Position numbers and translations under genes: made by a program
In this document: piece after piece, positions 1-47,664 of the stretch
How positions within the stretch are numbered: the first letter of the stretch is position 1
How the letters are laid out: each line of letters starts with the position of its first letter
Notes under the pieces: model-generated
The model's database searches: none
What the model was told of the DNA's origin: nothing
What the model saw: the letters and a program-made list of their open reading frames with translations, nothing else
NCBI GenBank assembly: GCA_016929715.1
Contig: JAFGIG010000115.1
Span: 1-47,664, forward strand
Direction of reading: 5' to 3'
DNA from: Caldifarciminota bacterium
GTDB lineage: Bacteria; SDB-A
Length of the DNA: 47,664 nucleotides

Positions 1-2
1 AA

Positions 3-1133
3 GACACAACCCGGATGTATAAGACAATTGACGGAGGAAATACTTGGATCAAATCATGTTGTTTAGGTTGGAACCACATGAATTGCCTATATTTCTATAA
101 TGAAAATTTCGGTTTTTCAGCGGGAGACTATTTCGAAATGCCGGACAATCCTTTTAATCCGAATGCCGTATTTGGATGTGTTTTCAAAACGGAGGACGGC
201 GGAGCTCATTGGCAAGGTTTTGTAATGATTAGCTCTTACGAAACTGTAAAGAGGATTTGCATTATGGATTCAGTAATATGCTGGACTATGTCTAAGAAAG
301 ATATATGTTATAAAGCTAATATCTTCGGCCCGTATTTCATTCAAATCCAGTATGAACTGACTGACGGATATTTCCGTGATTTTCATTTCACGAGCGCATC
401 AAAGGGCTGTGCCGTAGGCATTACCAACGCATCCTCAGCATTGTATATGTGGACGACAAACGGAGGAGCTGACTGGAACCAGGACGCTGTTCTCACGGGT
501 AACGCACCGGGACTTAGAGGAGTTTTCTTCGTGGACGATAATTCCGGCTGGGTTGTCGGCCATTCAGGTTGTATATACAAGACTACAAACAACGGAGTGA
601 GTTGGGACAGTCAAGTCTCCGGAGTTACGGGCAACCTCAATGCACTGTATTTCTTTGACGAAAACATCGGATGGATAGTCGGAGACGACGGAACGATACT
701 TTTCACCGATAACGGCGGGGTTAACTGGACCAGCCAGAACTCGGGAACGAACCGCGACTTGACGACCGTATTTTTCCTCGATTCGTTGAGAGGATGGATA
801 GGAGGAGACAGCGGGACGGTTCTATGCACTCAAGACGGGGGATCGGCGGTCGAAGAAGAACAAGTCGAGCTGACAGGTTCTGAATTCATGATGTCTCTGA
901 TGTCGTCAAACAGAATTTTGAAAGTCTCTTTTCATCTGAACGCGGACACTCGAGCCGAGATATCTGGCTATAACATACTCGGACAGAGCGTCTTTTCTGT
1001 GCCGCAAACAAAGTATTTAATAGGGGAAAATTCAGTTGCGTTTGACATAGCGGATTTTCCCGCGGGTGTTTATTTTGTGAGTTTCAAAACTGATAGCTGG
1101 AAATTCACGAAGCCGTTTTTTGTGATTGAGTAA
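3..1133 (+). CDS. Secreted BNR/YCF48-like repeat protein with C-terminal sorting-like (Por_Secre_tail/FlgD-Ig-like) module; 5' truncated by window edge
   Basis: Frame stays open upstream of the listed ATG (DTTRMYKTIDGGNTW). Repeated 'GW.VGDDGTI..T.NGG..W' motifs. C-terminus 'ISGYNILGQSVF...FPAGVYFVSFKTDSWKFTKPFFVIE'. Confidence 0.8.
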   Translation, partial: DTTRMYKTIDGGNTWIKSCCLGWNHMNCLYFYNENFGFSAGDYFEMPDNPFNPNAVFGCVFKTEDGGAHWQGFVMISSYETVKRICIMDSVICWTMSKKDICYKANIFGPYFIQIQYELTDGYFRDFHFTSASKGCAVGITNASSALYMWTTNGGADWNQDAVLTGNAPGLRGVFFVDDNSGWVVGHSGCIYKTTNNGVSWDSQVSGVTGNLNALYFFDENIGWIVGDDGTILFTDNGGVNWTSQNSGTNRDLTTVFFLDSLRGWIGGDSGTVLCTQDGGSAVEEEQVELTGSEFMMSLMSSNRILKVSFHLNADTRAEISGYNILGQSVFSVPQTKYLIGENSVAFDIADFPAGVYFVSFKTDSWKFTKPFFVIE

Positions 1134-1151
1134 TATATTTTTACAGAACAT

Positions 1152-1538
1152 TCATTCTTTTTTCTGTAAATATACAAGATTCCATATAGCTCCGGTTTTA
1201 TCCATCATACCGGTAGTCCCCGCGGGAACGTGAGGTTTTTTTGTTATCTTGTCAGTTTTGACAAAACTCATAAAATAAACCTCTCCGATGGAAAGAGAGT
1301 GGATGTCTTCGAACATATCTTCGCTTCCGACTGAAGCGCTCAAAGTGAATGTGCTGTCTATACCGGTCATTTCACCTTCTATCACTTCCTGCAGTTCGCA
1401 TCTATAAAGAGTTCCCCAGCCGATGGGGAGAGAATATGTAATCAATGCTTCCAATGAGAGAGTTTCAGACTTTTCTATTGGTGTAATTCTTTGTGTGAAA
1501 AGAAAAATTAAAACGGCAAATAGTAATCTGGTTTTTAT
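1152..1538 (-). CDS. Small exported hypothetical protein, possibly starting at an ATA codon
   Basis: The listed ORF starts at TTG (1454), but the frame stays open to ATA at 1538, preceded by GGAGGAAAG. The extension reads (M)KTRLLFAVLIFLFTQRITPIEKSETLS, a typical signal peptide. Confidence 0.5.
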   Translation of the reverse strand: MKTRLLFAVLIFLFTQRITPIEKSETLSLEALITYSLPIGWGTLYRCELQEVIEGEMTGIDSTFTLSASVGSEDMFEDIHSLSIGEVYFMSFVKTDKITKKPHVPAGTTGMMDKTGAIWNLVYLQKKE

Positions 1539-2049
1539 CTTTCCTCCAGGTAAAGGTTCATAATAATTGTAATCCTAAAAAGGTTTATTTCAAAGATATA
1601 ACTAAACATAAAAATATATTTTATGAGCGCGAATGATCTGATGGAGTTATGCGGCTGAACGAAGGCGGCGTTTACGACGATGTCCCTCAGAATGCGGTAG
1701 GTTTTGCAGGGATGGCTTGGCCTAAAACTCCTTACATCTACGAATTGAATCTTTGGGAAAAACTAAATGATCTAAAGTAAAAATGAAAATACAAATATTT
1801 TATAAAAACAGCTGAAAATTAAATTGATAACAGTGGAGCTTTATTAAACCGAAAAATTGCGATAATAATGATTCAAAAATTTTATTGAATAAAAAATAAA
1901 AAAGCTCTGTGATTTTTAATAATTATTACTATAATTGTATTATAGATTCGCGACTTTTGCCTAAAAGGGAGTGTAAAGAATTGGATATAATTATACTACC
2001 TTTCCCTAATATTTGTATGAACGATATATGACCGTGAAAAGGAGGATGT

Positions 2050-3414
2050 ATGAAGATTTTTGTGATGGCGCTCCTCGCTGTGTTTTTCAGCACAGTTCTT
2101 TTTTCCGCATGGGAAGACGGGGATCCGGATTCACCGATTCTGCAGATTAGCAACAAAGCCCCTGAAAATAACTTCTCGGCATTGGATGCTGATTCTCTGT
2201 ATTGGCAGGTTCTGACGAACATGCCTGAAGGAAGATGCGGAGTATTCACGGGATACTACAGATCCGAAAACGGTGAAACACTTCATGTTCACGTCTTCGG
2301 CGGAAATGCTGCTCCGTGCACTCCTCATTACATATTCGATGTCGTAACAAACTCCTGGTCCGCCGGAACTCCTCTACCCGTTGAAATGAGATACGGAGCT
2401 TCGGCGACTTATGAAAGTAATATTTATATGTTCGGGAGCTATCTTGGGTTAGGCACATGTGTGATTTATAGCATTAAAGCCGATGCTTATTCATACGGAG
2501 CTACCATGCCGACGCCTTTGAACGACGCGAACATAGCTCTCGCAGAAGACAGAGGATTGATTTATCTTATCGGTGGCGGCTCCGGATGGACAGCTAATAA
2601 TGTTGTTCAGGTCTATGATATAGCAGGAGACTCGTATTTTTACGCGACTTCAATACCTGAAGGGGTTATGTGCGGAGCATCTGGTTATCTTGGAAACGAC
2701 ACTCTTATTTTAGCCACTGGTTATACTTCTTCGGCTCAATGGTCCGCGTCAGTTTATAAAGGTTACATAGACCCGGCAAACCCGGCGAACATTACATGGA
2801 CTGCCGATGGAAATATTCCAGGAGTGGGAAGAAGAAGGTGTGGATACGCATCGCATGGCGACAAACTCTACGTTATCGCGGGTCAGGACGGTTCTTACGG
2901 CTACCTGAATTCCTGTTACATGTATCAGTCGGATTCAGGCTGGGTTCAAATTCAGGACAAACCGACATACAGCATGAATCACACTTGCCTCACGATGCCT
3001 GTCACGCTTGTCGATGCAGATGAAATAATGCTGTTTTCCATGGCGGGTTATCTCAACAGTGTTTATATGCCATATTGCGAAGTCCTCCACACAGGCGTAA
3101 TTCTTTCAGTCGAAGAACCTGTCCTTCCTGTAACTGAAGGGTTTTATTGCTCTCTTGTATCGGGAAATATTGGAAACGGACCGGTGGTGATAAACTTTGT
3201 TCTCGCTCAAAACTCCGATGTCAGGTTCAGTGTATATGACATCACCGGCAGAGAAGTGAAAACATCCTTGTTTTCAGGAGTTCTTCAGGGGTCACATAAT
3301 CTGACATGGGAAAAGACAGACAACAATTCTGAAAAACTCCCATCGGGAACGTATTTTTTCATCCTCTCGGCATGTTGTGAATCGTATAGGGGTAAGCTGG
3401 TTTTCGCAGAATAA
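2050..3414 (+). CDS. Secreted kelch-repeat protein with C-terminal sorting-like domain
   Basis: Signal peptide MKIFVMALLAVFFSTVLFSA. Kelch-type repeats (IYLIGGGSGWTANNVVQVYD, LYVIAGQDGSYGYLNSCYMY). C-terminus 'VYDITGREVKT...LPSGTYFFILSACCESYRGKLVFAE'. RBS aaaggagg. Confidence 0.8.
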   Translation: MKIFVMALLAVFFSTVLFSAWEDGDPDSPILQISNKAPENNFSALDADSLYWQVLTNMPEGRCGVFTGYYRSENGETLHVHVFGGNAAPCTPHYIFDVVTNSWSAGTPLPVEMRYGASATYESNIYMFGSYLGLGTCVIYSIKADAYSYGATMPTPLNDANIALAEDRGLIYLIGGGSGWTANNVVQVYDIAGDSYFYATSIPEGVMCGASGYLGNDTLILATGYTSSAQWSASVYKGYIDPANPANITWTADGNIPGVGRRRCGYASHGDKLYVIAGQDGSYGYLNSCYMYQSDSGWVQIQDKPTYSMNHTCLTMPVTLVDADEIMLFSMAGYLNSVYMPYCEVLHTGVILSVEEPVLPVTEGFYCSLVSGNIGNGPVVINFVLAQNSDVRFSVYDITGREVKTSLFSGVLQGSHNLTWEKTDNNSEKLPSGTYFFILSACCESYRGKLVFAE

Positions 3415-3461
3415 AAGCTAAAGGAGCCGGAATAAGAGATTTGCTGGGCTAAAAGACGGTT

Positions 3462-6400
3462 TTATTTTAAGTATTTTTTTAAGATTTTTCTTTCTAATGA
3501 TTTAGAAAGTTTCAGATCTTTGACAGTTTTTTCAGCTTTTGGCGTTTTGTCGTCTTTTCTTCCGGCTTTTTTGTATAATTTGCCGTGATAATAATATGTT
3601 TCGGCAAGATTTAAGGATTCGCCTACTTTTTTGAATAATTTTTCAGATTTTATAAAGTAATCTTCTGCACCGTCGAAGTCGTTCATATCCGTTAAAATTC
3701 TACCCTTTATCTGAAGAAGATATGCTTGGCAAGAAGATGTCTTAATTTCCTTTTCATATTTTTCAGCTTTTGCAAGATATTTTAGAGATAGTTTAGGCTT
3801 TCGATTTATTAGCTGGATTATTGAAAGTTGTGAATAATGCCTAAACATCATCTCCGGGAGGTCTAAATTTTTCATCAATTGGACTGCTCTATTTTGTTTT
3901 TTCTGCGCTTTGCTCAAGTCTCCTTTCTTTATAAGCATTTTGGCTTCTGATAGAAGGTTTCTCGAGATTTCGGCTCGGTCGTCCATTGACGAGTTGATTT
4001 TCAGATTTTCTGAAAAGTATGATTCCGCCTTTGGATAATCAGCTGTTTCAGCGTATATTTGAGCTTTTGTCATCAGGCATGAGGAGTAACACCGTATGTC
4101 GCCGATTTTTTTTGACATTGGCGAGCATTTTTTTAGGATAGATAAAGCCTTATCAACATGACCCAGCCTGTAATGGATGCAGGCTTGATAGTAATTAATA
4201 TTTGCTATGGATTTGGTTTCGTCCATTTCGTAGAGTATTTTCAAGGAATTTTCAAAATGAGACATGGCTTTTTCGTAGTCGTTTGTAATGTAATAGAGAA
4301 TTCCGAGGTGGGCGATGTTATAGGCATATCCCTGAAGGTGGCCGATTTCTTTTTTTATTTTCAGGGATTTTTTGTAAAACACCTCCGCTTTCCTGTAACT
4401 GCAGAGCTTGAAATAAACGAACGCAAGGCTTGTCAGAATCTGAGACCTGTCCATAAGGGAAATAAATTTCCCGGATTTTTGGAGCGCTTTTTTCTGGGAT
4501 AACAGCGAATTTTTGTAATCAGAGAGTTCGAAATAAGTTAAACCGATTGTATTAAGTGTTTTGAACACACCTATTTTGTCGTCAATCATATCGAAAATAT
4601 TGAATGATTCCTTGAGGTATTTGAGGCTTTTCACATAGTCACTCATATAAAAATATGCTTTTCCGGCGTTATGCAGGCAATAGGCGTAACTCCTGTAATT
4701 TTTTTCCTCTTTAAAAAAATCGAGCAATGGAAGAGAATGACGCAGCATTTTTTTGTAATCGCTGAAAACTGAATAGAGTTCGGAAATGAAAAGGCAAATT
4801 TCAGCGCACAAAGATTCGTCGTTAATTTTTTGAGCTTCTTTAAGAATAGTTTTCGTGGTTTCGAGAGCTTCTGAGCTTCTTCCTATAAAACTGAGAATTT
4901 TTGATTTTCCGAGATCGGCAATGATTCTTTTCTTTTTGTCAAATAATCTTTCGGCGGAAACTGCTGCATTTTCGTAAAACTTCAAAGAAAGATCGTTCTG
5001 ATAGTTTTCAGCTGCTTTTTTTGCAGAAATCATCGAATGTTCATAAGCTTTATCCCAGACTTCACTTTTAAGATAGTGAAAAGACAGATCTTCATGGTAA
5101 TTTTTTGGTTTTTTTCCAGCTATTTTTTCAAGGGCTTGCGCTGTTTTAATGTGGAGGAGCTTTTTGTCCTTTTTTACGATTGTCTTATAAGTGGTCTCCA
5201 AAATAAGAGGGTGCTTGAAAGAATATGATCCGTTCTGTTTGACAATGTATTGGTGTTCCGCGAGTGAGAAAAGTTGCTCACTAATTCTATTGCTGTCCTG
5301 AAAAACGATTTCCGACAAAAGAGATTCTGTAAAGTTGGCGCCGATTACAGACGACGCCTGAAGGATTTTTTTCTTTTGGGGCTCCAGCCTGTCCAGACGG
5401 GAAAACAAAACCGAAAAAACAGAATCCGGCAAAGAAAAGCCTTCTTTGTAATATAAAATGTCTTTATCTACAGTTTCCCGCTCTTTTATGTCCTTGACTA
5501 TCTCTTCAAGAAAAAAAGGGTTTCCTCCGGATTTTTCGAGAATTTTAGAGGCGAGGATTTCATCAGAAGAATGCTGAGGCATCAAATCGAGCAGGATTTC
5601 TCTGCAATGTGAAACATCAAGCGGTTCAAGACGGAATTCTGCAAAATCTAAATACTTTATTTTTTTTATCTCCTCAATTATTTCAAAAGTGTTGTTTCTT
5701 TTTTCTGTTCTGGACAGCAGAATAAAAAGGACTGGAACCTGAAGGGGATTATTGAAAAAGAATTTAAGAAAATCTGCTGATGAGCTGTCTATCCAGTGCG
5801 CGTCATCAATAACCGCGATAAGTTTTCTTTTTAACCTGAAAATTTCTAAAAGTGCCCTGTTAGTCTCCTGTTTGAGCGATTTCGGGTCAATGTTTTCAAG
5901 GGATAAGGTTTCTCTTTCATCGAGAATTGAAAGCAGGTTGTATATATATTTTATTTCTCTGCTGATTTTATCAAATGTTTTTTCGCCTAAGAAATTCCGG
6001 ATCTTAAGCTTTTTTTCTTGATTGGAACTCTTTTTTTCAAAACCGAATAACTTTTCAATAGTATCGATTATAGGAAAATCAGGAAAATTTATACATGCGG
6101 GGGCGCACTGCGTGTAAGTGAAAAAGCAATTGTCAGCTGGTAAATGGCTATTTTTGAACTCTTTGATAAACCTGGTTTTTCCTATTCCTGCGTCCCCGAG
6201 AATGAAAACCGCACCTTTTTTTTCATACGGCATATTGTCAATTGCCGAGCCTATATTTTTTATGGTTTCTTCTCTACCTATGAAACGTGAAGCCTTTTCT
6301 TTTATTCCTCGTTTGCTTTCCGGAAATTCTTTGAAAGAAATAAAAGCGTATATTCTTAACTTTTCTCTTATACCTTTGACAAAAAAGTTTCCGATGTCCT

Positions 6401-6986
6401 TGTAATCGGCAAAATGAGAGGTCTGTAAAAAGACGCTTTCCGAAACATAGATTTCATTTTTTCCGGCGAGATTCATTATTCTCGAAGCCAAATTGACAGC
6501 GTCGCCTAATACCGTATGTTCTTTTTTAAGTTCTGAACCGATTTCTCCCCATGCTACAATTCCGCAGTTTATGCCTATGTGTATGCCGATATCCGATTTG
6601 TAGTTCGTCTTTTCTAAAATCGCAGAGTTTATCTTGGGAACAATATTCAATATGCCTTTAGAAGCTTTTACGGCGTTTTCAGTGTCATCTTCACTTGCAG
6701 CAGGTATTCCGAAAAGAGCAATAACAGTGTCGCCTTGATACTTGTGTATCAGACCGTTGTTTTGAATTATTACAGGATTGATGTTTTCAGAACAGATATT
6801 GATGACCTCGGATACTTCTTCAGGCTCCATAGCATGTGAGAGCTCGGTAAAACCCGAGATGTCGGCAAATAGAATTGTGGCGAGTTTTCTCTCTTCAGGA
6901 AATTCAAAAAACGCCAAGTTTGTTCCGCAATTAGCACAAAAATTAGCCCCTACCGGATTAATTTGACCGCAGTTTCTGCACTTCAT
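3462..6986 (-). CDS. Zinc-ribbon / class III adenylate (guanylate) cyclase / AAA ATPase / TPR-repeat signalling protein
   Basis: N-terminal CRNCGQINPVGANFCANCG. Cyclase motifs LFADISGFT, HKYQGDTVIALFG, TVLGDAVNLASRI. Walker A 'GDAGIGKT'. C-terminal half is TPR-like. Confidence 0.92.
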   Translation of the reverse strand: MKCRNCGQINPVGANFCANCGTNLAFFEFPEERKLATILFADISGFTELSHAMEPEEVSEVINICSENINPVIIQNNGLIHKYQGDTVIALFGIPAASEDDTENAVKASKGILNIVPKINSAILEKTNYKSDIGIHIGINCGIVAWGEIGSELKKEHTVLGDAVNLASRIMNLAGKNEIYVSESVFLQTSHFADYKDIGNFFVKGIREKLRIYAFISFKEFPESKRGIKEKASRFIGREETIKNIGSAIDNMPYEKKGAVFILGDAGIGKTRFIKEFKNSHLPADNCFFTYTQCAPACINFPDFPIIDTIEKLFGFEKKSSNQEKKLKIRNFLGEKTFDKISREIKYIYNLLSILDERETLSLENIDPKSLKQETNRALLEIFRLKRKLIAVIDDAHWIDSSSADFLKFFFNNPLQVPVLFILLSRTEKRNNTFEIIEEIKKIKYLDFAEFRLEPLDVSHCREILLDLMPQHSSDEILASKILEKSGGNPFFLEEIVKDIKERETVDKDILYYKEGFSLPDSVFSVLFSRLDRLEPQKKKILQASSVIGANFTESLLSEIVFQDSNRISEQLFSLAEHQYIVKQNGSYSFKHPLILETTYKTIVKKDKKLLHIKTAQALEKIAGKKPKNYHEDLSFHYLKSEVWDKAYEHSMISAKKAAENYQNDLSLKFYENAAVSAERLFDKKKRIIADLGKSKILSFIGRSSEALETTKTILKEAQKINDESLCAEICLFISELYSVFSDYKKMLRHSLPLLDFFKEEKNYRSYAYCLHNAGKAYFYMSDYVKSLKYLKESFNIFDMIDDKIGVFKTLNTIGLTYFELSDYKNSLLSQKKALQKSGKFISLMDRSQILTSLAFVYFKLCSYRKAEVFYKKSLKIKKEIGHLQGYAYNIAHLGILYYITNDYEKAMSHFENSLKILYEMDETKSIANINYYQACIHYRLGHVDKALSILKKCSPMSKKIGDIRCYSSCLMTKAQIYAETADYPKAESYFSENLKINSSMDDRAEISRNLLSEAKMLIKKGDLSKAQKKQNRAVQLMKNLDLPEMMFRHYSQLSIIQLINRKPKLSLKYLAKAEKYEKEIKTSSCQAYLLQIKGRILTDMNDFDGAEDYFIKSEKLFKKVGESLNLAETYYYHGKLYKKAGRKDDKTPKAEKTVKDLKLSKSLERKILKKYLK

Positions 6987-7071
6987 ATATCTTAATAATA
7001 CTCCAAAGCGGAAAAAAAATACAATGGGTCTGAAATTCGGATATATACTTTGTTTTATATCGAAAAACTAA

Positions 7072-7228
7072 GAGGCCGGCTGAAAAACAGATTTTAACAC
7101 GCTCAAGTTAATGCCCGAGTTTCAGCAGGTGTTTTATGCCTGATGAAACCCGGCGGGGCGAGTAAAGACCTTTTGATCTCAAATGGAGGCTGAGAGCAGG
7201 TCTTCTTTCTGTTTTTCAATCCGACCTC
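7072..7228 (-). ncRNA. Structured intergenic element: outer stem enclosing two hairpins (three-way-junction-like); RNA or small palindromic repeat
   Basis: Outer arms GAGGCCGGCTGAAAAACAG (7072-7090) and CTGTTTTTCAATCCGACCTC (7209-7228). Inner hairpin 7115-7129/7139-7153 (CCGAGTTTCAGCAGG / CCTGATGAAACCCGG). Inner hairpin 7165-7171/7198-7204 (AAGACCT / AGGTCTT). Confidence 0.5.
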
Positions 7229-7235
7229 CGGATGC

Positions 7236-8249
7236 TTACATAGGTTTAACAGGAACGCAGATGTTTATTACATGTTTTTTTTCCGGATGAGAGTCCGGGT
7301 CGTTCAGCGCCCATTCAAAACACGGTCTGTCGTCGCAGATATAACCGCTTTTAGGGAACCAATCGGCAAAAACATTGTCCCACGCATCCTGATATTGGTT
7401 TTGATCTATTTCAAAATTTGCCAATACATACTTTCCCGAAGGTATTGTCATTTTTCCTATCTCTCCCTCCACTTCTGTTTCGGGAGGAACCGTCAAGCCG
7501 ACGCTGACTCTGAGCTTGTCGGATTCAGTTATTTCAGGGTCGTCGTGATAAACCGAAAGAAATTTAACTTCGGGTCCCGAGAGAAAACCTCTCGGGCCGG
7601 CCCAACGCATGATTTTCTCATATAGTCCTCTGAAAAGAGCATCGTCTCCTTTATAAGGACCTATATGTCTGACATACGCCATGCACATTTCCGGAAGCTC
7701 CTGAACCGTGACTTTTAGGGGTTTGACTTTCGACATCTTTTTCCTCCTTGCTGTTTGAAGTTGAAGCGATAACTTTTCTCCGGAGTTTCTGTTTATCGCT
7801 TTTCCATCATACAGGTTGGAGTTTCCGGTTTCTTTCCCGTTCTTGCTCTCGTTTTCACTATTCTTGCTTTTTGATTTACGAATCTTGTTATTGACGGCGT
7901 GGCCCCCGCCTCTGTAGTCGCTGGCGCTCATGCCGTATTTATCCTTAAATGACCTCGCGAAAGCCGAAGAACTTGAAAAACCGCAATCGTAAGCTATCTC
8001 GGTTATGGAAAGGTTCTTTTTTGACAGAAGCATGCTTGCTGATTTTTCTATTCTGAGTCGGTTGATAAAACAGTTGAGAGTTTCTCCGACAGCGGATTTG
8101 AAAACTCTGTGAAAATGGTAAGGTGAAAAGTTTGAAACTTCCGCGATCTCTTTAAGAGAAAGAGAATTGCCCAGGTTGTTTTGTATGTAATCCATCGCTC
8201 TGTTTATGCGTGATAAATATTCTTTTCTGTTGTCTGAGTATCTTTTCAT
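7236..8249 (-). CDS. AraC-family transcriptional regulator with C-terminal GyrI-like effector-binding domain
   Basis: Two HTH segments (NSLSLKEIAEVSNFSPYHFHRVFK, LSITEIAYDCGFSSSSAFARSFKDKYGMSASDYR). GyrI-like region from VTVQELPEMCMAYVRHIGPYKGD onward. Confidence 0.93.
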   Translation of the reverse strand: MKRYSDNRKEYLSRINRAMDYIQNNLGNSLSLKEIAEVSNFSPYHFHRVFKSAVGETLNCFINRLRIEKSASMLLSKKNLSITEIAYDCGFSSSSAFARSFKDKYGMSASDYRGGGHAVNNKIRKSKSKNSENESKNGKETGNSNLYDGKAINRNSGEKLSLQLQTARRKKMSKVKPLKVTVQELPEMCMAYVRHIGPYKGDDALFRGLYEKIMRWAGPRGFLSGPEVKFLSVYHDDPEITESDKLRVSVGLTVPPETEVEGEIGKMTIPSGKYVLANFEIDQNQYQDAWDNVFADWFPKSGYICDDRPCFEWALNDPDSHPEKKHVINICVPVKPM

Positions 8250-8494
8250 ATATTTCTGTATGATTATAGCACAAAATCAACGGATTTTCATAAAAAATTT
8301 GGTTATTTGGGTATAAAAAACAAAAAAAATTTAAAATAAACTGTCAAATAACTGGCTGCTTTTGTCGGCAGAGGAACATAAACTACGGTATAAAGCGATA
8401 TGAATCAATTTGTTGTTTTTTGGTGTCATGGACACAACAATATTTGCAAATTCAACTCTATTATGGTAAATTCTATCATTTTAAGGGAGGTATT

Positions 8495-9865
8495 GTGGTT
8501 GATCTTGAAATATTCAGAGAAAAATTCAGAAATTACACTGAATTACGCATACAGGAAAACATGAGCCAAATCATAGTCGTCTTGAACGGAGATTGCTTAA
8601 GTAACGACGAGAAAAGAGAAGGAGGAGTCAGCGCGAGAGTTTTCAAGGATGGACTCTGGGGATTTGCGTCAAGCCCATCTAAAGATTCGGAAAATATTCA
8701 GAAAATTCTCAAAAAAGCCGAAGAAAATGCTGATTTCATTTCCGCGCGACTAAAAAACACGGACAGGATTTTCAGAAAATTCGAGCAGAAAAATTTTAGA
8801 ATTGACCTTACTACAAAAAAACAGAAAATGACGAGAAAACAGAAAATGAATTTTATCAGGGAAATTGATTCATACATATTGAGCAGATATCCCCATTTGA
8901 AAAGCAGACAAATAGTTTATTATCACCTGTTGATGAGGAAAGAACTCATGACTTCTGAAGGCGCGCATGTATATCAGTCCATACCGAGAAGTTTTATTAG
9001 AGTTTCTTTGACTACGGAATCACAGCCAATTAATTTAAGCGAATCATTCGGTGGGCTTGGAGATCTCGAAGACATTTATAACTCCCCGGACGAGCTTTTT
9101 GGACAGATCGACGAACTATACGGCAAGCTTATGAAAAAACGTGACGGAACTATTCCGGACGCAGGGTTCAAGGAAGTAATTCTCGGAGCCGACCTGGCAG
9201 GAATACTCGCTCATGAGGCAATGGGCCACACAACCGAAGCCGATTTTGTCTTCGGCGGCTCAATTGCCGCAGACTTGTTGGAAAAGAAAGTCGCTTCAGA
9301 AAATGTAAATCTCGTGGATTTTGCCAATAAGGCTTTCGGAAAGACCTGCCCTGTCCCCGTTTATTTTGACGACGAAGGAATTGAAGCTAAAGATGCGGTC
9401 ATCATCGAGAGGGGAATACTGAAAAGTTATCTTCACAACCGCAGATCGGCTGAGTTTTTCAAAACGGATCCAACAGGAAACGCAAGGGCATACAATTTCG
9501 ACGACGAACCGCTTATAAGGATGAGAAATACATGCATACTGCCGGGTAAAGACAAATTAGAAGACATGATATCTTCAATTGAAGACGGTTATTATCTTGA
9601 AAACCCGGCTAACGGACAAGCCGACTCGACAAGCGAATTCATGTTCGGCGTGACTTTCGGTTACGAAATAAAAAAAGGAAAATTCACGAAAGCCCTCAAG
9701 GACACGACAATATCAGGAACTGCTATAGACCTTTTAAAAACTGTCACTATGATATCCGACGATTTGAGATGGGAAAGCGGCGGTATGTGCGGGAAAAAAC
9801 AGCCGATGCCGGTTGGGATGGGAGGTCCCGCTATAAAATGTAAAGTGAATATCGGAGGAAACTGA
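8495..9865 (+). CDS. tldD: TldD-like metalloprotease
   Basis: HEAMGHTTEADFV metal-binding motif and TldD/PmbA family body. Likely GTG start at 8495 after AGGGAGGT; the listed ORF begins at 8420. Confidence 0.9.
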   Translation: MVDLEIFREKFRNYTELRIQENMSQIIVVLNGDCLSNDEKREGGVSARVFKDGLWGFASSPSKDSENIQKILKKAEENADFISARLKNTDRIFRKFEQKNFRIDLTTKKQKMTRKQKMNFIREIDSYILSRYPHLKSRQIVYYHLLMRKELMTSEGAHVYQSIPRSFIRVSLTTESQPINLSESFGGLGDLEDIYNSPDELFGQIDELYGKLMKKRDGTIPDAGFKEVILGADLAGILAHEAMGHTTEADFVFGGSIAADLLEKKVASENVNLVDFANKAFGKTCPVPVYFDDEGIEAKDAVIIERGILKSYLHNRRSAEFFKTDPTGNARAYNFDDEPLIRMRNTCILPGKDKLEDMISSIEDGYYLENPANGQADSTSEFMFGVTFGYEIKKGKFTKALKDTTISGTAIDLLKTVTMISDDLRWESGGMCGKKQPMPVGMGGPAIKCKVNIGGN

Positions 9866-9866
9866 A

Positions 9867-11153
9867 ATGGACGAGAAAAAATCACATGAAATATTGGACA
9901 AAATCATAAACAAGGGCGCTCAAAAAAGCTCTCTAGTCGGCTTTCAAAGAGAAATAACAGAGCTCAACGTAGAAAAAGACACCATAAATTTTCTCAGATC
10001 GACAAAAAACAATGAAATAAGGATAGAAGCGTATTGCGACAGAAGAAAAGCCGATTTGACTCTTAACAATTTCAATGACGAAGACATAAAAAAAGCGGCA
10101 GAACAGCTCAATGAAATGTGCGTCTGCTCTCAACCTGACGATGCAAATGATCTTTGCCCTGAAAAGAATTTTGGAGAATTTTTGGGAAATGCCTCTGATC
10201 CCGACCCTGAAAAAATGACTGAATGTTTCTCTGAATTTCTACAAGAGGCGAAAAACAGGTTCCCAGAGGTCATATTTTCCGACACGACATTCGCTCATTA
10301 CAAAAACAAAATAACATACGCAAACTCAAACGGCAGTTATATTGCCGAAGACAGATCTTTCTATAATGCAAATCTTTTTTTCACGTCCAAAAGAGAAAAA
10401 GATGTCTCTTCTTTTAACTATTTATATTTTTATTTGAAGGGCTTAGAAGGAAAAATAATCGAAAAAAGCGGCATAGATATTCTTTTGAAAAATTCAGTCG
10501 AGCATCTTCTGAGCAAACCTTTGAAAGAGAAATTCAGAGGCGACCTTTTAATGACACCTAAAGCCGCTCTGGGAATGTTCGACGATTTTTTCTATCCACT
10601 TTTCGACAACAGGCTTATCGCCGGGACAAGTATTTATCAGGACAAACTCGGAGAACAAATCGCCTCGCCGCAGTTAAGCATAAAAATGATGCCTCTTTCC
10701 GAAAAGTCTGTTTTCAAGGATTATTTCACTTTTGACGGTTTTCTGACGGAGGACATGGATCTTGTCAAAGACGGAATTTTGAAAAATTTTCTTCTTTCCT
10801 ATTACGGTTCGAGAAAAACGGGATTACCGAGGGCGAAAAACCGCAGCGGGAACCACATAGAAATCCAATCCGGAGAAGAAGATTTAGAATCTCTTGTATC
10901 GGGAGTGCAAAAAGGAATACTTCTCGACAGGTTTTCAGGAGGCTCGCCGAGTGTCAGCGGAGATATATCGGGAGTCTGTAAAAACAGCTACTGCATCGAG
11001 AATGGAAAAATAAAATTCCCCGTAAAAGAAGTTATGTTGACCGCCAACACCGCGGAAATGCTGATGAATATCTCGGGAATTTCAAAAGAGACAATAGACT
11101 ACGGCAACTCGAGGGCTCCATACATCCTCGTCAAAGATGTATCCTTCTCATGA
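9867..11153 (+). CDS. tldE: TldE/PmbA-like protein, non-catalytic partner of TldD
   Basis: Directly downstream of tldD. PmbA-type C-terminus 'GNHIEIQSGEEDLESLVSGVQKGILLDRFSGGSPSVSGDISGVCKNSYCIENGKI'. Confidence 0.88.
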   Translation: MDEKKSHEILDKIINKGAQKSSLVGFQREITELNVEKDTINFLRSTKNNEIRIEAYCDRRKADLTLNNFNDEDIKKAAEQLNEMCVCSQPDDANDLCPEKNFGEFLGNASDPDPEKMTECFSEFLQEAKNRFPEVIFSDTTFAHYKNKITYANSNGSYIAEDRSFYNANLFFTSKREKDVSSFNYLYFYLKGLEGKIIEKSGIDILLKNSVEHLLSKPLKEKFRGDLLMTPKAALGMFDDFFYPLFDNRLIAGTSIYQDKLGEQIASPQLSIKMMPLSEKSVFKDYFTFDGFLTEDMDLVKDGILKNFLLSYYGSRKTGLPRAKNRSGNHIEIQSGEEDLESLVSGVQKGILLDRFSGGSPSVSGDISGVCKNSYCIENGKIKFPVKEVMLTANTAEMLMNISGISKETIDYGNSRAPYILVKDVSFS

Positions 11154-11194
11154 TATAGTCAGTCATGTCCTCAGACAAGGCAAGAAAAAAAAGC

Positions 11195-11224
11195 TTGATT
11201 TTTAATTCTATGTTGTTCTATCAT
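11195..11224 (+). promoter_or_regulatory. Candidate sigma70-type promoter for the methionine-operon leader
   Basis: TTGATT (11195-11200), 18-nt spacer, TATCAT (11219-11224). Confidence 0.4.
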
Positions 11225-11250
11225 TCCGAATCTCATTAAAGGAGGACAGG

Positions 11251-11373
11251 ATGATAGACATTTTTAATGCTGAAGCCTGCGGGCTTTCATGCACCGGGAT
11301 AAGTGAACTGACACCCGGCGTCCTTGCATCCGAAAGAATCATGCCCTCTCATTACATGCGAATGCGCGTGTAG
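11251..11373 (+). CDS. Candidate 40-aa leader peptide MIDIFNAEACGLSCTGISELTPGVLASERIMPSHYMRMRV
   Basis: ATG preceded by AAAGGAGGACAGG. TAG at 11371-11373. Three of its four Met codons lie in the last ten codons, and the 3' end overlaps a terminator hairpin. Below the length cut-off of the supplied ORF track. Confidence 0.5.
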   Translation: MIDIFNAEACGLSCTGISELTPGVLASERIMPSHYMRMRV

Positions 11374-11380
11374 TTTTTTT
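11353..11380 (+). terminator. Intrinsic terminator / candidate attenuator overlapping the 3' end of the leader ORF
   Basis: TACATGCG-AATG-CGCGTGTA: 8-bp stem with one U-G pair and a 4-nt loop, followed by G and TTTTTTT. Confidence 0.6.
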
Positions 11381-11448
11381 CCAAAAAAAAAAGAAAACAA
11401 GAAAAAACACAGAACCTGCCGCGGTTTTCCGCGCGTTAAGAGGGCAAT

Positions 11449-12666
11449 ATGAAAAAATCTTTTGAAGAAATCAAAGAAAAAATAAAGGCAGGAAAGGGAG
11501 TTGTCTTAACTGCCGAAGAGTTCAAGGAACTTGCGCGTGAAAAAACGCCCAAAGAACTCGCCGAAAAAGTCGATGTCGTCACAACGGCGACTTTTTCTCC
11601 AATGTGTTCAAGCGGGGCGTTTTTGAATTTCAAAAATTGCCGTCCGCCGATACGAATGGAAGAAATTTACTTAAACGGCGTGCGTGCCCATGCCGGTATT
11701 GCCGCGGCGGACGCTTATGTCGGAGCCACACAGATTTCAGAGGAAAATCCCGAATACGGGGGTGCAAATGTCATACACTCGCTTGTCAAAGGAGAAAAAA
11801 TCCTTCTTGAGGCGAAAGCCAAGGGCACCGACTGCTATCCGAAAAAAAATCTTAAAGTTTTAGTCGATAAATCAGGCATAAATGAGGCTTTTCTGTTCAA
11901 CCCGAGAAACGCCTATCAAAACTATGCCGCTGCCGTGAATACATCCGAAAAAGATCTTCAGACGTATATGGGAATCCTCGTCAGAAACTGCGGAAATATT
12001 AATTTCTGCACGGCAGGAGAAATCAGCCCTTTGATAAACGATCCTTTTCTTGAAGCGATAGGAATTGGAACTAAGATATTTCTCTGCGGCGCCCAAGGTT
12101 TTGTGTGCTGGAACGGCACTCAGCATGATACTTGCCCCAAAAGAAACAATCGCGGGATCCCTCTTAAAAATGCAGCTTCAATTTCAGTCATAGGAGATTT
12201 GAAAAAAATGGATAGAAACTTTATCTCGCCTGTATATTTTAAGGGTTATGGTTTGAGCCTGTATGTCGGAATAGGAATCCCCATTCCAATAATTGACGAA
12301 AATGCGGCGTTTTACGCCGCGGTCAGAAACTCGGAAATTGACGTCCCTCTCGTTGATTTTTCTTCTGAAGAAAAGAAGGTTCTTAAATATTTCAAATATG
12401 AAGAGCTTTTATCGGGCAAAGCCGAGATAAAAGGAAAAAAAGTGAAGACAAACCTTATATCCGGACTGAGAAAGTCAAAAAAAATCTCCTGCTTGCTCAA
12501 AATGAATATACTTTCCGGCGATTTCATTATAACAGAATTATCCTCCCGTCTTCCGGAAGCGGGCAAGACTAAATCTCTTGTTTTGAAATCTGATAAAAGA
12601 AAGGTCAAAAAGAGCGAGAGAAAGGTTTTGCCGTCAAGAAAAATGGAGGAGTCATGTCCGGTTTAA
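11449..12666 (+). CDS. COG1900/DUF39 homocysteine biosynthesis protein (L-aspartate semialdehyde sulfurtransferase family)
   Basis: DUF39-type sequence (SSGAFLNFKNCRPPIRMEEIYLNGVRAHAGIAAADAYVGATQ; NCGNINFCTAGEISPLINDPFL). No obvious CBS or ferredoxin domain. Confidence 0.85.
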   Translation: MKKSFEEIKEKIKAGKGVVLTAEEFKELAREKTPKELAEKVDVVTTATFSPMCSSGAFLNFKNCRPPIRMEEIYLNGVRAHAGIAAADAYVGATQISEENPEYGGANVIHSLVKGEKILLEAKAKGTDCYPKKNLKVLVDKSGINEAFLFNPRNAYQNYAAAVNTSEKDLQTYMGILVRNCGNINFCTAGEISPLINDPFLEAIGIGTKIFLCGAQGFVCWNGTQHDTCPKRNNRGIPLKNAASISVIGDLKKMDRNFISPVYFKGYGLSLYVGIGIPIPIIDENAAFYAAVRNSEIDVPLVDFSSEEKKVLKYFKYEELLSGKAEIKGKKVKTNLISGLRKSKKISCLLKMNILSGDFIITELSSRLPEAGKTKSLVLKSDKRKVKKSERKVLPSRKMEESCPV

Positions 12667-13403
12667 GATCATACAGAAACAAGACGATGGGAGAGGGGTT
12701 CTGGGTTTTCGAGGCAGGCTTTAAGGACACGGATCTTCAAATAGGCATAAATCCTAAATATTACGACTCTTCAATGCCTGAAAGAATTATAGGTAGAATA
12801 ATTCAAATGAGAATGATTTTTGAAAATCATATATCTTCTTGTCCTCAGTTCTTAAGTTCAATGACAGGAATAGACGCCCCTGAATTTGCAGAAGGCAATA
12901 TCCAAAAACTCTATCTGCTTTCTAAAATTGTAAATGTAGGCCCGATGGCAGGAATTGCCGGATTTTTCGCACAAGAGATAGGCAATTTTATCCAAAGTGA
13001 ATTTTCTGCCGAGGAATTTATCGTCGAAAACGGGGGAGATGTTTTCCTTAAAACAAAATCCAGAATAAACGTGCTTATTGAAACCGGCAATGAATACTTC
13101 GAAAAGGGAATAATCTTGTGTGTTGAACCGTTTCTCACCCCCTGCGGCATCTGCACGTCTTCGGGGAAATTCGGGCATTCGCTAAATCTGGGAAGATCAG
13201 ATTCTTTCACCGTTGTCTGCCAAGACCCTGTTCTTGCCGATATGTTTGCAACTTCGCTCAGCGATGTAATCAAATCGTCGGATGACCTTGAAACAGCACT
13301 CGGGTTTGCAGAAAAAGAGAAGAACATTTTATTCGCTCTCGGGGTATGCGATGGAAAAATCTGTTTGAAGCCCTGCAGCGGGGTAAAAATCTCTCTTTCA
13401 TGA
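12654..13403 (+). CDS. COG2122 / UPF0280 (ApbE-like) protein, probable homocysteine-pathway partner
   Basis: Overlaps the COG1900 ORF by 13 nt. UPF0280-like GPMAGIAGFFAQEIG...VENGGDVFLKT; CGICTSSGKFGHSLNLGRSD. Confidence 0.82.
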   Translation: MSGLRSYRNKTMGEGFWVFEAGFKDTDLQIGINPKYYDSSMPERIIGRIIQMRMIFENHISSCPQFLSSMTGIDAPEFAEGNIQKLYLLSKIVNVGPMAGIAGFFAQEIGNFIQSEFSAEEFIVENGGDVFLKTKSRINVLIETGNEYFEKGIILCVEPFLTPCGICTSSGKFGHSLNLGRSDSFTVVCQDPVLADMFATSLSDVIKSSDDLETALGFAEKEKNILFALGVCDGKICLKPCSGVKISLS

Positions 13404-13412
13404 GGAGAAAAA

Positions 13413-14378
13413 ATGAAAATAACTGAAATAATCCAAAAAAGAGAAAAAACTCTTCTTTCCTTTGAAGTTATCCCTCCCGAAAGAGGAGCGTCTCCGGAAA
13501 GTATTTTCAAGACTATAGACAGAATAATTTGTCATGGACCGAAGTTTATAAGCGTGACAAACAAATGCTGCTCTATTGATTATACTGTCAAAGAAGGAAA
13601 AGTTTATGCAATTTGCAACAATAAAAAACCGGGAACAATAGGTCTGTCTGCCGCCATAAGAAAAGAGTTCGGCGTGGAGACAGTTCCGCATATTATATGC
13701 GCGGGTATGGACCGTTTCAAGACAGAAAATTTACTAATTGATCTGCATTTTTTAGGATTCGAAAATCTTTTCGCTGTCAGAGGCGACCCCATGGATTTGC
13801 GTGCCGGTTTCAAACCTGAAAAAGAGGGTCATATGTTCGCCAGCGAATTGATAAGCCAGATTACGGGTCTTAATCATGGTAAATACACTGAAAAAACATT
13901 TTCGGGAAGAACAGAAGCTACTAATTTCTGTGTCGGCGCGGCTGTTTATCCTGAAAGGCACAATGAATCGCTAAATGATGAGGAAGATATGAAGAATTTC
14001 TCGAGGAAATTTGAATCCGGAGCTTCGTTTGCCATAACTCAGGCTTTTTACGGATTCAATATGTTTAGAAAATTTATAGAAAAAGTCCGCAAATCGGGAA
14101 TAAGCATCCCTGTAATACCGGGATTGAAACCAATTCTTGAAGCCGGCCGGCTCGGAGCGGTTCCGAGAATTTTTTCAGCCACCGTTCCTCCTGAGCTTGT
14201 GAAAAATTTAACAGAAGCAAAAACCCCCGAAAAAGAAAAAGAGGCGGGAATAAAATACATGTCGAGGCTTCTTGAAAAACTGTTGGACTTTGATGTTCCT
14301 TGCGTTCATCTTTTTACAATGGGAAACGCAAAATCAGTCAACTGTATTCTCGAAAACTTTCGCGGTTGTTTTACCTGA
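13413..14378 (+). CDS. metF: Methylenetetrahydrofolate reductase
   Basis: SFEVIPPERG, FGVETVPHIICAGMDRF, LFAVRGDP, ITQAFYGFNMFRKF, IPVIPGLKPI. Confidence 0.92.
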   Translation: MKITEIIQKREKTLLSFEVIPPERGASPESIFKTIDRIICHGPKFISVTNKCCSIDYTVKEGKVYAICNNKKPGTIGLSAAIRKEFGVETVPHIICAGMDRFKTENLLIDLHFLGFENLFAVRGDPMDLRAGFKPEKEGHMFASELISQITGLNHGKYTEKTFSGRTEATNFCVGAAVYPERHNESLNDEEDMKNFSRKFESGASFAITQAFYGFNMFRKFIEKVRKSGISIPVIPGLKPILEAGRLGAVPRIFSATVPPELVKNLTEAKTPEKEKEAGIKYMSRLLEKLLDFDVPCVHLFTMGNAKSVNCILENFRGCFT

Positions 14379-14392
14379 ACTTGGAGTGAACC

Positions 14393-16888
14393 ATGAGAGA
14401 GATAACTGATGTTTTAATAAATGATGGACATGTGATTTTTGACGGAGGCATGGGGACCGCCATAGAGATTTCGATAAAAAACAGCGGGGCTGAAAGCGTC
14501 AACGAAAAGCTGAACCTGACTCATCCTGCTGTCATTGAGGAGATTCACCGGGGTTTTTTAGAAGCGGGTTGCGACATTATAGAGACAAATACGTTCGGCG
14601 GCGACTATCTGACGCTAGAAGACAAAGGTCTCGGACAGTTATGCCATGAGATAAATGCGCAAGGAGCTCTAATAGCAAAAAAAGCCGCCGGAGAATATTC
14701 TAAATACGGAAAAAAAAGATACGTGTGCGGGTCTGTGGGGCCTGGAAGAAAGTATCCGGTTTTGGGAGATGGTTCTTTTGACGAACTGGAAAAATCATAT
14801 AATAAACAAATAGAAGGGCTTCTTTCAGGCGGGGTTGACATGCTGGGAATAGAAACTTGCCAGGATCCTCTCCAGATAAAAGCTGTCCTTTCTGCATGTG
14901 ACGCAATATTCAGAGAAAAAAAGATTAAAGTCCCGATAATTGTTTTAATAAGCCCTGGGGTAAACTGCAGAACCGCGGCAGGCATGTCTTGCGAGTCTTT
15001 TTTGGGGACATTTCAGTCGTATCCTCTCTTCGCCGTAGGATTAAACTGCGGGTTCGGGCCCCTGCAGTCGGAAAAACCTCTCGAAGAAATGTGCGGAAAA
15101 TCTCATTTTGAAATTGTCTATATGCCAAACGCAGGATTGCCGCGCATAGATGGCTTGAAAGTAATCTATGACTGCGGACCTGAGGAATTTGCGGATGTCG
15201 TCTTTAGGCAATCGGTTAAATTCGGTTTGAGAATCGTAGGCGGATGCTGCGGGACTACTTTCAGGCATATAGAAGAACTCAGAAAGCGTTTCGAAGGAGT
15301 GAAAATCCCCGCTCGAAAAATAGACTTATCCCATTCTCTCTCTTCCCTGTATTCCGCTTATAGAAAAAAAGATCTTCCAAAACCTTTTATGATAAGCGAA
15401 AAGACGAGCGTGTCCGGAAGCAAAAAGTTCAAAAAAGCTGTTGAGGAAAGGAATTTTCCGGCTATTAGAGAAATTGCCGTTGGCGAAGAAACGAAAGGCG
15501 CCCACTGCATTGACATCTGTCTTGCCTGTCCGGGAAGAAACGAAATTGAAGATTACGATGCAATAACAGCTTTTCTTTCCGGTATTATGAAAGTTCCCGT
15601 TTGCGCTGATACGTTCTGCGAAAAATCATTGGAAGTTTTTCTGAAAAAATATCCAGGAAAGCCGCTTGTCAATTCAGCTAATATCGGAGACAGAGAAAAA
15701 TCAGATAAAATATTTGAACTCGTAAAAATATTTGGAGCCTCGGTCGTGTGCATTCTCGCTGATGAGAAGGGATACGCTGTCGGTATAGAGAGAAAAATTC
15801 AAACGGCTGAAAAAATATATAGTTCCGCCGTTGGAGTTCACGGTGTTCTTCCACAAGATATCTTTTTCGACCCACTTACATTTTCACTCGCTTCAGGAGA
15901 TCCGGTCACCGCCGCGAGCCTTAAAGCTACAATAGATTCGATAGGAATTCTTAAAGAAAAATTTCCAAAATCCGGCGTAATACTGGGAGTAAGCAACGTT
16001 TCATTCGGTTTCGGCAGAGGGCAAAGAAGAATCCTGAATTCAGTTTATTTTCATCTTGCGGTCAAGTCTGGTCTGGACGCCGCAATAACTGATATAGACT
16101 CTATACTGCCCCTTTCACAGATCCCCGCGAAAATAGTAAAAAGCGCCGAAAAGCTGATACTCTCAGATCCTGAGGATTACATCCAAAACTTGAGGATGTT
16201 TTTAGGCGAAAAAATCGGCGGGGAAGCGAATATTTCCGCTTCAAAGTGTTTTTTGACCGATAGAGAAAAGCTGTTCTCGTCTGTGATATACGGAGAGGAC
16301 AAAGACCTGGATGAAATTATTGGAAGGCTTCTTCTGAAGATGCCGGCTGATAAAATTCTGAAAGAAATACTGCTGCCTTCAATGAAGAAAGTGGGTGAAA
16401 TGTTCGAAAAAGGCGAGACTTTGCTTCCGTTTGTCATGTTTTCGTCCGGGGTCATGAATAAGTCTCTTGAAATACTTGCGCCTCAATCCAAATCAAAAAC
16501 AGGGAATCGAAAAAGAAAAATACTCCTTGCAACTGTGAAAGGCGATATCCATGACATAGGAAAAAATATTGTAAAAATAATAATGGAAAACAGCGGTATC
16601 GAAGTTGTCGATCTGGGAGTTGACAAAACCGACGAAGAAATCGCTTCTGCCGTCAGAAAACACTGTCCCGACTGCGTGGGTTTAAGCGGCCTTCTTGTTT
16701 ATTCGGCTCTATACATAAAAAAAGTCGCCGAGAAATTCGTCGCAGAAGGGATTAGTGTTCCTATAATCTGCGGCGGAGCAGCGCTTTGCGAGCAATATGC
16801 CGCAGAATTGAGGAAGTCTCTTAAAAAAAATATATTCTTCGCCGGGGACGCTTTTGCCGCTATGAAGATTATGGAAAGTGAATTATAA
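14393..16888 (+). CDS. metH: Cobalamin-dependent methionine synthase lacking the C-terminal reactivation domain
   Basis: DGGMGTAIE start. Zn-site motifs GLNCGFGP and VGGCCGTT. Pterin-binding region. Cobalamin motif KGDIHDIGKNIV. Ends after the B12 domain. Confidence 0.93.
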   Translation: MREITDVLINDGHVIFDGGMGTAIEISIKNSGAESVNEKLNLTHPAVIEEIHRGFLEAGCDIIETNTFGGDYLTLEDKGLGQLCHEINAQGALIAKKAAGEYSKYGKKRYVCGSVGPGRKYPVLGDGSFDELEKSYNKQIEGLLSGGVDMLGIETCQDPLQIKAVLSACDAIFREKKIKVPIIVLISPGVNCRTAAGMSCESFLGTFQSYPLFAVGLNCGFGPLQSEKPLEEMCGKSHFEIVYMPNAGLPRIDGLKVIYDCGPEEFADVVFRQSVKFGLRIVGGCCGTTFRHIEELRKRFEGVKIPARKIDLSHSLSSLYSAYRKKDLPKPFMISEKTSVSGSKKFKKAVEERNFPAIREIAVGEETKGAHCIDICLACPGRNEIEDYDAITAFLSGIMKVPVCADTFCEKSLEVFLKKYPGKPLVNSANIGDREKSDKIFELVKIFGASVVCILADEKGYAVGIERKIQTAEKIYSSAVGVHGVLPQDIFFDPLTFSLASGDPVTAASLKATIDSIGILKEKFPKSGVILGVSNVSFGFGRGQRRILNSVYFHLAVKSGLDAAITDIDSILPLSQIPAKIVKSAEKLILSDPEDYIQNLRMFLGEKIGGEANISASKCFLTDREKLFSSVIYGEDKDLDEIIGRLLLKMPADKILKEILLPSMKKVGEMFEKGETLLPFVMFSSGVMNKSLEILAPQSKSKTGNRKRKILLATVKGDIHDIGKNIVKIIMENSGIEVVDLGVDKTDEEIASAVRKHCPDCVGLSGLLVYSALYIKKVAEKFVAEGISVPIICGGAALCEQYAAELRKSLKKNIFFAGDAFAAMKIMESEL

Positions 16889-17594
16889 AAAATATATGGA
16901 AAAGGCAAAATCTTTGACTACTGTCCTCAAAGACATACCCCTGTCAGAAGTTCTCGTTTATATCGACAGGAGAACTCTTTTCAACGCCAGATGGAATCTT
17001 AAAGACGGTGTCCTGGCAAAAACATTCAATTTTGATCCTGAAGAAAAACTCAAAGAGATAGTGCGAATAGTTGAAGAGAAAAAAATTCCGCACCTGAGCC
17101 TTTCTTTCAGTGTTTTCAGGTTTATAAAAAAAAACAACCGAGTTGAAGTCGAAAAAGACGGCGGCGGAAAAACCTTTTCCGTTTTTTGTTTTCCTGAAAA
17201 AATTTCACCCGAAGACAGAGACGTCAGTTATTTTTTCAGGAAAAAAGAGAATGTTGAAAGAGGCGCTCTTTTTGCTGTGACTGCGGGAGGCGGTTTCAAT
17301 AAAGAGCTGAGAAGCCTTTTAGACAGAAAAAGATACGGGGATTATTTTTTACTAAACGGCTTTGCTTGCGAAATTACTGAAGCGGCGGCGAAATTCGTAA
17401 ACAAAAAAATCCAAATGTCAGCCGGTGTTCTAAAAAGCAGGCGATACGGCTTCGGCTATCCAGGATGCCCGGATATTTCTCAGCACAATAAAATACTCGG
17501 ACCCCTGAACGCGCACGCTTTGGGCATCAGATTGACCGAGAGTTTCCAGATAGTCCCGGAATTCAGCACATGCGGGTTTATAGTCTTCGACTGA
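16878..17594 (+). CDS. Stand-alone MetH activation (AdoMet-binding) domain protein
   Basis: RYGFGYPGCPD...LGIRLTESFQIVPEFSTCGFIV resembles the MetH reactivation-domain signature. Overlaps metH by 11 nt. Confidence 0.85.
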   Translation: MNYKKYMEKAKSLTTVLKDIPLSEVLVYIDRRTLFNARWNLKDGVLAKTFNFDPEEKLKEIVRIVEEKKIPHLSLSFSVFRFIKKNNRVEVEKDGGGKTFSVFCFPEKISPEDRDVSYFFRKKENVERGALFAVTAGGGFNKELRSLLDRKRYGDYFLLNGFACEITEAAAKFVNKKIQMSAGVLKSRRYGFGYPGCPDISQHNKILGPLNAHALGIRLTESFQIVPEFSTCGFIVFD

Positions 17595-17660
17595 TTAGAA
17601 ATATTACTGTCTGATCAAAAACTCTTTTTCAAAACGGCGCTTACCGAACGAGAAAAACTG

Positions 17661-18326
17661 TTACTCTATTGTCGAGAGAAATTCACGGGCTATTTTGCTG
17701 ACATCGGAAGAAGAACTTATCCCTACCCAGGAATCTGTCGGAGTGACTATATTGGCGACGACGATATCGGCTCCGTTGAATATGGCGCTTCGGGCTTCCT
17801 TGAGGTCTATCCCTCCTGCGGCTGAAATAAAAACATTGTATTTGCTTCGTATCTTGTTTATCTGCTTGTATTTTATGACTTTTCCTCTTGTGCTCTCTTC
17901 GTCCCTGCCTCTGTGAATGACCACTACATCGGGAGGAGTTCTGAGTTTTAGGAGGACTTTCAGGGGGTCTTCGACGCCGAGCATGTCTATCATGGAATAA
18001 ATTCTCAATTTAGAGCATGTATCCACGAAGAAGTTCAGAGTCTCTGTCGGGGCTCCTCCCAGGACAGTCACGGCGTTTGCCCCCGCGCCGAAGGCGAATC
18101 GGACTTCGGAAGCCCCACCGTCGAGAGTTTTAAGGTCGGCGACAATGATCCCTTTCCACAACTGCCTGATGTATCTTATGCCGTTTAGCCCTTCTCTTTT
18201 TATATATGGAGTCCCGGCTTCGATTAGTATTCTGTCGCTTTTCGGGATGCTAGGAAGTATTGCTGAAACCTGTGCGGCGTCGTAGTTGAAGGCAATTTGA
18301 AGGTATCTTTTTCTGCTGTCGAGCAT
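17661..18326 (-). CDS. OMPDC-superfamily hexulose-6-phosphate synthase-like protein (archaeal Fae-Hps-type Hps domain)
   Basis: RYLQIAFNYD..., ILIEAGTPYIKREG, VADLKTLDGG, AVTVLGGAPTETL, VVIHRGRDEESTRGK, SAAGGIDLKEARSAIFNGADIVV. Confidence 0.78.
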   Translation of the reverse strand: MLDSRKRYLQIAFNYDAAQVSAILPSIPKSDRILIEAGTPYIKREGLNGIRYIRQLWKGIIVADLKTLDGGASEVRFAFGAGANAVTVLGGAPTETLNFFVDTCSKLRIYSMIDMLGVEDPLKVLLKLRTPPDVVVIHRGRDEESTRGKVIKYKQINKIRSKYNVFISAAGGIDLKEARSAIFNGADIVVANIVTPTDSWVGISSSSDVSKIAREFLSTIE

Positions 18327-18341
18327 TTTTTAATAATCCCT

Positions 18342-19112
18342 TCAGGGAGAAATATTTTTGACTAAAGCGGCTATATCGGAAGGCAGGTAGAGGATTATCT
18401 TTTCGGAAGGATCTGCCGCGATGTCCCTTATAGTCTGGAGGGTTCTCAAGTGAAGAGCTGCGGGGTTTTTAGAAAGCGTCTCGGCTGCCTGTCTGAGATT
18501 TTCCGATGCCTTCAATTCTCCGTCTGAAGCTATAATGACCGCCCTTCTCTCTCTTTCTGCTTCGGCTTGCTTTGCCATAGCTCTTTTCATTTCGGCGGGC
18601 AGTTCTATCTCCTGTATTTTGATGGATTCAATATCCACGCCCCACTCGTCTGTTTCAGCGTCTACAATGCTCTGAATGCTTTCGGCGACCTGCACTCTTT
18701 CTGTCAAGACGAAATCAAGTTCATTGTTTCCGACAATGTCCCTGAGCGCCGCCTGAGTGAACTGCCTTACGGCGTAAACATAGTCGTCAATTTTGATTAT
18801 AGCATTCACTGGGTTTTCAACCTTAAAATACACGACAGTATTCGCGAGAATGGGTATGTTGTCTTTAGTAATGACTTCCTGTCTCGGAACGTCAACAGTT
18901 TTTATCCTGATATCGACCCGTCTCATGTTTTGAAAAATCGGGAAAACCCATCTCATTCCGGGTTCTTTTAAGTGACTGTATTTTCCCAGCGTGAAAACCA
19001 CGCCTCTTTCGTATTGGTAGACCACCCTTATTCCTCTGAGGATGTAGAAAAAGAAAAACACTACCCAAAAAGCCGCAAAAATCAAAAGACAGGGCATGAG
19101 ACCTCCTTTCAA
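18342..19112 (-). CDS. SPFH/Band 7 slipin-type membrane protein
   Basis: N-terminal TM segment, then VYQYERGVVFTLGKY...GMRWVFPIFQNMRRVDIRIKTVDVPRQEVITKDNIP...AMAKQAEAERERRAVII. Confidence 0.92.
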   Translation of the reverse strand: MKGGLMPCLLIFAAFWVVFFFFYILRGIRVVYQYERGVVFTLGKYSHLKEPGMRWVFPIFQNMRRVDIRIKTVDVPRQEVITKDNIPILANTVVYFKVENPVNAIIKIDDYVYAVRQFTQAALRDIVGNNELDFVLTERVQVAESIQSIVDAETDEWGVDIESIKIQEIELPAEMKRAMAKQAEAERERRAVIIASDGELKASENLRQAAETLSKNPAALHLRTLQTIRDIAADPSEKIILYLPSDIAALVKNISP

Positions 19113-19193
19113 ACTTTTTTAATCGAAGATATATAAATTATAAAAGGGAAGTGTTAAAAAACAATTAAAATCAGTTTGACTCTAAATGTTTTT

Positions 19194-19679
19194 TCAGAAA
19201 GCTTTTCTCGAGCTGAGCTGAGTTTCAAATTTCAACCTGTCTTCAAAACTGAGATGGTCGAGTATAACTTTGCCGTTTAAGTGTTCGGTTTCATGGCAGA
19301 AAGCCCTGGCGAGAAGATTCCTGCCTTCCATAACGAACTTATTTCCGTTTAAGTCGCAGGCCTGGATTTTTACGGATTTGGATCTTGGTATGTCTATATA
19401 GATGCCCGGAAGGCTCAAGCATCCTTCTTCCATGGATACCAGCTCTTCGGAAAAGGAAAGAATTTTTGGATTTGCGAAAATCAAAACTTCACTTTTCGGC
19501 ATCTGAACAATGAATAAATTTTTCAAAAAGCCAATCTGGTTTGCGGCGAGACCCACGCCGTCAAGTTCTTTCATTACCGGAATCATTTTCTCAACGAGAT
19601 CTTCTAAATCGGAATCGAAAACCTCTATGTCAGGCGCTTTTGTTTTCAAAATTGGATCGGGGTAATGGAGGACCTTCAT
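19194..19679 (-). CDS. def: Peptide deformylase
   Basis: GVGLAANQIG, EEGCLSLPG and HETEH (HExxH) motifs. Confidence 0.95.
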   Translation of the reverse strand: MKVLHYPDPILKTKAPDIEVFDSDLEDLVEKMIPVMKELDGVGLAANQIGFLKNLFIVQMPKSEVLIFANPKILSFSEELVSMEEGCLSLPGIYIDIPRSKSVKIQACDLNGNKFVMEGRNLLARAFCHETEHLNGKVILDHLSFEDRLKFETQLSSRKAF

Positions 19680-21451
19680 TCTTCGTCGCCTTCGGTTTTA
19701 AGGTGAAGCTCCTTCAGAAGTTCATTTTCTATCTGCCTCGGACAATCTTCCATGATTCCAGTGGCTTGAAGAGATTTGGGGAAAGCTATGACATCTGAAA
19801 TGCTTTTTGAATCTGTCATCATCATGACGAGTCTGTCTATACCCGGAGCTATTCCGCCGTGAGGAGGAGGAGCGTATTCAAAGGCTTTTATTAGAAAACC
19901 GAATCGTTTCTCTATCTGTTCTTTTGTGAGGCCTATGATTGAAAGGCATTTTTCCTGCAGGCGAGGAATGTGGTTTCTGATGCTCCCGGACGCGAGTTCA
20001 ACTCCGTTCAGGACAAGGTCGTATTGTAGTCCTCTGACTTTTCCCGGGTCCACATCGAGATATTCAAGGTCTTGTGGGTTAGGCATAGTGAAAATATGAT
20101 GACAGGGCTCCCAATTGCCGTTCTCGCTTTTTTCAAAAAGCGGAAAATCTGTCACCCACAGGAAACTAAAACCGGATTTGACTATTCCTGATGCTTTAGC
20201 TGTTTCGAGACGGACAGCGCCCATGGCTTTTAACGATGAGGCTCTCTCCCCTGCTGCCGCGAAAAAGCATCCAATTTTTTTTTCCGGGTTAAGGGAAGAT
20301 TTTAATTCGGGGGTCAAGAATTTTGAAAGAGGACCGGTTACTGAGTTTTCTTCGAATTTAGCCCACATAAGACCTTTAGCCGAGTTGTCTTTCGCTGTTT
20401 TTTCGAGTTCTTCCAGTTGCTTTCTCGAGGGAAGAAAATTGTCAGCGAAAAAGGATATGACACAAGGAGCTGAATCGAGAATTTTCATGCCTGTATTTCT
20501 TGTCTCTGGGGTTACATCAGAAAGTTCCATGCCGAAGCGGATGTCCGGTTTGTCTGAGCCGTATCTGGATAAGGCTTCTTCGTATTTAATCCTCGGAAAA
20601 GGGATCTGCATGTCCTGATCGAGAACAGATTTGAAAACATGATAAATCATTTTCTCAGCTGTCAAAAGAACATCGTCCTGGTTGACGAAACTCATTTCGA
20701 TATCTATCTGTGTGTGTTCGGGCTGTCTGTCGGAACGAAGATCTTCGTCGCGGAAACACCGCGCGAACTGAAAATATCTGTCAAGTCCCGATACCATCAG
20801 TAATTGTTTGTATAGCTGGGGAGACTGGGCAAGAGCGTAGAACTTGCCCGAATGAATTCTGCTCGGGACAAGATAATCTCTGGCTCCTTCAGGAGTCGGC
20901 GCGGTCATATAGGGAGTTTCAACTTCTATGAACCCGTTTGAGCTCAGAAATTCTCTTATCGCCTGAACCGTCATGTGTCGGACCAGGAGATTTTTATACA
21001 TCTTATGCCTGCGCAGGTCTATGTATCTGTGCTTTAGCCTGAGTTCAAAAGAAGCCCGGACATCTTCCTCCGGCAGAAAAGGAAGAGGGATTGTGCCTGA
21101 AATGAGGGCACAGCTGTCTGCCTCAACTTCTATTGATCCTGTTGATATCTCCCTGTTTACCATATTTTCAGGCCTTTTTCTGACTTCTCCTTCCACTGAA
21201 ATCAAAGATTCGAGTCCGATAGATGAATGCTTTACCTTGTCAGGATGAAGAACAACCTGAACGGTTCCGGATCTGTCTCTTAAATCCGCGAAAGTGATGC
21301 CGCCGTGTTCTCTCAAACTGTTGACCCAACCGCAGAGCCTGACTCTGCTGCCAGCCATTGAAAGAACAATGTCGCCGCAAAGAAAATCCCTGTAAGAGGT
21401 TGAAAAACAGGAAAGGTCAGACTGATTTTTCAAATTCAGTCTCCTCTTCAT
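19676..21451 (-). CDS. aspS: Aspartyl-tRNA synthetase, bacterial type
   Basis: CGWVNSLREHGGITFADLRDRSG; YDLRRHKMY-type motif (YIDLRRH); FQFARCFRDEDLRSDRQPEHTQIDIEMSF; GIAPGIDRLVMMM. Start could be slightly downstream because the ORF overlaps the next one by 35 nt. Confidence 0.95.
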   Translation of the reverse strand: MKRRLNLKNQSDLSCFSTSYRDFLCGDIVLSMAGSRVRLCGWVNSLREHGGITFADLRDRSGTVQVVLHPDKVKHSSIGLESLISVEGEVRKRPENMVNREISTGSIEVEADSCALISGTIPLPFLPEEDVRASFELRLKHRYIDLRRHKMYKNLLVRHMTVQAIREFLSSNGFIEVETPYMTAPTPEGARDYLVPSRIHSGKFYALAQSPQLYKQLLMVSGLDRYFQFARCFRDEDLRSDRQPEHTQIDIEMSFVNQDDVLLTAEKMIYHVFKSVLDQDMQIPFPRIKYEEALSRYGSDKPDIRFGMELSDVTPETRNTGMKILDSAPCVISFFADNFLPSRKQLEELEKTAKDNSAKGLMWAKFEENSVTGPLSKFLTPELKSSLNPEKKIGCFFAAAGERASSLKAMGAVRLETAKASGIVKSGFSFLWVTDFPLFEKSENGNWEPCHHIFTMPNPQDLEYLDVDPGKVRGLQYDLVLNGVELASGSIRNHIPRLQEKCLSIIGLTKEQIEKRFGFLIKAFEYAPPPHGGIAPGIDRLVMMMTDSKSISDVIAFPKSLQATGIMEDCPRQIENELLKELHLKTEGDEE

Positions 21452-21881
21452 TAATCAGTTCAATAATCTTCGACGGCTCCCGAGACAGAAGCAGGTCGTC
21501 ACGAAGAGAGTTTTCATTGAAAAGCCGCAGGACAGAGACGAGATATTCGTGGTATTCGGTTTCTCTCTCTTTTGGAGCTGTTAAAAGACCGGCGATTTTA
21601 ATGTCTTCGCCGTCGAACGGTTCAATATCAAGACCCGCATGAAAAATTCCGAGAGAAAAAAAAGTATTTTCTATCGGTGCAGGCCAAGCCCTGAATATCA
21701 CTACCCCTTTGCCTAGTTTTGACGATAAAAGCTCTTCTCGTTTAATAAGGAAATCCTTCAATGATATTTTAGAGTCGGGTTCCGTGTCTAATACGCCTAT
21801 GAGAGCTTCAAGGACATTGTCGAAATTAAGCCTTTCTTCGCTTATTATTACGCTTTCCGGCTTTAGAAGATCGCTTATCAA
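21417..21881 (-). CDS. PTS EIIA (fructose/nitrogen-type)-like protein lacking the phospho-accepting histidine
   Basis: LKDFLIKREELLSSKLGKGVVIFRAW...FFSLGIFHAGLDIEPFDGEDIKIAGLLTAP follows the EIIA type-2 layout, but the usual '(A/G)IPH' is 'VIFR'. Confidence 0.7.
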   Translation of the reverse strand: MISDLLKPESVIISEERLNFDNVLEALIGVLDTEPDSKISLKDFLIKREELLSSKLGKGVVIFRAWPAPIENTFFSLGIFHAGLDIEPFDGEDIKIAGLLTAPKERETEYHEYLVSVLRLFNENSLRDDLLLSREPSKIIELINEEETEFEKSV

Positions 21882-24201
21882 TTTTTTCTTCCTTTCTGTA
21901 TGTGATGTTTTTCAGAACTTTTTCGATGCTGTCGACGAATATCGGCTTGATTCCTTTTTTCTTTTCCGGCGGTATTTGTGAAAAATCCGCGGCATTGTCC
22001 TTCGGCAGAATCACGGTGTTTATTCCAGATCTTTTTGCCGCGAGGACTTTATTTTCGATGCCTCCTACCGGCAAAACTCTTCCGGATAGAGTTATTTCTC
22101 CGGTCATTGCTACGTCGTTTTTCAGTTTAATTCCGTTTATCCTGCTGTAAAGCGCTGAGACAATTGCCACTCCGGCGGACGGTCCGTCTTTCGGAATGGC
22201 TCCGGCGGGGACATGTATGTGGAAGTCTTTGTCCTTAAAAAAATCATCGGGTCCGCTTTTATTCTCCATAATGGACTTCAGATACGTCAGCGCCGCCATG
22301 GCGGATTCTTTCATGACGTCTCCGAGCTGACCAGTCAGAATCAGGTTCCCTTTTCCGGGCATAAAGATTGACTCTATAAAAAGTATCTCGCCTCCGTTCG
22401 GCGTCCAGGCAAGTCCCGTCGAAATCCCTGTCTGCGGAGAGTCAAGTTTTTTTTCATGGACATGTCTCGGAGGGCCGAGAAGCTTTGTTATTGTTTTTCC
22501 CGTTACAGTGGATAATTTGCTTTTCTGAGAAGAGGTAGATGCGATTTTTTTTGCTATCTTTCTGCATACGCTTGCGATATTTCTCTCGAGGTTTCTCACG
22601 CCAGCTTCAAAAGTGTAGTTAGATATTAAAGTCTGAATGGCTTCATTTTCGAAAAAGATATTTTTGTCTTCAAGTCCGTTTTCCCTTATCTGACGAGGTA
22701 AAAGGTGCTGTTTTGCTATTTCGATTTTTTCTTCGTTGGTGTAACCCGGCAGTTCTATAATCTCCATCCTGTCGAGAAGAGCCGGAGGAATAGTCGCTGT
22801 AGTGTTTGCGGTCATAATAAACAGAACTTTTGACAGGTCGAAAGAGAGGTCCAGATAATGATCCCTGAAGCTGAAGTTCTGTTCCGGATCGAGAACTTCA
22901 AGAAGAGCTGAAGCGGGGTCTCCCCTGAAGTCGACGCCCAATTTATCGATTTCATCGAGCATGAAAAGCGGGTTCGAAGATTCCGCCCTTCTTATTCCCT
23001 GAATTATTCTGCCGGGCATCGCTCCGACATATGTTCTTCTATGGCCCCTTATTTCAGCTTCGTCTCTTATACCGCCGAGGGAAAATCTGACGAACTTCCT
23101 GCCCAGGGTTTTCGCGATAGACTGGCCAAGAGAAGTTTTTCCCACGCCTGGAGGACCGAGGAAGCATATAATCGGGCTCTTGACGTCGCTTTTTAGTTTT
23201 CTGACGGCTATGAATTCGAGTATTCTTTCTTTGACATCCTTAAGGTCGTAATGATCGGCGTCGAGAATGTTTTTAGCATTCCTGATGTTAGCTTTGTCCT
23301 TTGTGGATATTCCCCATGGCAAATCGAGTATCCAGTCGATGTATGTTCTTGATACTGAATATTCTGCCGAGGCAGGAGGCATCTGATTGAGCCTTTCGAC
23401 TTCTTTTTGGCAGGCTTTTAGAGCCTCTTCTGAAAGATTTGTATTTTGTATTTTTTCACGCAGGTCGCTAATTTCCCTTATAGAATCGTCTTTTTCCCCG
23501 AGTTCTTTTTTTATCGCCTTCATCTGTTCTCTTAAAAAATACTCTTTTCTGCTGTCTTCAGCTTTTTCTTCGACGTCTTTCCTTATCTTGGAAGCGACTC
23601 TGGCAATTTCTAATTCGTCTATTACTTTTTCAAGAACAAATCTTATTCTTTCGCGGACATCGGGAGTTTCGAGTATTTTTTGTCTGTCTGAAATATCCAT
23701 ATTTATGTGCATGGAGACAAAATCGGCAAGGCTCCCGGGTTTGTCGATTTCCTTTATGACAATCTTCAGTTCCTGAGGTATTGCAGGAGTCTCCTCAATC
23801 AGGTCGATGAAAGTGTTCTGCAGTGACCTGTGGAGCGCTTCTGTTTCTACTCCGGTTTCATTAGAGTCTTCGATAGAAAAAACTTCCGCCTTAGTGAATT
23901 TTTCTTCTTCGACTATTTTATTAATGCGGACTCTCTTTCTTCCCTGAATTATTATCCTGTAATTGTCGTCGTAGTTCATGAGTTTTGTCACAAGAGAAAT
24001 CACGCCAGTGTCGAATATGTATTTTTCAGGGGAAGATCCTTCGGGTAAATCTTCTTTTTTGAGTGCTGCCACAAGCGTCTTATCCCTTGATTTGAGAATA
24101 TCGTTTATCATGTCGATATCTTTCTGCCTTGAAACGATTACCACGAGAGGCAGATTTGGATATATTATCTGCTTTTCGAGAACCAGAAGAGGTAAAATCA
24201 C
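21826..24201 (-). CDS. lon: ATP-dependent Lon protease
   Basis: Walker A GPPGVGKTSLGQSIA, IRGHRRTYVGAMPGRI, catalytic Ser in DGPSAGVAI, and LSGRVLPVGGIENKVLAAKRSG. Start (GTG 24201) uncertain. Confidence 0.95.
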   Translation of the reverse strand: MILPLLVLEKQIIYPNLPLVVIVSRQKDIDMINDILKSRDKTLVAALKKEDLPEGSSPEKYIFDTGVISLVTKLMNYDDNYRIIIQGRKRVRINKIVEEEKFTKAEVFSIEDSNETGVETEALHRSLQNTFIDLIEETPAIPQELKIVIKEIDKPGSLADFVSMHINMDISDRQKILETPDVRERIRFVLEKVIDELEIARVASKIRKDVEEKAEDSRKEYFLREQMKAIKKELGEKDDSIREISDLREKIQNTNLSEEALKACQKEVERLNQMPPASAEYSVSRTYIDWILDLPWGISTKDKANIRNAKNILDADHYDLKDVKERILEFIAVRKLKSDVKSPIICFLGPPGVGKTSLGQSIAKTLGRKFVRFSLGGIRDEAEIRGHRRTYVGAMPGRIIQGIRRAESSNPLFMLDEIDKLGVDFRGDPASALLEVLDPEQNFSFRDHYLDLSFDLSKVLFIMTANTTATIPPALLDRMEIIELPGYTNEEKIEIAKQHLLPRQIRENGLEDKNIFFENEAIQTLISNYTFEAGVRNLERNIASVCRKIAKKIASTSSQKSKLSTVTGKTITKLLGPPRHVHEKKLDSPQTGISTGLAWTPNGGEILFIESIFMPGKGNLILTGQLGDVMKESAMAALTYLKSIMENKSGPDDFFKDKDFHIHVPAGAIPKDGPSAGVAIVSALYSRINGIKLKNDVAMTGEITLSGRVLPVGGIENKVLAAKRSGINTVILPKDNAADFSQIPPEKKKGIKPIFVDSIEKVLKNITYRKEEKIDKRSSKAGKRNNKRRKA

Positions 24202-24229
24202 CGGCGGGACTGCAGGCAGAGGATTTTTT

Positions 24230-24568
24230 TCAGAGTAGCTGGATTGTCCTTGCAGAAAGAGCCTCCTTCACAACAGAAAGATGTATAGTGAGAATTCCGC
24301 CTGAAAGGTTGGTCTTAATGGAATCTGGGTCAATTTTCTGGGGTAGAGTTATGGTTCTGTTCAGGGGTCTATGGCATCTTTCCATCAAAATATATTTTCC
24401 TTCAAATGTAGCAGCGGGTGAAACTTTTGAAGTCAAAGTCAGTTTATCTCCGAATAATCTTATGACTATGTCTTCGCCCTTCAATCCGGGAACTTCGGCA
24501 GTTATAACTATTGTTGTCTTTTTTACGACAATATCCATTAAAGGGGATTCGTCGTGTAATCTATACAT
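24230..24568 (-). CDS. Hsp20/alpha-crystallin small heat-shock protein
   Basis: TIVITAEVPGLKGEDIVIRLFGDKLTLTSK...RCHRPLNRTITLPQKIDPDSIKTNLSGGILTIHL. Confidence 0.85.
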   Translation of the reverse strand: MYRLHDESPLMDIVVKKTTIVITAEVPGLKGEDIVIRLFGDKLTLTSKVSPAATFEGKYILMERCHRPLNRTITLPQKIDPDSIKTNLSGGILTIHLSVVKEALSARTIQLL

Positions 24569-24711
24569 TCAGTCGCTTCTCCTTAAAACATATAACTTCA
24601 TATTTATCCTGATCTTTTTAAAAATTCTATCTCATAAGATAACCGAGGTAAAGACCGCAGATTATTTGTGTTTTATAAATGAAATATAACGGATTCTGAG
24701 TTTTTAACAAG

Positions 24712-25014
24712 TCATGGGTTAAAAACATCTTCGATTTTTATGTCTCTTAATTTCTGCAGTCCGCTAAAATCAAAACCGGAACAGCCCTGAAGCGTTGCCG
24801 CGTAATCCATTAAATCTTCGATTTTTAGAATCCCCCAGTGCCTGAAAACCGCAGGAGAAGCAAAGCCCCATTGATTTTTAGCCTCGGAGATTGTATGCCG
24901 GATAAAAGCAAGGGCGTTTTCGGGTTTCCTTTTGGCTATCAAGAAAAGAAAAAAAATCTCTCTTTTGTCGTTTTTAATCCTTTGCAATCCTGACCTCGCC
25001 CGTTCCTTTTTCAA
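24712..25014 (-). CDS. Hypothetical protein, possibly related to the Minf_1886 family; start uncertain
   Basis: FRHWGILKIEDLMDYAATL is reminiscent of the family's WGI..TEDFG pattern. Overlaps purM by 41 nt as called. Confidence 0.5.
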   Translation of the reverse strand: MKKERARSGLQRIKNDKREIFFLFLIAKRKPENALAFIRHTISEAKNQWGFASPAVFRHWGILKIEDLMDYAATLQGCSGFDFSGLQKLRDIKIEDVFNP

Positions 25015-25987
25015 AATATCCGATTCTATGGATGGGTTCGCCCTTTTTTAGAAGATAATGTTCAAATTTTTCGGATTTTGACTCATGAACTGAACACAGC
25101 ATGCCCATCCCCATGTTGAAAACAAGAAACATTTCATCTTCAGGGACCTTTCCGATTCTCTCAAGGGCTTGAAACAAAGGGGGTATCTGCCAATTGACTT
25201 CAATGACTGCGTCGAGGCCGTGAGGTATTGATCTTTTAAGGTTTTTCCCGATTCCTCCGCCTGTAATGTGAGCCATCGAAGAGATTGTATCTCCTTCCGC
25301 CAGAAGATCCTTCAGGAGCGGAAAATAAGTTCTGTGGACTTTCAGGAGAGCTTCTCCCCATGAACTTGAAAAGTCCTTTTGATAATCTGAAAATTTAATT
25401 CTGTTTTTATTGAGAATCATCCTCGCCAAAGAAAACCCGTTGGTGTGCAGTCCTGAAGATTCGAATCCGTAGATTAGATCGTTTTGGCATACTTTTTGAG
25501 AGCCGATTATTTTTTCTCTTTGAACTTCTCCTACTATGAATCCGGCTATATCATATTCTCCGTCTTTATAAAAACCTGGCATTTCTGCCGTTTCTCCTCC
25601 TATTAGGCAACAGGAATTCTTTCTGCAGCCTTCGACGAGTCCCTGCATTACGCTTTCAAACGTCTTTTCTTCGAGCTTTCCCGAAGCAAAATAATCGAGA
25701 AAGAAAAGAGGGTTCGCCCCAAGCGTCAGAATATCGTTGACGCAGTGATTGACAAGATCCTGCCCGACTGTAGAGTGAGTATCAGTTGCGAAAGCCACTT
25801 TGAGTTTTGTCCCGACTCCGTCTGCCGATGACACCAGATACTTGCCGTTTCCCGCGGAAAACAAGGCGCCGAAATTGCCGATGTCCTGGACGACTCTGTC
25901 GTTAAAAGTCGTCTTGACGAGTTTTTTCACCCTCGAAAGGGCACTTTCGGCTTTTTCTATATCTACGCCTGAATCAGAGTATTTCAT
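24974..25987 (-). CDS. purM: Phosphoribosylformylglycinamidine cyclo-ligase
   Basis: YSDSGVDIEKAE, SADGVGTKLKVAF, GGETAEMPGFY, HITGGGIGKNLKR. Confidence 0.95.
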   Translation of the reverse strand: MKYSDSGVDIEKAESALSRVKKLVKTTFNDRVVQDIGNFGALFSAGNGKYLVSSADGVGTKLKVAFATDTHSTVGQDLVNHCVNDILTLGANPLFFLDYFASGKLEEKTFESVMQGLVEGCRKNSCCLIGGETAEMPGFYKDGEYDIAGFIVGEVQREKIIGSQKVCQNDLIYGFESSGLHTNGFSLARMILNKNRIKFSDYQKDFSSSWGEALLKVHRTYFPLLKDLLAEGDTISSMAHITGGGIGKNLKRSIPHGLDAVIEVNWQIPPLFQALERIGKVPEDEMFLVFNMGMGMLCSVHESKSEKFEHYLLKKGEPIHRIGYFEKGTGEVRIAKD

Positions 25988-25996
25988 TGTAAAAAT

Positions 25997-26026
25997 TAAG
26001 GGGAAGCTTCGAGAAGCTTCCCCTTA
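25997..26026 (-). terminator. Intrinsic terminator of the OmpA/lipoprotein operon
   Basis: Perfect 14-bp inverted repeat TAAGGGGAAGCTTC-GA-GAAGCTTCCCCTTA. Read on the minus strand it is followed by ATTTTTAC. Confidence 0.75.
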
Positions 26027-26033
26027 TGTAAGG

Positions 26034-26675
26034 TCAGAACCAGAAAAGGAGAGGGAAAAGCCCCCCTGTCTCTTTTTCGAAATCGACTTCGAAATATGAT
26101 TCGTCTACAAAAGCTGTCACATCCGTCTGAACCGCGACATTTGTTATCGGAGGAATGAGAACGGCTTTCACGTAGAAATCCTCTCTCGATTTGAAGATCT
26201 TGTCCGCCCAGTTCAGGTCGTCTTTGTTCAAATCGGCGTTAATCGTGAAGTCGGCTGAATCCCCGAGAGGGCTGAGAGGCGCAAAGTCTATTACTATAAT
26301 CAGCCTGTGTTTATCCCTGTCGTAAACAGGATTGGTAGGGGGCAGGGTGATGTTCGTGTCCATAGGGACATCTGTTGAGTCCGTTTTGCTCAAAAAGACA
26401 TAGACTGTGCTGGGCCTCAAAGAGTCAACGGCGCCGGAGTCCACGCTCAAGGAGACATGACCGTAAAAATGCGCTCTGACAAGTTTCATAGAAATGTCTT
26501 CAGGTATGTCTAGGCCGGAAACTTTGCTCCAGTCGTAAGGTTTGTTTAATCTGCCACCGACATTAGTGCTGAGAGATTTCGGGTCTGATCTGCTCGTTAT
26601 GTGAATTATCGTGTTGCAGCCTATCAGCGTGACGGCGGCGAGCACAATAATCATAAAAAATAATTTTCTGTTCAT
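26034..26675 (-). CDS. Hypothetical lipoprotein
   Basis: Likely start at internal ATG: MNRKLFFMIIVLAAVTLIGCNTIIHITSRS (lipobox LIGC). The listed N-terminal 49 residues are read in a frame overlapping the upstream gene; TAATG overlap at 26675. Confidence 0.75.
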   Translation of the reverse strand: MNRKLFFMIIVLAAVTLIGCNTIIHITSRSDPKSLSTNVGGRLNKPYDWSKVSGLDIPEDISMKLVRAHFYGHVSLSVDSGAVDSLRPSTVYVFLSKTDSTDVPMDTNITLPPTNPVYDRDKHRLIIVIDFAPLSPLGDSADFTINADLNKDDLNWADKIFKSREDFYVKAVLIPPITNVAVQTDVTAFVDESYFEVDFEKETGGLFPLLFWF

Positions 26676-27475
26676 TATTCCTCCATGAAGTCGAAGTTCC
26701 AAATAGCCTGAACTACAGGAACCACGCCGGTGTTGACCTCGTCTATCTCGACTCCGGGACCGACAACTCCGAGTATTATTTCGCAGTTGGAAGCGGCGTT
26801 GATGCCGAACCCGGCGCCCCATTTAAGCTTTTTCAGAGAAAAATCGTAACCGAGTTCTGTATAGGTCTTTATCACTCCGAAGGAGAGATCGTTGGCGAGA
26901 GTCACGGTCTGGTGCCAGGAGTCGACTTCGCCCCAAACTCTCGGGCTGATGAGGTATATATCCGTGTTCTCGACGTATTCCCTCGGGTCTATTGAAAAAT
27001 CGCCAATACCCCTGATATCGGTCAGGACTTTGTCTATTTCATACCCTATGTGAATAGAACCGAGTTTTTCGGATAACAGATAGCTTCCTCCGAAGAAAAA
27101 GCCGTATCCCCAAAGTTTTCCTGTCATAGTCCCGGTGAGTTCATCTGTCAGAACTCTATTCGTGCTCTGGGAGAGCAAAGGAGAATATCCCAGAAAATCC
27201 CAGTAATAAGCTCCTGCAGAGACAGAAAACGGGAGTTCGCCTATAAAACCGCCGCCTTTTACCTTTACGTTGGGGACGAGAAAAAGATCGAGAAGCGAAT
27301 TCGATCCGATCTGAAAATAATCGTAAAGGCCTACAGCGACGTCACCTATTCCTATTTTCGAATCTCTGTGAGGAAGTATATAACCCGTCTCGACGCTTAA
27401 AGTTCTCGTTGGAAGAACAGCCGACAGAGCCGAAGAGACGAGGAGAAACATAAATGCGATCAGATATTTTTTCAT
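26675..27475 (-). CDS. Exported outer-membrane beta-barrel-like protein
   Basis: Signal peptide MKKYLIAFMFLLVSSALSA. Aromatic/glycine-rich alternating pattern. Coupled to neighbouring genes. Confidence 0.6.
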   Translation of the reverse strand: MKKYLIAFMFLLVSSALSAVLPTRTLSVETGYILPHRDSKIGIGDVAVGLYDYFQIGSNSLLDLFLVPNVKVKGGGFIGELPFSVSAGAYYWDFLGYSPLLSQSTNRVLTDELTGTMTGKLWGYGFFFGGSYLLSEKLGSIHIGYEIDKVLTDIRGIGDFSIDPREYVENTDIYLISPRVWGEVDSWHQTVTLANDLSFGVIKTYTELGYDFSLKKLKWGAGFGINAASNCEIILGVVGPGVEIDEVNTGVVPVVQAIWNFDFMEE

Positions 27476-27487
27476 CTTTCACCTCGC

Positions 27488-29446
27488 TTAATTTTCAATG
27501 ACGTGAAATTCCACTCTTCTGTTCATCCTCTTGTCATCTCTCGATCTCTCCGGAGAAATCATGAGCCTCGATTCGCCGTATCCGATGGCGAGAAGCTTTT
27601 CTGGGGAAATACCCTGAGTGTTTATGAGGTAGTTGCGAACAGAATTGGCTCTCGCTTCGGATAGCTGCTGGTTGTGCGCGTTGCTTCCGTCGCTGTCCGT
27701 GTGTCCCTGAATTTCAATCTTGACTTCCATGTTTTCTTTGAGCAGTCTGGCGACCTGATTGAGAATCGGATACGATTCCGGCAGAATGTCGGCTTTGTTG
27801 ACCTCAAAATTGATGTTGTGGAATACGAGCTCGGCTTTTTCCTTCAGCAGGTTGAATTCAGTGACCAAAACTTGTTTGCTCGCCAGGTTGAAGTCCTTTT
27901 TGGACGGAATGTATCCGGCGACGTATGCTTCGAAAGTATATGACCCCGGAAGAAGAGTTACATCGAATCTGCCGTTTTCGTCGGTTGCTATCGTGAGAGT
28001 AGTGTCTCCTGAAATTCTCACCGAAGCTGTTATCGGCGCGGTCGAGGCGTCGGATTTTATCTCATAGACGATTCCTTCTATCTTTCCGAGTTCTTTATCA
28101 AGTGTGAAATCTATTCCTGTCAGAGAGTCTCCGGGATAGACGAAAATCGGCCTGGGATTGACGGCTGAATAACCTTCTGCGCTGACGTTAACTTCGAAAA
28201 ATCTCGGAGCCGGAATGTCAGCTACAAACCACTCCCCGCTTTCGTCGGTGACGATAGAAGAGAACATATATTCATCTGCCGTAGTGTCGCTGAATGTCAC
28301 CATGGCTTCGCTTATTCCCGACATCGTCTTTATGTCGGAAATCTTTCCCGCTATCCACGCGAGTCTCGGACGGTCGGGTATGAAGTCATATGACCATCCG
28401 AATCCGACAGAAGCCAGCCATTCCGGGCAAAAAGCGTAGCTCTCGACGTTTGTTTTGTCGTTGGATGTAAGCCTGAAATCGTATGCTATGTCAAGGTAGA
28501 GGCCCGGAAGAGATGTAAAACGCAGTCCGGGAGTCAGCCTGAGAGGACTGGCTACGCTGTCGGGAGACAAAACAAAAGTTCCGGTCGCTTCGACAAAAGG
28601 TTCGAAATATTTGCCTTTGAAAGAAGCTCCGAGCCCTATGAGTAAAGTCTGGTATTTGCTGTATCCGAGATATGTGTATCCCAAGACGCCGGAAAAAGAA
28701 AAAGGCGATTCCGGAATAGGTTTGAAAGATCCCACGAGGCTGACGCTGGCGCCGAATCCCTGTCTGAATGTCCTGAACAATCCGCCGCTCCAGCTTATCT
28801 CACTGTCGTCGTTCATAACGCTGTCCGGGGTGGTTCTTCGGACTAAAGAGTCGCTTTTCTCAGGACCAGTTGGGAAAATAAGCTGAGTGACTCCGCCGAG
28901 AGTGAATTTTTCATTGACCGGAATTGTTCTTTTATAGAAAAGAGAAATATCTCCGATGGATGTGCTTTTTATGTTCGCTCTGCCGAAATACTGGAAAGTT
29001 CCAAGAGAATCGTTTTCAATGATCCCGGGATTGTCAGGTCTTATGTGTATAGGCTGGGCGAGGAACTGGTCGAAATAAAAAACCGAGGTTATGCCGATTT
29101 CGTCAAAATCAGTTAGAGCATAGGAAATTCCGAACGGAACAGTTATGCACGTCAAAGCGTCGCCGGTTCTGACTACGGTGTCTCGGGTAGTCGTGTCAAC
29201 AGTGAAGACGGGTCCAACCCATGTTGTGTCATAGTAAACAAGTGTTGTGGGAAACGAGTCTTCGAACGCGTAATAATTGAGCATTATCCTCGTCCCTATT
29301 GTAAAAGTCCCTTTTCCGAGGTTATATGCCGATGGTATCCTGAACCATCCTCCGGAACCGTCAAGGCTGACTCTTCCGCTCAAAGTCGAAAGCGGAATTA
29401 GTAAAGCTGTTGCGATCAACAGCAACAACACAGATTTGCTCTTCAT
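27488..29446 (-). CDS. OmpA-family protein with N-terminal barrel-like region and CarboxypepD_reg-like repeats
   Basis: C-terminal OmpA domain (INFEVNKADILPESYPILNQVARLLKEN...IQGHTDSDGSNAHNQQLSEARANSVRNYL). Two Ig-like segments (GKISDIKTMSGISEAMVTFSDT...; GKIEGIVYEIKSDASTAPITASVRISGD...). Confidence 0.85.
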   Translation of the reverse strand: MKSKSVLLLLIATALLIPLSTLSGRVSLDGSGGWFRIPSAYNLGKGTFTIGTRIMLNYYAFEDSFPTTLVYYDTTWVGPVFTVDTTTRDTVVRTGDALTCITVPFGISYALTDFDEIGITSVFYFDQFLAQPIHIRPDNPGIIENDSLGTFQYFGRANIKSTSIGDISLFYKRTIPVNEKFTLGGVTQLIFPTGPEKSDSLVRRTTPDSVMNDDSEISWSGGLFRTFRQGFGASVSLVGSFKPIPESPFSFSGVLGYTYLGYSKYQTLLIGLGASFKGKYFEPFVEATGTFVLSPDSVASPLRLTPGLRFTSLPGLYLDIAYDFRLTSNDKTNVESYAFCPEWLASVGFGWSYDFIPDRPRLAWIAGKISDIKTMSGISEAMVTFSDTTADEYMFSSIVTDESGEWFVADIPAPRFFEVNVSAEGYSAVNPRPIFVYPGDSLTGIDFTLDKELGKIEGIVYEIKSDASTAPITASVRISGDTTLTIATDENGRFDVTLLPGSYTFEAYVAGYIPSKKDFNLASKQVLVTEFNLLKEKAELVFHNINFEVNKADILPESYPILNQVARLLKENMEVKIEIQGHTDSDGSNAHNQQLSEARANSVRNYLINTQGISPEKLLAIGYGESRLMISPERSRDDKRMNRRVEFHVIEN

Positions 29447-29557
29447 GCACCCTCCCGTTTTATGAAGTTTGGTCTAACAAAAAAGTATTCTAATCCTTTT
29501 GCGGGGATGCTGCAACTCAAAATTGCCCGATTAAAAACGCTTAACTATATATAGTCC

Positions 29558-30202
29558 TTATATCAGCTCCAGCTCGGAGAGATAATATTCTCCGGTGGAA
29601 TCGCTGAAAAAAACAATGCCCTTTGAAGGCGCCAGAACATAAGATTTGTATTCGGAAGAATTTTGATTTCCCAAAAGAGCGGAAGATTCGCGAATGTTGC
29701 GATTGATATCTATCCTGTAGCAGTTTTCATAAGAACCTTCGGGACAAGTGAAGTTTTCAAGGAGCCTGACAGAAACAGTTGTTTTAATCTCTATGGAATA
29801 AGGATCTCCGGCAATGTTTATGTTGTTGGTATAGACATCGGTCCATAAATCTCCCTCCAAAAGAGGAAGTTTTAAAAAATCAGCCCAGCGGTTTTCAACA
29901 ACATAAGAAGTTCCGGCAAAATCCCTTGTCAAATTTTTATGTGTTTTGATGCTTCCATCGTCTTTCCAGACATAGAAATAAGTTCCGTTGAAATCCCAAA
30001 CAGAGCAGTATCTACCCTGGTAGAGAAAATTAAACGATTCGACTGAAACAGAGGCGCTGTTTCCGAGCGTATCTTTGTAATTCCAATAACTGCTTGTGTC
30101 CGGAAGAGGGAAATACTCTTGTGATAGCCTTGAAAGAGGGCTTTCGGAGGAGCATTGGGTCAGAAAAAAGGAGATTGCGAGAATTATAAATAAATTCTTC
30201 AT
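29558..30202 (-). CDS. Hypothetical lipoprotein
   Basis: MKNLFIILAISFFLTQCSSES, a lipobox-like N-terminus. Confidence 0.65.
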   Translation of the reverse strand: MKNLFIILAISFFLTQCSSESPLSRLSQEYFPLPDTSSYWNYKDTLGNSASVSVESFNFLYQGRYCSVWDFNGTYFYVWKDDGSIKTHKNLTRDFAGTSYVVENRWADFLKLPLLEGDLWTDVYTNNINIAGDPYSIEIKTTVSVRLLENFTCPEGSYENCYRIDINRNIRESSALLGNQNSSEYKSYVLAPSKGIVFFSDSTGEYYLSELELI

Positions 30203-30205
30203 GGA

Positions 30206-30721
30206 TCACCTCGAAAGTTGAAGTCCCAAACTGAGAAGTATCAGGGACGAGTTGGAGTTGTCGAGTGAATACCCGTAGGACAGATCCGAAAAGAGACCAA
30301 GCGATTCAGTGAGATCGAACTTCAATTTAATCGCGGGGATCACCCAGGAAACGAAAGAACTTTCCGATCCGTTTTTTGTTTTTACGCGTAACTGGGAAAG
30401 TCCGTATGAAAAAGAAAAAGAGAGTTTGTTTCTCGGTGTTAAATTGAAAAGGTGCCTTGATAAGCCTGCTTTGAGAAGGAAAATATTCAGGGAAAGATCT
30501 TCTCTGTAAGCTCCATCGGCCTGAATTAAGGAGAAATCTGCCCCCGGAGAAAAGCCGGCGTATTTTTTGGAAAGCGAAGTTCCGAGGGTTAAAACCCTCC
30601 CGTTGTCAAAATACTTTGACGAAAGTATGGATATGCCGGGAGAGACTGAAAAAGAATAAGCTTCAAGCCCTGCCGCTAAAAAAAGTGAAAAAACAATAAG
30701 GAGAAATTTGTATTTTTTCAT
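30206..30721 (-). CDS. Exported small outer-membrane beta-barrel-like protein
   Basis: Signal peptide MKKYKFLLIVFSLFLAAGLEA. Alternating amphipathic strands ending in LSLGLQLSR. Confidence 0.6.
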   Translation of the reverse strand: MKKYKFLLIVFSLFLAAGLEAYSFSVSPGISILSSKYFDNGRVLTLGTSLSKKYAGFSPGADFSLIQADGAYREDLSLNIFLLKAGLSRHLFNLTPRNKLSFSFSYGLSQLRVKTKNGSESSFVSWVIPAIKLKFDLTESLGLFSDLSYGYSLDNSNSSLILLSLGLQLSR

Positions 30722-30742
30722 AGTTGTTCTGTTCCCGTCAGT

Positions 30743-31876
30743 TCATTGGGATGTCTGTTTTCCGCATTCAGGGCAGAACTTCGTGTTTGCCGCAATCGGT
30801 TTTCCGCAATGAGGACAATTCACTGTCGGCGGGGTGGTTTCCTTGCCGCAGTTAGGGCAGAATTTTGCATCACCGGGAATCTGATTGCTGCAGTGAGGGC
30901 AGGTTTTTGTAACCTGGAGAGGTTTTCCGCAGTTTGAGCAAAAAACAGCTCCCATGGGTAAAGCCGCGTTGCAGTGAGGGCAGGGTTTTGTTCCCTGCGT
31001 CTGAGTGCTTCCCTGCATAGCCTGATTTATCATGCCGGGCATCATCATGCCCATCCCAAGGCCTGCTCCAATGCCCATTCCCGCTCCGGCTCCGCCGCCT
31101 TCGTTCTTAGCTGCATCTCTCAGAGCGCTGGCGGCTTGATACTGAGTAAACCCTCCGAGTCCGCCCATTGCTTCGACTGAAGCTCTTTCGTCTATCATTT
31201 TCTGAACGGCTTCGGGCAGGCTGACAGCGTTTATAAGAAAGTCCGTCATCTCTAAGCCGTATTTTTCGAAATCATTCTGAATTCTGGATTTAGCGCCTAT
31301 TGCTACTTCGTCGTAATTGCTGGCAAGATCGAAAATCGAAACGCCTTTGGATGCAACTTCTCCGAGAAAGTCCGCGAATCTTGCGATTATTATATTTCTT
31401 AGAAAATCCTCTATCTGCTCCCTGGCATACCTTCCCTGTGAACCGACGACTTTGTTGACAAACAGCTGAGCTTCGATGATTCTCACGGAATAAGCCCCGA
31501 ATGCCCTTATTCTGACGAATTTCAATTCCTTGTCTCTGAAAGGTATTGGTTCTGGCGTTCCCCATTTTGAGTTGGTGAACGTTTTTGTGTTGACGAAAAT
31601 TACTTCTGTTCGGAAAGGGCTTCTTCCGTCGAACAGAGCGCCTACGAATTTCGTCAATACAGGCAGGTTCGCCGCTGTTAAAACGTGTTTTCCGGGTCCG
31701 AAGACGTCGAGCGCCTGGCCGTCTCTGAAGAATACAGCCTTCTGGTCTTCTCTCACGATCAGCTGACTTCCGAGTTTGGTTTCTGCAGAGCCTTCTTCAG
31801 GGACCCTGTGAACCATAATATCGCCTGTCGGGTCGTGGTATTCGATTATGTCCATCAGTTTAAGATTAAATGCCAT
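30743..31876 (-). CDS. SPFH-domain protein with C-terminal tandem zinc ribbons (YdjI-like)
   Basis: SPFH body plus CPHCNAALPMGAVFCSNCG, CPHCSNQIPGDAKFCPNCG and CPHCGKPIAANTKFCPECG. Confidence 0.88.
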   Translation of the reverse strand: MAFNLKLMDIIEYHDPTGDIMVHRVPEEGSAETKLGSQLIVREDQKAVFFRDGQALDVFGPGKHVLTAANLPVLTKFVGALFDGRSPFRTEVIFVNTKTFTNSKWGTPEPIPFRDKELKFVRIRAFGAYSVRIIEAQLFVNKVVGSQGRYAREQIEDFLRNIIIARFADFLGEVASKGVSIFDLASNYDEVAIGAKSRIQNDFEKYGLEMTDFLINAVSLPEAVQKMIDERASVEAMGGLGGFTQYQAASALRDAAKNEGGGAGAGMGIGAGLGMGMMMPGMINQAMQGSTQTQGTKPCPHCNAALPMGAVFCSNCGKPLQVTKTCPHCSNQIPGDAKFCPNCGKETTPPTVNCPHCGKPIAANTKFCPECGKQTSQ

Positions 31877-32397
31877 TATCCTTCTCCTCTTTTAATACCG
31901 TTGATGAAAAGATTGTCTCTTTCTTTCAATTTTTCTTCGAGGGAGTCTATGGTTTCGCTGAGCCCTGATAATATCAGGGCGGTCTCTTCGGGTTTTACAG
32001 ATTCAAGTTTTTTGCAGGATTCTGAAATTTCATCTACGAACCTTGCAAGGTTGACGTCAAATTCGTAGAGCTGCGCGAGCTGGTCCTGGTCTATCTGGAC
32101 AAGGTCGAACCAGCCTGTGTATCCGTAATCAGCAAGCCTGATTCTGTCCGTATTTGTTTCGAGTTTTGCGTCTATTCTTGAAACGGTCTTCAGGGAAGCG
32201 AAATCCTGACTGTCCGTGAGGACAACAGTTGCTCTGGAAAGATGAGCGCGGCTCTGCGTCATTTTCGAAGCGAGATAATCCCTGTAAAGCTTATCCGCTC
32301 TTCTTCTCTCCTCTCTCTTTATGTAACCGGCAAATCCGGGGATATGTTTTGCCAACCAGTCTCCGGCGTTCCTTATGGTGTTGCCGAGATCGCTCAT
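31876..32397 (-). CDS. Hypothetical coiled-coil-rich protein coupled to the SPFH/zinc-ribbon gene
   Basis: Start/stop overlap with the SPFH gene (TAATG). Charged helical sequence without a signal peptide. Confidence 0.7.
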   Translation of the reverse strand: MSDLGNTIRNAGDWLAKHIPGFAGYIKREERRRADKLYRDYLASKMTQSRAHLSRATVVLTDSQDFASLKTVSRIDAKLETNTDRIRLADYGYTGWFDLVQIDQDQLAQLYEFDVNLARFVDEISESCKKLESVKPEETALILSGLSETIDSLEEKLKERDNLFINGIKRGEG

Positions 32398-32430
32398 AAA
32401 TCCTCCTTAACAAAATTGACAAGTAGCATC

Positions 32431-32460
32431 TTGACACAATGATATATCAAGAAATAATAT
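32431..32460 (+). promoter_or_regulatory. Candidate sigma70-type promoter
   Basis: TTGACA (32431-32436), 18-nt spacer, TAATAT (32455-32460), upstream of the ORF at 32490. Confidence 0.5.
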
Positions 32461-32489
32461 AAGTAAAAAGTATTTTAAGGAAGGTTTTT

Positions 32490-33251
32490 TTGAACTACAT
32501 TGAAATTGCGCTGAAAAGTTCGGCAAACTTAGCGGAGAAACCGTTTGAAATAAACGCAAACTTTGCTGAAATGCTCTTGTCCTCAGGAGCGGAAAAAATA
32601 GGAATCTATCTCAGAACATTAAGCGGCGGCCTAAGCCTCTGCGAGTCAAACACTGAAGCTGTTCCAAAAAACCTTGTGCCGAATATTTCGCTGAAAGAAC
32701 TGTCCAAAAAAGATTTTGAAGGATTGTTTTACTTTGAAAACCCTCCATATAAATTCTATATCCTCGGAGACAAACCTCTAAATCCATATGCGCTTATTCT
32801 TTCTGAAAACCCAGTAGATAACCGCGGCATGTGGCAGACTATATCGCTTTTTTACAAAATGATTTTTTTCTACAGGCGCGAAGCAGTTAAATCCGAACAT
32901 TTTGATGTTATTGTGGCGTTCGATGAAAAACTTTCAATCATCAAGGGAGAAGAACCTGATCTGTCTTTTTTTAGAAATCTTTCCGCTGAAGAATTGCCCC
33001 GGATCCTCGAATCGATGACACAAATCAAAAGCCGTTTCCTTTTGCCTTCGGAGAATGTCTGGGGCAGGAACAAAGTAAGTATAGGGAATGAAACCGGTGC
33101 AGAGGGAATCAGGGAAAAAGCGGCTTTCATAAGAAAGCATGCAGAATCAGTTCTCAGCGACATGGGCAGAAGCTCCCCGTATTTTACGGAGCTGTCTTCG
33201 ATATCGAAAACAGCTTCAAAAATTATTGCTTTGTTTGAGAACAATCCTTAG
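32490..33251 (+). CDS. Hypothetical protein
   Basis: TTG start after AAGGAAGG. 253-aa ORF with no recognised family. Confidence 0.65.
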   Translation: MNYIEIALKSSANLAEKPFEINANFAEMLLSSGAEKIGIYLRTLSGGLSLCESNTEAVPKNLVPNISLKELSKKDFEGLFYFENPPYKFYILGDKPLNPYALILSENPVDNRGMWQTISLFYKMIFFYRREAVKSEHFDVIVAFDEKLSIIKGEEPDLSFFRNLSAEELPRILESMTQIKSRFLLPSENVWGRNKVSIGNETGAEGIREKAAFIRKHAESVLSDMGRSSPYFTELSSISKTASKIIALFENNP

Positions 33252-33394
33252 CTAAAAAAATCATTGACAAGACGATGATAATGGTAAAAAATACAGTACC
33301 AAAACTTTAGAAAATCCCGGGTTAAGATTTCTTTTATTATATCTGATTTATTCTTTATTTTGAAATTTTCACAAAAAGGAGACAGCTCAAAATC

Positions 33395-34858
33395 ATGAAC
33401 ATCGCGGACAATACACCGGAAACCGCCGAAGCCGGCGCTTCGGAAGAGATAAAGATTAAAAAAAGAAAAACGAGAACGGTAAAAAAAGCCGAAATTCAAA
33501 AAGAAGAGAAAAAACCGGAAAGAGACATTGAAAATACGGAGGTTTCCGCTGAAGTTCAGATTTCGGATGAAGCCCCGCCTGAAGATACCGGAGAATTCGC
33601 GAAAGAACAGGTCAAGGAAAAACAAACGGACCTTAAAAAACAGGAAGTTTCGGGATTTGTTGAAAACGCTGTCTCTCATACCCGGGAAGGCGAACCCTCG
33701 GCGGATACTTTCAGGGAAAAACCGAGAATGATACTGAAAGACACACTGAGAAAAGTCGAAGGTGTTCTTGACGTCATTAACGGTTACGGTTTTATAAGAT
33801 TTTCGAGGTATAACTACACTTTGAGCCCTTACGATGTCTATGTCACAAGAAATATCATTGACAAATACAATCTGAAAATAGGTGACACTGTTGTCGGATA
33901 CGCCCGTCCCCCTAAAACCAATGAAAAAAACGACGCGCTGGTCTCTGTCGAACTCATAAATTTCAAGGAACCGCCTTCCTCGAGAGACAGGACTATGTTT
34001 GACGATTTGACGCCGCTATATCCAACGGAAAGGCTTGTTCTCGAAAGAAACAACGATTCAGAGGACAACATTTCCATGCGTATTATCGACCTTCTCGCGC
34101 CTATCGGCAAAGGGCAGAGAGGTCTTATAGTGTCCCCGCCTAAAGCCGGAAAGACAATTTTTCTCCAGCAGATAGCCAACTCAATACTTGCTAATCAGCC
34201 GGAGTGCATACTCATAGTTCTTTTGATAGACGAAAGGCCTGAAGAAGTAACGGACATGAAAAGATCCGTGAACGCCGAAGTCATCAGCTCCACTTTTGAC
34301 GAACCTTCCGAGCATCACACTCAGGTTGCGAACATCGTCCTTGAGAAAGCAAGAAGGCTGGTAGAAATGAAATACGACGTGGTCATTCTCCTCGATTCAA
34401 TAACACGACTCGCCAGAGCTCACAATGCGGTTATTCCGCATTCAGGTAAAACTCTTTCGGGGGGAGTTGATTCTCTCGCGCTTCATAAACCTAAAAGGTT
34501 TTTCGGAGCGGCGAGGAATGTAGAGGAAGGAGGGAGTCTCACGATTCTCGCCACGGCGCTTATTGACACCGGAAGCAGAATGGACGAGGTGATTTTCGAG
34601 GAATTCAAGGGAACAGGCAATATGGAAATTGTCCTCGACAGGAAAATCGCCGACAAGAGAATTTTCCCTGCCGTCGATCTCAATAAGTCCGGCACGAGGA
34701 AAGAAGAACTTCTTCTTTCTGAAAAAGAACTCAAGAGAGTTTGGGTGATAAGAAAGTTTCTCAATGATCTCACTCCCGTGGAAGTGATGGAAACACTCAT
34801 AAAAGAAATAAGAAAGACAAAAACGAACGACGAATTTCTCAATTCCATGAACGGCTGA
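33395..34858 (+). CDS. rho: Transcription termination factor Rho with basic/acidic N-terminal extension
   Basis: RNA-binding region [31 protein letters not shown] (Walker A); [28 protein letters not shown]. Confidence 0.97.
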
Positions 34859-34980
34859 TTTTTGCCGTTTGATTTATCAAAAAAAAAGGTATAATCTTAG
34901 GAGGCGGGTTTAATAATCCGGGCAAATGCAATAAGCGGAATAAAAAATAACAATAGCAGGTAGTATAATCAGGAGGACAG

Positions 34981-35193
34981 ATGAAAAAGGGAATTCATCC
35001 TAAATACGGGAGTTGTAAAATAACATGCGCTTGCGGAAATGTAATTGAAACATACTCGACCAGAGCATCGTTCGGTGTTGAAATTTGCTCTGCTTGCCAT
35101 CCTTATTTTACGGGCAAACAGAAATTTGTCGACACCGCAGGCAGGGTTGAAAGGTTTATGAAAAAATACAGTTCAAAACAAAAAAAAGCATAA
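34981..35193 (+). CDS. rpmE: 50S ribosomal protein L31, zinc-binding type
   Basis: [38 protein letters not shown]. Confidence 0.96.
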
Positions 35194-35212
35194 CGCTTTC
35201 AAGGGGGAAGGC

Positions 35213-37483
35213 ATGAAGAACTTCCGGACGGTTTTTATAGCGGTTTTTGTCGCCTTTTTTATCATGACATTGACGGGATGCTCGAAAAACCCCGTAAAAT
35301 CTCTTACGGGAGACAAAGGCGGAATATTAAAGGTAGGGTTGACGGGAAGTGACATTCCCAGATCCAATCAACCCCTTCACCCCATTTTTACGGGGAAAAA
35401 CCCAGTAGCCGAACAGCTTTTTCTTCCTTTGACAACCAGAAATTCTGACGGCAAATTCCTTCCCGTTCTGGCTGAAAGATGGGAATTCTCAGAGGATTTA
35501 GGCGCGATAGTCTATTACATCAGGAAAGGCGTCAAATGGTCTGACGGAACCGAAGTCACTGCCTTTGACGTCAAGTTCACATACGATTTCATAATCCAGA
35601 ACAAAGATGTCGAAACTCCTTACAGGATTTTTCTTGAAAATATCTCTCATGTCGAGATTCTGGGAAAATACGCAGTAAAAGTCAATTTCAAACAGCCCTA
35701 CGCCAACGAACTTGTCGACAGCGATATTTACCCTCTGCCCTCGCATGCACTGACAGGGGTTAAAACATGGAATGATTTCATCAGAACCGGATTCGGCATG
35801 AATCCGGAAGCTACTGTCACCAATGGCCCTTTCAGATTTATCCAAAGAAAACCCGGAGAGAGCGTTACTCTCGCTTACTCAGACCAATATTACAGAGGAA
35901 GGCCTGCTTTCGACTCGATAAATTTCGTATTTTACAGAACATCCGGCGAAATGGTCAGAGCTTTTGAAAGAGGAGAAATCAGCCTGGCTATGAATGTTTT
36001 TCCCTCTTACGTCTCAAGGCTTGGAAATTATGAGGGCATTTCCCTTCAGTTAGACCAGGCAGGAAAGAGGTATTATGCCATAGGCTGGTCGACGAAAGTT
36101 GAACCTTTCAGTATATCCCGTTTCAGATATGCCCTGACTGCCGCGATAGACAGGGAAGGCATAATTCAGGAATTTCTCGGAGGGCAGGGAAGAATTCCCG
36201 CTTCTCCTCTTTCTTCTAAGTTCTGGGCTCAAAATTCCGAGCTCGAACCCGTTCGATATGACGTTTCGCTTGCCAACATGATACTTGATTCGCTCGGTTT
36301 GAAAGAGAGGCAGTGGGTTTACACGTCTTTTAAGCCGGAGACTGTCGAGGTCAGGCCGGGAAGAAGAGAGATGAGGAATATTCCGGCAGATTCGATTTTT
36401 GCAAGAAAATACGATGGAGAAATATTAGTCGTGAAATTGATGGCATTTGACCAGTCCGGGAAGGCAATACTCGATAGAGTATCTGAAGATTTAGGCCAAG
36501 TCGGCCTCATGTGCTCTGTTTATGTCACGACCGGTATAAACCTTTCATACACGCAGAAATATGTCAAATCTCAACTCTATTTCGGAGGATACAGCGGGTA
36601 TATCCTCGACTACGCTTTCGTTGACGAGGGAGTTATACACCCCAAAGAAGCTTTCGGAAGCGAAGGATCTATAAATTTTTCGTCTTTTTCCTCTCCTAAA
36701 GTGGATTCTCTTCTGACGGAAGCGACTGCCATGCTCGACAGAAGACAGGCTAAAAAAGCCTGGGATGCATTTCAGAAAACAGTTCTCGAAGAGCAACCCT
36801 ATACTTTTCTTTTCGCCCCTTATGAACTTATTGCCGTTGAAAACAATGTGCAGGGAATAGGGAGCGGAGAAAAAATCGCCGCATTGTCCCTTCAGGAAAT
36901 GTATTTTTCAGGAGGCGCGGCTTCAACAGGGTCTCTCGCTCTTGCTGACACAAGCTCTGCCCTATCGGACACGGGAATAATAGAACTCGCGGCGGCAGGA
37001 GAAGCTCTTGAAGCTGCCGTTGCCGCTGGAGAAGAAGCCGTTATAGATACGGCATTGACCACACCGGAACCTGAAGTTGACACGGCGGAAACTCAACCCG
37101 AAGTCGATACAGCGGTTACAGTGACTACAGTAACCGGAGCTCTCATAGAGACAACAGTAGAAGACACGACAGCAGAAGTATCAGTCCCCGTCGACACTCA
37201 GCCGGCGAGAGAAGTTGTCAGAACAAACCCCACTCCTGTGAGGCTTCCGGTCGCAAGGCTTCCCGAAGCGGTTCAGGGAATGGGGATAACGAGAGCTTTT
37301 GTCAGAGTTAATATTGGATCGGACGGCACGGTCATTTCAGCGGAAGTTGTTGGATCGTCAGGCAATCCGGTTGCCGACGCCGAGGCGAGAAATGCCGCGA
37401 TGGGAGCAAAATTCCAGCCGGCAACAGAAGACGGAAATCCCGTTGAATCACAGACGGTGATTCCGATTAATTTCACCGAATGA
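35213..37483 (+). CDS. Lipoprotein: family 5 (oligopeptide/dipeptide-type) substrate-binding domain fused to a TonB C-terminal-like domain
   Basis: Lipobox MTLTGCSKN. SBP_bac_5 pattern (ERWEFSEDLGAIVYYIRKGVKWSDGTEVTAFDVKFTYDFI). TEPEVDTAETQP-type linker. C-terminal TRAFVRVNIGSDGTVISAEVVGSSGNPVADAEARNAAMGAKFQPATEDGNPVESQTVIPINF. Confidence 0.88.
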   Translation: MKNFRTVFIAVFVAFFIMTLTGCSKNPVKSLTGDKGGILKVGLTGSDIPRSNQPLHPIFTGKNPVAEQLFLPLTTRNSDGKFLPVLAERWEFSEDLGAIVYYIRKGVKWSDGTEVTAFDVKFTYDFIIQNKDVETPYRIFLENISHVEILGKYAVKVNFKQPYANELVDSDIYPLPSHALTGVKTWNDFIRTGFGMNPEATVTNGPFRFIQRKPGESVTLAYSDQYYRGRPAFDSINFVFYRTSGEMVRAFERGEISLAMNVFPSYVSRLGNYEGISLQLDQAGKRYYAIGWSTKVEPFSISRFRYALTAAIDREGIIQEFLGGQGRIPASPLSSKFWAQNSELEPVRYDVSLANMILDSLGLKERQWVYTSFKPETVEVRPGRREMRNIPADSIFARKYDGEILVVKLMAFDQSGKAILDRVSEDLGQVGLMCSVYVTTGINLSYTQKYVKSQLYFGGYSGYILDYAFVDEGVIHPKEAFGSEGSINFSSFSSPKVDSLLTEATAMLDRRQAKKAWDAFQKTVLEEQPYTFLFAPYELIAVENNVQGIGSGEKIAALSLQEMYFSGGAASTGSLALADTSSALSDTGIIELAAAGEALEAAVAAGEEAVIDTALTTPEPEVDTAETQPEVDTAVTVTTVTGALIETTVEDTTAEVSVPVDTQPAREVVRTNPTPVRLPVARLPEAVQGMGITRAFVRVNIGSDGTVISAEVVGSSGNPVADAEARNAAMGAKFQPATEDGNPVESQTVIPINFTE

Positions 37484-37608
37484 CCTAAAGCATCGATAAG
37501 ATTTAATGTTTTATGGATTTTATATCGGAAAAAAGATATACTTATCGGGATAAAGAAAAGCTCGATAAAGTTAGATTTCATCGGTTATGTCTGTGAAACG
37601 GAGGGAAA

Positions 37609-38661
37609 ATGGGAAAAGCTTACAGACTTCTTCTTGATTTAGCCATAGTTATTCTGGGACTTCTGCTCGTTTTGGTTCTCGTATTTCCACAGCAAAAAGC
37701 TCTCAGGGCAGAGATGAAATTCAGACAATCGAGATCGAATCTCTACACTGTCAGAAAAGCCGTAGAACGTTTCATGTATGAAAAATCGGTTTCTCACTGG
37801 GATGAGAGCAAAAAAAGCTGGATTTACACTTCGGAACTACCCTCATCTATAGAGGATTTCAGGCAGTATGTAGTGCCGGGAATTCAAAATCCTTTCACGC
37901 AGGGAACTTCTCAAATACACGTGTTCAAAGCGGAATCTTCAGCAGTGGAAGTGAACCTGCCCCTGCCTGTTGTTTGGGACACTGCCGGCGGAGGCATGTG
38001 GGTGATGGAGACTCCCAGCGAAGTTTATCTTATGTGGGAAAAAGCTGGTTTAGAGGATAATGTCCCACGGGTCCTCGATGATTCCACGTTGATATTTATC
38101 GACCCTTCGACCGGCAGAGTCAGATACGACGCATGGGAAAGCGGAGACAAAACTCCTTCTCTCACTCTTTCGATAACCCCTGAAAAGAAAATCTTTCATC
38201 TCGACACAGTTCCGCCGGAGGAAGAGGATAAATTTTCCGGCTGGCTCTACAATTATACTGTGGCGAGTTACATTTTATCAAATCATCCCGAACTACCGAT
38301 AGAAGACGAAAGAACAGGATCAATATACATAAAATTTATCTGGCCCGACCCGCCAGAACTCCAGGTCAGCAGAGGGCAGAGAAGACCGACTCCGAGAGAC
38401 AGCCTTGTGGTCGAAAAGCCCTACATCTCCTTCTCTTATTACGAATACGCTGAAAACAGCTTCAAACCTTCGTTTATAAGCAAGGATGACGACAGCGACA
38501 CTTCATGGATCGCAGGGAGGACTCAAAATCCGGGCGATGTAGCTCTTTTTATACTTCCGCCGAAGTATTGCCTGGTATCTTTCGGAGCTGATGGTAAGCC
38601 CGTATTTTGGGAAGACCCGGGCAAGAAAAGACATGTTTTGATAGTCTGGCAGACAGACTAA
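37609..38661 (+). CDS. Membrane-anchored hypothetical protein with pseudopilin-like N-terminus
   Basis: Single N-terminal hydrophobic helix followed by amphipathic helix (RSNLYTVRKAVERFMYE) and a large exported region. Confidence 0.65.
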   Translation: MGKAYRLLLDLAIVILGLLLVLVLVFPQQKALRAEMKFRQSRSNLYTVRKAVERFMYEKSVSHWDESKKSWIYTSELPSSIEDFRQYVVPGIQNPFTQGTSQIHVFKAESSAVEVNLPLPVVWDTAGGGMWVMETPSEVYLMWEKAGLEDNVPRVLDDSTLIFIDPSTGRVRYDAWESGDKTPSLTLSITPEKKIFHLDTVPPEEEDKFSGWLYNYTVASYILSNHPELPIEDERTGSIYIKFIWPDPPELQVSRGQRRPTPRDSLVVEKPYISFSYYEYAENSFKPSFISKDDDSDTSWIAGRTQNPGDVALFILPPKYCLVSFGADGKPVFWEDPGKKRHVLIVWQTD

Positions 38662-38678
38662 AAAAATATAAATATTCC

Positions 38679-38698
38679 GAGCCGCCCTTTGGCGGCTC
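38679..38698. terminator. Hairpin terminator between convergent genes, probably bidirectional
   Basis: GAGCCGCC-CTTT-GGCGGCTC with A-rich sequence on the left (T-rich on the minus strand) and ATCAGCTTTT on the right. Confidence 0.65.
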
Positions 38699-38699
38699 A

Positions 38700-39620
38700 T
38701 CAGCTTTTAAGAAGATTTAGAAGAGATTCTTCCAGAGTTTTTTCCGGAACATCAAGAGTATTTCTTTTACCGGCTTCACAGGTTAAGATTATCCCGCTGT
38801 ATTTCCAAGGGTGCCATCTTTTGAAACAAGTCGCCCCCGATTTAGGGAACACGGAGAAGATTTTTTTCCCGAGGGCGTTTGCAAGGTGCAGAGTCCCTGT
38901 GCTCGGAGCAATGACAATATTTGATTTCGAGAGCACGAAAGCGAGTTCGCGCAAATCTGTTTTCCCGGACAGGTCCGAACATCTGTCTTTGAGTTTGTTT
39001 TTAATATCGCGTGTTACAGGACAGGCACCAGTCCCGGTCAAAACGACATCGAGTTTTGAATCTGCGCAAATTTGAGCCGCTTTAGCATAAATCGAATCAT
39101 CGAGATTTTTTGCGCTCCCTTTCATCTGCGGACTTAATACTGCATAATCACAAGAGGGAACACAAAATTCTTTTATATCAAAGAAAACTCTCGGCTTTGG
39201 TTCTTCCCTAACATCGGATCCAGAAGCGTGGCGAACAAGGTCTATATTATATTGAGCTTCGTTTTTTTCAGATCTTGACCTTCTCTGCCTCATGCCTCTG
39301 TTTAGAAGCAGGAAAGACAAAGGCGCGGAAAGCCTTCCGTGCCTTCTTTTACAGATGCGGAAAATTTTAAAAGCTATTTCTGAATTAAACCTGAAAAAAA
39401 CTGACATATCGTATCTTTCTTTGGGGAAGGTGCTTTTATTGAACAAGGAAAGAGGTATTGTCTTTGAGACGAAAGGAAAATTTTCAGTCACGACTGTCAA
39501 GTCGTCCCGGACGAGAACATGCGTGTCAGCACCCGGGAAAACGGAAGATATTATCTCGAGAGCCGGAAGGGTAAGAATCAGGTCTCCGAGCCCGTCTGCT
39601 CTGACAGCAAGAATCTTCAT
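38700..39620 (-). CDS. Glycosyltransferase family 9 (heptosyltransferase-like)
   Basis: MKILAVRADGLGDLILTLPALEIISSVFPGADTHVLVRDD; VIAPSTGTLHLANALGKKIFSVF. Confidence 0.88.
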   Translation of the reverse strand: MKILAVRADGLGDLILTLPALEIISSVFPGADTHVLVRDDLTVVTENFPFVSKTIPLSLFNKSTFPKERYDMSVFFRFNSEIAFKIFRICKRRHGRLSAPLSFLLLNRGMRQRRSRSEKNEAQYNIDLVRHASGSDVREEPKPRVFFDIKEFCVPSCDYAVLSPQMKGSAKNLDDSIYAKAAQICADSKLDVVLTGTGACPVTRDIKNKLKDRCSDLSGKTDLRELAFVLSKSNIVIAPSTGTLHLANALGKKIFSVFPKSGATCFKRWHPWKYSGIILTCEAGKRNTLDVPEKTLEESLLNLLKS

Positions 39621-39704
39621 TTAGACCTCGTCTTTGTTTTAATAAAGAGAATAATGATGTAAAATGTTTTATATTATTTAGGATGCAAACGCAAGGAGGT
39701 CTGA

Positions 39705-42635
39705 ATGTTTCTGCTTTTAACCGTTTTGTTGTCCTTTTCCGATGGCGTGGTCAAGACTGTTCCTTCTCCGAGTTATCCTTACGGTTTGGCGTTTGACGGA
39801 GAAAATCTTTGGCTGAGCACTTCTTCTACCAATTCCGACTGGATATGGAAGTTAGACACATCAGACGGAGCAGTATTAGACAGCATTCCCGTGCCGTTTA
39901 TTCCCGGCGGAACCTATTATGTCAAGGGTCTTGCATTTGACGGAAACTATCTCTGGGTTTTCATGGATTTACCGTCGGCAAATCATCCTGATAAGTTTTA
40001 TAAAGTGGACACTTCAGACGGCAGCGTAATCTCCACATTCAACAGTCCTGTGAACAACTACATAGGAGGAATCGCCTTTGCAGAAGGAAATATATGGCTT
40101 TCCCAGTATCATGACTTGAACATACTCATTGGAATAGATACAGTTGCCGGGACTCCTTTCGACACTATACCGGCGCAAGGCGAACAACCCATGGGACTCG
40201 CATACGACGGACAGTATCTTTGGTGCGCGGAAGATACCGGCTTTGGGGCGACAAGGCAGGAAATATACAAGTTTGACCCAGCCGCCGGAATATATACGGG
40301 AGATTTTATAAGAAACCCGGACAATTCCCCGAGAGACATGACATGGGACGGGGAATGCCTCTGGCTTATAGGTTATAATACGAGACTTATTTACAGAATA
40401 GACCTCCAAGGCGGAACCCCGAATATAGCGCTGAGCGATAGTTCCATAGTTTTCCCTCAGACTGCGGCGGGAGACACTTCCTATCAAACCGTCAACGTAT
40501 CAAACACGGGAACGGCAGACTTGACAGTGGATTCTGCATACACGGGCAGTCCGCTTATTTTCCCGGTAAGTCAGCTTCCTGTGACTATTAAACCTGACAG
40601 CAGCGTTGGTCTAGAGTTTGCTTTCGCGCCCGAAGCTTACGGGCATTTCGGGTTTTTGGGATATATTTTATCCAATGACCCCGTCGATACGGCGCTGGCG
40701 GTGACTTTTGAAGGAACCGGTTTATACCCCCAACAGCATGCTGAACTTTCCTCTTATTTTCATGATTTCGGTCAAGTCTGGGTCCAGCCCGAAGGTTTAA
40801 CCGGTTGGGACCTCAAGATTTACAACAGAGGCATAAACGGACTGACTGTAGATTCGTTTTCCGTTTCTCCTCCTTTTTCACTTCAGTTCGTTCAAATGCC
40901 GTTAGTCCTTCTCCCGGACGATTCAGCTCTTGTGAGAGTTTGGTTTGCTCCCCCCGGCGCGGGTGTTTGGGCGGATTCACTGAGAATTTTCTGTGATGAC
41001 CCCGTAAATCCCCTTTTGTCAGTTGCCCTTCAGGGAGAGGGGTATGCCGGGAATTATTCCCTGGGCTACATGTTCTGGCAGTATCTTGTCCCGGACAATC
41101 CATACACAAGCTATAACGATAAAAAAGTAGAGGGATTGAAAAGGATAGGAGATGTCAACGGCGACGGGATAGAGGATCTTATAGTCTGCACTGAAAACTA
41201 CATGACCCTGTGCTTAAACGGAGCAAGTTCAGGAACAGCCGATACTTTTTGGTCTTTCAATACGGGAGTTGACAACAATAACACCGGTTCAATAAGTTTG
41301 AACGGCATGTTTTCCGCCCAAAAAGCACTCCAGAAGGCAGGCGATCTCAACGGAGACGGAATACCTGATGCGGTGATATGCACAGACGGCGGAAATGAAC
41401 ACGTATATGCGCTATCCGGAGCAGACGGAGATGTGATTTGGTCCTACGGAAGCGACAACAATCCTTACATGGGAGGTTTCGGCTCAGTTGACGCCTGCAG
41501 AGATTTCAACGGAGACGGAATAAACGATGTTGCGGCAGTCGCGAGTTCCCATCAGGACGGAAGCGGCTACAAATCTGTTTTTCTTTTCAACGGAGCGACA
41601 GGCGACAGCTTATGGCGTCACTACGTGAATGTCGCGGGTCAATCCTCAGGTTATTCCGTGATATCTATAGACGATGCCAACGGAGACGGAATCGCCGATG
41701 TAGTTGCGGGATTCGGGGGAGACGGCAATACAAAGTTTGCGAGAGCTTTAAGCGGAGCCGACGGATCGATGCTTTGGCAGTTCAATCAGACAACCTCCGG
41801 AGCCAAAGAATTGCTCGAACTGAGGATAAATGACAGCACCCCGGACGTGATAATCGCAAATTACTGGAGCGACATATACAGAGTTGACGGAGAGACCGGT
41901 TCGCCTGTCTGGCATGCATCAATTGGAGGCGGAACGGCCGGTGTGATACAAATCGAAAAGATAGACGATGTCAACGGAAATGGATACGACGACATACTTG
42001 TTGCAAATTTCTCTTCCGCTTCCGGAATATTCTGTATTGACGGGGAAGACGGTTCAGTTGTCTGGTTCATGCCGACTCAGGACTACAGAAGCTACGGAGT
42101 TGTAGCGGTATCAGACATAGACGGAGACGGAATCCAGGAAGCTCTTTCAGGCGATCAGTCCGGGACAATTTATCTTTTTTCGGGTTCTGGTGATTCTCTT
42201 ATATTTTCATTGACCTTACCGAGCAGGGTGTATACAGTGGAGAATCTCGGCTCCATAGACGGTGAAAACGGCGACGAAATTCTCGTCGGTCTGGACAACG
42301 GCCAGGTCTTCTGTTTCTCAACAGGAGAAATTGCGACGGGAATAGAAAATCCGGGGTCTGAAATACTCTCGGAATTCAGTCTTTTCGGCAATTATCCCAA
42401 TCCCTTCAGGCATTTCACGGGAATTGCTTTAGTTTTGCCCCAGGAGTCTTCATTGAGCATTGAAGTCTTTAACCCCGCGGGACAGAAAGTTGATGAAGTG
42501 ATTTCCCGCGAAACCGTAATGCCCGGCAGACATGTCATATTATACGACGGTAAAAAACTCGCTCAGGGCATGTATTTTTACGTTGTCAGAGCCGGAACTT
42601 TCAGGGCTTCTTCCAAAATGATAAAAATAGATTAG
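39705..42635 (+). CDS. Large secreted protein: beta-propeller-like N-terminus, choice-of-anchor/HYDIN-like domains, FG-GAP/PQQ-like repeats, C-terminal sorting-like domain
   Basis: FDGENLWLS-type repeats; FPQTAAGDTSYQTVNVSNTGTADLTV; multiple (D)xNGDGIxD motifs; C-terminus 'FSLFGNYPNPFRHFTGIALVLP...VFNPAGQKVDEV...LAQGMYFYVVRAG'. Confidence 0.85.
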   Translation: MFLLLTVLLSFSDGVVKTVPSPSYPYGLAFDGENLWLSTSSTNSDWIWKLDTSDGAVLDSIPVPFIPGGTYYVKGLAFDGNYLWVFMDLPSANHPDKFYKVDTSDGSVISTFNSPVNNYIGGIAFAEGNIWLSQYHDLNILIGIDTVAGTPFDTIPAQGEQPMGLAYDGQYLWCAEDTGFGATRQEIYKFDPAAGIYTGDFIRNPDNSPRDMTWDGECLWLIGYNTRLIYRIDLQGGTPNIALSDSSIVFPQTAAGDTSYQTVNVSNTGTADLTVDSAYTGSPLIFPVSQLPVTIKPDSSVGLEFAFAPEAYGHFGFLGYILSNDPVDTALAVTFEGTGLYPQQHAELSSYFHDFGQVWVQPEGLTGWDLKIYNRGINGLTVDSFSVSPPFSLQFVQMPLVLLPDDSALVRVWFAPPGAGVWADSLRIFCDDPVNPLLSVALQGEGYAGNYSLGYMFWQYLVPDNPYTSYNDKKVEGLKRIGDVNGDGIEDLIVCTENYMTLCLNGASSGTADTFWSFNTGVDNNNTGSISLNGMFSAQKALQKAGDLNGDGIPDAVICTDGGNEHVYALSGADGDVIWSYGSDNNPYMGGFGSVDACRDFNGDGINDVAAVASSHQDGSGYKSVFLFNGATGDSLWRHYVNVAGQSSGYSVISIDDANGDGIADVVAGFGGDGNTKFARALSGADGSMLWQFNQTTSGAKELLELRINDSTPDVIIANYWSDIYRVDGETGSPVWHASIGGGTAGVIQIEKIDDVNGNGYDDILVANFSSASGIFCIDGEDGSVVWFMPTQDYRSYGVVAVSDIDGDGIQEALSGDQSGTIYLFSGSGDSLIFSLTLPSRVYTVENLGSIDGENGDEILVGLDNGQVFCFSTGEIATGIENPGSEILSEFSLFGNYPNPFRHFTGIALVLPQESSLSIEVFNPAGQKVDEVISRETVMPGRHVILYDGKKLAQGMYFYVVRAGTFRASSKMIKID

Positions 42636-42653
42636 AGAAAGGCTGGAATAACA

Positions 42654-43088
42654 ATGTCTGTGGAAGTCCATCTCAACGAAAAGGAAATCGTATTTAAGGA
42701 AGAGGAACTGTCTCTTCTGATCCTGATACTCAAAGAAATAGATTCGGACAAAGCTTCAGCGCATGAGAAATTCAGATCGACGAAATCTTTTATAAAATCA
42801 GTCCTCAAAGCAGTGGACACGGTTCATTTCAACATTAAAAGGGGAGATTTGCTCATAATTTCCGGTGACGACATATTCAACGGTCTTTTCCGCTGTCTGA
42901 GCTCTCTTTATTTGAGAAAAGAATCATTTGAGAAATTCAATATAAGAATCCAGAAAATTAGCGAGAAAATTTGTTCTCACATCTGCCTTTATGGAAATTC
43001 AGAATACGAAATGGATGAGGCAAGAAAACTACACGAAAGACATTGGGGAAAACTCGACTGCAAGAAATATATAAAAGAGCAAACCTGA
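42654..43088 (+). CDS. Hypothetical protein
   Basis: 144-aa ORF between the FG-GAP protein and the sppA fusion. No recognised motif. Confidence 0.6.
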   Translation: MSVEVHLNEKEIVFKEEELSLLILILKEIDSDKASAHEKFRSTKSFIKSVLKAVDTVHFNIKRGDLLIISGDDIFNGLFRCLSSLYLRKESFEKFNIRIQKISEKICSHICLYGNSEYEMDEARKLHERHWGKLDCKKYIKEQT

Positions 43089-43114
43089 ATTTAGACCACA
43101 GCAAAGGAGTCGCG

Positions 43115-45439
43115 ATGTTGTTAACTCTTCTTTTCGTTACGCTTTCTCTTTTCGGGGAGAATTACTTTTTACCCTATACCGCAATACCAGACGGACCGGA
43201 TGCAGGTCTGATAAACCCGGCTGGTCTAGCCGCGCAAAAAGGATTCACTTTCAGATTCGACATAACGAACACTGATTCAGCCGTCAAAAGCTATGGCGAT
43301 TTTTTTCTTAGGACGGGGGGACTTTCGGGAGGAGGCAGCTGGGGAAACAAGGGAAGAGAATACCATTTTTCATACGGTGACAGAGTCCTCAGCGCTTACA
43401 GGCTGATGGCTGGTGCTACATACAGGAACAGCGAAGGAGAAAACCATATTGACCTGGGTTTTCTTTCAAGACCCTTTAAGTGGATTTCACTCGGAGCCGC
43501 GATAAACGACATCTTTTCCACCGAAGACCAATACGACCCCAGCTACAGGTTCGGCGCGGCAATAAGGCCTTTCGCGGGTAATGAAAGATTCACTCTTTGC
43601 GCCGGCGCGATGTATGAAAAGGATATGGAAAAAGACAGCGTGCCTTTTTCAGCAGGGGCTGTTTTGGAGCCGGTTAAAGGGCTGAGGTTGTCTGCTTTCT
43701 ACGACAGTGACGAAAAAATCTCTTTCGGAATAGAAACTTCTTTCGGAAACACAACCATCGGAACATCCCAGTATCTCGACCAAGATGAAAGATTTTCAGG
43801 AGGGTGTTCATATTTTAGGTTCGACTCGAGAAATCAATATTCCGTTGTTCCCGCTCCTGCTTCTAACCTCGAACTGAATCTCGGAAGAGAGTATCCCGAG
43901 GATCCGGTTTCATTTCTTTTTATTATGCCGAAAAAAGAAAGATTCTGGAATCTTGTCGAGTCTCTGAGAAAAGGCCTTGAAGGCAAAGCGCCTGCCTGCT
44001 TGGTCTTGAAACTCGACAATTACACCCTGAATATCGCGCAAACTGAAGAAATTATTTCCCTCGTTTCCTTATACAGGTTAAAAGGGACTCGCATAATAGC
44101 TTACGCCAGAAACTTTGACGATTTAAGTTACTACATGGCTAGCGCCTCCGACTTGATTTACGCATACCCACAGGGTTTTCTTCAGATTGACGGATTCGGA
44201 GCGACTTTTCCTTTCATCGCCAGGGGGCTTGAAAAATATCGCATAACTGCTGATGTCGAATACATAGGCGAATACAAATCTGCAGGTGAAATTCTGGTCA
44301 ACGAAAGAATGTCTGATCACTACAGGGAACAATACGCTGAAATACTCGGCGACGCGTCTTTCAGATACCAAAACTCCATCGCATCTTCAAGAAATTTATC
44401 CCTTGACTCGGTTGAATGCCTCATCGGTAAAAGTTTTTTTAACGCGAGAAACGCACTCGAAGCGGGTCTGATAGACGGCATTTTATATGAAGATGAGTTT
44501 GAAAGAATGATAAAAGAAGACTTCGGAGGAAGATTCACCGACGCCGCCCGTATAGCTAAAACAGAATACAGGGATGACAGCTGGGAATACAAACCGAGGA
44601 TAGCGCTGATAATTGCCGACGGAACAATTCAGACCGGAGAAAGCGGTTTGAATCCTATACCTTTGATAGGAGGAAAAGTTCTCGGTTCGGAGACTCTCGT
44701 CAGGACTATAAGAGCAGCAAGGCTGGATAGGGAGATAAAAGCCGTTGTGATGAGAGTTAATTCACCAGGAGGAGACGGCTTGGCTTCAGACCTTATATGG
44801 AGGGAGGTGCATCTTTGCGCCCTTGAGAAGCCTTTTATTATATCCATGGGAAATGTCGCGGGGAGCGGGGGTTACTATATTTCCTGCGGGGCGACAAGAA
44901 TATTTTGCGACGCCGGAACGCTGACGGGATCAATAGGAGTCGTAAGTGTGAAATTCGCTTTTGGCGAGATGCTCGAAAACCTCGGAATAACCTTTGACAC
45001 CCTGACAGTATCCGAAAACGCTTTGATGTGGTCGGGAGTCTTTCCGATGACAGAGGAGCAAAAAGAGATGCACAGAGCTGAGATAAGGGCATTTTACGAA
45101 GATTTTGTCCTCAAAGTCGCGACAGAAAGAGGTGTTCCCTATGACTCACTTAATATCATTGCCAGAGGAAGGGTATGGTCAGGGCAAGATGCCGTGGATA
45201 TAGGACTTGCCGACGAGATAGGTGGGATAGACGACGCGATGATCTACGCAGCTAAAGCGGCGGGTAAAGAAGACTGGCTCCAGACTGAAGTCGTGATAAA
45301 TCCCGGATGCGGTTCATTCGGAGTAATGGATATTGGAAGCGCACTGTCTTTTTTCCGGTTTGATGTAAAAACAGTGGTCGGTTCCAACAGTCCTGTTTTG
45401 TATTACGATGAAAGCCTCGACGGAATTGATATAAGATGA
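43115..45439 (+). CDS. Fusion: exported barrel-like N-terminal region + SppA/S49 signal peptide peptidase
   Basis: Start at internal ATG 43115 after AAAGGAGTCGCG, giving signal peptide MLLTLLFVTLSLFGENYF. N-terminal ~250 aa resembles outer-membrane proteins. S49 motifs EYKSAGE (Lys) and NVAGSGGYYISCGATRIFCDAGTLTGSIGVV (Ser). Confidence 0.85.
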   Translation: MLLTLLFVTLSLFGENYFLPYTAIPDGPDAGLINPAGLAAQKGFTFRFDITNTDSAVKSYGDFFLRTGGLSGGGSWGNKGREYHFSYGDRVLSAYRLMAGATYRNSEGENHIDLGFLSRPFKWISLGAAINDIFSTEDQYDPSYRFGAAIRPFAGNERFTLCAGAMYEKDMEKDSVPFSAGAVLEPVKGLRLSAFYDSDEKISFGIETSFGNTTIGTSQYLDQDERFSGGCSYFRFDSRNQYSVVPAPASNLELNLGREYPEDPVSFLFIMPKKERFWNLVESLRKGLEGKAPACLVLKLDNYTLNIAQTEEIISLVSLYRLKGTRIIAYARNFDDLSYYMASASDLIYAYPQGFLQIDGFGATFPFIARGLEKYRITADVEYIGEYKSAGEILVNERMSDHYREQYAEILGDASFRYQNSIASSRNLSLDSVECLIGKSFFNARNALEAGLIDGILYEDEFERMIKEDFGGRFTDAARIAKTEYRDDSWEYKPRIALIIADGTIQTGESGLNPIPLIGGKVLGSETLVRTIRAARLDREIKAVVMRVNSPGGDGLASDLIWREVHLCALEKPFIISMGNVAGSGGYYISCGATRIFCDAGTLTGSIGVVSVKFAFGEMLENLGITFDTLTVSENALMWSGVFPMTEEQKEMHRAEIRAFYEDFVLKVATERGVPYDSLNIIARGRVWSGQDAVDIGLADEIGGIDDAMIYAAKAAGKEDWLQTEVVINPGCGSFGVMDIGSALSFFRFDVKTVVGSNSPVLYYDESLDGIDIR

Positions 45440-46605
45440 CGGATTTCGATAAACCGCTTTGCAGGCGGAATTCAGGTTCATACAAATGGGATTTCGCTGA
45501 AAAAACCTTCGGCGCTCCCGGTCTTTTGCCATTTTGGGTCGCGGACATGGATTTACCGTGTCCTGAAGAACTTGTCGAGGCTTTAATCCAAAGAGCTAAA
45601 CACCCTGTCTACGGCTACACTCTGAGAACTAAAGATCATTTCAACTCTCTTTGCCGCTGGTTCAAGAAAATGCATTCTTGGAAAATTGAACCTCAATGGT
45701 GCGTTCACAGTCCGTCTCTGATAACAGCGCTCAGCGTCTGCGTGGAAGAGTTTTCAAAAGAAGGAGAAGGGATAATAATTCAACCTCCGGTCTATCGCCC
45801 TTTTTACGAGGTCGTCGAGCTCAATAAAAGAAAACTCCTTAAAAACGATCTCGTCAGAGGAGAAGACGGGGTTTATAGACCGGATCTGGAAAATTTAGAG
45901 AAGCTCTGCAGAGACGGAGCAAAAATATTTATTTTGTGCAGTCCTCACAATCCTGTCGGCAGAGTATGGTCCGAAGAAGAACTTTTGGGTATGTCGAAAA
46001 TATGCTTTGAAAACGGAGTCTTGATACTTTCCGATGAAATTCACTGTGACCTGGTTTTTAATGGTTTCAAACATATACCTCTCGCTTCTATCTCAAAAGA
46101 ACATTCCATGAATTCGGTGAATCTTGTATCTCCGGCGAAGACATTCAATGTTGCCGGACTGCAGGAATCCGCTGTAATAGCTGAAAACACGGCGTTGAGA
46201 GATAGAATATCGAGGCGCATTTATTCTCTCGGCCTTCACGTCTCGAATGTATTCGGTTCCCTCGTTTTTGAAAAAGTCTATTCTTCGTCAGACCACTGGT
46301 ATAAAGAGATGATGAGTTATCTTTCTGAAAACAGAAGAGTCGTGACTGATTTTTTCAACGGCGAATTTACAGGGACTTTTGTCATGCCGCCCGAGGCGAC
46401 TTATCTCGCATGGGTAGATTTTTCCCAAACAGGATTTTCTGCGGAAAGGTTGGATGACCTGCTCATAAAAAAAGCGAAAGTAGCTCTTGATCCGGGCGGG
46501 AAATTTGGAGATAACTGTGATAAGTTCAAACGTATTAACTTCGCATGTCCCAGAAAAAAACTCAGGAAAGCGCTTGAGAGAATAGAAAAAGCTATATCAA
46601 ATTGA
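45436..46605 (+). CDS. PatB/MalY-type PLP-dependent aminotransferase (cystathionine beta-lyase family)
   Basis: LPFWVADMDLPCPEELVEAL, HNPVGRVWSEEEL, ILSDEIHCDLVF, PAKTFNVAGLQ (PLP Lys). ATGA overlap with the sppA fusion. Confidence 0.92.
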   Translation: MTDFDKPLCRRNSGSYKWDFAEKTFGAPGLLPFWVADMDLPCPEELVEALIQRAKHPVYGYTLRTKDHFNSLCRWFKKMHSWKIEPQWCVHSPSLITALSVCVEEFSKEGEGIIIQPPVYRPFYEVVELNKRKLLKNDLVRGEDGVYRPDLENLEKLCRDGAKIFILCSPHNPVGRVWSEEELLGMSKICFENGVLILSDEIHCDLVFNGFKHIPLASISKEHSMNSVNLVSPAKTFNVAGLQESAVIAENTALRDRISRRIYSLGLHVSNVFGSLVFEKVYSSSDHWYKEMMSYLSENRRVVTDFFNGEFTGTFVMPPEATYLAWVDFSQTGFSAERLDDLLIKKAKVALDPGGKFGDNCDKFKRINFACPRKKLRKALERIEKAISN

Positions 46606-46624
46606 AACTATAAAAGGAGGAAAA

Positions 46625-47350
46625 ATGAAAAAAGCATTTCTTACTGCTCTTTTGATGCTGGCAGTTGTCTCTGTTACGGCTCAGGAATCAGACTACCAGA
46701 GAACTATCACTGTCACGGGAAACGCGCAGATAGATGTTGAACCCGACAAAGTGATAATTACTTTCGGAGTGGAAACCCAGGGAGAAAATCTCAGAACAGC
46801 GAAAAGTGAAAACGACGCCATAGTTAAAAATCTTCTCAGCGCTTTGAAGGGCGCAGGAATAAACGAAAGAGATATTCAGACTAATTATATCAATATTGAA
46901 CCTAGATACGATTATTACGACACGCAGGCTTTTTACGGGTTTTTCGCGAGAAAGACTGTTGTTGCGACCCTCGAAGATGTCTCAAAACTCGACGCAGTTT
47001 TGTCTCTTGCCCTTGAGGCAGGCGTCAATTACATACATGGCATAGATTTTCAGACATCAAGGCTTCTGGAACTCAGGAATAAAGCAAGAAGGGACGCCAT
47101 CAGGGCGGCGAGAGAAAAAGCGGAAATGATAGCGAGTGAACTCGGTTGCCAGGTCGGAAATCCCATATACGTCTATGAAAATCAGTCCAGCTACTGGACA
47201 TGGGGAGGAGCTGCATGGGGGATGAGCTGGGCTTCAAATTCCCAGAATTACGCATATTACGGAAATGACGTCACCGGAGGGGAGAGTCCTATATCTCCGG
47301 GGCAGGTCAGTGTTTATGCGAGTGTATCGGTTTCGTTTGAACTTAAATAG
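46625..47350 (+). CDS. SIMPL (DUF541) domain exported protein
   Basis: Signal peptide; ITVTGNAQIDVEPDKVIITFGVETQGENLRTAKSEND...; ARRDAIRAAREKAEMIASELG. Confidence 0.9.
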   Translation: MKKAFLTALLMLAVVSVTAQESDYQRTITVTGNAQIDVEPDKVIITFGVETQGENLRTAKSENDAIVKNLLSALKGAGINERDIQTNYINIEPRYDYYDTQAFYGFFARKTVVATLEDVSKLDAVLSLALEAGVNYIHGIDFQTSRLLELRNKARRDAIRAAREKAEMIASELGCQVGNPIYVYENQSSYWTWGGAAWGMSWASNSQNYAYYGNDVTGGESPISPGQVSVYASVSVSFELK

Positions 47351-47362
47351 AAGAATTTCTTA

Positions 47363-47664
47363 TTGAGAGCATTAGGCGGAGAAAAAATAAGCAGGGCGTT
47401 GCCTTGGGTAATTTTTTTTGTCGTGTCTGTCATATCGGTTTTTCCGAAAACATTTAGGGTTGACGCCGATCCTCCGCCTTTCCTTGCTCCCGGAATACCA
47501 CACGAAAGCAGGGCTCTATACTCGGACGGGCAGGCTTATACTCTGGACTCTCGGAATTTGGCGCAGTTCGGGCGGATGTATCCGTATATTGAAAATCCGC
47601 CTTTTTCAGGGTTTCTATTTTCTCCCGCTTTGGGGCTTGTTTCATTTTTATTTTACAAAATAGC
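47363..47664 (+). CDS. Truncated membrane protein, possibly GT39/PMT-like glycosyltransferase N-terminus
   Basis: Frame open from TTG 47363 to the window end: LRALGGEKISRALPWVIFFVVSVISVFPKTFRVDADPPPFLAPGIPHESRALYSDGQAYTLDSRNLAQFGRMYPYIENPPFSGFLFSPALG. Not in the ORF track because it has no stop. Confidence 0.55.
   Translation, partial: MRALGGEKISRALPWVIFFVVSVISVFPKTFRVDADPPPFLAPGIPHESRALYSDGQAYTLDSRNLAQFGRMYPYIENPPFSGFLFSPALGLVSFLFYKI

Follow-up and report, generated by a model that had tools for sequence, protein, structure and literature searches.

Methionine genes are otherwise controlled by SAM riboswitches, methionine T-boxes, MetJ, MetR or SahR. For other amino acids, the classical attenuator model assumes that a ribosome located at the control codons of a leader peptide favours the formation of an antiterminator. 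The leader described here resembles the trp, his, phe, leu, ilv and thr attenuators in consisting of a short open reading frame (ORF) with a good Shine-Dalgarno (SD) site, control codons for the product of the pathway and an intrinsic terminator before the first gene. It differs from them in its Met control codons, in a terminator overlapping the end of the leader, in the apparent lack of an antiterminator and in a signal amino acid which is also needed for initiation. The terminators of amino acid attenuators follow the leader at a distance of more than 20 bp, which prevents the ribosome from blocking them (PMC4824070).

In terms of this overlap, a related system is the pyrBI leader of enteric bacteria, whose terminator lies within the leader ORF and is therefore blocked by a close ribosome (PMC4824070). 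However, pyrBI senses UTP via pausing of RNA polymerase, whereas the conserved feature of the leader described here is a set of Met codons, and UTP-dependent polymerase pausing is not expected for a methionine operon. Cys, likewise a sulfur amino acid, provides the control codons of the cysS upstream ORF of Rhodobacterales, which are part of the first stem, ahead of a terminator-like end (PMC8632094), and those of the cys operons of Mycobacterium, which carry runs of Cys codons near the stop codon without a terminator (PMC1262725), similar to the leader of genome G003 presented below. These Cys-codon ORFs represent another amino acid, another operon and other phyla, and no sequence relation to them is known. 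A Met leader peptide is reported neither for methionine regulation in Proteobacteria (PMC4239095) nor among the leader peptides of Actinobacteria (PMC1262725), and a full-text search of the open-licence literature yielded none, a report elsewhere being possible.

Leader ORF and operon

The window, i.e., the whole stretch of 47,664 nucleotides analysed here, contains an operon of five genes which is preceded by a short ORF with a Met-rich end (Table 1). The first-pass annotation had proposed a leader-peptide attenuator at this site, and a direct reading located all of its elements where they had been described: the promoter-like pair, AAAGGAGG, the 40-codon ORF, the terminal hairpin, the U7 tract and the ATG of the HcyBio gene. 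The promoter pattern was not enriched over shuffled sequences in our scan (6 found vs. 4.8 expected); the -10 region is kept in genome G002 of the same genus, where the stretch TATCATTCCGAA is identical. The leader peptide showed no match in Pfam.

Table 1. Coordinates of the leader, its predicted RNA elements and the genes of the downstream operon (positions in the window).
Feature	Position	Strand	Evidence
Candidate promoter of leader and operon, TTGATT-18-TATCAT	11195..11224	+	Motif scan; part identical in G002
SD site of leader ORF, AAGGAGG	11240..11246	+	Sequence; conserved in G002, present in G003
Leader peptide ORF, 40 codons, MIDIFNAEACGLSCTGISELTPGVLASERIMPSHYMRMRV-stop, C-terminus IMPSHYMRMRV-stop	11251..11373	+	ORF list; counterparts in G002 and G003
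Conserved tail with Met codons 31, 36 and 38	11338..11373	+	Same 11 residues in G002, with 3 of 36 nt changed
UGCCCUCU, predicted to pair with HcyBio ribosome-binding site AGAGGGCA	11342..11349	+	Fold; duplex test
Intrinsic-terminator hairpin, 10 pairs, loop AAUG, plus U7; stop codon and two Met codons inside	11351..11380	+	Fold; kept in G002
Short GC hairpin (loop UUUU) immediately 5' of HcyBio SD, plus SD GAGGG (11440-11444)	11420..11445	+	Fold, with a slight gain over shuffles only
HcyBio (DUF39/COG1900), homocysteine-forming enzyme, first operon gene	11449..12666	+	PF01837, E 3.6e-130
UPF0280/COG2122-type protein (PRK04334 models)	12654..13403	+	NCBIfam NF003323, E 5e-45, below model cut-off
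Methylenetetrahydrofolate reductase (MTHFR)	13413..14378	+	PF02219, E 1e-52
B12-dependent methionine synthase (MetH) without activation domain	14393..16888	+	PF02574, PF00809, PF02607, PF02310
Separate methionine synthase activation-domain protein	16878..17594	+	PF02965, E 2.4e-11

The usual partner of HcyBio is a NIL/ferredoxin protein, and no NIL-domain protein was found in four genomes of the phylum (G000-G003). The HcyBio of G003 carries a ferredoxin-like C-terminal extension, as judged by its cysteine pattern (L004:1492-2904), which the HcyBio of the window lacks. In Desulfovibrio, homocysteine formation requires HcyBio together with the COG2122 protein, as shown genetically (PMC5764234). 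The methionine synthase encoded by the operon is split into two proteins, whose genes overlap by 11 bases (14393-17594): one of 831 aa comprises the catalytic part and the B12 part, the other, of 238 aa, the activation domain.

The tail of the leader ORF contains the two Met codons inside the hairpin that had been noted before, and additionally a third one, M31 (11341), just 5' of the stem. Among 240 SD-preceded ORFs of 12-70 codons in 77% of this genome, the last 12 residues contained no Met in 196 cases, one in 41, two in 2 and three in a single case, and this only ORF with at least three Met is the leader itself. Based on the background frequency of about 0.017 Met per residue in the same 240 ORFs, five Met in 12 residues, as present in the leader of G003, would be expected about once per million ORFs (binomial estimate).

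The end of the ORF folds into the predicted terminator hairpin with its 4-nt loop, although its stem allows 10 instead of 8 pairs (11351-11360 with 11365-11374, G-U included). The U7 tract is located at 11374-11380, and the terminator indeed lies 69 nt ahead of the HcyBio ATG (11449). The hairpin energy of -12.0 kcal/mol compares with -4.4 kcal/mol for shuffled sequences (z -4.1), none of 200 shuffles being as good. A strict scan of 1.53 Mb, representing 77% of this genome, returned 139 terminators, and a short SD-preceded ORF with its stop codon in or at most 60 nt before the terminator and a gene downstream was found at five places. The leader is the only one of the five with a stop codon inside the terminator stem, and the other four look unrelated. 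The stability of the hairpin against shuffles and the uniqueness of both the ORF-terminator overlap and the Met-rich tail in the genome indicate that the element goes beyond chance. A tract of A10 directly follows the U7 (11374-11390, UUUUUUUCCAAAAAAAAAA) and might, after its transcription, fold onto these U residues. A second hairpin further upstream (11290-11330) had been suggested as part of a switch; this was not borne out, as the 5' part of the ORF folds no better than shuffles (z -0.57) and the hairpin at the same place in G002 has a different sequence.

Known RNAs and HcyBio loci of other phyla

The earlier failure to recognise a riboswitch agrees with the result of an Rfam search, which returned nothing above the gathering score for the window, the matches with E values under 10 being at chance level. 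A known riboswitch or another Rfam RNA as an explanation of the element was rejected on the basis of this lack of a covariance-model match at the gathering level. A search of the four genomes of the phylum revealed neither SAM-I riboswitches nor T-boxes. In other phyla, the SAM-I riboswitch (RF00162) occupies the same place as the leader, directly before HcyBio, in 15 of 37 loci scanned. These SAM-I-bearing loci are of Bacillota and Bacteroidota type (L026, L027, L029, L031, L040, L044, L058, L062, L065, L068, L069, L074, L079, L090 and L094). An SD-preceded ORF with at least three Met at its end was present in none of 90 HcyBio loci of other phyla. Searching the genome collection with the HcyBio protein alone yielded no relatives; a query built from an alignment of three HcyBio sequences retrieved 80 loci, none of which showed the leader except for the record of G003 itself.

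Conservation of the leader within the phylum

Within the phylum, the comparison covered four genomes and yielded three leaders from two genera of one small phylum. In the corresponding interval of G002, which is likewise bounded by pmbA and HcyBio, there is a leader of the sequence MKNIFAQTSEAGVIFCGAVESPDFSTQSSKSIMPSHYMRMRV-stop. The last 11 residues are identical to those of the window, and their codons together with the stop codon differ by three bases (ATC/ATT, TCT/TCC and TAG/TAA), i.e., by two synonymous changes and an exchange of the stop codon. The three codons preceding this tail already show two non-synonymous changes, the middle of the leader has diverged, and its N-terminal part can hardly be aligned. 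Because the four-fold degenerate sites of the HcyBio genes are only 30% identical between the two genomes and thus saturated, the conservation of the tail is not due to a lack of divergence time. The SD site and the hairpin are also kept in G002, as is a U tract after the hairpin, which is placed a few bases further on.

A different leader was detected in G003, which belongs to another genus of the same family. Its ORF of 52 codons is non-homologous, ends in FNMHMCAMPMGMWN-stop and occupies the same place before an operon with the gene order HcyBio, COG2122-type, MTHFR and MetH. The tail NMHMCAMPMGMWN-stop contains five Met in the last 12 residues, and Met codons are the sole feature which it has in common with the tails of the window and G002. 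The G003 contig (L030; LKUE01000318) was deposited as 'Desulfuromonas sp. SDB' and groups with this phylum in the genome set used, whereas the NCBI taxonomy places it with Desulfuromonas. The fourth genome, G001, belongs to the same genus as the window and contains neither HcyBio nor a full-length MetH nor the tail motif; judged from its gene content, this organism, whose genome is rated 100% complete, is possibly a methionine auxotroph. Aligning the upstream regions, as had been recommended, revealed a short ORF with terminal Met codons in the window, G002 and G003, and a terminator stem that is kept in G002; no canonical terminator was found in G003.

The preservation of eleven tail residues in G002 while the remainder of the leader diverged would also be expected if the tail were a nascent-chain arrest sequence, which senses a small molecule such as SAM, Met or a drug rather than the charging of Met-tRNA. 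Its MRMR motif is similar to the Arg-X-Arg motif of macrolide-dependent leader peptides, and an Arg-Leu-Arg motif is found in known drug-sensing leaders (PMC8632094). We regard an arrest peptide as highly improbable: G003 has retained the Met codons but nothing of the peptide sequence, the hairpin imposes a constraint of its own on much of the tail, the genes that follow serve methionine synthesis instead of resistance, and a ribosome at the stop codon leaves the HcyBio SD closed according to fold prediction.

It is likewise improbable that the element has nothing to do with Met sensing and is simply a gene for a small protein or a short RNA, ended by an ordinary terminator of its own, the operon being transcribed by partial read-through. 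The hairpin with its U7 tract is a good terminator, and an overlap with the gene end is known for some terminators (PMC4824070). Against this, conservation does not extend to the central part of the peptide, so that it is no small protein of the conventional kind, two unrelated leaders have retained a Met-rich end, and the overlap of ORF and terminator is the only one of its kind in 77% of the genome.

A potentially translated short ORF with an SD site is present directly before the operon in the window, G002 and G003, with three Met codons in the last 10 residues in the former two and five in the last 12 in the latter. The short ORF, its Met-rich end and its place before the operon are conserved by comparison, and the overlapping terminator hairpin is conserved within the genus. 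Because two leaders without common sequence both end in Met codons, their shared function appears to be the decoding of Met. We propose that the Met-codon leader peptide probably senses the Met supply via the ribosome and thereby controls the operon coding for HcyBio, the COG2122-type protein, MTHFR, MetH and the activation-domain protein. Since only the Met codons are common to the leaders of G003 and the window, the signal is likely to be the decoding of these codons, and hence the charging of Met-tRNA. The central claim of the first-pass annotation, a Met-codon leader peptide before a homocysteine/methionine operon, thus gains support from the tail kept in the genus, the non-homologous Met-rich tail in another genus and the absence of a riboswitch match.

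Terminator and ribosome position

The output of such a leader was originally assumed to be classical transcription attenuation: a ribosome stalled at the pair of Met codons which the hairpin contains would block the terminator, while fast translation and release would allow it to form. This is consistent with the conservation of a hairpin and U tract overlapping the Met codons in two genomes and with the observation that no foldable terminator RNA is left once the A site of the ribosome has reached codon 33 or beyond. A precedent is provided by the cysS leader of Rhodobacterales, which is of the terminator type with control codons inside the first stem (PMC8632094). Nevertheless, the geometry renders the proposed mechanism rather unlikely. 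When RNA polymerase is positioned at the U7 tract (11380), the RNA past about 11365 (about 15 nt) should be inside the enzyme, and because the footprint of a ribosome extends 10-13 nt past the A site, the closest A site would be at codon 34-35. On the basis of these footprints, Met36 and Met38 would be decoded only after the polymerase has passed the terminator. Moreover, the stop codon lies inside the stem instead of more than 20 bp upstream of the terminator as in amino acid attenuators (PMC4824070), neither a competing antiterminator nor a conserved competing stem upstream of the terminator was seen, and no canonical terminator was detected for the leader of G003.

We also simulated the race between ribosome and polymerase with a simple model and assumed E. 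coli-like rates, which serves as a plausibility check only. When a ribosome stalled at Met31 was taken to block the hairpin, Met decoding had no effect on read-through, which otherwise decreased with Met shortage; a ribosome stalled at Met31 leaves -8.8 of the -12.0 kcal/mol of terminator energy. Within the limits of this check, the terminator would plausibly respond to translation of the leader as such, similar to pyrBI, and not to the Met supply in the expected direction. As a first step of the proposed mechanism, a ribosome following close behind RNA polymerase would cover the tail and stop the overlapping terminator from folding, similar to the pyrBI leader, and no operon transcript would be produced from an untranslated leader.

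Predicted unmasking of the HcyBio ribosome-binding site

A second step may act on translation. If Met-tRNA is scarce, the ribosome would wait at Met31, Met36 or Met38 and cover UGCCCUCU, leaving the HcyBio ribosome-binding site unpaired and HcyBio translated; with plentiful Met, it would reach the stop codon, and the ribosome-binding site would close again. We folded the leader for every codon position of a ribosome and computed the probability that the HcyBio SD is unpaired. In the window, the SD opens only with the A site at 11332-11362, a zone which takes in Met31, Met36 and Met38 and reaches no further than the last of them. The probability increased from 0.02 to about 0.5 in this zone and was again 0.02 from codon 39 on. 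The duplex between tail and ribosome-binding site was significant in the window (p 0.0025) but weaker and not significant in G002 (p 0.067) and G003 (p 0.059). In G003, the SD opened modestly (0.2 to 0.47), mainly around the first two Met codons of the tail, and no unmasking was predicted for G002, where a local stem holds the SD at every ribosome position. This second step has the expected sign, yet it rests on folding predictions which fail in G002, and we put forward unmasking of the HcyBio ribosome-binding site as the output only tentatively, as a somewhat doubtful possibility. It would resemble the ermC-type translational attenuators in that, according to the fold prediction for the window, stalling of a ribosome in the leader would release the HcyBio SD, but the signal here is an amino acid and not a drug, and the prediction does not extend to G002.

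The GC hairpin before the HcyBio SD is also present in G002 with changed arms. The sequence CGCGCGU before the SD could pair with the 3' arm of the terminator (-12.4 and -15.3 kcal/mol); this pairing was rejected as likely due to chance, both stretches being CG-alternating. It cannot act in antitermination because it is transcribed too late.

Implications

Methionine is an awkward signal for a leader peptide because every ORF also starts with Met. As Met is needed for initiation as well, Met shortage would cut translation of the leader itself, which counts against a Met leader. Within the open-licence literature searched, the leader represents ribosome-mediated control with a new amino acid specificity and an unusual overlapping geometry. 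It may, although we would not yet bet on it, be the first Met-codon leader of a methionine operon in which control codons, stop codon and terminator stem share one hairpin, acting on both the HcyBio ribosome-binding site and the terminator and taking the place of SAM-I in this phylum. A leader with a terminator lying over its control codons would offer a test of how the position of a ribosome can be read out without the classical geometry, and two sensors without relation to each other would control the same gene, HcyBio, in different phyla.
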